64,000 nucleotides of DNA from Arthrobacter sp. AFG20 (lineage in GTDB: Bacteria > Actinomycetota > Actinomycetes > Actinomycetales > Micrococcaceae), in the NCBI RefSeq assembly GCF_002892795.1, contig NZ_PJMC01000011.1, positions 1 to 64,000 of the forward strand, in the 5' to 3' direction. A program made the position numbers and the translations under genes. The first letter of the stretch is position 1. The number at the start of each line of letters is the position of its first letter. This document shows, piece by piece, positions 1 through 64,000 of this stretch. Under the pieces are notes generated by a model. It was not told the DNA's origin, did not search any database, and saw nothing but the letters and a program-made list of their open reading frames with translations.

Positions 1-44
1 GTACTGCACCCGGGAGGGTGTGGGAGAGTAGGTCACCGCCGGAC
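1..44 (+). rRNA. rrf: 5S ribosomal RNA, 3' end only
   Basis: The first 44 bases match the typical 3' end of actinobacterial 5S rRNA (TGGGAGAGTAGGTCACCGCC followed by GGAC). The 5' part lies outside the window. A strong intrinsic terminator follows at once, as expected at the end of an rrn operon, so the window starts just downstream of a ribosomal RNA operon. Confidence 0.85.
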
Positions 45-54
45 ACTATTTACG

Positions 55-94
55 GCTCAGGCCCCGACGAAGAACGTCGGGGCCTGAGCATTTT
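55..94 (+). terminator. rrn operon terminator
   Basis: A perfect 15-bp stem (55-69 with 75-89) with a 5-base loop is followed by TTTT at 91-94. It directly follows the 5S rRNA end and ends the ribosomal RNA operon. Confidence 0.9.
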
Positions 95-144
95 AACAGG
101 GCGCGTTCAACAAGTGCCCTGCCCAACCCGGGACCACCAAAACC

Positions 145-218
145 CTCCCTCACCTCCTGCAGGTTTTTCCCGGACCCTTCCTCACCTCCTGCAGGTTTTT
201 CCCGGATGCTTCCTCATC
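145..218. repeat. 32-bp-period repeat cluster A (three phases)
   Basis: The word CTTCCTCAC (first copy CTCCCTCAC, last copy CTTCCTCAT) recurs at 145, 177 and 209, exactly 32 bp apart. The first two copies share 27 identical bases (148-174 and 180-206), including a PstI-like CTGCAG and a T5 run. The cluster lies directly upstream of the LysE-type gene. Cluster B at 942-1101 has the same period and shares the CTTCCTCAC word on the opposite strand. Confidence 0.8.
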
Positions 219-234
219 GGGGATAATCGTCACC

Positions 235-876
235 ATGACCCTCCCTTCGCTCGCTGCCTTCGCTGGACTGTGCCTCATTCTGTCCCTTACGCCCGGTCCT
301 GACACGTTCCTGGTGCTGCGTATCGCGTTGAACCGGCCCAGCGCGGGGATTGCGGCTGCGGCGGGCTCAGCGGTTGCCGCTATTGCGTGGGCGGCCCTTG
401 TCGGCGTGGGACTGGCAGCGATCCTGGAGCAGTCCGCCGAGGTGTTCCGCTGGCTCAAGATCGCGGGCGGTCTCTATCTGCTTTACCTCGGCATTTCCTC
501 GTTCCTGAAGACGCGGAAGGCCGCCAACGACGGCACGCAGGGCGGTAAAGAAGGGGGCGCGCTTCGGTACAGCACCCTGGCCGGCCTCGGCGCGGGGGCG
601 CTGTCCACTCTGCTCAACCCCAAAGTTGGCCTCTTCTACCTGGCGGTCGTCCCGCAGTTCATCCCTCAGGGCGGCGACACCATGGGCACCGCGATGGTCC
701 TGGGCTCAGTGGAAGCAGTCATTGCATTCGGCTACCTGGCCGTCGTCGCGCTGATCGCTTACAAAGCGATGGGCTGGTTGCGACGCCCAAAGGTGAGCAC
801 CGGCGTCGAACGCGTCAGCAGCGGCGTCATCGCTGCCCTGGGTGCGGGCGTTATCGCCTCCGGCGCAAGCAGCTAG
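235..876 (+). CDS. LysE/RhtB family amino-acid exporter
   Basis: This 213-residue integral membrane protein resembles the LysE/RhtB translocators, which export amino acids or related small metabolites across the cytoplasmic membrane. The family signature SLTPGPDTFL lies at about residues 17-26. Several hydrophobic segments follow, and the length is normal for the family (about 200-215). The substrate cannot be read from sequence. The ATG at 235 lacks a strong Shine-Dalgarno sequence, but it sits at the expected N-terminus, where the first transmembrane helix begins at once. The gene stands alone on the plus strand, with a 32-bp-period repeat cluster on each side. Confidence 0.85.
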   Translation: MTLPSLAAFAGLCLILSLTPGPDTFLVLRIALNRPSAGIAAAAGSAVAAIAWAALVGVGLAAILEQSAEVFRWLKIAGGLYLLYLGISSFLKTRKAANDGTQGGKEGGALRYSTLAGLGAGALSTLLNPKVGLFYLAVVPQFIPQGGDTMGTAMVLGSVEAVIAFGYLAVVALIAYKAMGWLRRPKVSTGVERVSSGVIAALGAGVIASGASS

Positions 877-941
877 TCCCGCTACATTCACTGGTCCTCG
901 AGCAGTTCGGGCGCGCGGCAGTTCTGATAGCGCATTTGAAC

Positions 942-1101
942 CGACGGGATGTGAGGAAGCATTCGGGCCCAAGCGACGGGATGTGAGGAAGCATTCGGGC
1001 CCAAGCGACGGGATGTGAGGAAGCATTCGGGCCCAAGCGACGGGATGTGAGGAGGCGTCCGGGCTGAGGCGACGGGATGTGAGGAGGCGTCGGGTGGGGG
1101 C
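942..1101. repeat. 32-bp tandem repeat cluster B (five copies)
   Basis: The core CGACGGGATGTGAGGA begins at 942, 974, 1006, 1038 and 1070, a strict 32-bp period. The first three units are nearly identical; the last two carry small changes (GGAGGCGTC). On the minus strand each unit contains CTTCCTCAC, the same word that paces cluster A. It fills the gap between the LysE-type gene and the SRPBCC gene. There are no unique spacers, so it is not a CRISPR array. Confidence 0.9.
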
Positions 1102-1118
1102 CGGTAGAGTTGGTAACC

Positions 1119-1607
1119 ATGGAAAATCTCTTCAGCCACGCCGCCGGCGGCGAAGCGCCTGAGCCCGCAGTCAGCCTTGACCCGGTCATCTGCAGTGCTG
1201 TTGTCCCCGGGCCTGTGTCCCGCGCATTCATGGGGTTCACCGACCACACCCATCTCTGGTGGCCCATGGAGACCAACAGCGTGTATGGTCCGGGCTCGTA
1301 CGTGGAGTTCGAGGAGAACCTGATCCTGGAGACCGCCGACGACGGCCGCAGCACCATTTGGGGCACCATTGACGATTGGCAGCCTCCGCTGTCCTTCCAC
1401 GCGTCGTGGTACCCAGGCAGCACCGCTTTGTGGTCCACTGAGCTTCGTGTTGTGTTCCGGGGCGTAGAGAAAGGCACCGAGCTGCGAATCGTCCATGACG
1501 GCTGGGAAGGGGCCGAGGATCCGGCGGGCACCCGGGCCGCGTGGGAGAAGGACTGGCCGGAAGTGCTGGACCGGTACGCAAGGTTCATGGGCGGCGCTGG
1601 GGAGTAG
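1119..1607 (+). CDS. SRPBCC (START/AHSA1-like) domain protein
   Basis: This 162-residue soluble protein looks like an AHSA1-type SRPBCC ligand-binding fold. It has the typical N-terminal AFMGFTDHTHLWWP region, the central GTIDDWQPPLSFHASWYPG stretch, a basic/aromatic GTELRIVHDGWEG strand and a C-terminal helix ending in a tryptophan-rich region. Members bind hydrophobic ligands or act in stress responses; no specific role can be given. ATG 1119 is preferred over the in-frame TTG at 1110 because it begins directly before the conserved domain. It converges with the LacI gene after a 7-bp gap. Confidence 0.75.
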   Translation: MENLFSHAAGGEAPEPAVSLDPVICSAVVPGPVSRAFMGFTDHTHLWWPMETNSVYGPGSYVEFEENLILETADDGRSTIWGTIDDWQPPLSFHASWYPGSTALWSTELRVVFRGVEKGTELRIVHDGWEGAEDPAGTRAAWEKDWPEVLDRYARFMGGAGE

Positions 1608-1614
1608 CGGCAAC

Positions 1615-2628
1615 CTAAGCCGGGGGTACCGCGGTGCTCCGCCGGACCACAAACCGCGTCGGGTACTCGGTGTTGACGACGGGCCGGCCCGTTCCGCCGT
1701 CGAACCCCTCGAGCAGCAGGCGCACAGCCAAGGCTCCCTGGCCGCGCGGATCCTGATCGACTGTGGTCAGGCCGAAGAGTTCACCCAGTTCGTGCCCGTC
1801 CATGCCGATGACTGACAGGTCTTCCGGAACCCTGAGCCCAAAGTCCCTGGCCGCCAAAATCGCTCCTATCGCCATCTCATCTGAGGCTGCAAAGACGGCC
1901 GTGGGCCGTTCCGCGGTTCCACCCAGCAGGTCCCGTGCCACGGCGTAGGCACCCTCGATGGTGAAGTCCGCCCTGACCACCCATGACGGCCGCACGGCTA
2001 GTCCTGCGGCCGTCAGCGCCTTCTCATAGCCTGCGCGCCGGGTTCGCGGGATCTTGAAGTCCTGCTCGTACACCGAGTCGCCCGTGATGTGCGCGATCCG
2101 GCTGTGGCCGAGCCGGATCAGGTGGTTGACGGCCGCCTCTGCCAGGCCGTGGTCGTCTATCCGGATGGTGGAGGCTCCGGGCAACGGCCCGCCGATACCC
2201 ACCAGCGGCCGTTGGATGGCCATCATCTGGCCGATCTCGTCCTCGGTCAGCGCCAGTGCCGCCGCGATAACAGCATCCACGCGTTTCCGCAGCAGGAAGT
2301 CCTGGAGAATGCTCCGGCGCCGGACCGCACCCTCCGTGATGTTGTAGAGCGTCAGGTCATAACCAGCGTCGAGGAGAGCTGCTGATACGCCCTCCACCAC
2401 CGAAGCGAAGTACCAGCGGCGCACGGTGGGGACCACGAGTCCGATGTTGCGCGTACGGCCCGAGGCGAGGCTGGATGCCTGGTAGGAGGGCACGAAGCCG
2501 AGCTCGGCCGCGGCTCCCCGGGCACGCTCACGGCTGGCCGGCGACACATGCCCCTTGCCGCTCAAGGCGCGCGAAACGGTGGCTATGGAAAGCCCGGCCC
2601 GTTCCGCAACGTCCTTGATGCCGGCCAT
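1615..2628 (-). CDS. LacI family transcriptional regulator of the alpha-glucosidase operon
   Basis: This 337-residue repressor has an N-terminal LacI helix-turn-helix (IKDVAERAGLSIATVSRALSG, residues 4-24) and a periplasmic-binding-like sensor domain ending in a TRFVVRRST-type tail. It starts 3 bp after the stop of the upstream GH13 gene, so the two are almost certainly co-transcribed. The GH13 promoter region carries two LacI-type palindromes (4415-4428 and 4494-4507), which suggests autoregulation. The inducer is probably an alpha-glucoside such as maltose, isomaltose or trehalose; this is inferred from the neighbour only. Confidence 0.9.
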   Translation of the reverse strand: MAGIKDVAERAGLSIATVSRALSGKGHVSPASRERARGAAAELGFVPSYQASSLASGRTRNIGLVVPTVRRWYFASVVEGVSAALLDAGYDLTLYNITEGAVRRRSILQDFLLRKRVDAVIAAALALTEDEIGQMMAIQRPLVGIGGPLPGASTIRIDDHGLAEAAVNHLIRLGHSRIAHITGDSVYEQDFKIPRTRRAGYEKALTAAGLAVRPSWVVRADFTIEGAYAVARDLLGGTAERPTAVFAASDEMAIGAILAARDFGLRVPEDLSVIGMDGHELGELFGLTTVDQDPRGQGALAVRLLLEGFDGGTGRPVVNTEYPTRFVVRRSTAVPPA

Positions 2629-2631
2629 GTC

Positions 2632-4383
2632 TCAGCTCGCCGTTGCCTCTGCAGGAATCCGCAGCCAGACGGTTTCCGCTGGGCCCAGGCCAAACCGCTG
2701 GTCCTCATCGTTAGGGCCCAAGCCCGACGAGCTGCGGAGCACAACTTCGCCGGCGGGCAGTTCCAGGGGATCGGGACCGGTGTTCATGACTACCAGGATG
2801 TCCCCGTTGAGGAACGCCAGGGACGACGCGGTGCACCATTCCTCCGCCCAGGCGAGGGAGCCGCGCCCAAGGTCCAGTTCACGCCGGACATTGAGCATGC
2901 GGCGGTACAGGTTCAAGTGCGACGACGGGTCCCCCGCCTGGGCGTCCCGGGCCAGTTTTGCGAAGCTTTCCGGCTGCGGCAGCCAGGGGGCGTCGCCGTC
3001 GCCGAAGCCGCTGTGGCGTTCGGATGCCTTCCACGGCAGCGGGACCCGGCAGCCATCGCGTCCCAACCGGGCACCGCCGGTGCGCGCAAAGGTCGGGTCC
3101 TGCCGCTGGCGGTCCGGGATGTCGATGCCGTCAGGCAGCCCAAGTTCTTCGCCCTGGTACAGGTATGCGCCGCCGGGGAGCCCCAGCATGAACAGGGACG
3201 CCGCCGCGGCCCGGGTCCTGCCCAGTTCCTCGTCCGGCTGAGGGTCCTGAGGACCGACGCCGTCGCCGTTCCGCGGCCCGGACCAGTCGTACCCGAAGCG
3301 GGTGGCGTGCCGGACGACGTCGTGATTGGAAAGCACCCAGGTGCTGGGGGCACCCACGGCGTCCAGGGACGTCAGGGACTCGGTCACGATGTGGCGCAGG
3401 CGGGGGAGGTCCAGCCCCGCGTGGAGGTAGGGGAAGTTGAAGGCCTGGTGCATTTCGTCGGGCCGGACCCAGTGGGCCAGCCGCGGCAGGGGGTCCACGT
3501 TGGCTTCCGCGCAGAGAATGCGGTCGGGACCGTACTCCTCGAGAATCCCGCGCCAAGCACGGTAGATGTCGTGCAGGGCCGGCTGGCCGAACATCGGTGC
3601 CTCGTGTCCGGGGAAACCGTCGGAGCTGCTGCCGTCCGCGCGCCCGCCCCAGGCGGGAAGGCCCGGGGCCTTGACCAAGGCGTGTGCAACGTCCACGCGG
3701 AACCCGGAGACGCCCCGGTCCAGCCAGAAGCGCAGGATGCGCTCGAACTCGTCGTGCACGGACTGGTTGTCCCAGTTGAAGTCGGGCTGTGATGAATCAA
3801 AGAGGTGCAGGTACCACTGGCCCGGAGCGCCGTCAGGTTCGGTGATGCGGGTCCAGGCGGAGCCGCCGAAGTGGGATTCCCAGTTGTTGGGTGGTTCGTT
3901 GCCCTCGGCGCCCTGGCCGTCGCGGAAGATGAACATGTCCCGTTCGGGGCTGCCCGCGCCGGCCGCCAGCGCCGCCTGGAAATCGCGGTGCTGGTCGGAG
4001 CAGTGGTTCGGGACCAGGTCCACGATGACGCGCAGGCCCAGGCGGTTCGCCTCAGCCACCATGCCGTCGAAGTCCCCGAGCGTGCCGAAGATCGGGTCGA
4101 CGTCGCAGTAGTCGCTGACGTCGTATCCGGCGTCGCGCTGCGGTGAGCGGTAGAAGGGTGAAAGCCAGACGGCGTCCACGTTGAGCTCGGCAAGCTGTGG
4201 CATCTCGGCGGTGATCCCCGCAAGGTCACCGACGCCGTCGCCGTTCATGTCGCGGAAGGAGCGCGGGTACACCTGGTAGATGACAGCTGACCGCCACCAG
4301 CCGTGCGCGTTGTCCGGGGCGTGGATGGGCGTCAGGGAGCCGGCCAGCGGGGAGGCCGAGTGCAGAAACGAGTCAACAGACAT
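2632..4383 (-). CDS. GH13 alpha-glucosidase (oligo-1,6-glucosidase-like)
   Basis: This 583-residue cytoplasmic glycoside hydrolase hydrolyses alpha-glucosidic bonds in small oligosaccharides. The four GH13 regions are present: DLVPNH (122-127), GFRVDVAHAL (227-236, nucleophile Asp231), ILCAEANV with acid/base Glu293, and LSNHD (351-355). QVYPRSFRDMNGDGVGDLAGI near the N-terminus matches oligo-1,6-glucosidase and alpha-glucosidase relatives and carries the Asp/Asn calcium-loop pattern. There is no signal peptide. It heads a two-gene operon with the LacI regulator. Exact specificity (maltose, isomaltose, sucrose or trehalose) is not determined. Confidence 0.9.
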   Translation of the reverse strand: MSVDSFLHSASPLAGSLTPIHAPDNAHGWWRSAVIYQVYPRSFRDMNGDGVGDLAGITAEMPQLAELNVDAVWLSPFYRSPQRDAGYDVSDYCDVDPIFGTLGDFDGMVAEANRLGLRVIVDLVPNHCSDQHRDFQAALAAGAGSPERDMFIFRDGQGAEGNEPPNNWESHFGGSAWTRITEPDGAPGQWYLHLFDSSQPDFNWDNQSVHDEFERILRFWLDRGVSGFRVDVAHALVKAPGLPAWGGRADGSSSDGFPGHEAPMFGQPALHDIYRAWRGILEEYGPDRILCAEANVDPLPRLAHWVRPDEMHQAFNFPYLHAGLDLPRLRHIVTESLTSLDAVGAPSTWVLSNHDVVRHATRFGYDWSGPRNGDGVGPQDPQPDEELGRTRAAAASLFMLGLPGGAYLYQGEELGLPDGIDIPDRQRQDPTFARTGGARLGRDGCRVPLPWKASERHSGFGDGDAPWLPQPESFAKLARDAQAGDPSSHLNLYRRMLNVRRELDLGRGSLAWAEEWCTASSLAFLNGDILVVMNTGPDPLELPAGEVVLRSSSGLGPNDEDQRFGLGPAETVWLRIPAEATAS

Positions 4384-4414
4384 TGGCCCATCCTAAGGGC
4401 GGGAAGGGACGCAA

Positions 4415-4428
4415 TGAAAGCGTTTACA
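4415..4428. promoter_or_regulatory. LacI-type operator upstream of the GH13 gene
   Basis: TGAAAGCGTTTACA is a near-perfect match to the LacI/GalR/CcpA operator pattern TGWAANCGNTTWCA. It lies 32 bp upstream of the GH13 start, a natural site for the operon's own LacI protein. Confidence 0.7.
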
Positions 4429-4493
4429 CCTTTCACATGCTTGACAATTGGGGTCATGGAGCGGCGCGACGTGGTCACGCCAAGAGACCAGAT

Positions 4494-4507
4494 TGGAAAC
4501 GCTTCCA
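4494..4507. promoter_or_regulatory. second LacI-type operator
   Basis: TGGAAACGCTTCCA has symmetrical TGGAA/TTCCA arms around a central CG. It is centred 79 bp from the first operator, a spacing compatible with looping. It could also act on the divergent FAD-oxidase gene that starts near 4608. Confidence 0.6.
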
Positions 4508-4607
4508 GCATCAGGCCGGACAGTCCCTCCTGCGAGTGGGCCAGAAGGGGCAGGGGGCGTGGCCCACGTGACATCTAGACTGGAGCAAAGTGATTGACGG
4601 GAGACCC

Positions 4608-5978
4608 ATGGGCAGCATCGCCGACGAACTGACATCAATCCTGGGGCCGCGGAAGGTCCTCCGGGACGAGGCCGCACTCGCTGTGTACGCGGTGGACCAG
4701 GCCCCCGTGGTGGACTACCGGCTGCCAGCCGCCGTGGTTCTGGCGGAGTCCGTCGACGACGTCCAGGCCACCGTCAAAGCCTGCGCCGCCCGGAACGTGC
4801 CTCTGGTGCCCCGCGGCGCCGGCACCGGGGTCTCGGGAGGCGCCCATGCCAGCGATGGGTGCGTGGTCCTTGGCCTGGAACGGATGAACCGCATCCTGAA
4901 GCTCAACGCGGACGACGAGACCGCCGTCGTCGAACCGGGCGTTATCAACGCCGACCTGAACGACGCCGCCGCGGCGCACGGGCTGATGTTTGCTCCGGAC
5001 CCCGCCAGTTTCAGGATCTCCACCGTCGGCGGCAACGTGGCCACCAACGCCGGCGGCCTGCGGTGTGCCAAGTACGGCGTGACCCGGGATTCGGTGCTGG
5101 CCCTGGACGTGGTCCTCGCGGACGGCACGCTCCTGCACACCGGGCACCAAACCTTCAAGGGCGTGGCCGGCTACGACCTGACCGGGCTGTTCGTGGGATC
5201 GGAGGGCACGCTGGGCATCGTGGTCGCCGCGACCGTCCGGCTGAAGTACCTGCCCCGTGAGGTGCACACCATCGCCGCGTTCTACCCCGACTTCCGGCAG
5301 GCGGCGGCCGGCGTGCTCGCCGTGGGCAAGGCCCGCGTGCAGCCGGCCATCATGGAACTGCTCGACGGCGGATCGCTGGCCCAGCTTGACGAGCTGCACG
5401 GCTCGGACCTCGCCTCGCGCGGAGCTTCGCTGCTTCTGGTCCAGACGGACGGCTTCGGGGCGGCGGCGGAGGCCGACGTCGTGCGTGAAGTGCTGGCGGC
5501 CGGCGGCGCGGTGGTCACCACCGAGGCCAGCGCGGAGGCGGAGCAGCTGGTGGAACTGCGGCGCAACAGCAGGGGCGTCGAGGTGGACGACCAGTACCGC
5601 GTGGGCGAGGACGTTGCCGTGCCACGCTCCCGGCTGGTGGACTACGTGGCGGCGCTCGAAGCGCTGGCCGAGGTTCACGGCGTCAGGCTGAAGGTGGTGG
5701 CCCACGCCGGGGACGGCAACCTGCACCCCACGTTCTGGATTGACCGCGTGAACGACGAGGTGGACGCCGGCGCCCTGCTTCGCCTGAACACGGCACTCGA
5801 CGCGTCGATCGTGGCGGCGCTGGAAATGGGCGGGACCATCACGGGCGAGCACGGCGTGGGGCAGTACAAGCTGCGCTGGCTGGGCCTCGAGCAGCCGGAG
5901 CCGCTCCGCGAGCTGCAGCGCCGGGTCAAGAACCTCTTCGATCCCGCCGGCATCCTGAACCCGGGCAAGGCGATCTAA
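4608..5978 (+). CDS. FAD-linked oxidase, GlcD / D-lactate dehydrogenase type
   Basis: This 456-residue flavoprotein oxidises a 2-hydroxy acid such as glycolate or D-lactate. The N-terminal PCMH-type FAD domain contains PRGAGTGVSGGA (about 68-79) and the SFRISTVGGNVATNAGGLRCAKYG segment. The C-terminal FAD-oxidase domain has HAGDGNLHP (about 365-373) and GEHGVG. Two starts are possible: GTG 4590 and ATG 4608, each preceded by GGAG. ATG 4608 gives the MGSIADEL N-terminus seen in relatives. No GlcE or GlcF partners lie nearby. It converges on the amidohydrolase gene. Confidence 0.88.
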   Translation: MGSIADELTSILGPRKVLRDEAALAVYAVDQAPVVDYRLPAAVVLAESVDDVQATVKACAARNVPLVPRGAGTGVSGGAHASDGCVVLGLERMNRILKLNADDETAVVEPGVINADLNDAAAAHGLMFAPDPASFRISTVGGNVATNAGGLRCAKYGVTRDSVLALDVVLADGTLLHTGHQTFKGVAGYDLTGLFVGSEGTLGIVVAATVRLKYLPREVHTIAAFYPDFRQAAAGVLAVGKARVQPAIMELLDGGSLAQLDELHGSDLASRGASLLLVQTDGFGAAAEADVVREVLAAGGAVVTTEASAEAEQLVELRRNSRGVEVDDQYRVGEDVAVPRSRLVDYVAALEALAEVHGVRLKVVAHAGDGNLHPTFWIDRVNDEVDAGALLRLNTALDASIVAALEMGGTITGEHGVGQYKLRWLGLEQPEPLRELQRRVKNLFDPAGILNPGKAI

Positions 5979-6013
5979 GGCAAGACGAAGGGCGGCTAAG
6001 GCCCCCGGCAGAC

Positions 6014-7225
6014 CTAGACCAGTTCCAGACCGTCGGCGACGACCCTGCCTTGGTGGATTACGGTGCGGTCAGTGCCCCGGTCCATGACCGCGGAGGCCAC
6101 CGTCTCGCCGTCGAGCAGCAGGAGCTCGGCAGGATCGCCCGCCTCAAGGCCGGGGCGGTGAGCCGTGCCATTGAGCCGCGTCGCCGACGGGTCCAGGACG
6201 CTGGCGCCGCCGACCGTGGCGATGGCAAGGCAGTGCCCGATCAGTTCGTCCCTGCGGAAGCCGTGCGTGAAGGCCAGCTGCCAGGTGCGGTCCAGCATGT
6301 CCGTGTTCCCGTAGGGGGACCAGTAGTCGCGCTGGCCGTCCTCGCCAAGGCCCACCCGGACACCGGCCTCGGCGAGCAGCGGGAGGGGGAGCTGGCCGGC
6401 TGCTGACGGTGCCACCGACGCCATGGAGATATCCAGTTCGGCGAACTCATCGATCAGCCGTCGGGTGGTGGCCTCGGAGACGCTGCCCAGCTGGTAGGCG
6501 TGGGACATGGTCACCTTGCCCTGCATGCCCAGGGCGCGGGTGCGTTCAAGCACCAGGTCGGTGCTGAAGACACCCAGTTCGCCGGGCTCGTGCAGGTGGA
6601 TGTCGATGGGGATCTGGTACTTCTCAGCCAGCCCGAACACGATGTCGAGGTGCCGGGCGGGGTCGCGGTCCAGACCGCACGGATCGATGCCGCCCATGAC
6701 GTTTGCGCCAGCCTTCAGCGCCTCTTCCATCAGCGGGATGGTGCCCTCCTCCCGCAGGAGGCCGGCCTGCGGGAAGGCGATGATCTCGACGTCGGCCCGG
6801 TCCCTGAACTGATCCTTGGCTGCCGCGACGGCGTCGAAACGCTGCAGACGGCAGTCCACGTCTACCTGGGCGTAGGAACGGACCCGGGTGGTGCCCCGCG
6901 CGATCATTCGGCCGAGCGTGTTGTTGACGCGTTCCTGCAGCGGGACTTCTGCGTTGCGCCAGTTCAGCCGGTCGTTCATCATCATGGTCCACACGCCAGG
7001 CCCGCCCGTGTGCTCGCGAAACGGCAGCCCGATCCGGGTGGAGTCCAGATGGACGTGGACGTCGGAGAAGGACGGCACCAGCAGCCTGCCGCGGCCTTCG
7101 ACGACCGTCGCCACAGCCGGTCTCGCCGGGCGGTGCGGTTCGACGGCCGAGATCTTGCCGTCCGTAATGAGGACATCGCTCAGCGGCTGTCCCCACGGCC
7201 GGACGGCGCGGATCAGGGTGGTCAA
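6014..7225 (-). CDS. amidohydrolase, cytosine-deaminase-like
   Basis: This 403-residue metal-dependent hydrolase belongs to the amidohydrolase superfamily, in the branch of CodA-like cytosine deaminases. Metal ligands are visible: HVHLD (57-61), HLHEPGE (210-216), SHAYQLG (241-247) and GEDGQRDYW (294-302). The last departs from the GHDDVFDPW type of true cytosine deaminase, so a different cyclic amidine or amide substrate is likely. The C-terminal EAGDPAELLLLDGE strand completes the composite beta-domain. It ends 35 bp from the convergent oxidase and starts 9 bp beyond the end of the DUF4032 gene, so the two minus-strand genes may be co-transcribed. Confidence 0.8.
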   Translation of the reverse strand: MTTLIRAVRPWGQPLSDVLITDGKISAVEPHRPARPAVATVVEGRGRLLVPSFSDVHVHLDSTRIGLPFREHTGGPGVWTMMMNDRLNWRNAEVPLQERVNNTLGRMIARGTTRVRSYAQVDVDCRLQRFDAVAAAKDQFRDRADVEIIAFPQAGLLREEGTIPLMEEALKAGANVMGGIDPCGLDRDPARHLDIVFGLAEKYQIPIDIHLHEPGELGVFSTDLVLERTRALGMQGKVTMSHAYQLGSVSEATTRRLIDEFAELDISMASVAPSAAGQLPLPLLAEAGVRVGLGEDGQRDYWSPYGNTDMLDRTWQLAFTHGFRRDELIGHCLAIATVGGASVLDPSATRLNGTAHRPGLEAGDPAELLLLDGETVASAVMDRGTDRTVIHQGRVVADGLELV

Positions 7226-7234
7226 CGCAGGGCC

Positions 7235-8653
7235 TCAGTCGTCGGCGTCGGGATAGTCGTCCTCGGTCTCATCGGCCCCGTACCGGGATTCCTCGGTCTC
7301 CACGGCCAGGATCTTCAGCAGCTCCGTGTCCGGGTTCAGCATGATGGCGGCCTCGTCGCGGCGGTGGCGCAGGATCGAGTCGATGTAGGACTGGACGGCC
7401 TCGGCCAGCGGGATGTGCCGTTCCTGCTTTTCGGACATGTACCAGCGGTGCTCCAGCACCTCGTGCACGGCTTCGGCGGGTTCGAGCTTTCCGGAGAGGT
7501 CGCGGGGGATGGAACGGACGATCGGCTCGAAGATCTGGCTGACCCAGAGGTGCGCGCTGTATTCCTCGTCCATCTCCGGGTTGTTGTCGGCCCGGAAGGT
7601 GTCCATGTCGTTGAGCAGGCGGCGGGCCTGGTTCTCCTGGGCATCGAGGCCGGTCAGGCGCAGCAGACGGCGCATGTGGTGGCCGGCGTCGACCACCTTC
7701 GGCTGCAGCTGGATGGTGGAGCCGTTCTGCGTGGTCTTGATCGCGTACTCTTCGACGTCGAAGCCGAGCTCGTTGAGCCGGCGGATGCGGGCGCCGACCC
7801 GCCAGCGCTCGCCCAGTTCGAAGGATTCCTTGGCGGTCAGCTCCGTCCACAGGCGCCGGTAGCTTTCCATGATGAGTTCGCTGGTGGCCACGGGGTCCAC
7901 CTTCTCCTCGATCAGCCCGCCGTCGAGGAGGTCCATGAGTTCCCCGGCGATGTTGACGCGGGCGATCTCCAGGTCGTACTCGCGCTGGCCCGTGGACAGG
8001 TCCGGGTACAGTTCGCCGGTTTCGGCGTCCACCAGGTAGGCGGCGAAGGCGCCGGCGTCCCGGCGGAACAGGGTGTTGGAGAGCGAGACGTCTCCCCAGT
8101 AGAAGCCGATGAGGTGCAGGCGGACCATCAGCAGCGCCTGGGCGTCGATGAGCCGGGTGAGCGTGTCCTTGCGCAGCATCTGCGAGAAGAGCGCGCGGTA
8201 CGGCATGGAGAACTTCAGGTGCCGGGTCACGAGGACCGGGTTCAGGGGACGGCCGTCGGGGGTGGTGCGGCCGGTGATGACGGCGACAGGCTCCACGCAG
8301 GGCACATCGAGGCGCGCGAGCTTACGGAGCATGTGGTACTCGTGGCGGGCCACGTGCTCGGACGTTTCCTTGATGGCGATGACGGAGCCGCCGAGGTGGG
8401 CGAACCGCACGATGTGCCGGGAGATACCGCGGGGGAGCGCGGCCAGGTTTTCCGCCGGCCAGTCCTCGAGCGCTATGTGCCAGGGCAGATCGAGGAGTTC
8501 GGGGTCGGCGGCAGCGGCCGTGATGTTGAGGTTGCTTGCGACCGAGGCTGCCTTGTCGTCATTGGCGCTGGCGGCTTCGAACCGCGGCAGTTTGCCGATC
8601 TGCCCGTAGTCGGTGGGTTCGTCGTGCCACTGCGCGTTGTGTTCCTCGGTCAT
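7235..8653 (-). CDS. DUF4032 protein with kinase-like N-terminal domain
   Basis: This 472-residue protein belongs to a conserved actinobacterial family (DUF4032). The N-terminal half resembles a lipopolysaccharide-kinase/protein-kinase fold. It has a lysine in VIAIKE (Lys95), a catalytic-loop-like FYWGDVSLSNTLF (about 184-196) and a DFG-like YLVDAETGEL (about 207-215). The C-terminal half carries the family-specific helical domain and an acidic tail (ETEDDYPDADD). Function is unknown. The kinase resemblance is by eye, so activity should not be assumed. No membrane segment is seen. Confidence 0.75.
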   Translation of the reverse strand: MTEEHNAQWHDEPTDYGQIGKLPRFEAASANDDKAASVASNLNITAAAADPELLDLPWHIALEDWPAENLAALPRGISRHIVRFAHLGGSVIAIKETSEHVARHEYHMLRKLARLDVPCVEPVAVITGRTTPDGRPLNPVLVTRHLKFSMPYRALFSQMLRKDTLTRLIDAQALLMVRLHLIGFYWGDVSLSNTLFRRDAGAFAAYLVDAETGELYPDLSTGQREYDLEIARVNIAGELMDLLDGGLIEEKVDPVATSELIMESYRRLWTELTAKESFELGERWRVGARIRRLNELGFDVEEYAIKTTQNGSTIQLQPKVVDAGHHMRRLLRLTGLDAQENQARRLLNDMDTFRADNNPEMDEEYSAHLWVSQIFEPIVRSIPRDLSGKLEPAEAVHEVLEHRWYMSEKQERHIPLAEAVQSYIDSILRHRRDEAAIMLNPDTELLKILAVETEESRYGADETEDDYPDADD

Positions 8654-8711
8654 GGGTCAATTCTTCCGTATTTTGCGGGGGGTGCCTAAAAGGGGACAGC
8701 GGTTAAAGCCC

Positions 8712-8745
8712 GACGGCGGCCCTCCGGATGGGGAGGACCGCCGCC
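8712..8745 (-). terminator. terminator downstream of the MsmK-like gene
   Basis: Read on the minus strand, an approximately 12-bp GC-rich stem (CGGCGGTCCTCC pairing with GGAGGGCCGCCG with one G-T pair) and a short loop are followed by a GGGCTTT tract. It lies about 90 bp after the ATPase stop codon at 8833. Confidence 0.6.
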
Positions 8746-8753
8746 AAGGTTTT

Positions 8754-8830
8754 GGTTAGGGTGCCGGTGGGTGGGCCCACGCCGGCAGGATTCCCTGGCC
8801 GAAGCGGAGCGAGGTTAGGGAGCCGGTGGG
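8754..8830. repeat. pair of 18-bp direct repeats
   Basis: GGTTAGGGTGCCGGTGGG (8754-8771) and GGTTAGGGAGCCGGTGGG (8813-8830) differ at one base and flank a GGGCCCACGCCGGC segment in the intergenic space after the MsmK-like gene. It looks like a dispersed intergenic repeat rather than a gene. Confidence 0.6.
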
Positions 8831-8832
8831 GA

Positions 8833-9915
<1,083 letters not shown>

Positions 9916-10146
9916 AGTTATCAATCCCTTCACCGGCAGGTACGTGCCGGACGATCCGTAGTGAATGGTTCATGTAATTCAGTTATGCCCTACATGATGA
10001 CTCCCCGGCCGGGGCCGAGGAGCATCCAGTGACGCCGCACGGTTCCTGTGCGCCACATCACAAAGAAGAGTATGTCAGATTTATCGCAAATCGGACAAAA
10101 TGTTACGGACGTCACAGATGACATGCGTCACAGGGCATCCGCCGCG

Positions 10147-10974
10147 CTATCCCGCAGTGACGGCCTTCCGGCGTTCCCGCAGCAGCGCCTCGAGGAGTTC
10201 GGCGACGTGCGCCGGCGCCTCAACCCGGAACTGTGCCTGGGTGAAGTCGAAGCCCACCTTCACACCGACGTCGTGCTGCCCGAGACGGGCCAGGGCGTCC
10301 TCGTCGGTGGTGTCGTCGCCAGCGAAGAGTACGCCCGAGGCGCCCGTGGCCTGCCGCAGGAAGTCAACGCCCTCACCCTTGGACGCGTGCACCACGGACG
10401 TTTCGAGGACGCGCTTGCCGTTCTTGAGGTAGACGCCCGGACGCTCCTGGAGTGCGGCGCGGGCAGCGGCGACGGCATCCTCGGCGACGTCGTCGGCCGC
10501 CAGCCGGGTGTGCAGGACAACGCCGGCGGGTTTTTCCTCCAGGACAGTCCCGGGGGCCAGGTCCACGATTTCCGTCAGGATGCCCCGGACCTCCTCGAGG
10601 AGCGACAGCTGTGCGGGGTCGAGGGTCAGCGGTGCGGAGCCCGGGCCCAGCCACGCCTCGGCGCCGTGGCTGCCGATCAGCAGGGTCTCCTCCGGCGGGG
10701 AGGCGACCGCCCGCAGACTGTCCAGTGCCCTCCCGGAGATGAGTGCCGTCGTCGTCCGCGGTAAAGCGGTCAGCTCCGCGAAGGCGGCAGCCGAGCGGGG
10801 GAGCGGGCGTGCGTCCCCGGCGTGGTCCACGATGGGGGAGATGGTGCCGTCGAAGTCCATGGCCACCAGCAGGTGCTCCGTGCCGGCGATGCGGCGCACC
10901 GCCTCCAGCAGTTCGGGGGACAGCGTCAGCCGGGTGCGGCCTGCCTCTTCGGGGTGCTCTGCCTCAGGAGTCAT
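10147..10974 (-). CDS. otsB: trehalose-6-phosphate phosphatase
   Basis: This 275-residue HAD-family phosphatase dephosphorylates trehalose 6-phosphate to trehalose. The HAD motif I DFDGTISP (40-47) carries the nucleophilic aspartate. LISGR marks motif II, and GDDTTDEDA near residue 220 supplies the Mg-binding acidic residues. The gene overlaps the 3' end of otsA by 11 bp, giving translational coupling in an otsAB operon used for osmotic, desiccation or thermal protection. Confidence 0.93.
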   Translation of the reverse strand: MTPEAEHPEEAGRTRLTLSPELLEAVRRIAGTEHLLVAMDFDGTISPIVDHAGDARPLPRSAAAFAELTALPRTTTALISGRALDSLRAVASPPEETLLIGSHGAEAWLGPGSAPLTLDPAQLSLLEEVRGILTEIVDLAPGTVLEEKPAGVVLHTRLAADDVAEDAVAAARAALQERPGVYLKNGKRVLETSVVHASKGEGVDFLRQATGASGVLFAGDDTTDEDALARLGQHDVGVKVGFDFTQAQFRVEAPAHVAELLEALLRERRKAVTAG

Positions 10975-12490
10975 CGCGGATTACCTTCTCGTTGAGGGCG
11001 TTCAGGAAGCCGGCCGACCAGCGGTCGACGTCGTGGTCCAGGATCTGCTTGCGCATGGCGCGCATGCGGCGGGCCGATTCCCGGGAGGACATCTTGACCG
11101 CCCTCATCACCGCGTCCTTGAGGCCGTCGATGTCGTGCGGGTTCATCAGCAGGGCCTGCTTGAGCTGGTCCGCGGCGCCGGCGAATTCGCTCAGCACCAG
11201 GGCGCCGTCGTTGTTGGTGCGGGCCGTGACGTACTCCTTGGCGACGAGGTTCATGCCGTCGCGCAGGGCGGTGACCAGCATGACGTCCGCCGCCAGGTAG
11301 AGCGCCACCATCTCTTCCACCGGATAGCTGTGGTGCAGGTAGCGTACCGCCGTGTTCTCGATCGTGTCGTAGGTGCCGTTGATGTGGCCCACGGTGCCTT
11401 CGACCTCTTCACGCAGGAGCCGGTACTGCTCCACGCGCTCGCGGCTGGGGCTGGCAACCTGGATCAGCGTCGCGTCGCCAACCTTGAGCTTGCCCTCGTC
11501 CAGGAGCTCCTCGTAGGCCTTGAGCCGGTGGCCGATGCCCTTCGTGTAGTCCAGCCGGTCCACGCCCAGCAGGATGGTCTTGGGGTTGCCGAGGTCCTGC
11601 CGGATCTGGCGGGCGCGTTCGATGATCTCGGGCTTCTGGGCCAGTTCAGTGATGTGCTGGACATCGATGGAAATGGGGAAGGCCTGGGCGCGGGCGATAT
11701 GGGTGAGATCGCCGTCGGTGTCCTTGACATGGACCTGCTGCTGCTTGACGCTGGCGCCAAGGAACCGCCGGGCCGAACGCATGAAGTTGCCGGCGTCGCT
11801 ACTGCGCTGGAAGCCCACCAGGTCAGCCCCCAGCAGCCCGTCGATGATGGCCTGGCGCCAGGGGAGCTGGGCGAAGATCTCCGGCGGCGGGAACGGGATG
11901 TGGTTGAAGAACCCGATCTTCAGGTCCGGCCGCGCTTGGCGCAGCATCCGCGGCACCAGTTGGAGCTGATAGTCCTGCACCCAGACAGTTGCGCCCTCGT
12001 CGGCAGTACGGACGACGGCGTCGGCGAACCTTCTGTTCACCGTGCGGTAGGCGTCCCACCAGGTTCTGTGGAACTCCGGCGGCGCGATGACATCGTGGTA
12101 CAGGGGCCACAGCGTGGCGTTGGAAAAGCCTTCGTAATACAGCTCAACGTCATCGCTGCTGAGCTGTACCGGGACGAGGTCCATGCCGCCATGGCTGAAT
12201 GGCTCCACTGTTTCGTCTGCGGCACCGTGCCAGCCCACCCAGGCTCCGTCCGTCCTGGTCATCATCGGAGCAAGGGCAGTGACCAGGCCGCCGGGGGAGC
12301 GCCGCCAGCCGGAGCCGTCATCTCCCGGCTCGCCGGGCGCGCAGCGGTCCACAGGCAGGCGGTTGGAGACCACCATGAAGTCGTACTTGGTGGCATCCTC
12401 CGGCCCGTCCGAGGTGGCGTCCGAGCTGCTGCCGGGCACGGCCGCGCTTTCCGTTTTTGTGTCGGATTTGTCGCTTACAGCTCCGTGCAT
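10964..12490 (-). CDS. otsA: trehalose-6-phosphate synthase
   Basis: This 508-residue GT20 enzyme joins a nucleotide-activated glucose to glucose 6-phosphate. Recognisable family segments include VVSNRLPV near residue 40, GGLVTAL, VWVQDYQLQLVPRMLR, IGFFNHIPFPPPEIF, LLGVDRLDYTKGI and the C-terminal LRDGMNLVAKEYV and GALVLSEFAGAA. A 35-residue polar N-terminal extension precedes the catalytic core. The start ATG 12490 has GGGAG upstream. otsB follows with an 11-bp overlap. Confidence 0.94.
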   Translation of the reverse strand: MHGAVSDKSDTKTESAAVPGSSSDATSDGPEDATKYDFMVVSNRLPVDRCAPGEPGDDGSGWRRSPGGLVTALAPMMTRTDGAWVGWHGAADETVEPFSHGGMDLVPVQLSSDDVELYYEGFSNATLWPLYHDVIAPPEFHRTWWDAYRTVNRRFADAVVRTADEGATVWVQDYQLQLVPRMLRQARPDLKIGFFNHIPFPPPEIFAQLPWRQAIIDGLLGADLVGFQRSSDAGNFMRSARRFLGASVKQQQVHVKDTDGDLTHIARAQAFPISIDVQHITELAQKPEIIERARQIRQDLGNPKTILLGVDRLDYTKGIGHRLKAYEELLDEGKLKVGDATLIQVASPSRERVEQYRLLREEVEGTVGHINGTYDTIENTAVRYLHHSYPVEEMVALYLAADVMLVTALRDGMNLVAKEYVTARTNNDGALVLSEFAGAADQLKQALLMNPHDIDGLKDAVMRAVKMSSRESARRMRAMRKQILDHDVDRWSAGFLNALNEKVIRDDS

Positions 12491-12668
12491 TGGGGCTCCC
12501 TGAGGTTGCTTGTGACTCTTATCAACCCTATCGGCCCGGAATCTTCCGGGCCATTCGTCCGTTGGTCAGCCTGAAACGAATACTTGAAAGCGCAAGCTCC
12601 GGGTTCTCCCCTAAACTGGGGGAGTTGCCCCTGGTGGCCCGCACTTGTCCGTACGACACGAGGAACTA

Positions 12669-13559
12669 ATGAGCCCCGCAAATGAACCCCGCCAGTCCAA
12701 AGCAGAACGCACGGCCGAGGCCCGCGAGAAGGCCCGCGAAATCCGGGAAGCGCAGCTTAAGAAGGACAAGCGGAACAAACTGCTCATTGGCTGGGGCATC
12801 GTGGTCGCCGTCGTGGCCATCCTTGCCGTCGTCGCACTTGTGGTAACCACCAGCCTTAAGAACAACGCCCCGGTGGCGGACCAGGGCCCCACCCCGGCCA
12901 ACGGCAATGTCCATGGCGGCATCACGCTGCTCAAGGGCACCGAAGTGGCAAAGTCCGACGCTGCGTCCGTGAACGTTGCAGACATTCCGGCGCCTGCCGC
13001 CTCGGCACCTGCAACGGTCACGGCGCCGGGCGCGGAAGCCGAAAAGGGCAAGCCGGTGAAGGTCGTCCTTTACATCGACTTCATCTGCCCCGTCTGCAAG
13101 AACTTCGAGGCGACGTACAACGAGACCCTGACGAAGCTCCGCGACGAAGGCAAGATTACCGTGGAGTACCGCGCCCTGGGCTTCCTGGACAGCCGCTCCA
13201 CCACCAACTACTCGTCGCGTGCGGCCAACGCCGCTGCCTGCGTGGTGAACGAATCCCCGGAGAAGTACTCGGCGTTTGTGGACACCCTGTTCGCCAACCA
13301 GCCGGCCGAAGGCAGCGCCGGGCTTTCCGACGACGAACTGAAGAAGATGGCCACGGACGTGGGCGCCAAGAGCATCGACTCCTGCGTCGAGAACAAGACG
13401 TACCGTCCCTGGGTCAAGTACACCACCCAGGAGGCCGCAGCCATTGGCGTGAGCGGTACGCCGACGGTCCTCGTGGACGGCAAGCAGTGGGGCAAGGGCG
13501 ACAGTGCCCAGACCGAATTCCCTGCATTCGTCGACGCGGCCATCAAGGCCAAGGCCTAA
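12669..13559 (+). CDS. membrane-anchored DsbA-like thioredoxin-fold protein
   Basis: This 296-residue protein has a highly charged cytosolic N-terminus (residues 1-37), one transmembrane helix (about 38-61), a low-complexity Ala/Pro linker, and an extracytoplasmic thioredoxin fold with CPVC (Cys140-Cys143). GVSGTPTVLVDG carries the cis-proline. It is expected to catalyse disulphide exchange in secreted proteins, like the actinobacterial DsbA/Thioredoxin_4 proteins. ATG 12669 is chosen over an in-frame TTG at 12645 because GAGGA lies just upstream. A terminator-like hairpin follows. Confidence 0.87.
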   Translation: MSPANEPRQSKAERTAEAREKAREIREAQLKKDKRNKLLIGWGIVVAVVAILAVVALVVTTSLKNNAPVADQGPTPANGNVHGGITLLKGTEVAKSDAASVNVADIPAPAASAPATVTAPGAEAEKGKPVKVVLYIDFICPVCKNFEATYNETLTKLRDEGKITVEYRALGFLDSRSTTNYSSRAANAAACVVNESPEKYSAFVDTLFANQPAEGSAGLSDDELKKMATDVGAKSIDSCVENKTYRPWVKYTTQEAAAIGVSGTPTVLVDGKQWGKGDSAQTEFPAFVDAAIKAKA

Positions 13560-13576
13560 GCGCTCTTTGTGGGGCG

Positions 13577-13612
13577 GTGGCCCGGCTCCGGATTTTCCGG
13601 TGGCCGGGCCAC
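13577..13612 (+). terminator. terminator-like hairpin after the DsbA-like gene
   Basis: GTGGCCCGGC (13577-13586) pairs with GCCGGGCCAC (13603-13612), with further pairing of TCCGGA/TTCCGG inside. It is followed by TGTTCGTTT, a weak U-tract. It lies 18 bp after the stop codon. Confidence 0.6.
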
Positions 13613-13718
13613 TGTTCGTTTAACCTGGCGTTTGTTTTACGGGCGCCCGTTTTTACGGGCGGGCGGTCCTTGGGCTAACCTTATCTAGCGCCGTCACGGC
13701 GCCTGCCCTGATGGGCGT

Positions 13719-13792
13719 GCCTCCTTAGCTCAGTTGGCCAGAGCACCGCTCTTGTAAAGCGGGGGTCGTCGGTTCGAATCCGACAGGGGGCT
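13719..13792 (+). tRNA. tRNA-Thr (anticodon TGT)
   Basis: This is a 74-base cloverleaf. Acceptor GCCTCCT pairs with AGGGGGC, the D-arm is AGCTCAGTTGG, the anticodon loop is CTTGTAA with anticodon TGT, and the T-arm is GTCGGTTCGAATCCGAC. The discriminator is T at 13792 and no CCA is encoded. TGT reads ACA threonine codons. The accessory-looking stretch 13.8-23.3 kb begins directly after it, but no second copy of the tRNA 3' end was found to prove an integration site. Confidence 0.93.
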
Positions 13793-14137
13793 CTTATTTT
13801 GGCTTTCACTTGCACGTTTAGTGCTGTCGGTGCCTCTAAAGCCTTTTTCTCCGTGATTTCGGGGCGGTTCGTCGGTTGGAGGTCCGCCATGGATGCAGAT
13901 GAAGCTCTGACGTGCGGTTTTGTTCCCGGTGCCCAGCCTACGGGAGCCAATTTCAACGTTACTCACCCTATTCTGACAAGCTTTGCTGGCCTACCTGACG
14001 TCAGGTTGGGGTGTGGTTCACTCGGAGCCGAAATAGTTCTCCAGGTAGGCGGCAGGCGGCAAGTTCTTGAGCTATTTCTAAAACCGTCGAATTACGGGAA
14101 GGGCGCTGACGGAGTGCTTCGGCATGCCGGTTTGGTG
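13793..14137. other. non-coding gap with a repeat-family member
   Basis: No convincing gene is seen in these 345 bases. The gap contains GACGTCAGGTTGGGGTGTG (13997-14015), one of three related motifs (also at 18891-18909 and 21496-21513). Its longer context CTGAC..GCTGGC..CGTCAGGT is shared with the 21.5-kb copy, so it is probably a decayed mobile-element or gene fragment. Confidence 0.4.
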
Positions 14138-15187
14138 TTAGCGCGCGGGTAGCGTGCTGGATCGCGCTTGTCCGGGTTCGAACGGCCCGGTGAGGGGTCC
14201 TGCCCTGTCAACGAACGAAGTAGCTACTCGCTGGGAAGCAACGGTACGCCCGGCCAGCAGGTCCAGAAGTCCCTGGACCCCTAGCCTCCCGATCGCGGCA
14301 GCATCGTTGCGGACCCCGCTGACGGCGGGAACGGCAAACTCGAACCAATCAAGATCGTCAAAAGAGACGATGTCAATATGTGATGCCTGTTCTGGCCCGA
14401 GCCTCCGCCTCAGCGCCCGCATCGCGCCAAGTGTTGTGGGTCCGTTCGTCCCGAAAACTGCTGTCGGGCGGACACCCCGATCCAGAATTCGATACATGGC
14501 CGCCTCAGAGCCATCAGCAAGGAAGTCGCCGGCATCAAGCAATCGGTCATCCAAGCTGATGCCATGCGCCTCACGGCCAGCCAGATACGCGGCCCTTCGT
14601 TCGGCGCCGGTCGAGAACCCCTGCGGCCCACCAACGAATGCCACGTCACGATGCCCCCTGGCTTGGAGCCAATTCAAGACGCTAGCAACGCCTCCGGCAT
14701 TGTCTGTGGCAAAAAGCGGCGCGTCCACGCCCTCCATTTCTCGGTTGAGCAGAACAACCGGAAGACCAGAGGCTAAGAGGACATCCAGCTGCCCGGACCG
14801 ACCTCCCTGCGGGGCCAAGAGAAGCCCGTCAATGCGTTGAGCGGCAAAGATTCGAAGGTACTCGTCGGCTTGGGCAGCATCTTCATTGGCATTTGCGAGA
14901 AGCACTGTGTAGCCACGCTTCCGCGCCTCCTGCTCAGCGGCATGGGCAAGCTCAGAGAAAAACGGATTGCGAATGTCGGACACAAGAAGGCCGATAACGT
15001 CCGTCTTCGAACGACGCAAGGACCTGGCCGGCCCATTAGCTATGTACTTGAGTTCAGCAGCTGCTGCCAGGACCCGCGTGCGGGAATCCTGCGAAGTCTG
15101 GCTACTGCCGCTCAACACACGCGAAGCCGTGCCCAAGGCAACACCTGCGCGCTCTGCGACGTCTTTGATGGTAGCTACCTGGCTCAC
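14138..15187 (-). CDS. LacI family regulator of the ribokinase/RpiB cluster
   Basis: This 349-residue repressor has an N-terminal helix-turn-helix (IKDVAERAGVALGTASRVLSG, about residues 7-27) and a ribose-binding-protein-like sensor domain. It is transcribed divergently from the ribokinase gene. The shared intergenic region holds four LacI-type palindromes, one next to its own start (15196-15209) and three in a row at the ribokinase promoter. This indicates control of both transcripts. The inducer is likely the sugar imported by the linked MFS transporter, or its phosphate. Confidence 0.9.
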   Translation of the reverse strand: MSQVATIKDVAERAGVALGTASRVLSGSSQTSQDSRTRVLAAAAELKYIANGPARSLRRSKTDVIGLLVSDIRNPFFSELAHAAEQEARKRGYTVLLANANEDAAQADEYLRIFAAQRIDGLLLAPQGGRSGQLDVLLASGLPVVLLNREMEGVDAPLFATDNAGGVASVLNWLQARGHRDVAFVGGPQGFSTGAERRAAYLAGREAHGISLDDRLLDAGDFLADGSEAAMYRILDRGVRPTAVFGTNGPTTLGAMRALRRRLGPEQASHIDIVSFDDLDWFEFAVPAVSGVRNDAAAIGRLGVQGLLDLLAGRTVASQRVATSFVDRAGPLTGPFEPGQARSSTLPAR

Positions 15188-15195
15188 CCCTCCTG

Positions 15196-15209
15196 TGGAA
15201 ACGTTTCAA
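15196..15209. promoter_or_regulatory. LacI-type operator at the regulator's own start
   Basis: TGGAAACGTTTCAA contains the perfect palindrome GAAACGTTTC (15198-15207). It lies 8 bp upstream of the LacI start codon, a position suited to autorepression. Confidence 0.7.
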
Positions 15210-15291
15210 CCCTACTGGGAACGCGGTAACCAAGGCAAGGAGCCGAGAGGGAGTTGGCCGTGTCAAAACAGTTGCAGGCAAGACGGCACCG

Positions 15292-15321
15292 TTGACATTC
15301 AGAACAGGTGTCTTGCATACT
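15292..15321 (+). promoter_or_regulatory. promoter of the ribokinase operon
   Basis: A consensus -35 TTGACA (15292-15297) and a -10-like CATACT (15316-15321) are separated by 18 bp. Three operator copies begin 3 bp later, so a bound repressor would cover the transcription start. Confidence 0.6.
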
Positions 15322-15323
15322 CG

Positions 15324-15364
15324 TGGAAACCTTTCCATGGAAACCTTTCCATAGAAGGTTTCCA
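15324..15364. promoter_or_regulatory. three abutting LacI-type operators
   Basis: TGGAAACCTTTCCA occurs twice head-to-tail with no gap (15324-15337 and 15338-15351). An inverted, slightly shortened copy, TAGAAGGTTTCCA, follows at 15352-15364. The unit differs from the 15196 operator by CC in place of CG at its centre. This looks like a cooperative repressor platform over the ribokinase transcription start. Confidence 0.7.
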
Positions 15365-15429
15365 TCAGCGACTACCATCCTCCAAGGCTGTTGGTCGTAA
15401 ATCGCCTGAAGCCACCAAGGAGCAAAGCT

Positions 15430-16377
<948 letters not shown>

Positions 16378-16384
16378 GAGTCAC

Positions 16385-16855
16385 ATGAAAATCGCTCTCG
16401 GAAATGACCACGCCGGCTTCCCACTGAAGGACTTTGTTCGCTCAGTCCTGGAAGGCCTCGGCCACGACGTCCTTGACCGCGGCGCACCCGACGAGTTGCC
16501 CGTCGACTTTCCTGACATCACACGCGCCACCTGCGAACTTGTCCTGACCGGCGAAGCCGACAAAGCCGTCCTGGTTTGCGGAACCGGCGTGGGGGCAGTC
16601 ATGGCAGCCAACAAGATCCCGGGCATACGTTGCGCGTTGGGACACGACGTCTACTCTGCGCATCAGTCCGTGGAGCACGACGACGCGAACGTCATCGCCA
16701 TGGGGGCCTGGCTCATCGGCCGCGCCACAGCCAAAGAAGTCCTCGAGGCCTTCCTCGTCGCGAAGTTCGACGACGACGAAGACACCAAACGGCGAGTAGC
16801 GAAACTCCGGGAACTCGAACTCCTGGGAGCCAGGAACCTGGCAGACGAAATCTAA
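16385..16855 (+). CDS. rpiB: RpiB/LacAB family sugar-phosphate isomerase
   Basis: This 156-residue isomerase interconverts aldose and ketose phosphates (ribose-5-P/ribulose-5-P in true RpiB). MKIALGNDHAG with Asp8-His9, the active-site Cys65 in CGTGVGAVMAANK, and GIRCALGHDVYSAHQSVEHDDANVIAMG are all present. RpiB paralogues in actinobacteria also act on tetrose phosphates, so the substrate is uncertain. The start ATG 16385 follows TTAGGAG. It lies between the kinase and the transporter in one operon. Confidence 0.85.
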   Translation: MKIALGNDHAGFPLKDFVRSVLEGLGHDVLDRGAPDELPVDFPDITRATCELVLTGEADKAVLVCGTGVGAVMAANKIPGIRCALGHDVYSAHQSVEHDDANVIAMGAWLIGRATAKEVLEAFLVAKFDDDEDTKRRVAKLRELELLGARNLADEI

Positions 16856-16912
16856 CCCCCTCCGCAACCCAAAACTAGAAGACACAATGGAAATATCAAA
16901 GGAGATATCACG

Positions 16913-18298
16913 ATGACGGCACAACTTTTCGACCGCTCCCGGCAAGCCGCGCATGGGTCCCCAGGTAAATTCAAGACGGCCTTTGCTTCAGGCGCCGGCA
17001 CCTGCGTCGAGAACTACGACTTCGTCGCGTACGGCACCGCTGCCGCACTGTACTTCGGCAAGGTCTTCTTCCCCAATACCGACCCTGTCGTGGGGACACT
17101 GCTCGCCTTCGCCACTCTCGCAGTGGGCTTCTTCATGCGACCCGTGGGCGGCGCCATCGGCGGCTACCTCGGTGACAAGCACGGACGCAAACCCGTGCTC
17201 GTAGGAGCGCTCCTGGCTATGGGCATCGCCACCGTGCTCATTGGCTGCCTTCCCACCTACGACCAAGTCGGCGTTCTCGCTCCCATCCTGCTCATCATCA
17301 TTCGAATGATCCAGGGGCTTGCCTTCGGCGCCGAGTGGGGCGGAGCAGTCATGATGACGTTCGAGCACGCGCCTTGGAAGAAAAGGGGGCGCTTCGCCGC
17401 GATCCCTCAAGCCGGAAATCCGCTCGGCATCACGTTGGCCAATGCAGCCTTCCTGCTCTCCGCATCCCTGCAAACCGACTGGGCGTGGCGGCTGCCCTTC
17501 CTGGCAAGTGCCGTCCTCATCGTCGTCGGGCTCGTCGTACGGATGAAACTCGAAGAATCCCCGGAATTCGTCAACGCCAAGCACCACGGCGCGATCGTGA
17601 AGAATCCCTTGGCAACAGTCTTCAAGAACGACTGGCGCAACATCCTGCGCGTGATCTCACTGCGCATCGTTGAGAGCTGCGCCTACTACGTCACCGCAAC
17701 GTTCCTGCTTTCCTACATCACCCAAAACAACCCAGCTGACCGCGCCGTAGGCCTGACCGGCATCGTGCTCGCCAGCCTCATCGCGATCCCCGTAACCCTG
17801 CTCGCAGGCAATCTGACCGACCACATCGGCCGCCGCAAGCTCTACCTGGGCGGCGCAATCGCCGTGATCATCTTCGGCTTCCCGATGTTCATGCTCAGCA
17901 ACACCGGCAACCCCGTTCTCATAGTGCTCGCCTTCGTCATAGGTATCGGCCTTATCCACGCCACCTTCACTGGAACGCAGGGAGCCTGGTTCGCAGAACT
18001 CTTCCGGACCAACACACGGACCTCCGGCGCCTCCATCGGCTACCAGGTAGCAGCCTCAATCTCAGGGCTTGCCCCCTTCCTCGCAGTACTCCTGGCAGCA
18101 AACTTCGGATGGGCCGGCGGCGCCTCCCTGTACGTCCTCGTGGGTGTCATCGGGCTGCTCGGCGTACTGACCACGCGCGAAACATGGGGCTCCAAAGAAA
18201 AAGCTGAAGTGGACTTGATCATCGCAGGCCCCGCCAATAACGAAGCAACAGAGGCTTCCAACCAGAACGTAGAACAATTCCACACCAACCACAGCTAG
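16913..18298 (+). CDS. MFS transporter, metabolite:H+ symporter type
   Basis: This 461-residue protein has about twelve hydrophobic segments and resembles the MHS group of MFS symporters (ShiA/ProP/KgtP-like). Motif A is recognisable as GYLGDKHGRKPVLVGALL, with the repeat copy GNLTDHIGRRKLYLGGA. A strong AAAGGAGAT lies just before ATG 16913. As third gene of the ribokinase operon it presumably imports the sugar or polyol handled by the kinase and isomerase. A hairpin follows the stop codon. Confidence 0.87.
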   Translation: MTAQLFDRSRQAAHGSPGKFKTAFASGAGTCVENYDFVAYGTAAALYFGKVFFPNTDPVVGTLLAFATLAVGFFMRPVGGAIGGYLGDKHGRKPVLVGALLAMGIATVLIGCLPTYDQVGVLAPILLIIIRMIQGLAFGAEWGGAVMMTFEHAPWKKRGRFAAIPQAGNPLGITLANAAFLLSASLQTDWAWRLPFLASAVLIVVGLVVRMKLEESPEFVNAKHHGAIVKNPLATVFKNDWRNILRVISLRIVESCAYYVTATFLLSYITQNNPADRAVGLTGIVLASLIAIPVTLLAGNLTDHIGRRKLYLGGAIAVIIFGFPMFMLSNTGNPVLIVLAFVIGIGLIHATFTGTQGAWFAELFRTNTRTSGASIGYQVAASISGLAPFLAVLLAANFGWAGGASLYVLVGVIGLLGVLTTRETWGSKEKAEVDLIIAGPANNEATEASNQNVEQFHTNHS

Positions 18299-18322
18299 GG
18301 CGTCAGTTAGCCAATAAGGTGA

Positions 18323-18361
18323 GAGCCAGCGGACGACAGGACGAGGTCAGTCCGCTGGCTC
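18323..18361 (+). terminator. hairpin downstream of the MFS gene
   Basis: GAGCCAGCGGA (18323-18333) pairs perfectly with TCCGCTGGCTC (18351-18361) around a 17-base loop, 24 bp after the MFS stop. It lacks a T-tract, so it may be a weak terminator or a processing/stabilising stem. Confidence 0.5.
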
Positions 18362-18523
18362 CCCAGCGCAGCCTGCGGGATATGAAGAAGCAGCGAGTAG
18401 CTCCTTCTCCCGCCCTTTACTGCATGCACGGGTGTCCAAGCAGAACTAATAGCCCCGCCGGCCCCTGTTGAAGGAGCTATAGGCAGCACCCGCCCTACGC
18501 GCATTTCACTTTGAGGAAGAGCA

Positions 18524-18733
18524 ATACTTCACGCGATTCGCACCATCCTCCATGTAGCGACGACAGACGCCGCCGAGATTGACGATTTACTGAGTTCAAC
18601 AGTTGAAAGCCTCATCCCTGACGCCCTTGCAATAAATCACGGCATCAGAGTGACCCGAATCGGGCCCGGAGAATACACCGTCGAAACCGCCGCGGATGTT
18701 GCCTGCGGTTATACGGTTTCGAGCTGCATTTGA
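18524..18733 (+). pseudogene. small conserved protein with ATA in place of a start codon
   Basis: An open frame of about 69 codons reads ILHAIRTILHVATTDAAEID and ends CGYTVSSCI. It aligns end to end with the 73-residue protein at 28848-29069: LHV near the start, acidic/leucine helix, GIRVTR against GILVAR, YTVE against FTVQ, and DVACGYT against DIPYGTI. A good Shine-Dalgarno sequence, GAGGA (18513-18517), lies 6 bases before ATA 18524, and no ATG, GTG or TTG exists in the expected place. Either the start has mutated (ATG to ATA) or a non-standard start is used. It follows the sugar MFS gene by 225 bp. Function is unknown. Confidence 0.5.
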
Positions 18734-19090
18734 ACCACGATAGAAGCGTCGGGGCCCAGGGCATGCTCGGCGACCAGCACGGGCATCAGTTGGGACAGTG
18801 GGGGCTATGTCACATGTCGTGACGGGAGTCGTCTGCGGGACAACGAGTAGGAGCTCCGGCCATGCCGGTCCTCCCTTGTCAGGCGGTTTTGACGTCAGGT
18901 TTGGGTGTAATCCAAACGAATGAAACGAGGCGAGCGAAGTTTCCGAGTTTGAGCATGCGGCTGCGCTGGGCGCGAGTAGCCGCACACAGGGAAATTGAAC
19001 GCTCGTCCTGAGTGATCCCCATGCGGCGGGGTACGCCGCATGCTCTAAGGAAACTCATGGTTACCGCTCTTCTGCCCTCGGGGCCCGGGC
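18734..19090. other. non-coding gap
   Basis: No credible gene is seen in these 357 bases. The stretch contains the repeated motif GACGTCAGGTTTGGGTGTA (18891-18909) and a 9-bp hairpin, CATGCGGCG/CGCCGCATG, at 19020-19042. On the minus strand the repeated motif reads HPNLTS in one frame, as does the 14.0-kb copy, which points to a shared decayed element. Confidence 0.4.
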
Positions 19091-19714
19091 TCAGTCGGTG
19101 AATTCGTTGGCGCCGAGGGCGAAGTCCCAGTGGCCGACCCCGTTGCCGGCCAGGCCTACCGTGACCAGACCTATTCCTTCCAGCCAGTGCGCCATTTTCA
19201 GGCCCCCGACATCCAGCGGGCGGAGCCCGAGGCTCCCGATGAATGCCGCCACGTCCGCTTTGGCCTGCGCATCGTCACCTGCCATGAAGACGTTTGGCCG
19301 GCCCTTCTCCAGGACGTTGCGGAAGATGGTGTTGAATGCCTTCACCACGCTGGCGCTGGCCGGGGCCGTCTTGGCGACTTCCTGCGCGATCGAGGTTTCC
19401 TCGCTGTGGGCCAGGCCGTCGAAGGTGGCGTTGAAGGGGTTGCTGATGTCGATGATGACCTTGCCGGCGAGGGCGTCTCCGTACTCCGTGACGACCGGAA
19501 CGACGCCGTCGTACAACAGGGCGGTGATGACGATGTTCCCGGCCGGGACGGCGCCCCACGTGCCCGTCGTCGTGCCGCCGCCCAGAGCCTTGGCCAGGCG
19601 ATCGACCTTGGACTGACCGCGTCCCATGACCTCGACGGTATTGCCGCCTGCCACCGCGAGCGTGCCGATTGTTCGGGCCATGTTTCCCGTACCGATGATG
19701 GTGATGCTGCTCAT
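19091..19714 (-). CDS. NAD(P)-binding oxidoreductase, F420-dependent reductase-like
   Basis: This 207-residue Rossmann-fold protein resembles NADPH-dependent F420 reductase-like or dinucleotide-binding proteins. IIGTGNMARTIG (residues 6-17) is the nucleotide-binding loop, VIDISNPFN marks the second conserved region, and SASVVKAFNTIF the third. The partner cofactor and substrate are unknown. ATG 19714 is taken as start because it places the Rossmann strand at the N-terminus. It lies downstream of, and in the same direction as, the SDR gene, with a gap of about 110 bp, so the two may be co-transcribed. Confidence 0.8.
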   Translation of the reverse strand: MSSITIIGTGNMARTIGTLAVAGGNTVEVMGRGQSKVDRLAKALGGGTTTGTWGAVPAGNIVITALLYDGVVPVVTEYGDALAGKVIIDISNPFNATFDGLAHSEETSIAQEVAKTAPASASVVKAFNTIFRNVLEKGRPNVFMAGDDAQAKADVAAFIGSLGLRPLDVGGLKMAHWLEGIGLVTVGLAGNGVGHWDFALGANEFTD

Positions 19715-19825
19715 GAGATGTGCTCGTTTCTTGTTCTCGAGGTGTCGCTCTGTCTCGTTCGAGACCAATTCGTTGTAGCGACTGGGATGTTGCAGGGCGT
19801 GCCCGCAAGGATTCCTGCTGTGGGG

Positions 19826-20560
19826 TCAGATGGCGGTGGTGCCGCCGTCGGCGACCAGCTCCAGGCCGTTGACGTAGCTGGAGTCCTCGGAAGCCAGGAA
19901 GAGGGCGACGGAGGCGATTTCTTCGGGCCGGCCCATCGTTCCGCGGGGGATCAGGGACTCGAATGCGACCTTGGTTTCCTCGTCGAACAGTTCTTCCTGT
20001 TTGGCGGTGCCGACCTGGCCGGGTGTCAGGACGTTGACCCGGATCTTGCGGTCGCGCAATTCGTTGAGCCAGACACGGGCCCAGGCCTGCTGGACCGCTT
20101 TGCTTCCCGCGTAAAGGCTCCAGCCAGGGAATGCGCCCAGGGAGGCGTTGGATCCGGTCATGAAGATCGAGCCGTTGTCATTGATCAGCGGCAGGGCCTT
20201 CTGCACCGTGAACAGGGTGCCCCGCGCGTTCAGCGAGAAGGCGCGGTGGAACTGCTCGTCAGTGATGTCGCCGAGGACGGCGGGTTCCCCTATCCCGGCA
20301 CTGGCCCACAGCACATCGATCGAGCCCTTCTCCCGCTTGACGGTGTCGTACAAGCGGTCCAGGTCGTCCAGGTCGGCCGCGTCACCTTGCACGGCGGTGA
20401 CGTTCCGGCCGATCAGCTTGACGGCTTCATCCAGAGCTTCCTGCCGCCGGGCCTGGATGAAGACGTGCGCTCCTTCCTTGACGAACAGTTTGGCGCCCGC
20501 CAATGCCATACCGGTGGATCCGCCGGTGATCACTGCGACCTTGCCATCAAGCTTTCCCAT
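19826..20560 (-). CDS. short-chain dehydrogenase/reductase
   Basis: This 244-residue classical SDR has catalytic Ser137, Tyr150 and Lys154 (YAGSK) and a C-terminal LELVADGGTTAI typical of FabG-like enzymes. The cofactor loop reads TGGSTGMA (12-19), so the third glycine of the usual TGxxxGxG is alanine, which may alter cofactor fit. The substrate is unknown. It is divergent from a TetR regulator across 126 bp that contain two related palindromes, so that regulator most likely controls it. Confidence 0.87.
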   Translation of the reverse strand: MGKLDGKVAVITGGSTGMALAGAKLFVKEGAHVFIQARRQEALDEAVKLIGRNVTAVQGDAADLDDLDRLYDTVKREKGSIDVLWASAGIGEPAVLGDITDEQFHRAFSLNARGTLFTVQKALPLINDNGSIFMTGSNASLGAFPGWSLYAGSKAVQQAWARVWLNELRDRKIRVNVLTPGQVGTAKQEELFDEETKVAFESLIPRGTMGRPEEIASVALFLASEDSSYVNGLELVADGGTTAI

Positions 20561-20591
20561 GATTGCTCCATTTCATATGCCCTGCCGATGC

Positions 20592-20615
20592 TAAGTACAC
20601 CGATCTGAGTACTTA
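20592..20615. promoter_or_regulatory. palindromic operator upstream of the SDR gene
   Basis: Perfect 7-bp arms TAAGTAC and GTACTTA surround a 10-bp centre. The core GTACACCGATC is repeated at 20650. It is a likely binding site of the divergent TetR protein. Confidence 0.65.
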
Positions 20616-20649
20616 ACGTAACCGAGCAGTGATGCGGGGCGCAAGTTAT

Positions 20650-20665
20650 GTACACCGATCAGTAC
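20650..20665. promoter_or_regulatory. second operator, upstream of the TetR gene
   Basis: GTACACCGATCAGTAC repeats the core of the 20592 site (GTACACCGATC with closing AGTAC) with two fewer central bases. It lies 21 bp before the TetR start, suited to autoregulation. Confidence 0.6.
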
Positions 20666-20686
20666 CCTTTGCGCTAAACTGGACAT

Positions 20687-21286
20687 ATGACGGAGTTGAA
20701 GAAGGGGCCGCAAGGCGTGCGGCGCGGCAGGGGTGCACGGGAGCGGATCCTCACCGCGTCACAGCAACTGTTCCGCGATCAAGGCATCAACAGCACCGGG
20801 ATGGACCAGCTCTGCGCTTCGGCTGAGGTGTCCAAGCGGACGTTGTACCAGCACTTCCCCGGCAAGGACGAGCTGATTGCCGAATGCCTCCGCCAATTCG
20901 ATCCGGACATCCTGCCCGAGGTTTTCGACCGCACCGATCTCACACCCCGCGAACGACTCCTCGCCATCTTCGAGATTCACGCACCCCTCTGCCCATTCAT
21001 TGCAGCGGCGGTCGAAATCCCCAATCCTGCCCACCCGGCGCGCGCCTACGCCAGCGACTACAAAAAAGACTTCGCCGCACGGCTCACCGACACCGCCCGC
21101 GAGGCGGGCGCCACTGACCCCGAACAGCTCGGCGAGCAACTGGCGCTGCTCCTGGACGGCGCCTCAGCCCGCAGCCGGGTCCTCAACACCGACACCTTCG
21201 CCACCGCCGCCGCCATCGCCGCCGTCCTCGTAGACAACGCCATCCCCGCAGAAACGGCAGTGGCCGCCGCTTCGCTTGCGAACTGA
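20687..21286 (+). CDS. TetR family transcriptional regulator
   Basis: This 199-residue regulator has an N-terminal TetR helix-turn-helix (RERILTASQQLFRDQGINSTGMDQLCASAEVSKRTLYQHFPGKDELI, about residues 18-63) and a helical ligand-binding domain. It is divergent from the SDR gene with palindromes between them, so it probably represses both the SDR-reductase pair and itself. The inducer is unknown. Confidence 0.88.
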   Translation: MTELKKGPQGVRRGRGARERILTASQQLFRDQGINSTGMDQLCASAEVSKRTLYQHFPGKDELIAECLRQFDPDILPEVFDRTDLTPRERLLAIFEIHAPLCPFIAAAVEIPNPAHPARAYASDYKKDFAARLTDTAREAGATDPEQLGEQLALLLDGASARSRVLNTDTFATAAAIAAVLVDNAIPAETAVAAASLAN

Positions 21287-21495
21287 CGAGCCTGCAACGC
21301 CGCCCAGAACCGCTGCGCCAACTCATGCCGATACGCCGCTGACAACTCCGCCACAACACGCTTGGCTCGCTCAATGGTGCAACCACCAAGGACCCAATGA
21401 ATTGGCTTACGCGCATTCGGGTCACATGTAGCGCTGTGAAAAAGCCGGCCATTTATCGCTACGAATCTCATCTGACGGCGCTGGCTGGGCTTCCT

Positions 21496-21513
21496 CGCGT
21501 CAGGTCGGATGTG
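21496..21513. repeat. third copy of the CGTCAGGT repeat motif
   Basis: CGCGTCAGGTCGGATGTG is in the same orientation as the related motifs at 13997-14015 and 18891-18909. The upstream context CTGAC...GCTGGC is shared with the 14.0-kb copy. The three copies bracket the ribokinase and SDR clusters. Confidence 0.45.
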
Positions 21514-21571
21514 CCCCACTTGGACAGTCTCTGAAGACGCCTGTGGAACGCTCCTACTTGGTGCTTCGTCG

Positions 21572-21718
21572 GCCCAGTTGCTCCAGCTCATCCACGGCTT
21601 CGAATCCCTGGGCTACATCGCGGTGGAATTGAGAACCCACTGGCACAACCAGCGTCTCGCGGCTGTTGCCCGGCTGGGCGCCAAGCAGGACGGAGTTCTG
21701 CGCAACCACGACCTGTAG
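21572..21718 (+). pseudogene. GNAT acetyltransferase C-terminal fragment
   Basis: The frame reads HGFESLGYIAVELRTHWHNQ followed by RLAAVARLGAKQDGVLRNH, the typical end of RimJ/RimL-like GNAT acetyltransferases. It then hits TAG at 21716. RDGTVRDGA, the expected continuation, resumes directly after the stop. The acetyl-CoA-binding N-terminal half is missing. It is a degraded fragment next to another gene remnant. Confidence 0.6.
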
Positions 21719-21744
21719 CGCGACGGCACGGTGCGCGATGGCGC

Positions 21745-22163
21745 GTGGTCGAAGGGGATAGCCTCGATCTGGCCTTCCCTCATCCTTGGGAGCACCATTT
21801 GGCCGAGCGTAATCTGGCAGCGATCTGGGCAAATTATCGCGATCTTGGCTACCGGCGGATGATCTACACGAACACGGTGAGCGTCCGGTTCTCTCAGGAA
21901 CTAGCGGCCGCCATGGGAGATGACCCCAGAATTACTGCTGTTCTGCTCACCGCAGCCGATGAGACATCCGCCGCCCGTCTGCGGGGGCGCATCCAGGGCA
22001 GGACTTTCAGGAACATCTTGACCGCAGCAATGCCACCGCACGGGAACTTGAGCTGCTCACACCACGATGGGTCCATCGATGTCGCACGGACGACCGCAGC
22101 GTCCAGGACATCGCTGCCGACCTCCTGCCGCTCATCGGATGGACAGCCAACTCTGCCGGCTAA
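21745..22163 (+). pseudogene. P-loop kinase-like protein fragment, frameshifted
   Basis: The first part reads EGDSLDLAFPHP followed by HHLAERNLAAIWANYRDLGY, like the middle of a family of small actinobacterial ATP-binding proteins. The Walker A N-terminus is absent. Near 22005 the frame breaks. After a one-base shift, the C-terminal part continues as DFQEHLDRSNATARELELLT and ends LLPLIGWTANSAG at TAA 22161. So it is both truncated at the 5' end and frameshifted. Confidence 0.55.
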
Positions 22164-22224
22164 GGCTCGCTTAACCGGGTGAACACCCGCCCGGCAGATA
22201 GTTGGAACTGGCAAGAATCGCCCC

Positions 22225-23263
<1,039 letters not shown>

Positions 23264-23346
23264 GTGCATCCTGAATTTGATCAAAGCCTGCCCGCCGTTC
23301 CGCCGGTTCCGGACAGCGGGCAACGTCGAGGCAGGCTTTCCAATTG

Positions 23347-25557
23347 CTACAGGGCGGTGATTTTAAGCAGGAGTGCGTGCTCGGGGTTGAGGACGGGCAT
23401 GGGCAGTCCCACCTCGGCCAGGATATGACCGCCGGCAATGGCGCCGTCCGCCATCCAGGCCGGGGGTTTGACCTGCGCGAATGTGTGCGAATAGTCGGCG
23501 TCGCCCGGGGCCGGGAAGATGGGCTCCACACGGTACTCCCGGTCCGGCTCCAATCCGGGGATGGAGATCCGTCCCGGTTGTTCCGAGGGGGCGGTGCGTG
23601 TGCGGACCAGGGCGAACAGTGCCGCAGTGGAGCCCGGAGAAACGGTGGCCTGGGAGGCATCGCTGGGGGCCACGACGCCGTGCAGCATCAGGGAATCGCC
23701 GGGCACGTCCGAGCGGACCATGCGCCCGGAGTGAATCAGGCCGCGGTGTTCCTTGTAGAGGGCGATGAAGCGTTTGAGTTCCTCACGCTCGGCGCCCTGG
23801 ACCCCGCGGACGTCCCATTCCATGCCGAAGTGGCCAAACAAAGCCGTGATGGCACGGAACGATAGGTCGTGCGTGCGGGCCGTGGTGTGCGAGGTGGTGG
23901 GGCCGACGTGCCCGCCCACGAGTTCGGGCGGGACCACCAGCCCGGTCCAGCGCTGGATGGTCTGCCGTTCCAGGGCATCGTTGCAGTCCGAGGCCCAGAT
24001 GCGGTCCGTGCGTTCCAGGATGCCCAGGTCCACACGGGCCCCGCCGGAGGAGCAGCTTTCAATCTCGACGCCGGGATGGGCCTTCTTGAGCTCGTCAAAG
24101 AGCCGGTAGGCGGCCAGGGTTTGTTCGTGGACCGAGGAGCGGCCGGCATGGCCGTGCTCCAGCTGGTCCCTGTTCTGGTCCCACTTCAGGTAGCTGATGT
24201 TGTTCTCGCGCAGCAGGGCGTCGACGCGGTCGAAAATGTACTGCCACGCGTCCGGGTTCACAAGGTCGATCACCTGCTGGTTCCGCCATTCGATCGGCAG
24301 GCGGCCGCCGTCCTTGTAGCTCTGGACGGAAGGACCAACGATCCAGTCGGGGTGCGCGCGGACAATGTCGGAGTCCAGGTTGACCATTTCGGGTTCCACC
24401 CAGAGCCCGAATTCCATCCCGCGGGAGGTGACGGCGTCGATGAGCGGTGTGAGCCCGTTGGGCCAGAGGGTTTCGTCGACGTACCAGTCGCCGAGGCCGG
24501 CGTGGTCGTCGCGGCGGCCGCGGAACCAGCCGTCGTCGAGCACAAAACGCTCGACGCCAAGATCCGAGGCGGACTCGGCCAGTTCGATCAGCGTGTCGAT
24601 GTTGTGGTCGAAGTAGACGGCTTCCCATGTGTTCAGCACCACCGGGCGCGGCTTTCCGGCGGGCAGGCCGGTAGCGGCAGCGGGCAGCACGTGGTGCGGG
24701 CGGTTGCGGAACCAGCTGTAGAAGGCCTCGCTGATGCCGTCCAGGCCGCGGCCGGAGTAGGCGGCGAACAGCGCAGGGGTGGTGTAGCTGGCACCCGGCT
24801 GGAGGATGACTTCGGCGGGGCCGAGGAGCTCGGAGCCGCCGATCATGGTGCGGCCATCGCCGATGCTGTCGGCAAACTGTTCGTGGTTGCCGCTCCAGGC
24901 CAGGTGCGTGGCCCAGACCTTTCCGTGGCGGTTGCCGAAACCGGCGGTCCCGGCTGCGAAGAGCAGTGAGGAGTCGTGCCCGGTGCGGCCGTGTCGGCCG
25001 GTGCGGACCCAGGTGCCCTGCTGGATGGGGCGCCGCTGCGGGTGGCGTTCCCGGCACCAGCGTCCGGTCAGGTCAAGGAGTTCGACGGCGGCGGGTGCCA
25101 CCGGGAGCACAGTGGCCAACTCGTCGAGCTGGTAAGGCGTGGTTCCGGTGTTTGTGACGGTGTGGCATAGTTCCAGCAGGCCGCCGTCATGCAGGGTCAG
25201 GGCGGACGATACGCGGATCCCGGCGTCGGCGTCTGCCTGGATGATGACGACGGCACCAGCGCCGTCCGATGCCACCTCAGCCACGCGGAGCCGGACGGAG
25301 AAGTCGTAGCCGGGAACGCCGTCGGCAATGCGGTGACCGCGCAGAGCGGGCCGGCCCCGCCAGCTGGATGAGGCCTGCGGCAGCAGGCCCGCGGGAACGG
25401 TGGCGTCGGCGGACGACGGCGGGATGGCCGCCTTGAGGATAGCGAGGTCCGGCAGGGTGCTGCCAAGGTCCGTGCCCCAGTGGATGACCTCGGCCTCCCC
25501 GCTGTCGAAGCTGATCACCAGGCTGGTGCCGGCGGAACGGAGGTGGAGGGGTTTCAT
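23347..25557 (-). CDS. alpha-galactosidase, GH36
   Basis: This 736-residue enzyme removes terminal alpha-galactose from melibiose, raffinose-type sugars or galactosides. GH36 marks are LDDGWF (340-345), WVEPEMVN (386-393), YLKWDQNR with nucleophile Asp460, SCSSGGARVD (501-510) and WASDCND with acid/base Asp524. An N-terminal beta-supersandwich and a C-terminal beta domain complete the usual architecture. There is no signal peptide, so it acts on imported sugar. ATG 25557 with AAGGA upstream is chosen; longer readings lack family similarity. It lies between the aldo-keto reductase and the galE pseudogene. Confidence 0.92.
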   Translation of the reverse strand: MKPLHLRSAGTSLVISFDSGEAEVIHWGTDLGSTLPDLAILKAAIPPSSADATVPAGLLPQASSSWRGRPALRGHRIADGVPGYDFSVRLRVAEVASDGAGAVVIIQADADAGIRVSSALTLHDGGLLELCHTVTNTGTTPYQLDELATVLPVAPAAVELLDLTGRWCRERHPQRRPIQQGTWVRTGRHGRTGHDSSLLFAAGTAGFGNRHGKVWATHLAWSGNHEQFADSIGDGRTMIGGSELLGPAEVILQPGASYTTPALFAAYSGRGLDGISEAFYSWFRNRPHHVLPAAATGLPAGKPRPVVLNTWEAVYFDHNIDTLIELAESASDLGVERFVLDDGWFRGRRDDHAGLGDWYVDETLWPNGLTPLIDAVTSRGMEFGLWVEPEMVNLDSDIVRAHPDWIVGPSVQSYKDGGRLPIEWRNQQVIDLVNPDAWQYIFDRVDALLRENNISYLKWDQNRDQLEHGHAGRSSVHEQTLAAYRLFDELKKAHPGVEIESCSSGGARVDLGILERTDRIWASDCNDALERQTIQRWTGLVVPPELVGGHVGPTTSHTTARTHDLSFRAITALFGHFGMEWDVRGVQGAEREELKRFIALYKEHRGLIHSGRMVRSDVPGDSLMLHGVVAPSDASQATVSPGSTAALFALVRTRTAPSEQPGRISIPGLEPDREYRVEPIFPAPGDADYSHTFAQVKPPAWMADGAIAGGHILAEVGLPMPVLNPEHALLLKITAL

Positions 25558-25645
25558 TGATGTTGTCCTTCTGTGTGGGAGTAGCGGGCTGGGGCTGCAG
25601 GCTGCGGGATACTCGATGCCCGCGGCGCAGTAGGTATGGGGGTCG

Positions 25646-26701
25646 CTAGTTGGAGAGGGCGTTGATCTGTTCCTTGGCATGAGCGATGTCTGATTCAGCT
25701 GCGAATTCGTCGATGGCCGCGAGTTCCTCGCCGGTAAATGCGAGGTTGTTTATGGCGGATAGCGTGTCTTCCAGTTGCTGGACGCTGGATGCACCCACCA
25801 GGGCCGAGGTGACGGATGATCCCTTGGGCTGATCGCGCAGGATCCAGGCGATGGCCATCTGCGCGAGTGATTGCCCGCGGCCGGCGGCGATCCTGTTGAG
25901 CCCGCGGACACGGTCCAGTTTGTCCTCGGTCAGGGCCGATTTGGACAGGAACCTGGCCTTGGCGGCGCGCGAATCGGCCGGGATGCCGACCAGGTAGCGG
26001 TCCGTGAGCATGCCCTGTGCCAGCGGCGAGAAGGCGATGGACCCCGCCCCCACCTGGTCCAGCGCCTCGTAAAGGTTCGGCGTTCCGTTTTCGGGCCACC
26101 GGTTGAGCATGGAGTAGCTGGGCTGGTGGATCAGCAGCGGCGTCCCGAGGTCCTTCAGGATCCGGGCAGCCTCAAGAGTCTGCTCCGGACTGTAGGAGGA
26201 GATGCCCGCGTAGAGCGCCTTGCCGGAACGCACCGCCTGGTCCAGTGCGCCCATGGTTTCTTCCATCGGGGTTTCGGGGTCCGGGCGGTGGCTGTAGAAG
26301 ATGTCCACGTAGTCCAGGCCCATCCGGCCCAGCGACTGGTCCAGGCTGGCCAGCAGATACTTGCGGGAACCAAAGTTGCCGTACGGGCCCGGCCACATGT
26401 CGTAACCGGCCTTGCTGGAGATGATCAGCTCGTCCCGGTACGGCTTGAAGTCGTCCTGCAGGTGGCGGCCGAAGTTGGTTTCGGCCGAGCCGTCCGGCGG
26501 GCCGTAGTTGTTGGCCAGGTCAAAGTGGGTAACGCCGAGGTCGAAGGCGCGGCGGAGAATGGCGCGCTGTTCATCGAAGCGCTTGTCGTCGCCGAAGTTG
26601 TGCCACAGGCCCAGGGAGATGGCCGGAAGTTTCAGACCGCTGCGTCCGACGCGGCGGTAGGGCATGGATTCATAGCGGGTGTTCGCAGCAGAATAAGTCA
26701 T
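25646..26701 (-). CDS. aldo-keto reductase (YghZ/Gpr-like)
   Basis: This 351-residue NADPH-dependent reductase resembles the L-glyceraldehyde-3-phosphate reductase group. Catalytic residues are Asp61 and Tyr66 (DLANNYGPPDGSAE), the lysine in IISSKAGYDMWPGPYG and the histidine in DIFYSHRPDPETP. QPSYSMLNRW and VGASSVQQLEDT contribute to the nucleotide site. ATG 26701 follows AAAGG. It belongs to the galactoside cluster and may reduce an aldose or detoxify an aldehyde by-product. The physiological substrate is not known. Confidence 0.87.
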   Translation of the reverse strand: MTYSAANTRYESMPYRRVGRSGLKLPAISLGLWHNFGDDKRFDEQRAILRRAFDLGVTHFDLANNYGPPDGSAETNFGRHLQDDFKPYRDELIISSKAGYDMWPGPYGNFGSRKYLLASLDQSLGRMGLDYVDIFYSHRPDPETPMEETMGALDQAVRSGKALYAGISSYSPEQTLEAARILKDLGTPLLIHQPSYSMLNRWPENGTPNLYEALDQVGAGSIAFSPLAQGMLTDRYLVGIPADSRAAKARFLSKSALTEDKLDRVRGLNRIAAGRGQSLAQMAIAWILRDQPKGSSVTSALVGASSVQQLEDTLSAINNLAFTGEELAAIDEFAAESDIAHAKEQINALSN

Positions 26702-26902
26702 CGGTGCCTTTCTGCCTGCCGCGGCAAGAAGCCGGGCCGGCGCATGGTGCGGGAGGTTAAAGCAGGAATGAACCGGCCGGAAAGGGTCAAACCAGGACGT
26801 CAGCAGGTACCTGAGGGCCGCAACAAAGCCAGGGTGGCACTGACGCTGTGGTGCGGACAGTACTGGGATGCTTCGAGCGAAGCTCAGGCTGCGTTTCGCG
26901 GC

Positions 26903-26948
26903 GGGTGTGCAGCCTCCCGCCATCCGACGCTGCACACCCCCGTTTTTT
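26903..26948 (+). terminator. terminator-like hairpin between the GH and AKR genes
   Basis: GGGTGTGCAGC (26903-26913) pairs with GCTGCACACCC (26929-26939). A T6 run follows on the plus strand (26943-26948), where no gene needs it. On the minus strand, the direction of the operon, the stem lacks a U-tract and may only attenuate. The 253-bp gap 26702-26954 holds no gene. Confidence 0.5.
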
Positions 26949-26954
26949 CGTACG

Positions 26955-28745
26955 TTATTCAGCCTCGACGGTTAGCGTGGCCCGGTAGGCTGCCCAGTGC
27001 TGCGCTGTGGCGTGCAGGGACGCGGGCGGGATGGGTTGTTCGCGGGGGTCGGGTACATCGAGGCGGTCGGTGTAGTAGAGGCTGGGAACCCCGAGACCGG
27101 CTTGTGCCGAGGTCCAGTTTTGGTAGGCGGCCTGGCTGGGCAGGGCCCAGCCGTCGGTGTCGATCAGCAGTTCCGGGCATGCAGAGGTGGCGACGCGGGC
27201 CCGGTGGGTCATGGTGTCGAGGACGCCGGTGCCGGGGGTGGTGTTGGGTGGTTCGACATGGCCGCCTGGCTGGTCGAGCATGAGCACGTCGTTGAGGCGG
27301 AGCATGTCTGACACGTCGCGGAAGCCGGGGTCTGGTGTGTGGGTGACCACCAGGGCGCCGGGGTTGATCTCTTTGATGGCTTGGTAAAGGACTGCGAGCA
27401 GTTCGTGGAGCAGGTCGATGCCCCATGACGACCCGGCATGGGTGAGGGCAGATCCGGCGGGGGTGGAGGCGGTGAAGTCTATTTTGATCCCGTCGGCACC
27501 GAGCTCGCCGATCATGGACCGTGCTGCTTGCTGGATCAGCTTGCGCCCGGCCGGTGATTCGGGGTCGAGGGCGACCGGCTGACCGGTGTGGTCACGGACG
27601 CAGGCTTCCGGTGGTGCGCCCTCGGTGTCCCAGGCCTTGTACCAGAGCAGCACCCGCTGGCCGGCGTCATGCCGTTCCCGGATCCACCCGGCCATGTCCG
27701 GCCATTTTTCGGTGTCGGGGCGGCAGGTGGCATAGTCCTGCTGCCATTTGTCGTCGATGACGATGGTCCCGGGCACGATTCCGTGCGTGGCGAGCGTGTT
27801 GAGATAGCCGTCGTAGTCTGTCTGGCGTGCCCTATCCACTGCGGTGCGCTGACCGCCGATTGAGGCCATTGCGTCGGCGTTTTGGGCGCCCCAGCCGCAG
27901 AACATCGGCTCGAGCCACTCTGGTGAGGGCGGGGCCTGGGTGCGGGCGGGCAGCAGACCTCGGGCGTCGAGCAGCTCGCGGTAGCGTTTGAGCCCGTCGT
28001 AGGGGTCATCGGCGAGGAACAGCAGGAGTGTGGGTGTGCTGAAGTGGCCCTCGACTGAGGTGTGTCCGTCGTAGTCGTAACGGAGGGAGAAGCCCGGGGT
28101 GAGGGCGTCGTAGGTGAGTTGGGTGAAGGGGCGCCGCGTGGCTGCGACACCGATCATCAGGCAGGGCCCGCCCGATGCCAGGGACGCGGCGGGGTCCGCG
28201 GGGGAGAGGGCCAGGCACAGCGGGGGTGGGGTGAAGAGCCATCTTCCGACGCCGGGCTGGCCACCGTCTCCTACTACGCCCAGGGCTGCGGATTCCCCCG
28301 CGGGGCGGAGGACCTGCCATGGCCGGTCCGGGTTGGGGGAGAAGACGGTGCTGTGCAGCAGGTCACTGGGCAGCAGACCGGAGCCGGCCACGTGGGCGCC
28401 GAGCTGGCGGATGGATGTGATGCGGCCTGTGCCCTGGACGGTGGTGGTCAGTTCGAGGGCGTCGCCTTCGGCGCGCAGCTGGGTGTGGTGGTGCTGCCAC
28501 AGTGAGCTCGTTGCCGTGATTTCGACCTGGGTGAGGTTCCTGTCGGGGGCGTTGACGTTGACGTCTGTGACACGGATTTCGTCATTGCCGGCGGTCGTGT
28601 TGATGCTGGCAAGCAGGCGAAGGCGCGCCAGGGATGCGCCGTCGGGGGTGGCCAGGGTGAGGACCTGACGCGCAGGGTCGATCGAGATCTCCATCCCGGC
28701 GGCCAGGAAGGGACGTGTGCTGTTCGCATGCAGGTCCAGGGTCAA
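26955..28745 (-). CDS. glycoside hydrolase, melibiase-like (clan GH-D type)
   Basis: This 596-residue protein has an N-terminal beta-rich domain and a TIM barrel resembling GH36/GH27 enzymes. It shows GTIVIDDKWQQD (327-338), WPDMAGWIRERHDAGQRVLLWYKAWDTEG (about 348-376) and GADGIKIDFTAST (416-428), where Asp423 is the expected nucleophile. Its substrate is unclear; galactosides or a related alpha-linked sugar are likely from context. TTG 28745 follows GGAGAACCCC; the next ATG (residue 18) would clip the domain. It lies between the small conserved protein and the AKR gene in the operon. Confidence 0.75.
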   Translation of the reverse strand: MTLDLHANSTRPFLAAGMEISIDPARQVLTLATPDGASLARLRLLASINTTAGNDEIRVTDVNVNAPDRNLTQVEITATSSLWQHHHTQLRAEGDALELTTTVQGTGRITSIRQLGAHVAGSGLLPSDLLHSTVFSPNPDRPWQVLRPAGESAALGVVGDGGQPGVGRWLFTPPPLCLALSPADPAASLASGGPCLMIGVAATRRPFTQLTYDALTPGFSLRYDYDGHTSVEGHFSTPTLLLFLADDPYDGLKRYRELLDARGLLPARTQAPPSPEWLEPMFCGWGAQNADAMASIGGQRTAVDRARQTDYDGYLNTLATHGIVPGTIVIDDKWQQDYATCRPDTEKWPDMAGWIRERHDAGQRVLLWYKAWDTEGAPPEACVRDHTGQPVALDPESPAGRKLIQQAARSMIGELGADGIKIDFTASTPAGSALTHAGSSWGIDLLHELLAVLYQAIKEINPGALVVTHTPDPGFRDVSDMLRLNDVLMLDQPGGHVEPPNTTPGTGVLDTMTHRARVATSACPELLIDTDGWALPSQAAYQNWTSAQAGLGVPSLYYTDRLDVPDPREQPIPPASLHATAQHWAAYRATLTVEAE

Positions 28746-28847
28746 GGGGTTCTCCGTGGGTTGGGTTGGGTTTTCCGGCGGCGTTTCATCCCGTGGGATG
28801 GGTGTTTCCTGGTCATGGTTTGCAGGGGAGGCTGTTCCCGGTGCGGG

Positions 28848-29069
28848 TTACCATTCCTGCCTTTCCTGGATGGTTCCGTACGGGATATCGGGGCGGAGCT
28901 GGACGGTGAAGTCCCGGGCGGAGTGCCGGGCAACGAGGATCCCTTTGCCGCCGCAGAGCGGGGCCCGTTCGGCGAGGATATTCACCGCGTTGTCCAGTTG
29001 TTCCTCTAATTGGCTGCGTTTCTGGACCCGAACGTGGAGGAGGTCTTCATTTGATGCATTGGTGTACAT
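28848..29069 (-). CDS. small conserved protein of sugar operons (unknown function)
   Basis: This 73-residue protein begins MYTNASNEDLLHVRVQKRSQ and ends DIPYGTIQERQEW. It has no signal peptide or membrane segment. A predicted N-terminal strand and helix are followed by GILVAR, a short loop and FTVQL, then a conserved tail. The frame at 18524-18733 near the other sugar cluster encodes a clear relative. It lies between the binding-protein gene and the glycoside hydrolase. Tight linkage to a transporter suggests an accessory or regulatory role in sugar use; this is inference only. Confidence 0.7.
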   Translation of the reverse strand: MYTNASNEDLLHVRVQKRSQLEEQLDNAVNILAERAPLCGGKGILVARHSARDFTVQLRPDIPYGTIQERQEW

Positions 29070-29154
29070 GGTGGTCCTGTAGGGGTGGATCGTTGTCGCG
29101 CGGGTGGAAGAGGCGGAACCGAAAAGGCCCCGCCCCTCCATCAGCGTCGGATGG

Positions 29155-30501
29155 TTACTTGAAGAGGGCGTTGACCTTTTCGTTGATCTCGGTCAGGCTG
29201 CTGGCGTCCTTCTTGCCTGACAGCACAGCGTCCATTGCCGGCGCCATGAGGCCATCGACCTTTGTCGCGTTTTCGGTGATGGTGAAGAGGAAGGTCGTGC
29301 CGTCCTTGACGTGGGTGGTGAAGGCGTTGACGTTGACGCCCTTGGCCTCGAAGGCCGCGGCGGCCTTTTCGGAAGAGCTCTTGACGGCGGGGAAAACTAC
29401 ACCCTTGGAGGCTACGACGTCCTGGCAATCGGTGGAGGCGAGGTATTCGACCCACTTGACGGAAGCAGCCGGGTTCTTGGTGCCGGCCCAGATCGAGTCG
29501 GCCAGGCCGTTGAACATGGACGCGCGCTTGCCGTTGGGTCCCTTGGGTGTCGGGGCGATGCCGGCTTTGATGCCCTTGTAGCTGGTGTACTGGCCGATCA
29601 TCCAGGAGCCGTTGACGTTGATGGCGGCCTTCCCCGCCCCGAAGACGTCTGACATGCTGGCGCCGACGGTGGTTTCAAGCTTGGGCATGTAGCCCTTGTC
29701 GACCAGGCCGGCCCACCAGGAGATGGTTTCCTGGAACTTGGGGTCGTCGTAGTTGAACTTGGTGCCCCAGGGGTTTTTGTCGGTGTGGGTCCAGCCGGTG
29801 GTGCCGGTGAGGTAGCTCCATTCGGCCTGGCCCTGGCCGGAGCCCCCGCCGGCGAGGCCCATGCCGTAGACGGCGACGTTGTTCTTGTCGAAGCCGGCTT
29901 CGTCGCCGCGTTTGCCGTTCTTGTCCACGGTGAGGTGGGCGATGGCCTTTTCGTAGCTGCCGCCGTCCTGCGGGTTCCAGTCCAGGTTGGCCATCTGCTC
30001 GGCGGTCAGGCCCGCGGAGTCCGTCATGGCCGTGTTGTAGAACAGGCCTACGGTGTCCCAGTCCTTGGGCAGGCCGTAGCGCTTGCCGTCCTGGCCCACC
30101 CAAAGGTCCGCGAGGCCCTCGTTGTAGATCGAGAGGTCAATCTTGTCGTTCTTGACGGCGTCATCGAGGGGCAGCAGCTGCTTGGTCTTGATCAGTTCCG
30201 GGTATTTGGTGAGGTGGTTCGTGAAGACGTCCGGTGCGTTTCCGGCGACGAATCCGTTGGTCAGGGTGGTCCAGTAGTCGCCATAGCCGCGCTGGGTGAT
30301 CTTGACTTTGATGTCGGGGTTGGCCTTGTGGAAGTCTTCCGCGCACTGTTTGTACGCGGGGAGCTGGTTGGCGTCCCAGAGCCAGTAGTTGATTTCGCCC
30401 TTGGCCTCACTGGCGGTGGTGGAGGTGGATCCGCCGCCGCAGGCGGAGAGGGAAACGGCGATGGCCGCGGCGGCAGCAACGGCGCCTAGGGTTTTCTTCA
30501 T
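29155..30501 (-). CDS. sugar ABC transporter substrate-binding lipoprotein
   Basis: This 448-residue CUT1-family binding protein has a lipoprotein signal peptide with lipobox LSAC (residues 18-21, lipidated Cys21). The body is a typical extracellular solute-binding domain (INYWLWDANQLPAYKQC, GNAPDVFTNHLTKYPEL, GSWMIGQYTSYKG). It captures a sugar, probably an alpha-galactoside given the two downstream hydrolases. ATG 30501 is fixed by the signal peptide and an upstream GAAAGG. It is third in the operon after the two permeases. Confidence 0.9.
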   Translation of the reverse strand: MKKTLGAVAAAAAIAVSLSACGGGSTSTTASEAKGEINYWLWDANQLPAYKQCAEDFHKANPDIKVKITQRGYGDYWTTLTNGFVAGNAPDVFTNHLTKYPELIKTKQLLPLDDAVKNDKIDLSIYNEGLADLWVGQDGKRYGLPKDWDTVGLFYNTAMTDSAGLTAEQMANLDWNPQDGGSYEKAIAHLTVDKNGKRGDEAGFDKNNVAVYGMGLAGGGSGQGQAEWSYLTGTTGWTHTDKNPWGTKFNYDDPKFQETISWWAGLVDKGYMPKLETTVGASMSDVFGAGKAAINVNGSWMIGQYTSYKGIKAGIAPTPKGPNGKRASMFNGLADSIWAGTKNPAASVKWVEYLASTDCQDVVASKGVVFPAVKSSSEKAAAAFEAKGVNVNAFTTHVKDGTTFLFTITENATKVDGLMAPAMDAVLSGKKDASSLTEINEKVNALFK

Positions 30502-30574
30502 GATTGACCTTTCGAGGAGGGCTGAGCTTGCCCGGGTGGGGTGTGTGAGGGGAGAAGTGGTTGGAGTCTGCGGC

Positions 30575-31474
30575 TTATTTGATGCCGGAGAAGCCGATGG
30601 AGTTGACCACCTTCTTGCCGAAGGCGATGAACAGGATGATGACCGGCAGTGCGGCAACGATGGTGGCTGCCATCAGTCCGGACCAGTCCGGGGCGCCCTG
30701 CGGGGACTGTGATTTGAAGACACCCAGGCCCACGGTGAGGACCCGGGAGTTCTCATCATTGGCGACCAGCAGTGGCCAGAAGTACTCGTTCCATTGCCCC
30801 ACGAACGTCAGCAGCGTGAGGGTGGCCAGCGGGGCGGCTGCATTCGGAAGCACGATCTGGAAGAAGATGCGCCAGTGCTTGGCGCCGTCGAGCATTGCTG
30901 CTTCCTCCACTTCGCGGGACATGCTGAGGAGGAACTGCCGCAGGAAGAAGATGGCGAAAATGGACATGAACAGAAAGGGCAGCGTTAGGCCGGCGAACGT
31001 GTTCAGCAGGCCCAAATTCTTGATGAGGAGGAAGTTGGGCAGAGCGGTGAAGATGCCCGGAATCATCATGGTGGCCAGGAATAGGGCGAAGACTTTGTCC
31101 CGTCCGGGCCAGCGGAGCCGGGCGAAGGCGTAGGCGGCCAGGGCGCTGAAGAAGACCTGGGACGCTGTTGTTACGGTGGAAAAGAGGATCGAGTTGCGCA
31201 GGTACACCCAGAAGTCGATGGCTGCACCGGAACCGCCTTCGGCGAGGGCTTCCTCGGTGGACTGCATTCCAAAGACACGCTTGAACGCGCCCCAGGAGAA
31301 GTCTGCCGGCAGCAGGTTCGTGGAGTTGGAGGCCAGCGATCCATTGGTGGAGAACGCAGTACGAATCATCCAGAGGAACGGGAGGATGGTGGCGATGAGT
31401 GCAAGGACCACTAGCGCCCAGGCACCGATACGGCGCCAGTTGGTTGGTTTGCGGGTAAGGGTTTGGGTAGTCAT
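30575..31474 (-). CDS. sugar ABC transporter permease, MalG type
   Basis: This 299-residue membrane protein of the CUT1 permease family has about six hydrophobic segments. The EAA coupling loop EEAAMLDGAKHWRIFFQIVL near residues 195-215 docks on the ATPase. It starts 12 bp after the end of the first permease gene, so the two are co-translated as a heterodimer. No ATPase gene accompanies them. Confidence 0.92.
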   Translation of the reverse strand: MTTQTLTRKPTNWRRIGAWALVVLALIATILPFLWMIRTAFSTNGSLASNSTNLLPADFSWGAFKRVFGMQSTEEALAEGGSGAAIDFWVYLRNSILFSTVTTASQVFFSALAAYAFARLRWPGRDKVFALFLATMMIPGIFTALPNFLLIKNLGLLNTFAGLTLPFLFMSIFAIFFLRQFLLSMSREVEEAAMLDGAKHWRIFFQIVLPNAAAPLATLTLLTFVGQWNEYFWPLLVANDENSRVLTVGLGVFKSQSPQGAPDWSGLMAATIVAALPVIILFIAFGKKVVNSIGFSGIK

Positions 31475-31486
31475 GGCTGGGATTCC

Positions 31487-32440
31487 TTAGTCCAGATCCG
31501 ATTCATTGCCCTTGAGGAACTTCATCTGGATGAAGGCCACCAGGGCGAGGATCACGAAGAGAACGACGGACAGGGCCGAGGCGTAGCCGAAGTCCGATTC
31601 GGCGAAGGCCTTTTGGTAGATGTACATCTGGATGACCCGGGTGGCGTTGACCGGGCCGCCGTTGGTGGTGATCGCGACGGTATCGAAGACCTGGAAGGAA
31701 CCGATGACGCTGACTACCAGGACCAGTGCCAGGACCGGGCGCAGCAGCGGCAGGGTGATGCTCCAAAACGTCCTCGTTGGCGACGCGCCGTCCAGGGATG
31801 CCACTTCGTAGACATGGTGGGGAATGGCCTGGAGGCCGGCGAAGATCAGCAGGGCGGTGTAGCCCATGTGCTTCCAGACGTTGACGACGGCGATAGTTGG
31901 GATGGCCCACTGTTCGCTGCCGAAGAAGGCGACGCGGGGAAGCCCCATCCAGCTGATGATCTCGTTGACGATGCCCAGCTGGTAGTCCAGCATCCAGAAC
32001 CAGAGTAGGGCCACGACCACATTCGCGACAAAGAACGGCAGCAGCAGCGCGCCGCGGACAAAAGTTGATTTCGCCACGCCGTGCATCAACAGCGCCAGGC
32101 CCAGGGCGATGGCGAACTGCAGGACCATGTTGAGACCCACGTATTGGAGGGTCACGGCCATCCCGTTCCAGAAGAGCTCATCCTTGAAGATCGCCGTGTA
32201 GTTGTCGACGCCGATCCATTCCGGCTCACCGAGGATGCTGTACTCGGTGAAGCTCAGGTAGACGCCGCGGACGGTAGGGACCAAGCAAAAGGCCACGAGC
32301 CCGATCAATGCCGGGAGAACGAACAGCAGCGCGACTTTCAGGTCGCCAAGCCGGCGGACCAGGCTCTGCTTGGGAGCTTTACCGGCCATGGGCCGCGGGG
32401 CCGGACCGGCTTTGCCCCGATGTTTGGTAATGGTGGTCAT
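31487..32440 (-). CDS. sugar ABC transporter permease, MalF type
   Basis: This 317-residue membrane protein of the CUT1 permease family has the EAA loop YEVASLDGASPTRTFWSITL. It is the first gene of the galactoside operon; its promoter must lie in the 153 bp shared with the divergent oxidoreductase. Together with the MalG-type permease it forms the translocation channel. Confidence 0.92.
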   Translation of the reverse strand: MTTITKHRGKAGPAPRPMAGKAPKQSLVRRLGDLKVALLFVLPALIGLVAFCLVPTVRGVYLSFTEYSILGEPEWIGVDNYTAIFKDELFWNGMAVTLQYVGLNMVLQFAIALGLALLMHGVAKSTFVRGALLLPFFVANVVVALLWFWMLDYQLGIVNEIISWMGLPRVAFFGSEQWAIPTIAVVNVWKHMGYTALLIFAGLQAIPHHVYEVASLDGASPTRTFWSITLPLLRPVLALVLVVSVIGSFQVFDTVAITTNGGPVNATRVIQMYIYQKAFAESDFGYASALSVVLFVILALVAFIQMKFLKGNESDLD

Positions 32441-32484
32441 CTTTGATCCCTCTCCTGTGAGGTAGGTAACACTTGGCCGCTACT

Positions 32485-32571
32485 CTACGCGCGTTGCAGG
32501 AGCTAATGCAACCGTTTCCCTCTAAATCGAAGGTTTATCGGGTCAATCTAAAAGCGTGTTGACGCGCGTAG
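32485..32571. promoter_or_regulatory. divergent control region with inverted repeats
   Basis: CTACGCGCGT (32485-32494) and ACGCGCGTAG (32562-32571) are perfect inverted copies 67 bp apart, one near each divergent gene. A LacI-like half-symmetric site, GCAACCGTTTCC, lies at 32508-32519. TTGACG at 32559 and CATGCT at 32582 form a weak plus-strand promoter. The LacI gene at 33.8 kb is the likely ligand-responsive partner. Confidence 0.5.
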
Positions 32572-32593
32572 ATTTTTACCGCATGCTTTTTCC

Positions 32594-33826
32594 ATGACTT
32601 CTTCAATTGGAATCGTTGGTGCAGGACAGTTCGCAGGCGTATTCGCCAAGCTCTTCGCTGCCCACCCCGGAATCTCAGACATCTACTTCACCGACCTCAT
32701 CACTGAGCGTGCAGAGGAACAAAGCAGCATCCTCGGCGCGACAGGGACGTTCGACAGCTTTGAGGCAATGCTTGAAAGCGACGTCGACGCCGTAGCAATC
32801 TTCACCCAGCGCTGGACCCACGGGCCCCTGGTGGTGCAGGCCCTGCGGGCCGGCAAGCACGTCTACTCTGCTGTGCCGATGGCGATCTCCGAAACGGAGA
32901 TCGAAGCAATCATCGAAGCGGTCCGGGAGACCGGCCTGACGTACATGATGGGTGAGACCAGCTACTACAACCCGGCAACCGTGTTTGCCCGCAAGAAGCG
33001 GGCCGAGGGCGCTTTCGGCCGGATCTTCTACGCCGAGGGCGACTACGTCCACGATATGGATCTCGGTTTCTACGACGCCTACCAGTACAGCGGCGGAGAA
33101 AACTGGAAGCGCACTGCGAGCTATCCGCCCATGCTCTACCCGACCCATTCCGTGGGCGGTGTCCTCGGAGCGACCGGCTCCCACGCCGTGAGCGTGAGCT
33201 GCGTCGGCGTTAAGGATCAGCGTCAGGACGGCGTTTTCGACAAGGACGTCAGCATGTTCGAAAACGACTTCTCCAACGCCACCGCACTCTTCGAAATGAA
33301 CGACGGCGGCGCCATGCGGATCAACGAGATGCGCCGCGTGGGCTACCCCTCCCACATCCGCGAATCCCGGTTCCGCTACTTCGGCACCGAGGCAAGCATG
33401 GAGCAGCTCGCCCTGGTCAGCGTCTGGCAGGACAAGCACACTGTGACAGACATCAGTGGTGACCTTGAGACTCAGGCCACCATGGACATGGATGACCCCA
33501 TGTTGGCCAATGTGGCTCCTGCCTTGCGTGATGCCTTTGTTTCCGGTATGGCGTCCGTGCACGACACCGATCGCCTGCCGGCGGAGTTCCGCGGCCTGCC
33601 CAACGGGCACGAGGGCAGCCACCACTTCCTCGTGGACGACTTCGTTACCGCGATCAACACCGGCACCCTGCCTCCAGTCAACGCTTGGGAAGCGGCCCGC
33701 TACACGCTGCCCGGCATCGTTGCCCACCAGTCCGCCCTGCGCGGAGGCGAACGCCTGCCGGTGCCCGACTTCGGCGACGCCCCGGCAGAGCTGCCCCGCC
33801 CGGCCCTTCGCGAATCCGCCAAATAA
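32594..33826 (+). CDS. Gfo/Idh/MocA family oxidoreductase
   Basis: This 410-residue NAD(P)-dependent dehydrogenase has an N-terminal Rossmann fold (IGIVGAGQFAGVF, residues 5-17) and a C-terminal alpha/beta domain (GRIFYAEGDYVHDMDLGFYDAYQY and HSVGGVLGATGSHAVSVSC). The usual EKP motif is changed to YSAVPMA, so the catalytic lysine of sugar dehydrogenases is missing at that point. It might still oxidise or rearrange a sugar derivative. No Shine-Dalgarno sequence precedes ATG 32594, and a possible -10 sits so close that the mRNA may be leaderless. It is divergent from the ABC operon. Confidence 0.85.
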   Translation: MTSSIGIVGAGQFAGVFAKLFAAHPGISDIYFTDLITERAEEQSSILGATGTFDSFEAMLESDVDAVAIFTQRWTHGPLVVQALRAGKHVYSAVPMAISETEIEAIIEAVRETGLTYMMGETSYYNPATVFARKKRAEGAFGRIFYAEGDYVHDMDLGFYDAYQYSGGENWKRTASYPPMLYPTHSVGGVLGATGSHAVSVSCVGVKDQRQDGVFDKDVSMFENDFSNATALFEMNDGGAMRINEMRRVGYPSHIRESRFRYFGTEASMEQLALVSVWQDKHTVTDISGDLETQATMDMDDPMLANVAPALRDAFVSGMASVHDTDRLPAEFRGLPNGHEGSHHFLVDDFVTAINTGTLPPVNAWEAARYTLPGIVAHQSALRGGERLPVPDFGDAPAELPRPALRESAK

Positions 33827-33837
33827 ACCCCGTTAGC

Positions 33838-34908
33838 ATGGTTGCCATGCCGCACCCCACCTCACACGCCAAGGCCGCCGTCACACGCGACGACGTCGCC
33901 AGGTTGGCAGGGGTCAGCCCCGCCGTCGTCAGCTACGTGGTCAACGGCGGGCCCAGGGCCGTTTCCCAGGCGAACGAGGCCAAGGTGCGGCAGGCAATCA
34001 AGGCACTGGGCTACCGGCCCAACGCGGCAGCCAGGGCACTTGCCCTGGGCTCCAGCGAAATGCTCGGCATGATCGTCTCCGACGCCATGAACCCGTTCTT
34101 CGCCTCGCTCGCCCGCGCCGTCGAAAACGCCGCGGCCGAGCGGGGCTACACCCTCCTGCTGGCGGACTCCCAGGCCTCGCTGCGCACCGAGCGCCGCCTC
34201 ATCAAGAACTTCGCCGCCAGAAGGGTGGACGGGCTGTTCCTCTGCAGCATGCTGTTCGAGCCCGACCTGATGGACCTCGAACAAGCAGACATTCCCGTCG
34301 TGCTCCTGAACCACAGCACCGACCTCGCCACGGCGGGCAGTCCCGCCGTCATGAAACACGGCGCAGGAGACCACGGCTCCAACTCCGTTGGAGTGGCCTT
34401 CCAGGACGGAGCGCGCATGGCGGTGGAGCACCTCATCAGCCACGGCCACCAACACATCGGGCTGGTCATGGGCGGCAACGCCGGCGGCGACCTCGACGCA
34501 CGCGAAGTCGGATGGCACCAGGGCATCCAGAACGCCGGCCTCACCCCGGGCCCGATCGTCAGGGCACCGTTCACCCGCGAAGGCGGGCACCGCGCCGGAC
34601 AGGAACTGCTCGCCCGCGCCGAGCGGCCCACCGCCGTCTTCGTCAGCTCCGACCAGCAGGCAGTGGGCCTGCTCTGCGCCCTCCACGAAGCCGGCCTGCG
34701 GGTACCGGAGGACCTCGCGGTCTTTGCCTTCGACGGCTCACCCGAATCCGAGTACACCTGGCCCCGGCTCAGCACAGTCGCCCAACCCGTCAAAGACCTC
34801 GCACAAACCGCCCTGGAAGCCCTCCTGGCCCCCAACCCGGGAGGGGAAAGCCAAACGAAAATCTTCCCCACCGAACTCGTACTGCGCACATCCTGCGGCT
34901 GCCACTGA
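33838..34908 (+). CDS. LacI family regulator of the galactoside region
   Basis: This 356-residue repressor has a helix-turn-helix (RDDVARLAGVSPAVVSYVVNG) and a sensor domain ending in LVLRTSCGCH, typical of LacI proteins. It starts 11 bp after the oxidoreductase stop and is probably co-transcribed with it. ATG 33838 and ATG 33847 are both possible and neither has a clear Shine-Dalgarno sequence. It is the obvious candidate regulator of the divergent ABC/alpha-galactosidase operon. Confidence 0.88.
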   Translation: MVAMPHPTSHAKAAVTRDDVARLAGVSPAVVSYVVNGGPRAVSQANEAKVRQAIKALGYRPNAAARALALGSSEMLGMIVSDAMNPFFASLARAVENAAAERGYTLLLADSQASLRTERRLIKNFAARRVDGLFLCSMLFEPDLMDLEQADIPVVLLNHSTDLATAGSPAVMKHGAGDHGSNSVGVAFQDGARMAVEHLISHGHQHIGLVMGGNAGGDLDAREVGWHQGIQNAGLTPGPIVRAPFTREGGHRAGQELLARAERPTAVFVSSDQQAVGLLCALHEAGLRVPEDLAVFAFDGSPESEYTWPRLSTVAQPVKDLAQTALEALLAPNPGGESQTKIFPTELVLRTSCGCH

Positions 34909-35082
34909 CGCAAACACAGCCTTCTCGGCGGCGCTAAAAGCGATCACCTGCGGATGGAGTGCCCGCTCTCCGGGCAGGACGTCCGCGACCGTACCCCGGC
35001 GGCGGGTGCGTTTCCTGCTGCACGGAAGTCACCCGGAAACCGCCGCAGCTGCTTCCTGCCCCGGCGAACCCCACCGACTGTC

Positions 35083-35283
35083 TTAGGCCGCCACGAGCGC
35101 GGTCCGGTTGATTGTTTCATATTCGATGGGCGTGAGTTTTCCCAGCCGTCTTTGCCGTCGCCGGCGGTGGTAGGTCCGCTCGATCCAGGTCGTGATGGCG
35201 AGGCGCAGTTCCTGTCTGGTGAGCCACCACTGACGGTCCAGGACGTTCTTTTGCTCTGGCGTCCAGGAGCTGTCATGTGGTCT
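35083..35283 (-). pseudogene. IS3 family transposase (OrfB) C-terminal remnant
   Basis: The frame encodes WWLTRQELRLAITTWIERTY followed by a basic run and LGKLTPIEYETINRTALVAA. This is the typical end of IS3-family OrfB integrases, whose RRRHSALGYLSPIEYE motif it resembles. Everything upstream, including the DDE residues, is gone. It abuts the tail of an IS481-type pseudogene, so later insertion or deletion cut it off. Confidence 0.75.
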
Positions 35284-35287
35284 AGAG

Positions 35288-35995
35288 CTAGGTGTATTGA
35301 CCTGAGAGGTTAGTGACGCGGCTGGCTGGTGGCTGACCTTTGAGTGAGGTGTGGCCTCGGTGATGATTGTAGTGATGGAGCCAGTCGGCAAAAGCGGCAA
35401 CACGCTCGGCCTCTGATGCATAGGGCTTGGCGTAGGCCCATCCATCGAGCATGGTGCGGTTGTAGCGCTCGACTTTGCCGTTGGTCTGTGGCCTGTACGG
35501 GCGGGTGCGTTTGTGCTTGATGTCTGGGCCAGGGCGTCCTTGAACGCGTAGGAGCGGTAGCAGGAGCCGTTGTCGGTCAGCACTCGTTTGACGGTGAAGC
35601 CGCAGGACTCAAAATAGGCGTTGGCGCGCGTCCAGAAACCGGCGGCGGTTTCCTTCTTCTCATCGGAAAGGATCTCGGTGTAGGCGAGCCGGGAGTGGTC
35701 GTCGACGGCGTTGTGCAGGAAGGCGTAGCCCGGTCACCGGTTCGGTGCCGTGCCGGTCTTGTTCCGTTTACCCGTAGCCCTACCCAGACTGCGGTGGCCG
35801 CCGCCGTCCGGGATCCGCTCCAGTTTCTTGATGTCCCTCACCGTGGTCCCGGTAGCGGCCAGCCCAGCGTGACGCGGTCGTTACCGATTCCTGGAACCGT
35901 TCAGCGGCCCGGCGCAGCGGCCATCCCTCCTCGACGACGCACTGGGCCAGCCTGAGCCTGCCCTTGGGCGTGAGGATCGCATTAGCATGGGACAT
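35288..35995 (-). pseudogene. IS481 family transposase, internally deleted and frameshifted
   Basis: The N-terminus begins MSHANAILTPKGRLRLAQCV and runs to GRYRDHGE. A deletion of some 75 codons then joins it to DIKKLERIPDGGGHRSLGRA. After an internal stop near 35730 it continues AVDDHSRLAYTEI and RVLTDNGSCYRSYAFKDALA. One more frame change near 35525 leads to HKRTRPYRPQTNGKVERYNR and the family tail RVTNLSGQYT at 35288. Normal length would be about 315-390 codons. It is inactive. Confidence 0.8.
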
Positions 35996-36015
35996 GACAC
36001 TCCTATAGACATTTT

Positions 36016-37077
36016 TCAAGTAATGCCCGGTTCGTTTATGCGGAGTGTTTGCACGAGGACAGGGAAGACTTGGCGTGCGATGTAGCGCTTGAGGCAGCGC
36101 ATGATTTCCTTCTTGCCGAGACCTTCGGCCGTTCGTCTGGCGACGTAGTCTTTGGTTGGCTGGTGGTATCTCATCCTGACCAGCACGATGTGGTGAAGAG
36201 CCGAGTTGGCTTTACGATCACCACCCCGGTTTAGACGGTTCCGTTCTGTCTTCCCTGATGAAGCAGGCCGTGGGCAAGTGCCGGTCAGGGCTGCGAATTG
36301 GTTCTCGCTTCTTAGGCGTGCCGTGTTGTCGCCGGCGGTGATGAGCAGTTGGCTTCCGGTATCAGGGCCGGATCCGAAGACGTTCATGAGGCCGGGTGCG
36401 TGGGCTTTCAGGAGACGATCGATTTGAGCCGTGAGATCCCGGACCTGCTCATCAAGTTCCTGGTAGCGCTTCGCCAGCAGACGAAGCGCGTAGCGGGTGC
36501 ATTCTTCCGAGGTGACAGGCTGCCGCTGGGGACGGGTGGCAGCCAACGCCGCGACGAGCCGCGGTGTTGTCAACGACCGGTATGGTGAGCGCACGTTCTC
36601 AGGGGCACTGACGAGCATGGCTTTGATCTGGTTGATGGTTGCGGTGCGGTCGCGCAGCGCAGACTCGCGGACCGTCCGCAGGCTTCGCAGGGCTTCGACG
36701 AGCCCGTTGCGGCCCTTCGGTGCGGAACTGGCCCTGCCGCTCATGACCGCTTCGGCGGCGCTGTAGGCATCGAGCTGATCCGTCTTTCCTCGCCGCCGGC
36801 GTTGATCACGGCTCGGGCTGTTCACCTCAACAACCTCGAATTTTGCTGTCGCCAGTTGCCGGGTAATTTCTGCGCCGTAGCTGCCCGTGCATTCAACTCC
36901 GATGCCAAGAGCGTTGCCGTTGGCGCGGATGAACTCGATAATCTTCCGGTATCCACCGGCGGTCGCTGGAAACTCCTGGTCCGTCAGTTGACGACCGTGC
37001 TCGTCGGTAACGGCCACGTAGTGGGTTTCCGCGTGGGTATCTATCCCCACATACACGTTGGGGCTTTTGCGTTGCAT
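36016..37077 (-). CDS. IS110 family transposase (DEDD/serine type)
   Basis: This 353-residue transposase looks complete. An N-terminal DEDD RuvC-like domain begins VYVGIDTHAETHYVAVTDEHG and contains GVECTGSYG and KTDQLDAYSAAEAV. A C-terminal Tnp2 domain contains GPDTGSQLLITAGDN and ALTGTCPRPASSGKTERNRL, where the serine after PAS is the candidate nucleophile. ATG 37077 is chosen; TTG 37107 is an alternative. It sits about 20 bp from the start of the IS481 remnant, suggesting insertion next to it. IS110 elements use a structured bridge RNA encoded in a non-coding end, and a 421-bp gap lies upstream. Confidence 0.85.
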   Translation of the reverse strand: MQRKSPNVYVGIDTHAETHYVAVTDEHGRQLTDQEFPATAGGYRKIIEFIRANGNALGIGVECTGSYGAEITRQLATAKFEVVEVNSPSRDQRRRRGKTDQLDAYSAAEAVMSGRASSAPKGRNGLVEALRSLRTVRESALRDRTATINQIKAMLVSAPENVRSPYRSLTTPRLVAALAATRPQRQPVTSEECTRYALRLLAKRYQELDEQVRDLTAQIDRLLKAHAPGLMNVFGSGPDTGSQLLITAGDNTARLRSENQFAALTGTCPRPASSGKTERNRLNRGGDRKANSALHHIVLVRMRYHQPTKDYVARRTAEGLGKKEIMRCLKRYIARQVFPVLVQTLRINEPGIT

Positions 37078-37498
37078 GATGGTTCTAGCGCACCTTTCCG
37101 TTTTCAATGGGGGGTGCGCGGCCGGGCGGGTATGCCAGTCAGTTCACTATTGGGACGCTTGTCAGACTCCTATCAGGACATGGCAGCCTGCCCGGCCACG
37201 CCTCTTGTGAGGCTGGCCGATCGGCAGGTCATGTCGAGGACAACTCCCACCCGTCGAGACGGAAGGGCGCGTCAGAAGACCTCTGGGCCAGACCGGCAAC
37301 CCCGGGAGCATTCTTCTCCTCTCCCGCATGCCAGGCCGGCTGCCATGCCGTTAGTCAGGCCAGAACTTCTTGACCCTCACACACCAATAGTGAAGACCTC
37401 CTTGTGGATCGGACTCTAGACAAGCCCCACTCCACTCGGAGGTCTTCTTCTTGTCACCTATCCACGCCGACCGTTCCTAACGTCCGTGGGTATTACAG
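37078..37498. other. non-coding region upstream of IS110, candidate bridge-RNA end
   Basis: No gene is seen in these 421 bases. Inverted segments stand out: TTCACTATTGG (37143-37153) with CCAATAGTGAA (37384-37394), and GAAGACCTCC (37392-37401) with GGAGGTCTTC (37438-37447). These could fold into a long-range stem and a 10-bp hairpin. The IS110 left end should lie somewhere here. Element ends cannot be fixed because this family lacks terminal inverted repeats. Confidence 0.4.
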
Positions 37499-37846
37499 CT
37501 AGTCCGCGTCAATCTCCTCCAGCAAGTCCTTTGCGGCCTTGCGGATGTCGTCGTGGTCGTACTGCGCCGCCCGGCTCTCCAGCGAAATAATGGCGCAGCG
37601 GTGGACCTTATTAAGGTCCCCGATAGGAAAGCTCACGCTGCCCTTGGTGCCCTCGGATTTCTCCTTATCAATGCCGAGATGCCACTTCGAGAACTCGTCG
37701 AAGCCGTGCTTGTCGATAAAGGAGTTCTCGTCGTCCGCTGACGGCGCGTGTTCACTCCAGTCATCACGGACATCCCGCTCCACCTTCCCCTTCTTCACGA
37801 GGCTGCGTGCGTGCTCCAGTGCCTTGCGGTTCAGTTTCGTCGCCAT
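37499..37846 (-). CDS. conserved hypothetical protein, 115 residues
   Basis: This small, charged soluble protein has a conserved middle (SADDENSFIDKHGFDEFSKWHLGID) followed by SFPIGDLNKVHRCAIISLES and a C-terminal helix. Similar proteins are widespread in actinobacteria and rhizobia as uncharacterised, possibly stress-linked, proteins. GGAGG lies 6 bases before ATG 37846, so expression is likely. No function can be assigned. Confidence 0.7.
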   Translation of the reverse strand: MATKLNRKALEHARSLVKKGKVERDVRDDWSEHAPSADDENSFIDKHGFDEFSKWHLGIDKEKSEGTKGSVSFPIGDLNKVHRCAIISLESRAAQYDHDDIRKAAKDLLEEIDAD

Positions 37847-38027
37847 GTGGTGCCTCCGCCTGCTGGGTGGTCAGATCCAGGAACAGCTCAAGGCTAGGAC
37901 CGACGACGGCGCCCCGCCAGTCCGCTCTGCTGTGCGGCGCATCTGCCGGGAGACTTAGCCCGGAGACTTAACGGCCAGGAGACTGCGCGGAAACGTGCCC
38001 ACAACACGGGCCGCATAGCTTGGCGCC

Positions 38028-38297
38028 ATGACCATGACACAGATGCTCACCCGGATGCGGGCGGCGCTCGCGGAATCCCTGCTCTTTCCTCCGGTTCCTG
38101 CCACTGCCCAGCAGGCCAACGATGCCCTTCAGGAGGTCACGCGCTGGGCCTGGCTGCCTCCGCTCAGCGGGGTTGCCGTCGCGGCAGACCACGCGCCCAG
38201 AAGCCACCCAAATGACGCCGGCAAGGCCGTGGAACAGGCCGAAAAGACCAATAAGTGTCGCCTTGGCCACACTATTCTTGACGTGGCCGATTTATGA
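38028..38297 (+). CDS. possible small hypothetical protein, 89 residues
   Basis: The frame starts MTMTQMLTRMRAALAESLLF and has GC-rich third codon positions like real genes nearby. No clear Shine-Dalgarno sequence or known domain is seen. A competing frame of 100 codons on the other strand (37968-38270) begins with a hydrophobic stretch. Neither is compelling. It is listed as doubtful because the 512-bp gap before the DUF4193 gene otherwise has no gene. Confidence 0.25.
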   Translation: MTMTQMLTRMRAALAESLLFPPVPATAQQANDALQEVTRWAWLPPLSGVAVAADHAPRSHPNDAGKAVEQAEKTNKCRLGHTILDVADL

Positions 38298-38358
38298 CCT
38301 AAACTGCTTCACTGAGGTGCCTGAATGGCGCTGTGCAGCAACGAAAGTGAACAACGCT

Positions 38359-38661
38359 ATGGCTACCGACTACGACGCCCCACGCAAGACAGAAGAAGAG
38401 ACTCCCTCCGAGTCTCTGGAGGCCCTCCAGGCGTCCCGCGGCGGCGGCGCCCAGACCGCCGTCATCGACCTCGACGAGAACGACACCGCCGAGGGCATCG
38501 ACCTTCCGGGCGCCGATCTTTCCAACGAGGAACTGACGGTCATCGTCGTTCCCGAGCAGTCCGATGAGTTCACCTGTGGCTCCTGCTTCCTGGTCCGTCA
38601 CCGGTCCCAGGTAGCCAAGGAAAAGAACGGCCTGAAGTACTGCCACGACTGCGAAGGCTAA
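38359..38661 (+). CDS. DUF4193 protein (zinc-ribbon-like)
   Basis: This 100-residue acidic actinobacterial protein begins MATDYDAPRKTEEE. It carries two CxxC pairs near the C-terminus (Cys73-Cys76 in FTCGSCFLV, Cys95-Cys98 in KYCHDCEG) that probably bind zinc. Family members are conserved across actinobacteria, often near sigma-factor or RNA metabolism genes, but have no firm function. A strong terminator follows. Confidence 0.88.
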   Translation: MATDYDAPRKTEEETPSESLEALQASRGGGAQTAVIDLDENDTAEGIDLPGADLSNEELTVIVVPEQSDEFTCGSCFLVRHRSQVAKEKNGLKYCHDCEG

Positions 38662-38732
38662 AACTGCCATACGCAGACCTGCTTTGCAGCCAGGCAGCCT
38701 TCATAGCCAGGCAGCCGCCAGAGCAAAGCCAC

Positions 38733-38776
38733 GCGAGGCGCCGGCTCCCCACGGGGAGGCCGGCGCCTCGCTTTTT
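38733..38776 (+). terminator. terminator after the DUF4193 gene
   Basis: A 13-bp perfect stem GCGAGGCGCCGGC/GCCGGCGCCTCGC (38733-38745 with 38759-38771), extended by CCCC/GGGG inside, is followed by TTTTT at 38772-38776. Confidence 0.9.
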
Positions 38777-38860
38777 CCCCAATAAACGCCGTTATCCCTG
38801 GTAACGGAAACGTGGAGAAAGGGCCACGAACGTCTCTCGATGCCCTGAAAAGGACGCCGG

Positions 38861-38887
38861 GAATTACGGCCTCGTGACCCGTAATTC
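38861..38887. promoter_or_regulatory. inverted repeat upstream of the AMIN-like gene
   Basis: GAATTACGG (38861-38869) and CCGTAATTC (38879-38887) are perfect 9-bp arms with a 9-bp spacer, about 105 bp before the next start codon. It is a possible operator. The rest of the 330-bp gap (38662-38991) shows only the terminator. Confidence 0.4.
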
Positions 38888-38991
38888 GCAAGGCTAACGG
38901 TTGCGCCCCGAACCGGCCACAACCCTCGTATAGGGCGTTTGGCGCTCCTACTCTGGAAGTATCCAAACACTCACCCGAAAGGGGTGGCCAC

Positions 38992-39540
38992 ATGAAAAAA
39001 CTCCCCGCCTGGCTCACAGTCATCCTCATGGCTGTTGGACTGGGCCTGCTGGCTCCGGGCTCCGCCTCGGCAGCTTCCTACTGCGGGCAGGTGTGGGGCT
39101 CGCTGGCGAAGGCAAACCAGACCACGAGCACCGCAGCCGTCACCAACGTCCGCACAGGGCAGCACTACTGCTTCGACCGCCTCGTGATCGACCTCAAGGG
39201 CAAAGCCAAGGGCTACAACGTCCGCTACGTGTCCAAGGTGGCCCAGGAAGGCTCCGGCCAGCCGCTCAATCTCCGTGGCAAGGCATTCCTGCAACTCACC
39301 ATCAACTCGCCGGCCTATGACAATGCCACCGGCAAGGCCACCTTCATCCCCGCCAACCGGTCCGAGGTGACCAACGTGTCCGGGTACCACACGTTCCGGC
39401 AGGTGGCGTGGGGCGGCAGCTTCGAGGGCTACACCACACTTGGCCTCGGCGTCCGTGCCCGGCTGCCGTTCAAGGTGTACACGCTGGACGGCCCCGGATC
39501 CGGCTCCCGGCTCGTCGTCGACGTCGCCCACTACTGGTGA
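38992..39540 (+). CDS. secreted AMIN-like domain protein
   Basis: This 182-residue exported protein has a signal peptide (residues 1-28, KK then a hydrophobic core and ASA cleavage region). The mature domain contains HYCFDRLVIDLKGKAKGYNVRYV, LQLTINSPAYD, FRQVAWGGSFEGYTTLGLGVRARLPFKVYTL and a final RLVVDVAHYW. This is the pattern of actinobacterial AMIN-like proteins, thought to bind cell-wall material. GAAAGGGG lies upstream of ATG 38992. It converges on the APC permease with a long hairpin between them. Confidence 0.85.
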   Translation: MKKLPAWLTVILMAVGLGLLAPGSASAASYCGQVWGSLAKANQTTSTAAVTNVRTGQHYCFDRLVIDLKGKAKGYNVRYVSKVAQEGSGQPLNLRGKAFLQLTINSPAYDNATGKATFIPANRSEVTNVSGYHTFRQVAWGGSFEGYTTLGLGVRARLPFKVYTLDGPGSGSRLVVDVAHYW

Positions 39541-39613
39541 GTTGCCTGCGGTAGGGGCACACGCCAGCTGACGGGACAAGGGGGTCCCTGAGACGCTGGC
39601 TGACTCCAGCAAG

Positions 39614-39660
39614 AGCAGCGATGCCCCGCCTCCCGGACCGGGAGGCGGGGCATCGCTGCT
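39614..39660. terminator. 23-bp perfect hairpin between convergent genes
   Basis: Arms at 39614-39636 and 39638-39660 are perfectly complementary (AGCAGCGATGCCCCGCC inward) around one central base. It has no T-tract on either side. Its place between the convergent AMIN-like and APC genes suggests a bidirectional transcription barrier. Confidence 0.7.
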
Positions 39661-39676
39661 GGTGCAAGCGGAAACG

Positions 39677-41233
39677 CTATTCGGGAACCACCAGCGCGGG
39701 GGTGTCCTGGCGGATGGTGTCGCCGCGGAAATAGCCGGGCCGCAGCCGCGCCATCACCAGCATGAAGACGATCCCAAGGGCCAGAATCCCCACGCCGAGC
39801 ACGAACACGAGCCCCACGCCGAAGATCTCCGAACCGCTGCCGAACTCCGGTGCCCAGCTGTCCGCGGCCGTCTGGATGAAGACGACGGTGAGGACCAATC
39901 CGCCCAGCACGGGGAACAACAGCCGCATGAAGAAGTTGCGGACGCTGGAGAACAGGCTGTGCCGGAAGTACCACGTGCAGGCGAAGGCCGTGAGGCCGTA
40001 GTAGAAGCAGATCATCAGGCCCAGCGCCAGGATGGTGTCGTTGAGGACGTTCTCGCTGACCACCTTCATGACGGCGTAGAAGCCGCCGGAGATCCCGCCC
40101 GCGATCAGCGTGGCGAAGCCGGGGGACCCGAAGCGCTTGCTGACCGACGCGAAACGCGGCGGCAGGGCCCCGTAGTGACCCATGGCCAGCAGGCTGCGTG
40201 CTGGGGAAGCCATGGTGGACTGCAGGGACGAGGCGGTGCCGGCGAGCACTGCGAGCGACATCAGGATGGCCAACGGACCCATGACCGGCGAAGCCAGCGC
40301 GGCGAAGACATTCGACTGGTTGTCCGGGTTGTTCAGGCCAATGCCGTCGGCGCCGGTGCCTGCCACCATCATGGTGGCCACGATGACGGCGAGGTAGAGG
40401 GCCAGGACAGCGATCGCCGTCGTGGTTCCTGCCTTGCCCGCGGTGCCCTTGCCGCCCTTGGTTTCCTCATTCACGGTCAGGCACACGTCCCAGCCCCAGT
40501 AGACGAAAACGGCGAGTGACATACCGGCGGTGAACTGCTCGAAGCTCTCGATCCTGGCGGGGTTGAACCAGTCCCAACTGAACGCGAGGGACGGACCGGC
40601 GTCACCGGATGCTGCGTGCGTGAGCGCCATGATGATGAAGACGCCCAGGACCAGGACCTGGAAACCGACCAGGCTGTACTGCACGAGCTTGGTGGCGTGC
40701 AGGCCGCGGTAGCTGACCCAGACGGCGAGAGCCACGAACGTGAGGCAGGTGGCAATATTGAGTGCCGTGTTGGAGGTCAGGTCCGCGAGTTCGGGGTTAT
40801 TGAACACCTGGGCCAGGAAGAGGTAGAAGAAGTCCACCGCGACGCCGGCCAGGTTGGACAAGACAATGATGTTGGCGGCGAGCAGACCCCAGCCGCCCAT
40901 CCAGCCGACGAACGGGCCGAACGCCTTTGTCGTCCAAGTGAATGTGGTTCCGCTGTCCGGGGAGTCGGCGTTGAGCTCCCGGTAGGCGAACGCCACCAGG
41001 ATCATCGGGATGAACGCGACGATAAAGATCGCCGGCAGCTGCACGCCCACCGTACCGACTGCGGGTCCCAGTGAACTGGTGAGGCTGTAGGCCGGAGCCA
41101 CCGAGGAAATACCCAGGACGACGACGGCCAGAAGCCCCAGCTGCCCGCCCTTCAGGCCCTTTGCGGTGATGCCGTGGGTTGCCTCGCCGGCCGGGGAATT
41201 CCCGCCGGGCTGGATGCTCGTGGTTTGGCTCAT
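39677..41233 (-). CDS. APC family amino acid/polyamine permease
   Basis: This 518-residue membrane protein of the amino acid-polyamine-organocation superfamily has about twelve hydrophobic segments. The first carries GISSVAPAYSLTSSLGPAVG and a later one TTFTWTTKAFGPFVGWMGGWG, which form the substrate-binding region. It follows the agmatine deiminase gene by 12 bp on the same strand, so the transported molecule is plausibly agmatine, putrescine or a related polyamine. The last gene of the three-gene operon. Confidence 0.88.
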   Translation of the reverse strand: MSQTTSIQPGGNSPAGEATHGITAKGLKGGQLGLLAVVVLGISSVAPAYSLTSSLGPAVGTVGVQLPAIFIVAFIPMILVAFAYRELNADSPDSGTTFTWTTKAFGPFVGWMGGWGLLAANIIVLSNLAGVAVDFFYLFLAQVFNNPELADLTSNTALNIATCLTFVALAVWVSYRGLHATKLVQYSLVGFQVLVLGVFIIMALTHAASGDAGPSLAFSWDWFNPARIESFEQFTAGMSLAVFVYWGWDVCLTVNEETKGGKGTAGKAGTTTAIAVLALYLAVIVATMMVAGTGADGIGLNNPDNQSNVFAALASPVMGPLAILMSLAVLAGTASSLQSTMASPARSLLAMGHYGALPPRFASVSKRFGSPGFATLIAGGISGGFYAVMKVVSENVLNDTILALGLMICFYYGLTAFACTWYFRHSLFSSVRNFFMRLLFPVLGGLVLTVVFIQTAADSWAPEFGSGSEIFGVGLVFVLGVGILALGIVFMLVMARLRPGYFRGDTIRQDTPALVVPE

Positions 41234-41245
41234 GACTGGCCCTTT

Positions 41246-42271
41246 CTAGATGGCAGCGGGCTGCTGCTGGGTGATGCAGTGAATGCCCCCGCCGCGGGCG
41301 AAGAGTTCGCGGGCATCGATGCCCACGACTTTGCGCCCGGGATACGCATCAGCGAGGATGCGGAGTGCCTTCTCGTCGTTGGGGTCGGAGAACGTGCAGG
41401 CGATGACTCCGCCGTTGACCACCACATGGTTGATGTAGCTGTAGTCCACGAAGCCCTCCGGATCCGTCAGGGCAACGGGCGCCGGGACTTCGATGACCGA
41501 CCATTCCCGGCCCGCAGCATCCGTAGTGGAGGACAGGAAGCTGATGATCTCGCGGCTCACCTCGTAGTCCGGGTGGGCGGGGTTCTGCTGGGAATGGACC
41601 AGCAGGGTGCCCGGGGACGGGATGGCGGCAACGATGTCCACGTGCCCGCGCGTTCCGAACCGCTGTGAGTCACGGGTGAGCCCGCGCGGCAGCCAGATCA
41701 CCTTTTTGGCGCCGATGGTCCTGGCCAGTTCGGCCTCGACGTCGGCCTTGCCGAGTCCGGCGTTGCGGCCCGGATCAAGCTGCACCGTTTCGGTGACCAG
41801 CACCGTGCCCTCGCCGTCCACCTGGATTCCGCCGCCCTCGTTGACCAGCTCGGACACGAGGTGCCGGGCGCTGGACCTGCCGGCCACCTCGGCGGCGACC
41901 AGCGAGTCCTTGTCCCACTGCGCCCAGTCCTGGGCGCCCCAGCCGTTGAAGACCCAGTCCACGGCGCCCAGGGCGCCGTTTCCGTCCAAGACAAAGGTCG
42001 GGCCAATGTCGCGCATCCAGGCGTCGTTGAGTTCCGCCGTCAGCACCTCGACGGCGGGGGACAGGTAGCGGGCGGCGGTCCCGACGTCGGACGGGTCCAC
42101 CACCATGGTGACCGGTTCAAACTCGACGGCGGCGTTCGCGACGGCGGCCCAGACGGACCGGGCGGCGTGCGCCGCTTCCGCGGTGTCCCCGAGGGTGTAG
42201 CCGCCGGTGGGGAAGGCCATCCAGAGTCGCTCCTGAGGCGCCGTCTCGGCCGGCATGCGCCACGTGCTCAC
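41246..42271 (-). CDS. aguA: agmatine deiminase / peptidylarginine-deiminase family
   Basis: This 341-residue guanidine-modifying enzyme converts agmatine to N-carbamoylputrescine. MAFPTGGYTLG near the N-terminus, NDAWMRDIGPTFV, NGWGAQDWAQWDKD, VNEGGGIQVDGEGTVLVTE, GTRGHVDIVA and the catalytic cysteine in GGGIHCITQQQP (Cys332) are all in place. It overlaps the end of the nitrilase-family gene by 4 bp (ATGA), so the two are translationally coupled. Confidence 0.92.
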   Translation of the reverse strand: MSTWRMPAETAPQERLWMAFPTGGYTLGDTAEAAHAARSVWAAVANAAVEFEPVTMVVDPSDVGTAARYLSPAVEVLTAELNDAWMRDIGPTFVLDGNGALGAVDWVFNGWGAQDWAQWDKDSLVAAEVAGRSSARHLVSELVNEGGGIQVDGEGTVLVTETVQLDPGRNAGLGKADVEAELARTIGAKKVIWLPRGLTRDSQRFGTRGHVDIVAAIPSPGTLLVHSQQNPAHPDYEVSREIISFLSSTTDAAGREWSVIEVPAPVALTDPEGFVDYSYINHVVVNGGVIACTFSDPNDEKALRILADAYPGRKVVGIDARELFARGGGIHCITQQQPAAI

Positions 42272-43338
42272 GCGCTTACCCCGGCGGCTGAGCTTGGGGC
42301 CACGCCGGTTGAGCCCGCCGAAACGAGCGCCTCCGGCGTGCCGAACGGCTCCTCCGGGCGGACCGGCTCGGTGAGCCGGGCGTAGGTGTCCGGGCGGCGG
42401 GTGGCCAGGAACGGGAACAGCGTCAGCCAGTCCTTGCGCTGGTCCAGGTCGAGATCGGCCACCAGGACCGCCGACTCGTCGCGCGGCGCCTGGACCAGGA
42501 TGCGGCCGTAGGGGTCGGAGATGAACGAGGAGCCGTAGAAGTCCAGGCTGCCCTCCTGGCCCCAGCGGTTCGGGACCACCATGAACAGGCCGTTGGCGAT
42601 GCCGTTGCCCACGATGACCTGCTGCCAGAGCGGCTGGGTGTCAAAGTCCGGGAACAGCGGCTCGGAACCGATCGCCGTCGGGTACACCAGCAGTTCGGCG
42701 CCGCCGAGGGAATACATGCGGGCCAGTTCGGGGAACCACTCGTCCCAGCAGGTGGGCATGCCCAGCCGGGCGCCGCCGAGTTCAGCCGGGGCGTGGACCT
42801 GGTAGGCGTCCTCCGCGGCGGGGCCCTGGCGGAAGAACTTGTCCTCGTAGTAACCGGCGGTCACCGGGATGTGGAGCTTGTGGGTGCGGGCCAGGAGCTC
42901 GCCGGACGGGGACACGAGGATGGAGGTGTTCAGGCCCAGGCCGTCATCCGAGCCGTCCGGGTTGCCGGCGTGCTGGTAGAGCGAGGCGTGGACGGTGATG
43001 CCGTTCCGGCGGGCTGCCTCGGAGGCGAAGCGGAAGGTGGGGCCAGTGAGCAGGTCTTCGGCGGCGTCGGAAGGGCGCGGCCGGTCCTGGCCCTGCCGCC
43101 CGAAGTCATTCTCCGGAACCTGGTCTGCGGGGTAGCGGGAGAGGGTGAGCTCGGGCAGGAACACCACGGTGGCGCCCAGCCGGGCGGCACGGTCGATGCC
43201 GTCGTTGAGTTCCGCGCGGAGTGCGGCGGCGCTGCTGTGCCAGCGGTGCTGCACGACGCCCACCCTCAAGGCGGGACGTCCGGACGGCGCTGTCGGGGCG
43301 AGCGAAGCAGGCGCGCTGAGGCAGGTTATTTCGATCAT
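42268..43338 (-). CDS. aguB: N-carbamoylputrescine amidase-like nitrilase-family hydrolase
   Basis: This 356-residue carbon-nitrogen hydrolase has the catalytic triad Glu63 (FLPELTLSRY), Lys154 (RTHKLHIP) and Cys197 (MPTCWDEWFPE). YYEDKFFRQG and the CWDEWFPE context match N-carbamoylputrescine amidases, which release putrescine, CO2 and ammonia. ATG 43338 is preferred, with GGAG about 12 bases upstream. It is the first gene of the aguB-aguA-permease operon. The 25-bp palindrome at 43369 covers its promoter area. Confidence 0.88.
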   Translation of the reverse strand: MIEITCLSAPASLAPTAPSGRPALRVGVVQHRWHSSAAALRAELNDGIDRAARLGATVVFLPELTLSRYPADQVPENDFGRQGQDRPRPSDAAEDLLTGPTFRFASEAARRNGITVHASLYQHAGNPDGSDDGLGLNTSILVSPSGELLARTHKLHIPVTAGYYEDKFFRQGPAAEDAYQVHAPAELGGARLGMPTCWDEWFPELARMYSLGGAELLVYPTAIGSEPLFPDFDTQPLWQQVIVGNGIANGLFMVVPNRWGQEGSLDFYGSSFISDPYGRILVQAPRDESAVLVADLDLDQRKDWLTLFPFLATRRPDTYARLTEPVRPEEPFGTPEALVSAGSTGVAPSSAAGVSA

Positions 43339-43368
43339 GATGATGATTTCTCCAGTGAGACGACCGTC

Positions 43369-43393
43369 ACTAAATGAATGACGTTCATTTAGT
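43369..43393. promoter_or_regulatory. palindromic operator of the agmatine operon
   Basis: ACTAAATGAA and TTCATTTAGT (10-bp perfect arms, 5-bp centre TGACG) lie 31 bp before the aguB start. The form resembles TetR-family sites (ATGAAYGNCGTTCAT). No TetR gene is adjacent, so the regulator must be elsewhere. Confidence 0.7.
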
Positions 43394-43567
43394 ATGCACC
43401 GGTGGCGGGGGCGTGGCAAGGGCATATTGAATGCCGCACATTTATGACCCCTCACGCGGGGTCCGGAAAGTAGTAAGTAAGCTGATCGTGAAATTTGGGC
43501 TCCGGCGCTCCCGGCGCCGAAGTGCCTGCGGTAGCGTCGGAACCACTGGACCATTCGAGGAGGATTC

Positions 43568-44047
43568 ATGAAGGCTTCACCGACACTGACCAACAACATG
43601 CAGGCCGTCCTGGCGGACCTGATCGAACTGCACATCCAGGGCAAGCAGGCGCACTGGAACATCGTTGGAACCAACTTCAGGGATCTGCACCTTCAGTTGG
43701 ACGAGATTGTCGACGCTGCCCGGGCCTTTGCCGACGACATGGCGGAGCGCATGCGCGCCCTGCATGCCCTGCCGGACGGGCGCAGCGCCACCGTGGCGAA
43801 GGCGACCCACCTTCCGCAGTTCCCCGACGGGCTCATCAACACCAAGGATGCGATTGACCGCATAGTCGCTGCCCTCGAAGCGGCCGTGGGCACCATGCGC
43901 AAGGTCCACGACGAGGTGGATGAGGAAGACCCCACCACCGCAGACCTGCTGCACACCTTCATCGAAAAGCTCGAGCAGTATGCGTGGATGGTAGGCGCTG
44001 AGAACATGAAGGCCTCGGCCAGCGTCACGCACCCCGACACCAAGTAG
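43568..44047 (+). CDS. dps: Dps-family ferritin-like protein
   Basis: This 159-residue four-helix protein protects DNA and stores iron under starvation or oxidative stress. Ferroxidase ligands are visible in QAHWNIVG (His29), LHLQLDEIVDAAR (His41, Asp45) and ADDMAER (Asp56/Glu60). A strong GAGGAGGA precedes ATG 43568. It is monocistronic, with a perfect terminator palindrome downstream. Confidence 0.92.
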   Translation: MKASPTLTNNMQAVLADLIELHIQGKQAHWNIVGTNFRDLHLQLDEIVDAARAFADDMAERMRALHALPDGRSATVAKATHLPQFPDGLINTKDAIDRIVAALEAAVGTMRKVHDEVDEEDPTTADLLHTFIEKLEQYAWMVGAENMKASASVTHPDTK

Positions 44048-44077
44048 CCGGCGGGCCACGCGCCGCCGTCTGGCCAA

Positions 44078-44116
44078 CGGGCAGCCCCGGAGAGATCTCT
44101 CCGGGGCTGCCCGTTT
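44078..44116. terminator. terminator between dps and the MFS gene
   Basis: A perfect 36-bp palindrome (44078-44113, centre GAGATCTC) is followed by TTT on the plus strand. It ends dps and may also block the convergent MFS transcript. Confidence 0.85.
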
Positions 44117-44159
44117 CCGTGCCGGCTGCCGTGCGCGCGGCGCCGGTTACTGCGCCCGG

Positions 44160-45713
44160 CTACTTCGCGCGCGGGACGCGGCGAAGTACGACGGCGGCGA
44201 GCACCGAGGCTCCTGCCATCAGTACCAGTGCAATCGCCGCGGTGATGTGGACGCCCGAATCAAACGCTGCCCGGGCGGCCGCCGTAAGTCCCTCGGCCAC
44301 CGGGGCCGGCAGCGACCCGGCCAGCTCCATGGCGCCGGCCAGCGTTTCCCTGGCCTGGTCTGCGGACGCCGCAGGGATGGTTTGGGCAGCAGACTCGGGC
44401 AGGGAGAGGTGCTGCTGGTAGGACGCGGTCAGGATCGACCCCAGGATGGCTGTCCCCAGGAGTGAGCCCACTTCGTAGCCCGTCTCCGAGATGGCCGCGG
44501 CCGCTCCGGATTTTTCCGGGGGCACCGCTCCCAGGATGAGGTCGTTCGAGATGGTCTCGGCGGAACCCACACCCAGCGCCAGAATGAGGAGGGCAGCCAG
44601 CAGAGTGGAGGGGCCGGCGTCGTGATCCCCGAACGCCACCAGGGCGTAACCGGCGGCGCTCAGCGCCAGTCCCGCGGCAACCACGAATCCTGGCCGCACC
44701 TTCCGGACCAGCGGAACCACCAGCAGTCCTGCCACCACCATGGCGGCCAGGGCAGGCAGCATTGCCCTGCCGGATTCCGACGGCGACATGCCTTCAAGCA
44801 ACTGCAGGTGCTGCGCCAGGAACAGGATGAAGCCGTTGTAAGAGAACAGCGCCAGGACATTGGCCGTGATCGCGGTGCTGAACACGCGGTTCCTGAACAG
44901 TGACAAGTCCAGCAGCGGGGATGCGAGGGCCTGCTGGCGGCGGACGAACACGAGGCCCATGGCCAGGCCAAAGGCGAGAACTCCGAGGGATTGCACGCCG
45001 GGGCCGTGGGTGGCCAGTTCCTTGATGCCGTAGACCACCGGCACCATGGTCAGCATCGACAGCGCAATGCTGGCCCCGTCCACCCGTCCCGGGCTGGGGT
45101 CCTTGGACTCAGGAATGAGGAAGCGGCCGAAGACCAGCGGCGGCAACATGATCGGTACGGCCACGAGCAGGACGGCGCCCCACCAGAAGTGCTCCACCAG
45201 CCAGCCGCCAAAGATCGGCCCCAGCGCGGCGCCGCCGGAGAACCCGGCAGCCCAGATAGCCACCGCCAGCCTCCGTCTGCCGGGCTCCCGGAAGATGTTG
45301 CGGATCAGGGACAGCGTGGACGGCATGAGCATGGCGCCGAAGAATCCCATGGCCGCGCGGCCTGCGATGAGCCACTCAGCGGTCGGGGCGAAGGCCGACG
45401 CCGCTGAGACCGCCGCAAAACCCGAAATGCCAACCAGCAGCAGCCGGCGCCGCCCGATCCTGTCGCCAAGGCTGCCCATGGCCACCAGGAGTCCGGCGAG
45501 CACCAGGGCATAGGCATCCACTATCCACAGCAGCTGCACGCCCGACGGGTCCAGGCTGCGGGCGACCGCGGGAAGGGCAAACGTCAGCGCGGTGTTGTCC
45601 ACGGCCACCAGGAGGACCGGGAACATGAGCAGGGCCAGGGCCAGCCAGTCGCGCGCGCTGGAAGCCTGGTTGGCAGGTGTGCGCTCCCGGGAAAGGGCTG
45701 AGTTCATGGGCAT
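44160..45713 (-). CDS. MFS drug efflux transporter (EmrB/QacA type)
   Basis: This is a 517-residue, probably 14-helix, DHA2 transporter. Motif A is GSLGDRIGRRRLLLVG, motif C is GFSGGAALGPIFGGWLV, and the D1-type motif is VDNTALTFALPAVARSL. It exports drugs or toxic metabolites with proton exchange. The start is taken at ATG 45713; ATG 45707 and GTG 45716 are alternatives. A -10-like TATAGT inside the operator ends 7 bp before ATG 45713, so the mRNA may be leaderless. It is divergent from a TetR repressor. Confidence 0.88.
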   Translation of the reverse strand: MPMNSALSRERTPANQASSARDWLALALLMFPVLLVAVDNTALTFALPAVARSLDPSGVQLLWIVDAYALVLAGLLVAMGSLGDRIGRRRLLLVGISGFAAVSAASAFAPTAEWLIAGRAAMGFFGAMLMPSTLSLIRNIFREPGRRRLAVAIWAAGFSGGAALGPIFGGWLVEHFWWGAVLLVAVPIMLPPLVFGRFLIPESKDPSPGRVDGASIALSMLTMVPVVYGIKELATHGPGVQSLGVLAFGLAMGLVFVRRQQALASPLLDLSLFRNRVFSTAITANVLALFSYNGFILFLAQHLQLLEGMSPSESGRAMLPALAAMVVAGLLVVPLVRKVRPGFVVAAGLALSAAGYALVAFGDHDAGPSTLLAALLILALGVGSAETISNDLILGAVPPEKSGAAAAISETGYEVGSLLGTAILGSILTASYQQHLSLPESAAQTIPAASADQARETLAGAMELAGSLPAPVAEGLTAAARAAFDSGVHITAAIALVLMAGASVLAAVVLRRVPRAK

Positions 45714-45717
45714 CACT

Positions 45718-45745
45718 TAACTATACCGTCCAGACGGTATAGTTA
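45718..45745. promoter_or_regulatory. 28-bp perfect operator between the MFS and TetR genes
   Basis: TAACTATACCGTC and GACGGTATAGTTA flank a central CA with no mismatch. Each arm contains a TATAGT-like -10 hexamer for one of the two divergent genes, so a bound TetR dimer would block both promoters. Confidence 0.85.
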
Positions 45746-45779
45746 TAAACCTCCCGCCGAAACGGGCATGATGGAAGCC

Positions 45780-46319
45780 ATGCCCAGAAAACCGGTCGCC
45801 CGCGGCGCAGTGCTCGATGCGTTTGAATCCCTGCTGATCGAGGTGGGGGAGCGGGCCGCCACCCTTGACGCCGTGGCTGCCCGCGCAGGTGTGTCCAAGG
45901 GCGGGCTGCTGTACCACTTTCCGAACAAGGAAGCGCTGATCGGCGTCCTGCTGGACCGGCTGGACGAGTTCGCGGAGGCGGACGCCCAGGCCATGGCAGC
46001 GGCTCCCGAGGGTGCTGCCGCCTACTTCATCAAATCGTCCGTCTGGGCGGACACCCCGCTGGACCGTGCCATCGTGGCCGCGACGAGGCTCGCCGAGGTG
46101 GCGCACGAGGAGACCCGGCGCCGGTTCGCCCACATCCAGCAGCGGTGGCTCGACGAGATCGCCCGCGACGTCGGGCCGGGCCTCGCGAAGGCAGTCCTGT
46201 ACATGGGTGACGGGCTCTACTTCAACGCCATGCTGTCCATCGGCCCGGCCGCGACGCCGTCGGAGACCGCTGCCGACGTCGAAAGCCTCCTTGCCGCCCT
46301 TGACCGATTGCGGGGGTAG
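45780..46319 (+). CDS. TetR family repressor of the adjacent efflux pump
   Basis: This 179-residue regulator has an N-terminal helix-turn-helix (AAARAGVSKGG-like: DAVAARAGVSKGGLLYHFPNKEAL). The helical sensor domain contains AATRLAEVAHEETRRRF. It presumably binds the 28-bp palindrome and a pump substrate. ATG 45780 with GGAAG upstream is preferred; ATG 45768 would add four residues. Confidence 0.87.
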   Translation: MPRKPVARGAVLDAFESLLIEVGERAATLDAVAARAGVSKGGLLYHFPNKEALIGVLLDRLDEFAEADAQAMAAAPEGAAAYFIKSSVWADTPLDRAIVAATRLAEVAHEETRRRFAHIQQRWLDEIARDVGPGLAKAVLYMGDGLYFNAMLSIGPAATPSETAADVESLLAALDRLRG

Positions 46320-46446
46320 GCGCGGCCCGGGCCGCCCGTCGCCGGGGGTGTGCCAGCCCACGCCGCCACAGTTTGCAGACGCGAACCCGGCGTAGGACAA
46401 TGGCCTTTGTGACAGCTGTCACCGCTCAACTGAATATGCCTTTGAT

Positions 46447-46695
46447 CTGCGGCGGGAGAGTCCTGCAAGTAGGTACAAGCAGGCGCCGTAGGAGCAAAAC
46501 CTCCCCAGGAATCTCTCAGGCCCATGTACCGCCGCGGCAAGGCAACTCTGGAAAGCAGCAGGCTGCCCGCATTGAATGTTCCGCCACCGCGCGGACGGTT
46601 CAGGGCATGCTGTGCTCACCGACGGTGCAAGCGGAGCTGTGCGTAGGCACAGCAACGCGGAAACTCTCAGGTCCAATACAGAGCGGGGAGGAACC
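46447..46695 (+). ncRNA. tandem glycine riboswitch
   Basis: The first aptamer shows GGCGGGAGAGTCC, GCCGTAGGAGCAA, CTCCCC and AATCTCTCAGGCCC (46450-46560). The second shows CACCGACGGTGCAAGCGG, AACTCTCAGGTCC and ACAGAGCGGGGAGG (46617-46695). Both CTCTCAGG cores are diagnostic of the glycine aptamer. Its place 48 bp before gcvP indicates that glycine switches on the cleavage operon. The rest of the 423-bp gap 46320-46742 holds only the promoter area. Confidence 0.92.
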
Positions 46696-46742
46696 CGAAT
46701 CACTGTGGCGTACCCTGCGCCGCCTTAGTTATGGAGTTCCTT

Positions 46743-49610
<2,868 letters not shown>

Positions 49611-49622
49611 GGATTCCGCTCC

Positions 49623-50771
49623 ATGACTGAGAACTACACAGCCCTTTACGAGGAGCACAAGAAGCTCGGCGCCTCGTTCACCGACTTCGGCGGCTGGCAG
49701 ATGCCGCTCAAGTACGGCTCCGAGCTTGCCGAGCACCACGCCGTCCGCAACTCGGCCGGCATCTTCGATCTCTCCCACATGGGCGAGGTCTGGGTCACCG
49801 GCCCGGACGCTGCCGCGTTCCTCGACTACGCCCTGGCCGGCAAAATCTCCGCCATGGCGGTCGGTAAGGCCAAGTACTCCCTGATATGCAACGAGGACGG
49901 CGGCATCATCGACGACCTCATCGTGTACCGCCGCCCCTCAGAGGGGACCGGCACCGACCGGTTCCTGGTGGTGCCGAACGCCGGCAACGCCAAGGTGGTG
50001 GCCGATGCCCTGGTGCAGCGGGCAGCGAACTTCGATGTCGCCGTCGAGGACGCCTCCGCCGAGACGTCGCTGATCGCCGTGCAAGGACCCAAGGCCGAAG
50101 GGATCCTCCTGCGCCTCGTCCCGGCAGCCCAGCACGAGCTGGTGACCGGGCTGAAATACTACGCCGCCGTCGAGGTTTCCTTCTTGGTGGGCGGGACCAG
50201 CCAGAACCTGCTGCTGGCCCGCACCGGGTACACCGGTGAGGACGGCTTCGAGATTTTCGTGGAGAACGACGACGCCGCCGCCCTCTGGCAGTCCATCGTC
50301 GCCATCGCGGACGAGGGGGAGCTGACGCCGTCCGGCCTTGCCTCCCGCGATTCGCTCCGCCTCGAGGCCGGCATGCCGCTGTACGGGAACGAGCTGTCGC
50401 TCGAGGGCGATCCGTTCGCCGCCGGACTGGGCCCCGTCGTCGCACTGTCCAAGGAAGGCGACTTCGTGGGCAAGGCTGCGCTGGCCGCCAAGAAGGAAGC
50501 CGGAGCCGGTTCCACCACGGGCCGCAAGCTCGTGGGCCTCAAAGGCCTGGGCCGCCGTGCCGGCCGCGGGCACTACCCGGTCCTCAAAGACGGCGACGTC
50601 GTCGGCGAAGTCACCTCCGGCCAGCCCAGCCCCACGCTCGGCTACCCGGTCGCCATGGCCTATGTCGACGTCGACTACGCCGAACCCGGCACGGCGCTGG
50701 ACATCGACCTGCGGGGCAAGGCGGAGCCGTTCGAAGTCGTCGCACTGCCTTTCTACAAGCGCTCTAAGTAG
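49623..50771 (+). CDS. gcvT: glycine cleavage system aminomethyltransferase, T-protein
   Basis: This 382-residue tetrahydrofolate-dependent enzyme releases ammonia and forms 5,10-methylene-THF. FGGWQMPLKYG, IFDLSHMGEVWVTG, LARTGYTGEDGFEIFV and DSLRLEAGMPLYGNEL are typical. It starts 12 bp after gcvP. A 341-bp gap with a structured repeat separates it from gcvH. Confidence 0.95.
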   Translation: MTENYTALYEEHKKLGASFTDFGGWQMPLKYGSELAEHHAVRNSAGIFDLSHMGEVWVTGPDAAAFLDYALAGKISAMAVGKAKYSLICNEDGGIIDDLIVYRRPSEGTGTDRFLVVPNAGNAKVVADALVQRAANFDVAVEDASAETSLIAVQGPKAEGILLRLVPAAQHELVTGLKYYAAVEVSFLVGGTSQNLLLARTGYTGEDGFEIFVENDDAAALWQSIVAIADEGELTPSGLASRDSLRLEAGMPLYGNELSLEGDPFAAGLGPVVALSKEGDFVGKAALAAKKEAGAGSTTGRKLVGLKGLGRRAGRGHYPVLKDGDVVGEVTSGQPSPTLGYPVAMAYVDVDYAEPGTALDIDLRGKAEPFEVVALPFYKRSK

Positions 50772-50772
50772 G

Positions 50773-51020
50773 CCGCTGGTAGAGCCTGTCGAAACCGGCG
50801 GCGAAACCTTCCCGGCTCCGGGGCCGGCTGGCCCCAGTTTTCACGCGTGCTGCTCCTTCGTCGCTTTGACGCACGCTTTCGAAAACCGCGACCAGCCACC
50901 CCTCGAGGGCCGCTCACCTTTGGCCGGTAGTCAGGGCACAACCGTCCTCCGGACCAGCGCCTTCGTAAGCCAAAGGTGCTGGGGGAGGGGCCGCAAGCCG
51001 CTGGTTGGGCCTGTCGAAAC
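50773..51020. repeat. structured repeat element between gcvT and gcvH
   Basis: CTGGTAGAGCCTGTCGAAAC (50777-50796) and CTGGTTGGGCCTGTCGAAAC (51001-51020) are direct copies, 18 of 20 bases matching, about 224 bp apart. The word resembles the dispersed GGTTGAGCCTGTCGAAAC repeat of Micrococcaceae. Between them lie inverted segments, for example CACCTTTGGC (50915-50924) with GCCAAAGGTG (50969-50978). It fills most of the 341-bp gap 50772-51112, which has no gene. Confidence 0.65.
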
Positions 51021-51112
51021 AGGGCCTCATCAAGCTCGATCATTGGGGGTCGAGCTTGCCGACCACGCACCGCTGTACGGAACCACATGATTTCAAAAGT
51101 TAGGAAAAACAA

Positions 51113-51492
51113 ATGGCAAAAGTTGCCGCTGAACTGCAGTACTCCGACGAGCACGAGTGGGTTTCCCGCGAGGACGGGAACGTTGTGTCCATTGGCATTT
51201 CCGCCGTGGCCACTGACGCCCTCGGCGACATTGTCTACGTGGACCTGCCCGAGGTCGGCTCTGCCGTGACCGCGGGGGAGACCTGCGGCGAGGTGGAGTC
51301 CACCAAGTCCGTCTCGGACCTGTACTCGCCGGTGACGGGCGAGGTCACCGAGATCAACCCGGTCGTCGTCGAGGACCCGGCCCTGATCAACAGCGATCCG
51401 TACGGCGCTGGTTGGCTGTTCAAGGTGGCCGCTGATTCCGAGGGGCCGCTGTTGTCCGCCGAGGAATACGCTTCCAAGAACGGGGGCGAGCT

Positions 51493-51496
<4 letters not shown>
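51113..51496 (+). CDS. gcvH: glycine cleavage system H-protein
   Basis: This 127-residue lipoyl carrier shuttles the aminomethyl group. The lipoylated lysine is Lys65 in [26 protein letters not shown] and [13 protein letters not shown] are standard. TTAGGA lies before ATG 51113. It overlaps glyA by 4 bp (GTGA), so the two are translationally coupled. Confidence 0.95.
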
Positions 51497-52818
<1,322 letters not shown>

Positions 52819-52998
52819 TCGACGCCATCGGCCCGTCGGGTGTGGACTCCTCTGCATGCTCGGTCGCGAAGACGCCCGCTGGGCGGACGTGACGCTCCCT
52901 TAGACGCATGCTGCCGGAGTCCGCACCCGAAGGGGCCCCCGCTGCTTTCCTGTCCGGCTCCCGCCCCGCACGATCACTTGTCTAGTTAGGATTGATTT

Positions 52999-54426
52999 AT
53001 GGCCGTTGGAGTCTTTGACCTTTTTTCCATCGGAATAGGACCGTCTAGTTCACACACCGTTGGGCCGATGCGTGCCGCCGCGGTGTTTGCCGAGGAGCTT
53101 AAGGCGTCCGGCAAGTTGCAGGACGTGGCGTCGCTGCGGGTGGACCTGTACGGCTCGCTGGCGGCGACCGGGCACGGCCACGGCACCATGACGGCCATCC
53201 TGCTCGGCCTGGAGGGCTTCCACCCCGAGCTGATCCTGCCTGACGAGGTGGAGGAGCGGCTTGCCGCCATCGCCGAAACCGGAACGCTGCAGCTCGCCGG
53301 TGCTGGCGATGGGAACGGTGTGCCCCTGCCCTACGGCGTGAAGGACATGGTCCTGCGCCCGTTGACGATCCTGCCGCGGCACACCAACGGCATGACCTTC
53401 ACGGTCTCGGACGCCGCGGGCGAGGTCCTGCACAGTGCCACCTTCTTCTCTGTGGGCGGCGGGTTCATTGTCCGCGAGGGCGAGGAGGATGCGGCCCAGC
53501 AGGAGCTCGATGAGTCCAAGAAGGAGCTGCCGCTGCCGTTCCGGACTGCAGCCGAACTCCTGGGACGCTGCCAGTCCAAGGGCCTGTCCATCGGCGAAGT
53601 CATGTTCGTCAACGAACGTGCCTCCCGGTCCGAGGAGGAGATCCGCGAGGGCCTGCTGCACATCTACTCGGTGATGGAGGGCTGCGTGGAAACCAGCCTG
53701 AAGCGCGAGGGCCTGCTGCCCGGCGGGCTGAAGGTCCGGCGTCGTGCTCCGGACTGGCATGAACGCCTCCTGAAGGAGAGCAGGGACCATGATCCCGACT
53801 ACCGGGACCCGAAGTACTGGCAGGAATGGGTGAACCTGATCGCCCTGGCGGTCAACGAGGAGAACGCCTCCGGTGGGCGCGTGGTGACCGCGCCGACGAA
53901 CGGCGCCGCCGGCATCATTCCCGCCGTCCTCTACTACGCGCTGCACTTCGCTCCCGGGATGGACCAGGCGACCCAGGAAGACCGCGACGACGTCGTGGTG
54001 AAGTTCCTGCTGACCGCCGGTGCCGTCGGGGTGCTGTACAAGGAACAGGCGTCCATCTCCGGCGCGGAGGTGGGGTGCCAGGGTGAGGTGGGTTCGGCGT
54101 CGTCGATGGCCGCCGCCGGCCTTGCCGAGGTCATGGGCGGCACACCCGCGCAGGTGGAGAACGCCGCCGAAATCGCGATGGAACACAACCTGGGCCTGAC
54201 CTGCGACCCCATCGGCGGGCTGGTGCAGGTGCCCTGCATCGAACGCAATGCCATTGCCGCGGCGAAGGCGATCAACGCGGCCAAGATGGCGTTGTGGGGC
54301 GACGGCTCGCACCGGGTCTCGCTGGACGAGGTCATCGTCACCATGCGCGAAACCGGCAAGGACATGAGCTCCAAATACAAGGAAACCGCCATGGGTGGAC
54401 TGGCGGTCAACGTCGTAGAGTGCTGA
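52999..54426 (+). CDS. sdaA: L-serine ammonia-lyase (iron-sulfur, single chain)
   Basis: This 475-residue [4Fe-4S] enzyme deaminates serine to pyruvate. [11 protein letters not shown] (14-24) opens the beta-domain. [31 protein letters not shown] and [16 protein letters not shown] carry the cluster cysteines. The beta and alpha parts are fused in one chain. It completes a glycine to serine to pyruvate path behind the glycine riboswitch. The 180-bp gap before it might carry its own promoter. Confidence 0.94.
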
Positions 54427-54441
54427 GCCGGCGCCCCGGAC

Positions 54442-55014
54442 TCAGTTGTTGGCGGCCGCCCAGAGGTTCAGGCTCGACGCGAAGACGACCCATGACAGGT
54501 ACGGCAGCATGAGCAGGCCGGCGGCGCGGCGGATCGGCCCGAACACGAGCACGGTGGCGGCGACAGCCAGCGCCAGCGCAACGATGATGCCCAGCGCCAG
54601 CCAGAGCGCGGCCGCACCCCACGCCGGATACAGCCCGAAGAACACGGGCGTCCACGCCAGGTTCAGGGCCAGCTGCACGCCGTAGACGGTGAGCGCCGCC
54701 CGGCGGTTCGGGCTGCGGCTCCGCCAAACGAGCCAGGCCGCCACCGCCATGGCCGTGTACAGCACGGTCCAGACCGGCCCGAACACCCAGTTGGGCGGAG
54801 ACCACGGCGCCTTGTCGGCCGCCGCGTACCAGCCTGTGACGTTGCTGATGGTTGCCTGCGAACCCAGCCAGGCCACCAGGGCGCTGGCCGCCAGGAAAAC
54901 CAGGAGTACGGCCAGTTCGACGGCGGTGCGCCGCGGCTCGGGCCGGGCGCCGCCACCGCTGGTGCTGGCTCCTCTTCCGGCTCCCGCGACCGGCGCGCGC
55001 TCCCTGCTTTCCAT
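54442..55014 (-). CDS. tspO: TspO/MBR family membrane protein
   Basis: This 190-residue protein has five hydrophobic segments and the TspO signature WYAAADKAPWSPPNWVFGPVWTVLY. NLAWTPVFFGLYPAWG and LPYLSWVVFASSLNL are also family-typical. TspO proteins bind tetrapyrroles or act in stress responses. A polar N-terminal extension of about 35 residues precedes the first helix. ATG 55014 is preferred. It converges on sdaA. Confidence 0.87.
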   Translation of the reverse strand: MESRERAPVAGAGRGASTSGGGARPEPRRTAVELAVLLVFLAASALVAWLGSQATISNVTGWYAAADKAPWSPPNWVFGPVWTVLYTAMAVAAWLVWRSRSPNRRAALTVYGVQLALNLAWTPVFFGLYPAWGAAALWLALGIIVALALAVAATVLVFGPIRRAAGLLMLPYLSWVVFASSLNLWAAANN

Positions 55015-55086
55015 TGCTCTACAGTTGCCAAGGGCGCAGCCGGAGTCAAGGCGGGCACGCCGAATTGTCAGGGCCGGCGTGCCACC

Positions 55087-55917
55087 ATGGGAACCATGGG
55101 CGAAGGCTACGATCCCGGCTTCCTGCGCGAGGCCCTTGACCTGCCGGGCCCGGACGCGCCCACCATTCTCCTCGACTACACCCACTTCTCTGTGCGGCTG
55201 GTGCCGGCCCGCCGGCTCGCGGCCGTGACCGGCGTCAACATCAACGGACAAGCACTGGTGCCCCTTGGGCGCGAGGGAACCTGGCACTACGACCCCCGGG
55301 TGCCGCGGGGGCTCCAGGCCGGACCGGATGTCTACCAGCACAACGACCTCGACCGTGGCCACCTCGTCCGCCGCCTGGACCCCGTCTGGGGTGATGACAG
55401 CACCGCGCTGACCGCAAACCAGGACACCTTCGCATACCCGAATGCGGCACCGCAGGCAGCTGCCTTCAACCAGGGCAAGGAACTCTGGGCCGGTCTGGAG
55501 GACCACGTGCTGACCCATGCCACCCAATACGACGCCAGGATCAGCGTCTTCACCGGGCCCGTCCTCGACGCCAGCGACCTGCCGTACCGGGGAATCCAGA
55601 TACCCCGTAAATTCTGGAAGATCGCGGCCTGGACCATGGATGGACGGCTCGCCGCAGCCGGCTTCCTGCTGGACCAATCCCCGCTGCTGGGCCCGGAGGA
55701 ACTGGCCCGGGTTGTCCGGGAACGCCTGCTGGCAGACGAGCCGCCGCCGCTGGGGCCCTACCGGACCTTCCAGGTCCCCATCCCGCAGATTGCTGCCCTG
55801 ACCGGCATGGCGCTGACACGCCTGGCCGGCGCCGACCGGTTCACCGCCGACACTCCGGAAGGCGGGCCTGGCGCGGCAGCGATAGCCCTCACTGACCTTC
55901 GGCAGGTGCGGCTCTGA
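55087..55917 (+). CDS. DNA/RNA non-specific endonuclease
   Basis: This 276-residue nuclease of the NucA/EndoG family has the catalytic DRGH motif (Asp89-His92 in NDLDRGHLVRR), and DTFAYPNAAPQAAAFNQG supplies the metal-binding asparagine region. No clear signal peptide is seen, unlike many secreted relatives, so it may act inside the cell. ATG 55087 or ATG 55096 may be the start. It is divergent from tspO. Confidence 0.87.
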   Translation: MGTMGEGYDPGFLREALDLPGPDAPTILLDYTHFSVRLVPARRLAAVTGVNINGQALVPLGREGTWHYDPRVPRGLQAGPDVYQHNDLDRGHLVRRLDPVWGDDSTALTANQDTFAYPNAAPQAAAFNQGKELWAGLEDHVLTHATQYDARISVFTGPVLDASDLPYRGIQIPRKFWKIAAWTMDGRLAAAGFLLDQSPLLGPEELARVVRERLLADEPPPLGPYRTFQVPIPQIAALTGMALTRLAGADRFTADTPEGGPGAAAIALTDLRQVRL

Positions 55918-56010
55918 CCAGGATCACGTCCCCGCGGCAAGCGGCGCGGGAGGCCGGACGGATAGACTTGAGGCTGCTTCTCCGGCACCTGCACGAAACG
56001 TAAGCGAAGA

Positions 56011-57099
56011 TTGGATACGGCACACTTGCGAGAATTCACTGCCCGCTTTGCCACCTCCGAAGAGGTCGCCAACTGGGACTCCCACGTCACCGCGAATCCG
56101 AACGGCGGAAACCTGCTGCAGTCGGAAGCCTTCGCCGAGGTCAAGCAGCACTTTGGCTGGAAGCCTCTGCACCTCGTCTACGAAACAGCCGACTATACGA
56201 GCTACAACCTGGTGCTGGAAAAGAGCTTCCCGCTGCTGGGCAAGCTCTGGTACCTCATCAAGGGGCCGGATGTGGCTGGCGTCGAGGACATCCCGGGGAT
56301 TGCCGCGGCAAACGCAGAGTTCGTCAAGCGCGCACGGCTGGGCGTCTTCGCCATCAAGATCGAGCCCGACATCATCCTTAGCGACGCCGCCCGCGAAGTC
56401 ATCGAGGGGGCGGGGCTGGTCAAGACGCACAACCTGCAACCCAACGATTCCACGGCCCTGCTGGATATTTCCCCCGAAGAGAACCAGCTGCTGCGCAACC
56501 TCCACTCGCGGGGACGGAACGCCGTCCGCCGCGCCATCCGCGAGGGCGTCGAGGTGCACAACGTGGAGCCCAGCGAGGAAAACTTCAAGTCCATGTACGC
56601 GCTGATGACCGACACGGTCCAGGCGAAGTCGCAGGTCCGCGTCCGCGAATACGACTACTACCGCCAGTTCTGGACGAACTTCATCAAGCGCGGACAGGGC
56701 CGGCTCATGTTTGTGTACGAGAACGGCGTTCCCTCCGTGGGGGCCTTTGTCATCAACTACGGCCGGAAGGGCACCTACAAGGACGGCGGATCCCTGCAGA
56801 AGCGCGGCCAGTACGGCGATTCGCACCTGGTGCAGTGGACCGCGATCAACCAGCTCAAGGAGCTGGGCTGCACGGAATACGACTTCTGCGGAACCCCGCC
56901 CAGCGACAAGCTAAAGGACACGTCGAACCCCTTCCACGGGCTGGGGCTTTTCAAGACGAGCTTCAGCAAGACGGTCACGGACTTTGTGGGTTGCTATGAC
57001 CAGGTCATCAGCCCGCTGAAGTACAAGGCGTGGATTGCCGCCGGCGAACGCGTCGCCCGGCAGCTGTACACACGCCGCACCGGGCAGCAGTTTTACTGA
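56011..57099 (+). CDS. FemAB-type peptidoglycan bridge aminoacyltransferase
   Basis: This 362-residue GNAT-fold protein of the FemX/FemAB group uses aminoacyl-tRNA to add residues to the lipid-II stem or interpeptide bridge. NLLQSEAFAEVKQHFGWKP, LLRNLHSRGRNAVRRAIREGV and YKDGGSLQKRGQYGDSHLVQWTAI are characteristic. It starts at TTG 56011 (or TTG 56026); no ATG is available. Directly after TGA 57097 the frame continues as six Ala-Lys pairs, ending at TAA 57148, so the gene may have lost or may read into a basic tail. Confidence 0.85.
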   Translation: MDTAHLREFTARFATSEEVANWDSHVTANPNGGNLLQSEAFAEVKQHFGWKPLHLVYETADYTSYNLVLEKSFPLLGKLWYLIKGPDVAGVEDIPGIAAANAEFVKRARLGVFAIKIEPDIILSDAAREVIEGAGLVKTHNLQPNDSTALLDISPEENQLLRNLHSRGRNAVRRAIREGVEVHNVEPSEENFKSMYALMTDTVQAKSQVRVREYDYYRQFWTNFIKRGQGRLMFVYENGVPSVGAFVINYGRKGTYKDGGSLQKRGQYGDSHLVQWTAINQLKELGCTEYDFCGTPPSDKLKDTSNPFHGLGLFKTSFSKTVTDFVGCYDQVISPLKYKAWIAAGERVARQLYTRRTGQQFY

Positions 57100-57135
57100 G
57101 CCAAGGCCAAGGCCAAGGCCAAGGCCAAGGCCAAG
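57100..57135 (+). repeat. (GCCAAG)6 tandem repeat
   Basis: Six perfect hexanucleotide copies follow the femAB-type stop with no gap. In the femAB frame they encode (Ala-Lys)6, then Ala-Leu-Asn-Ser-stop. The number of units could vary by slippage without changing the frame. Confidence 0.95.
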
Positions 57136-57175
57136 GCACTGAATTCCTAAGGCACTGACAGAAGGGGGAGCCCTG

Positions 57176-58672
57176 ATGACCAAACCACCCCGTGGCTCCA
57201 ACCGGCCGCCCACCGAAGGGCTGCCCAAGACGGAGCCGCTCACCGCCTCGCAGCTGCACCAGAACGCGGCGGCCAAGCGCATGCTGCGACGCCTGGTGCA
57301 GGGGGAAAATCCGCCGACGGCGCCACTGAGCATCGTGGACCGGCTCGCCGGGAGCCCCTACGCCAACCCCATGATCCAGGTGAGCGGGATCGATGAGTCC
57401 GCCCGCAAGACGATGGACTTTGCGCTGCACCTTGCCGAGTCCATGTTCCGGTACGGTGCCGGCGCCCTCGAGGTCGAAACAAGCATCATTGCCGTGACGG
57501 CTGCGCTGGGGTTGAAAAACATCGAGGTGGACATCACCAACCAGTCGGTGGGCATCAATTACGCGGCCAAGGACCAGACGCCCATCACCCTCCTGCGGGT
57601 GGTCCGTTCCTGGACGAACAACTATGCGGGGCTTGCCCAGGTCCACCAGCTGGTCACCGATATCGTTGCCGGAGGCGTCGGCCGGGACGAGGCCGTGCGC
57701 CGGCTCGACGAGATCGTCCGACGCCCCAAGCCGTTCCCGCGCTGGATGGTGACGGTGGCGTTCGCGGTGTTCGCGGCCGTGTTCGTCGCCGTCATTGGCG
57801 GCGGTCCAGGCGCCTCGGCCGTGGCGTTCGCCTCAAACTTGCTCATCAGCCTGGTGGCCAGGAAGCTGGGCCGCTGGCGGACGCCTGACTTCTTCATCAC
57901 GGCGGCCTGTTCCTTTGTGGTGACGGTCATCGCGCTGCTGATGTGGAGGTTCGGCAGTCCTGTGGGGATCCGGCTGGCGCCAGCCATTGTGGTGGTGGGC
58001 GGAATCCTGCTGCTGCTTCCCACCGGGCGGCTCGTGTCCTCGGTCCAGGATGCCATCAACGGCTTCCCCGTCACGGCGGCGGGCCGCTTCCTGTCCACTC
58101 TGCTGACGTTCGGCGCGGTGGTGGCCGGGATCGCCGTCGCGTTCGTGGTGGGGGACAGGATCGGCATGGAGCCGATCAGCGTTACGGAGACCTTCCCGCC
58201 CGCGTACCCGCTCTGGGTCCAGGTGATTTTGGTGGCCATCGCGGTTGTGGCAATCGGCGTCACGGAACAGACGGACTGGAAGCTGCTTCTTCCGACGGCG
58301 GCCGTCGGTGTGGTGGGGCACCTGGCCCTGATAGGCGGCGAGGCGCTGAGCATTGGCCCGCGGTTCTCGCCTGCGCTGGCCGCCGTCGTGATCGGCCTGC
58401 TGGCCCGCGTGGTGGCGCTGAAGATGGGCGCCCCGCAGCTGGTGGTCGCCGTGCCGGCGGGTCTGATTCTCCTGCCCGGCCTGACCATTTTCCGGTCCAT
58501 GTACGTCCTGACCATCGAGGAATCCGAGATCCTGCTCGGGGCCGGCGGGATGCTCAGCGCCGGGGCGATTGTGTTCGGCGTTGCCGGCGGCATTGTTCTT
58601 GGCGACACGCTGGCCAGGCCGCTCACCCGCAGCCTCGCCAGCAACGAGCGGCGGCGGTCGCGCCGCCGCTAG
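57176..58672 (+). CDS. thrE: threonine/serine exporter family protein (ThrE)
   Basis: This 498-residue protein matches the ThrE layout. A soluble N-terminal domain (about 1-180, with MDFALHLAESMFRYGAGALEVETSI and RVVRSWTNNYAGLAQVHQLV) is followed by about ten transmembrane segments. Corynebacterial ThrE exports threonine and serine. GGGGGAG lies upstream of ATG 57176. It is the next gene after the FemAB-type gene, 76 bp downstream. Confidence 0.9.
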   Translation: MTKPPRGSNRPPTEGLPKTEPLTASQLHQNAAAKRMLRRLVQGENPPTAPLSIVDRLAGSPYANPMIQVSGIDESARKTMDFALHLAESMFRYGAGALEVETSIIAVTAALGLKNIEVDITNQSVGINYAAKDQTPITLLRVVRSWTNNYAGLAQVHQLVTDIVAGGVGRDEAVRRLDEIVRRPKPFPRWMVTVAFAVFAAVFVAVIGGGPGASAVAFASNLLISLVARKLGRWRTPDFFITAACSFVVTVIALLMWRFGSPVGIRLAPAIVVVGGILLLLPTGRLVSSVQDAINGFPVTAAGRFLSTLLTFGAVVAGIAVAFVVGDRIGMEPISVTETFPPAYPLWVQVILVAIAVVAIGVTEQTDWKLLLPTAAVGVVGHLALIGGEALSIGPRFSPALAAVVIGLLARVVALKMGAPQLVVAVPAGLILLPGLTIFRSMYVLTIEESEILLGAGGMLSAGAIVFGVAGGIVLGDTLARPLTRSLASNERRRSRRR

Positions 58673-58709
58673 GCCCTGCTGGATCTTCCCGGCGTTAGAT
58701 CTTGCCGGG

Positions 58710-59549
58710 TTAGATCTTGCCTATCGGCAGCTTCTTCTCGGCCTGGAAGACGTCCTCGACGCGGCCCTTGGCCCAGTAGCCGGACAGCGAAACCTGGCTA
58801 CGGTCGAGGCCGCGCTCGCGGAACAGCACCTCCCGCAGGCCCTTCATGTAGCCACGCTCGCCGTGCGCAAAAACATCCACCCGGCCGTCGAGCCAGGCGG
58901 CACTGCGCACCGCCTCCACCAGCAGGTCACCCTCGCCGGCGGGAGCGTCGCCGCGCTGCAGCCAGACCACCTCGAGCCCGGCCGGGGCGGCAATCTCCTG
59001 GACGTCCGCGTCAGAATCAACTTCGAGAAAGGCCACGCCTCGGGCGTGCTCGGGAAGGGATTCTATGACGGCCGCCACTGCCGGCAACGCGGCCTCGTCC
59101 CCTGCCAGCAGGTACCAGTCGGCGGCCGGATCGGGGTTGTAGCCGCCTCCGGGGCCGGTAAAAATGAGGCTGTCGCCAGGCTGGGCTGTGGCAGCCCACG
59201 GACCGGCGAGGCCTTCGTCTCCGTGGACGACGAAATCAATGGCCAGTTCGCCGGCCGCCATATCCACCCAGCGGACCGTGTAGGTCCGGGTGTGCGGCCA
59301 CTGCTCCCGCGGCATCGTTTCCCGGATGGCCCAAAGATCCAAAGGCTGGGGGTAGTCCACTCCGGGCTGCGGAAAGACGATCTTGACGTACCGGTCCACG
59401 AAGTCGTTGTTGACATAATCGGCGAACCCCGCGCCGCCCGCGACGATCCGCACCATGTGCGCGGAAAGCTGCTCCCGCCGAAGAACAGCCAGGGTGACCT
59501 GCGGGCGGGATTTTTTGGTGGCGCTGGTGGTGGCCGGAAGGGAAGTCAT
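58710..59549 (-). CDS. siderophore-interacting flavoprotein (SIP)
   Basis: This 279-residue FAD-binding ferric-siderophore reductase frees iron from imported siderophores. HTRTYTVRW (87-94) is the FAD site, FTGPGGGYNPDPAADWYLLAGDEAALPAV binds the nucleotide, and a C-terminal VFAHGERGYMKGLR follows. ATG 59549 directly abuts a DtxR/IdeR-type box, so expression should rise under iron starvation and the mRNA may be leaderless. Confidence 0.9.
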   Translation of the reverse strand: MTSLPATTSATKKSRPQVTLAVLRREQLSAHMVRIVAGGAGFADYVNNDFVDRYVKIVFPQPGVDYPQPLDLWAIRETMPREQWPHTRTYTVRWVDMAAGELAIDFVVHGDEGLAGPWAATAQPGDSLIFTGPGGGYNPDPAADWYLLAGDEAALPAVAAVIESLPEHARGVAFLEVDSDADVQEIAAPAGLEVVWLQRGDAPAGEGDLLVEAVRSAAWLDGRVDVFAHGERGYMKGLREVLFRERGLDRSQVSLSGYWAKGRVEDVFQAEKKLPIGKI

Positions 59550-59568
59550 GCAGGTAAGCCTAGCCTAA
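59550..59568 (-). promoter_or_regulatory. DtxR/IdeR iron box of the SIP gene
   Basis: On the minus strand the site reads TTAGGCTAGGCTTACCTGC, close to the consensus TTAGGTTAGGCTWACCTAA. It touches the SIP start codon and overlaps the last codons of ung (stop at 59560). Confidence 0.75.
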
Positions 59569-60366
59569 GCTCCTTGGCCGGAGCTGAGGAGGGACGGCCG
59601 GGAGTTCCCAGTCCACAGGCCCGCCGCCCTGCTCCGTCAGCAGGGCGTTGGCGCGGCTGAACGGCCGCGAGCCGAAGAACCCCCGCGAGGCGGACAGCGG
59701 GCTGGGGTGGGCGCTGGCCACCACGGGGGTGCTGCCCAGGAGGGGGCGGACACCCTCGGCGTCCTTGCCCCAAAGCACAGCCACGAGCGGCGCGGTGATT
59801 CCCTCCGCTGTCCGGCGGCCGACGACGGCGGTCACTGCCGCCGTCGTGATCGTTTCCCAGCCCTTGCCGCGGTGTGACCCGGCGGCGCCCTCACGCACGC
59901 TCAGCACCCGGTTCAGCAGCAGTACGCCCTGGTCCGCCCAGGCTCCGAGGTCACCGTGGATCCGCGGCGGCAGGCCCAGGTCCGAGGCAAGCTCCTTGTA
60001 GATGTTTGCCAGGCTGCGCGGGATGGGCCGGGTGCCGGCGTCCACGGAAAAGGCGAGCCCCACGGCATGTCCTGGGGTGGGGTAGGGATCCTGGCCCACG
60101 ATCAGGACCCGCACCCCGTCCAACGGCTGCTGGAAGGCCCGGAGGACGTTCGACGCAGACGGCAGCACCCGGTGCCCGGCCGCCGACTCGGCTGCGAGGA
60201 ACGTCAGCACCGACCTCAGCTCGGCCTCCACCCCGGCCAGGGCGGCAGCCCAGTCGGGTGCCATGAGCTCATCGAACGGCAGCCCGGCAAGCTCCGCAAA
60301 GTCCGGGCCGGCCGCCTGTGCAGGTTCGAGGTCGAAGAGCGGTTCAGGTTCCGTCACGGTGTCCAT
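59560..60366 (-). CDS. ung: uracil-DNA glycosylase
   Basis: This 268-residue family-1 UDG removes uracil from DNA. Motifs are [18 protein letters not shown] (91-108), with the catalytic Asp in GQDPYP, the [12 protein letters not shown] region, and [16 protein letters not shown] near the C-terminus. An N-terminal extension of about 30 residues precedes the core. It lies upstream of the SIP gene on the same strand, with an iron box across its 3' end. Confidence 0.93.
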
Positions 60367-60506
60367 TCTCCCGCACCGCCGTCCGAAGCCCGCCGCCCCT
60401 GTCGGTGGAACGGGCCGTGGGTGTCGCCGCGGCGCAAATGACAACGCTGTTATTCCTCCGTAACATAGGGGAGGTACTTTGACCGGATTCAGCTAAGGAG
60501 AGCGCA

Positions 60507-60857
60507 GTGGCCGAGCCGTTGCAGGACCACCTCGCGGAGCGGGATTCAGCGCTGGAGCACGGGCTGCGGAGCGGCTCGCTGCTGGACGACTTCAAGCTCA
60601 GGGACTCGCCGCTGAGCGAGCGGGAGCAGCAGATTCTCGCCCTGGAACGGCAGTGGTGGAAGTACGCCGGCGCCAAGGAACAGGCCATCCGGGAGCTCTT
60701 CGACCTGTCCGCGACGCACTACTATCAGATCCTCAACGCACTGATTGATACAGAGCACGCGCTGGCCCACGACCCCATGCTCGTGAAGAGATTGCGTAGA
60801 CTACGTACGTCACGTCAGCGGGCCCGCACTGCACGCCGCCTTGGATCTGACGCGTAA
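60507..60857 (+). CDS. DUF3263 protein
   Basis: This 116-residue helical protein of a conserved actinobacterial family contains LSEREQQILALERQWWKYAGAKEQAIRELFDLSATHYYQILNALID, which looks like a sigma-region-4 or helix-turn-helix type fold. The tail is very basic (RRLRTSRQRARTARR). GTG 60507 follows AAGGAGAG. Probably a DNA-binding protein. It is followed 49 bp on by the LytR_C gene, a common pairing. Confidence 0.88.
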   Translation: MAEPLQDHLAERDSALEHGLRSGSLLDDFKLRDSPLSEREQQILALERQWWKYAGAKEQAIRELFDLSATHYYQILNALIDTEHALAHDPMLVKRLRRLRTSRQRARTARRLGSDA

Positions 60858-60906
60858 CTGCTAGTGCCGGACTGCCGGCGAAAACCAACAAGGACGCCTC
60901 TTCACC

Positions 60907-61539
60907 ATGACTAATTTTGCTCGGGACGAATTCGACAGGGTGCCTGAGGTCTCCTCCCGGCAGGGCGTACACCGCGCTGCCTCCGCGCCGTCGCGCCCGA
61001 AGTTGTGGCCGATCCTTTCCGTGGGAATCGCGGCGCTCGCCGTCGGCCTGGTTGCTTTCCTCCTGCTGCCGCAGCTGGGGTTCCAGCCCGCGCTCACGCC
61101 GCCGCCCGCCGCGGCGGCCGACACGTCAACGGCGCCGGCCAGCCCCACGACGACGCCCTCTGCACGTGCGACGCCCAGCGCCACCCCCTCGGCGTCCGCC
61201 TCCCAACCCGCTTCGCCCTCCGCGCTTGAGCCCGCCACTTCGGAAACCATTGCCCCTGCTGCGGTGGACAAGTCGCAGCCTGTCGCCATTTTCAACGGAA
61301 CGCTAACCTCCGGACTGGCCGGACGGGTAGGCGCCACAGTTAAGTCCGACGGCTGGGTGCTCGGTGAGGTGGCCAACTGGCAGGGTGCTCCCCAGCAGCA
61401 GTCGGTGATCTTCTACTCGGACGCTGCGCACAGGGCAAACGCCGAGGCGCTCAGTGCTCTGCTGAACATCCCCACGCTGGTGGAGAGTGCGGACTTCCCC
61501 ACGCCCGTTGCGGTGGTGCTGGGCCCCGGCTACGAGTAG
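60907..61539 (+). CDS. LytR C-terminal domain membrane protein
   Basis: This 210-residue protein has a cytosolic N-terminus, one transmembrane helix (about residues 33-55), a long Pro/Ala/Thr/Ser linker, and a C-terminal LytR_C domain (VAIFNGTLTSGLAGRVGATVKSDGW onward). It lies next to the DUF3263 gene as in many actinobacteria. It is thought to act in cell-wall or envelope processes; the exact role is unknown. Confidence 0.85.
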   Translation: MTNFARDEFDRVPEVSSRQGVHRAASAPSRPKLWPILSVGIAALAVGLVAFLLLPQLGFQPALTPPPAAAADTSTAPASPTTTPSARATPSATPSASASQPASPSALEPATSETIAPAAVDKSQPVAIFNGTLTSGLAGRVGATVKSDGWVLGEVANWQGAPQQQSVIFYSDAAHRANAEALSALLNIPTLVESADFPTPVAVVLGPGYE

Positions 61540-61697
61540 CCATCCCGGTTACGCCTGAATAACTATTGCCTCCCCTCCGGGCCGCTGGCCTGCGCCTCCA
61601 AGGGCCTGACTCGATAGAGTGATGGCAGGCTTCAAGGCGTCATTCACGGCACACATCGACGTGGGCCTTAGGGAAGCAACCTGAAAGTGTGGGGATC

Positions 61698-61901
61698 ATG
61701 GCATTGGGAACCGTGAAGTGGTTCAACGCGGAAAAGGGCTACGGCTTCATCACCGTTGACGATTCAGGGGACGACGTTTTCGTGCACTGGTCGGCGATTC
61801 AGACAGACGGGTTCCGGGCGCTGGACGAGGGCCAGCGCGTGGAGCTGGAAGTGGGCGAAGGCGAAAAAGGTCCGCAGGCCGAAAAGGTCCGGCCCGTCTA
61901 G
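61698..61901 (+). CDS. cspA: cold-shock domain protein
   Basis: This 67-residue OB-fold RNA-binding protein has [14 protein letters not shown] (RNP1) and DVFVHWSAI (RNP2). It follows a leader of about 150 bp that may matter for cold regulation. GGGGA precedes ATG 61698. Its stop overlaps the GTG of the next gene by one base. Confidence 0.93.
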
Positions 61902-63175
61902 TGGCATGCCGCGCAGGTCTCAGGGTTTCTGCCGTCTGGGGCGCCGCCGTCGTGCTGACGCTGGGTGCCTGCTCCGGATCGGGGGACAACGCCCGGACGG
62001 CTCCGGTTGAAGCCAGCGGCGACGGAACCCTGCGGATCGGGCTGATCCTCGACAACACCGGACCCCAGGCCTTCCTGAACGCCGCCCAACTGGCCGCCGC
62101 CAAGCTCGCCGTCCAGGAAATCAACGCGGCGGGCGGGCACAAGGGCAGGCCCGTCGAGCTGCTGCCCGAAACCACCGGCGGCGACACCGCCGCGCAGGCC
62201 CGGAAACTCGCCGAGGCCAAGGCGGATGTCGTGATCGGACCCACCGATTCCAGCCGGGCGCCGGCCGCCATCGACGTGCTGTCCAAAGCCAGGATCACGC
62301 TCATTTCTCCCGCCAACACGGCACCCGAACTCAGCAGTTACAAGAGCGGCGGCTACTACTTCCGCACGGCCGCGGCTGACATCGCACAGGCTCCCGTCCT
62401 GGTGAAACTCGCCAGGGACGCCGGAGCCAAGAGCCTCGCGGTGGTCTACGAGGACGGCAGCTACGGCCAGGCTGTGTCTGCAGCAGTGTCCGCTTCCGCC
62501 AAAGCCGGCGGGCTGGACCCCGTCACCGTCTCCGGGTTCAAGGCGGGCGAGGCGCAGAAGTCCGCGGCTGCCGCCCGTGACGCGGCGCCGGACGCCGTCG
62601 TCGTCCTTGCTCGGGACGGTGCGCAGGGCGCCATCGCCGAGCTCACCAACGCCGGACTGCCGGGCAACAAACTCATCCTGGGCGACGGAGCCTTCAGGCA
62701 GTACGGCTCCGCCCTCGGATCGAAGTCACTGGAGGGAACGCGCGCCCTGGTGCCCGGCGTCTTCACGTCGGCGCACTTCCAGGCTGAACTCGTGGCCATC
62801 GATGCGGGACTCAAGGACACGACGTTTGCCGCCGAGACCTATGATGCCGTGAACCTCGCGGCCCTGGCCGCCGCTGCGGCAGAGGACGACGCCGGTGCCT
62901 CCATCGCCGGTACGCTCATCTCCGTCTCCGGCGGCACTTCCGGCAGTCGGGCCTCCGCCGCGCCGTCCGGCCAGCGGGCCGTCTGCTCGACGTACAAGGA
63001 CTGCCTTGCCGCCATCCGGGAGGGAAAGGCCATTGACTACGACGGCGAATCAGGACCCGTCCGCTTCGATGCGAACGGGGACGTTACGGCCGCAAAATAC
63101 ATGGTGTTCACCTACGGAGCCGACAACAAGGCCAAGATCACGGGCAGCGAGGCCGCCGGCAGGTCTGCCGGCTGA
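61901..63175 (+). CDS. ABC transporter substrate-binding lipoprotein (branched-chain amino acid type)
   Basis: This 424-residue protein has a signal peptide with lipobox LGAC (Cys24) and a Leu/Ile/Val-binding or receptor-ligand-type periplasmic fold (RIGLILDNTGPQAFLNAAQLAA). DVVIGPTDSSRAPAAIDVLSKARITLISPANTAPEL is typical. No permease or ATPase genes lie nearby, so it may act with an unlinked transporter or as a sensor. It begins at GTG 61901, overlapping the cold-shock stop. Confidence 0.85.
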   Translation: MACRAGLRVSAVWGAAVVLTLGACSGSGDNARTAPVEASGDGTLRIGLILDNTGPQAFLNAAQLAAAKLAVQEINAAGGHKGRPVELLPETTGGDTAAQARKLAEAKADVVIGPTDSSRAPAAIDVLSKARITLISPANTAPELSSYKSGGYYFRTAAADIAQAPVLVKLARDAGAKSLAVVYEDGSYGQAVSAAVSASAKAGGLDPVTVSGFKAGEAQKSAAAARDAAPDAVVVLARDGAQGAIAELTNAGLPGNKLILGDGAFRQYGSALGSKSLEGTRALVPGVFTSAHFQAELVAIDAGLKDTTFAAETYDAVNLAALAAAAAEDDAGASIAGTLISVSGGTSGSRASAAPSGQRAVCSTYKDCLAAIREGKAIDYDGESGPVRFDANGDVTAAKYMVFTYGADNKAKITGSEAAGRSAG

Positions 63176-63225
63176 TCGCTGGCAGCGAATAGTCCGCCCG
63201 TTCACGGGATAAACACGCTCATCTG

Positions 63226-63252
63226 CTTGCACTCTCCCCGGGGGAGTGCTAA
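63226..63252. promoter_or_regulatory. CIRCE element 1 (HrcA operator)
   Basis: CTTGCACTC-N9-GAGTGCTAA (63226-63234 and 63244-63252) matches the CIRCE consensus TTAGCACTC-N9-GAGTGCTAA, with a perfect second arm. Confidence 0.85.
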
Positions 63253-63259
63253 TTATTGA

Positions 63260-63286
63260 TTAGCACTCCAGCGTGCCGACTGCTAA
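63260..63286. promoter_or_regulatory. CIRCE element 2 (HrcA operator)
   Basis: TTAGCACTC-N9-GACTGCTAA (63260-63268 and 63278-63286) has a perfect first arm and one mismatch in the second. It begins 7 bp after CIRCE 1, so the two elements also form an inner palindrome. Confidence 0.85.

Positions 63287-64000
<714 letters not shown>

What the first reader, a model, noticed from the sequence alone, without database searches (positions are those of the whole stretch)
37078..37447. Candidate bridge RNA region of the IS110 element
IS110 recombinases are guided by a structured non-coding RNA from an element end. The 421-bp gene-free stretch upstream of this transposase has inverted segments (37143-37153 with 37384-37394; 37392-37401 with 37438-37447) that could form a long-range stem and hairpin. 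The exact bridge RNA cannot be read by eye.
Basis: partly seen in the sequence, partly recalled or inferred. Interest (0 to 1): 0.5.

Follow-up and report, generated by a model that had tools for sequence, protein, structure and literature searches.

The report
Bridge RNA aimed at another transposon
A jumping gene in a bacterium related to Arthrobacter carries a probable guide RNA whose four guide segments can be read from the DNA; they indicate that it inserted between the ribosome-binding site and start codon of a different jumping gene, and close relatives carry the same RNA re-aimed at other jumping genes.

Summary
Comparison with unoccupied IS481 elements and IS110 relatives puts the element at 35998-37391 (minus strand), flanked by a TC core. 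Four guides are readable in the left end: LTG 37283-37275 and RTG 37235-37229 match the target; LDG 37173-37166 and RDG 37153-37144 match the element's own ends. The 'hairpin' 37392-37447 lies outside the element: it is the leader hairpin of an IS481-family transposon, whose Shine-Dalgarno/ATG boundary is the target. Guides and flanks change together across relatives (LTG 6/5040, RTG 2/5040 permutations as good). TBL and DBL stems are 99.6% paired. In the 100/100-supported clade, 10 of 11 elements lie in or beside another IS (IS481, ISL3, IS256, ISAs1); three further members give 1 of 3. A second conserved stem uses the same RNA strand as the DBL stem, so the two exclude each other; its role is unexplained. 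Verdict: a new, unusually legible member of the known IS110 bridge-RNA system. Expression and activity are untested.

The parts
35998..37391 (-). IS110 element (left end at 37391, right end at 35998), 1394 bp without the core copy
   Evidence: Homologous unoccupied IS481 elements join directly what flanks it here; relatives L006/L036. No empty allele of this very locus was found
37392..37393 (.). TC core, left copy
   Evidence: Shared by left and right junctions; TC at both junctions also in relatives L007, L043, L137, L138, L141, L142
35996..35997 (.). TC core, right copy
36019..37107 (-). IS110 transposase/recombinase reading frame (363 codons from TTG 37107; ATG at 37077 gives 353)
   Evidence: Pfam PF01548 and PF02371; IS621 8wt6 E 1.4e-12 with D, E, D, D and the S of the SG motif aligned
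37116..37353 (-). Bridge RNA region covered by model R1 (TBL + DBL + 5' arm)
   Evidence: R1 194.5 bits; the model was built from an alignment that includes this copy
37219..37294 (-). Target-binding loop (TBL): outer stem, LTG, inner stem-loop, RTG
   Evidence: Helices 1 and 2, 100% of cells paired
37275..37283 (-). Left target guide GAGGTCTTC (last two nt = core)
   Evidence: Identical to target 37400-37392
37229..37235 (-). Right target guide GACATGA
   Evidence: Reverse complement of target TCATGTC at 35997-35991
37134..37184 (-). Donor-binding loop (DBL)
   Evidence: Helix 3 (98.7% paired; one pair U-A/C-G with both sides changed in 4 of 11 rows)
37166..37173 (-). Left donor guide ATAGGAGT
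   Evidence: Identical to right end ATAGGAGT(G)TC; the base before the core is mismatched
37144..37153 (-).
   Evidence: Reverse complement of TCACTATTGG at 37393-37384
37330..37347 (-). 5' arm of an alternative 18-nt stem with 37179-37196, exclusive with the DBL stem
35293..37497 (-). Host IS481-family element, degenerate, interrupted by the IS110; ends TGTAATACC.../...GTCAATACA
   Evidence: ends read by eye; its transposase matches the L035 IS481 protein in broken pieces
37392..37447 (-). IS481 leader hairpin; its 3' arm contains AAGGAGGT (Shine-Dalgarno-like). Supplies the left target
   Evidence: Present upstream of the start codon in unoccupied copies; fold z -5.83
35993..35995 (-). ATG of the IS481 transposase, now directly after the IS110 right end and core

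Best explanation
The left end of this IS110-group element encodes a bridge RNA. Its target-binding loop pairs through GAGGTCTTC and GACATGA with the two strands of the Shine-Dalgarno/ATG boundary of an IS481-family transposase leader. Its donor-binding loop pairs through ATAGGAGT and CCAATAGTGA with the element's own right and left ends. Held this way, the DEDD-serine recombinase joins circular element and target at a TC core, inserting between the IS481 ribosome-binding site and its start codon. Shown here by sequence: element boundaries, guide/flank matches, guide/flank covariation across relatives, paired stems, recombinase homology. [quoted passage not shown]
For: In 29 unoccupied IS481 loci the hairpin leader runs into the start of the transposase with no insert; 24 of 29 hold GAGGTCTTCA and 6 of 29 the whole predicted site GAGGTCTTCATGTCCC. 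All four guides occur in the LE in the IS621 order; in 20,000 shuffles LTG appears in 24, RTG 349, LDG 35, RDG 3, all four in order 0. Guide-flank covariation: LTG 44 of 49 non-core positions vs permuted mean 33.7, 6 of 5040 permutations as good; RTG 33 of 42 vs 15.7, 2 of 5040. RDG complementary to an LE end in 69 of 95 loci vs shuffle mean 1.4, maximum 6. TBL+DBL helices: 99.6% of cells paired over 11 rows, covariation 0.284 vs 0.169, both 0 of 500 shuffles. IS621 homology.
Against: The core is TC, not the CT of IS621 and near relatives. LDG mismatches its end at the base before the core. Only 6 of 29 IS481 leaders carry the whole predicted site; 17 of 29 have one extra A after TTCA, and no empty allele of the same locus was found. 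LTG has one mismatch outside the core in L137 and in L141. In one search two of five measures are weak against shuffles: pairs with both sides changed (5; 39 of 500 as high) and further pair types (14; 66 of 500). No Rfam match to 37000-37520 up to E 5. Folding of TBL alone (z -1.28) and DBL alone (z -0.12) is unremarkable, and the minimum-energy fold of the whole LE prefers the competing long stem. Guide lengths and positions were fixed after the matches had been seen; permutation does not remove relatedness. 26 of 95 loci fail the RDG-LE test. The element is single-copy by DNA in this genome and no transcript or movement was observed.
Confidence: 0.92

Rival explanations
1. One reading: 37143-37153 pairs with 37384-37394 as a long-range stem of the bridge RNA, and 37392-37447 is one of its hairpins.
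For: Both pairs are exact, and the whole-LE fold is fairly stable (z -2.07, 5 of 200 shuffles as good).
Against: 37392-37447 is outside the element and occurs upstream of IS481 start codons with no IS110 present. The arm at 37384-37393 is the element tip that RDG matches in IS621-like fashion; a guide-end match of this kind recurs in 69 of 95 loci. The whole-LE fold, taken from 37391, leaves the tip ACUAUU unpaired.
Confidence: 0.03
2. The left end acts only as DNA (repeats bound by the recombinase); no RNA guide is involved and the matches to the target are chance.
For: No transcript evidence; the strongest repeat (37179-37196/37330-37347) could be a DNA inverted repeat.
Against: Guide-flank covariation and compensatory pairs; members of this family are shown experimentally to use bridge/seek RNA (PMC11208160, PMC11187229, passages read).
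Confidence: 0.03
3. Compatible with the best explanation rather than instead of it: the bridge RNA worked in ancestors, but this copy is a relic that no longer moves.
For: Single copy by DNA; host IS481 transposase broken; the two nearest relatives are damaged (L006 lacks the last 12 nt of LE; L036 transposase frame broken).
Against: Both ends, all guides, the 363-codon frame and the catalytic residues are present here.
Confidence: 0.4

Closest known systems
IS621 bridge RNA (IS110 group; PMC11208160: one section and passages; PMC11208158: passages)
   Same: RNA in the LE; TBL then DBL; 5' side of each loop equals the left top strand and the 3' side complements the right top strand; core included in guides; the base after RTG and after RDG can pair with position 7 of the other DNA (handshake); a -35-like TTGA box in RE near the junction
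   Different: TC core instead of CT; a 5' arm complementary to the DBL stem strand (LE about 60-80 nt longer than in the sister clade); target is another IS
seekRNA of ISEc21 and IS1111 elements (PMC11187229, abstract and passages)
   Same: Upstream non-coding region in the IS110 type; guide order of the IS110 type; natural re-direction between relatives (ISEc11/ISXne4, IS1111 type) has been described
   Different: Different targets; the element here was not tested experimentally
IS4321/IS5075 in Tn21-family terminal repeats (title seen in the reference list of PMC11187229)
   Same: A DEDD element that targets the end of another mobile element
   Different: IS1111 type; one victim family named in the title, whereas the clade here spans IS481, ISL3, IS256 and ISAs1
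IS900 (PMC8141618, passages)
   Same: Target motif CATGN6TCTCCTT, whose reverse complement reads AAGGAGA-N6-CATG, i.e. a Shine-Dalgarno/ATG-like boundary as here (this reading is mine)
   Different: The passages seen do not treat guides; victims there are neighbours of ordinary genes

Membership tests
IS110 family, IS110 group | DEDD RuvC-like domain plus C-terminal Tnp domain with catalytic serine | tested here: met
   Pfam PF01548, PF02371; alignment to 8wt6
IS110 family, IS110 group | Long non-coding LE upstream of tnp, short RE | tested here: met
   314 nt from LE end to ATG 37077; 18 nt after the stop codon
IS110 bridge RNA system | TBL upstream of DBL with guides in IS110 order, matching target and own ends | tested here: met
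IS110 bridge RNA system | Conserved stems with compensatory changes | tested here: met
   99.6% paired, 5 of 21 pairs with both sides changed; two of the five measures are weak against shuffles
IS110 bridge RNA system | CT core dinucleotide as in IS621 and near relatives | tested here: not met
   Core is TC in the window and in L007, L043, L137, L138, L141, L142. A feature of IS621 and related orthologues, not a definition of the family
IS110 bridge RNA system | Promoter reconstituted at the RE-LE junction | tested here: inconclusive
   In 9 of 9 elements with a readable RE (some near-identical, two without LE) a TTGA-type hexamer ends 17-19 nt before the end of the core; the -10-like CAYTAT is weak
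IS110 bridge RNA system | RNA expressed and bound by the recombinase; programmable recombination | not testable with these tools
   needs experiment
IS1111 group | bRNA downstream of tnp, long RE | tested here: not met
   RE is short and the RNA is upstream

The most novel reading that the evidence does not exclude
The clade is a lineage of IS110 elements specialised as parasites of other insertion sequences, which changes victim by rewriting only the two target guides. In addition its bridge RNA has a two-state fold: a conserved 5' arm pairs with the strand needed for the donor-loop stem, so the full-length transcript may be held inactive until it is processed or refolded.
Probability: 0.3. 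Interest if true: 0.7.

Novelty: new member of a known kind. Interest (0 to 1): 0.5.

Why it matters
It is a natural case where every guide of a bridge RNA can be read from DNA and checked against homologous empty sites. The clade offers a natural series of re-targeted bridge RNAs (different victims, same scaffold, TC core), useful for learning which scaffold positions must stay fixed when guides change. If the strand-sharing stem is real, it would point to regulation of bridge RNA folding. The Shine-Dalgarno/ATG target in a transposase leader also shows how one transposon can exploit the conserved expression signal of another.

Tried and rejected
Rfam: the window gave only tRNA, msiK and glycine riboswitch, all elsewhere, and 37000-37520 nothing up to E 5.

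First boundary guess: from L006 alone I put the LE end at 37379 and searched the resulting empty junction (0 of 206 genomes at up to 2 mismatches; none in plasmids). Wrong, because the L006 left end lacks 12 nt; corrected with L036 and the unoccupied IS481 elements.

Alignment A1 had two rows on the wrong strand and was discarded for A2.

Core CT: rejected, since TC is what both junctions share across relatives. Junction promoter: suggestive only.

Whether the IS110 right end (AGGAG, four nt before the IS481 ATG) gives the victim transposase a new ribosome-binding site: not tested; the window's IS481 is broken in any case.

At E 1e-110 the class-level protein search matched only G000 of 394 genomes and the order-level one 5 of 396, so the clade is thinly spread in what is held.

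Rows dropped: the non-redundant permutation sets left out L006 (no LE), L036 and L138 (guides shared with another row), L139 from LTG (no LE), L038 and L036 from RTG (no RE). In one search L012, L087, L107 and L136 were left out because the LDG anchor was misplaced, and loci with under 230 nt upstream or without an LDG hit were left out. Plasmid hits H21, H22 and H24 (same identity as the L142 element) were not fetched; L046 (63-residue match) and L154 (right donor guide lost) are not in the victim count.

One search scanned 10 proteins, nine of them picked by eye from the 39 right-flank frames, so it is no unbiased survey of victims outside the clade.

Literature: no paper describing an IS110 aimed at an IS481 leader was seen in the listings; this is an open-access library only.

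Full report
SETTING. The transposase 36019-37107 (minus) is IS110 (Pfam PF01548 E 9e-29, PF02371 E 1.2e-16). By DNA it is single-copy; by protein three distant relatives (41%, 37%, 25%) lie elsewhere in the genome.

OBSERVATION. Both inverted pairs are exact. An exact inverted repeat of 11 nt or more occurs in 18 of 1000 dinucleotide shuffles of the same 370 bases, 10 or more in 69 of 1000.

BOUNDARIES. L036 (Arthrobacter sp. 260) shares the left end out to GAGGTCTTC and then diverges. The IS481-like sequence that follows the right end matches 43 of 206 genomes. In the 29 unoccupied loci fetched and read, a hairpin leader runs straight into the start of the IS481 transposase (two of them show GTG or CTG in place of ATG). 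24 of 29 hold GAGGTCTTCA; 6 have GAGGTCTTCATGTCCC, 17 have one extra A before the start codon. In the window the IS110 element sits at that point: GAGGTCT-TC-ACTATTGG...ATAGGAGTG-TC-ATGTCCC. Element 35998-37391; core TC. These are homologous elements, not an empty allele of this locus. That such hairpins shield a transposase from read-through transcription is recalled, not tested. IS481 ends at 37497 and 35293, with ACTAGC / CCTAGC outside, were read by eye; the NCTAGN preference of IS481 is recalled.

GUIDES. [quoted passage not shown] PMC11208158 passages). Read this way, the LE has LTG GAGGTCTTC (37283-37275), RTG GACATGA (37235-37229), LDG ATAGGAGT (37173-37166; the base before the core is mismatched, then T matches) and RDG CCAATAGTGA (37153-37144). 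In 20,000 shuffles of the LE they appear in 24, 349, 35 and 3, and in order never; lengths were chosen after seeing the matches. The base after RTG is C (donor position 7 is G) and the base after RDG is A (target position 7 is T): both fit the handshake pairing of PMC11208158. The base after RTG is C in 10 of 11 clade rows.

COVARIATION. Eleven clade elements were aligned. Matching LTG/LT pairs: GAGGTCTTC (window), CGGCACTTC (L043), GACTATTC (L038), GGCTCTTC (L007, L138), CGGCTCTTC (L142); L137 and L141 have one mismatch within the last eight positions. RTG matches: GACATGA, CCGTGA, ATCCGA, TTACGA, TCTGTGA, CTGCGA. Non-redundant permutation tests, seven rows each: LTG 44/49 vs mean 33.7, 6 of 5040; RTG 33/42 vs 15.7, 2 of 5040; the 9-row LTG set gave 57/63 vs 43.2, 72 of 362,880. 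Relatedness is not removed by permutation. Two elements found afterwards by the RNA model (L149, L151) match their left flank at 7 of 8 and 8 of 8 LTG positions, core included; their right ends were not found. Across the wider family, an RDG-to-LE-end complement of 8 nt or more exists in 69 of 95 loci (67 of 85 distinct) against a shuffle mean of 1.4 and maximum of 6; the 26 misses are listed there and include the truncated L006/L035.

STRUCTURE. With TBL outer and inner stems and the DBL stem, 99.6% of 230 cells pair and covariation is 0.284 against 0.169 (0 of 500 shuffles each), at most 0.075 in slid versions; 5 of 21 pairs have both sides changed (39 of 500 shuffles as high) and there are 14 further pair types (66 of 500). 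RNAalifold joins the TBL instead with a 12-bp stem between a 5' arm and the 5' strand of the DBL stem: 100% of 283 cells paired, 6 of 26 pairs with both sides changed (9 of 500), covariation 0.335 vs 0.230 (0 of 500). Columns 178-185 serve both stems, so they cannot coexist. The left ends of the sister clade are 60-80 nt shorter. I read the DBL stem as the active form, from IS621 anatomy, and leave the other as a possible inactive form. Model R1 finds the window copy at 194.5 bits (trained on it; next best in the window 11.6 bits) and matches 63 of 206 genomes at E 1e-6, only a few at clade-level scores.

VICTIMS. The clade is supported 100/100 (11 of 31 rows; L043 row half filled). In or beside another IS: window, L035 (= L006) and L036, IS481; L007 and L142, ISL3 transposases (PF01610) with a matching terminal repeat at the far side; L137, ISL3 transposase match E 6e-30; L138, in a 364-bp derivative holding both ends of the L137 element (88.5% over 270 and 82% over 95 bp); L139, right flank 69.6% identical to that of L137 over 381 bp; L043, 173 bp from an IS256-type gene (PF00872) and L038, 17 bp from a frame with PF13808 (that this is ISAs1 is recalled). 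L141 is undecided. That is 10 of 11, with L043 and L038 resting on adjacency. Three more members not in the tree: L151 beside an ISL3 match E 6e-36; L149 and L037, no IS found with the proteins at hand. Total 11 of 14. Outside the clade transposase domains were found at the right flank of L118, L119, L120, L126 and L127, ordinary domains at L009 and L030, none at L021 and L135 (flanks picked by eye), so the habit is not unique to the clade.

NOVELTY. Bridge RNAs, natural re-direction (PMC11187229) and DEDD elements aimed at other transposons (IS4321/IS5075, title only) are known; IS900 has a Shine-Dalgarno/ATG-like motif (PMC8141618). New here are this element's guides, its IS481 leader target, the range of victims in one clade, the TC core and the exclusive stems.

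Noticed in passing
window 37330-37347 with 37179-37196 (A2 columns 7-18 / 174-185): A conserved, covarying long stem shares its 3' strand with the donor-loop stem; the two are mutually exclusive.
   Followed up: partly
L121, L124-L130 right flanks: A different IS110 clade (RE AAGGAGAGCATC) is inserted at equivalent codons (GSQF/GFQY region) of IS3-like integrase genes in seven loci (L121, L125-L130), with a short match in L124.
   Followed up: partly
L119, L120 and L118 right flanks: Other IS110s adjoin Transposase_mut (L119, L120) and rve-type (L118) fragments.
   Followed up: partly
L138 right flank: A 364-bp derivative carrying both ends of the ISL3-type element seen in L137, a MITE-like form, hosts an IS110.
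   Followed up: partly
window 35993-36018: The right end places AGGAG four nt before the IS481 ATG, which starts about 20 nt after the IS110 stop codon: a possible new ribosome-binding site and translational coupling.
   Followed up: no
window 35086-35290: Fragment resembling the C-terminal part of another integrase-type transposase (rve_2, E 1.6e-4) directly after the IS481 right end.
   Followed up: no
window 9918-9976 (-), 46443-46541 (+), 13719-13792 (+): Rfam matches: msiK RNA, glycine riboswitch, tRNA.
   Followed up: no
window 38733-38771: Strong inverted repeat (18 nt, 89%, 3-nt loop), terminator-like, after a small ORF ending at 38661.
   Followed up: no
L154 (G187:C31): Truncated bridge RNA of the clade with guide GGCCCTTC next to an ISL3 fragment; right donor guide lost.
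   Followed up: partly
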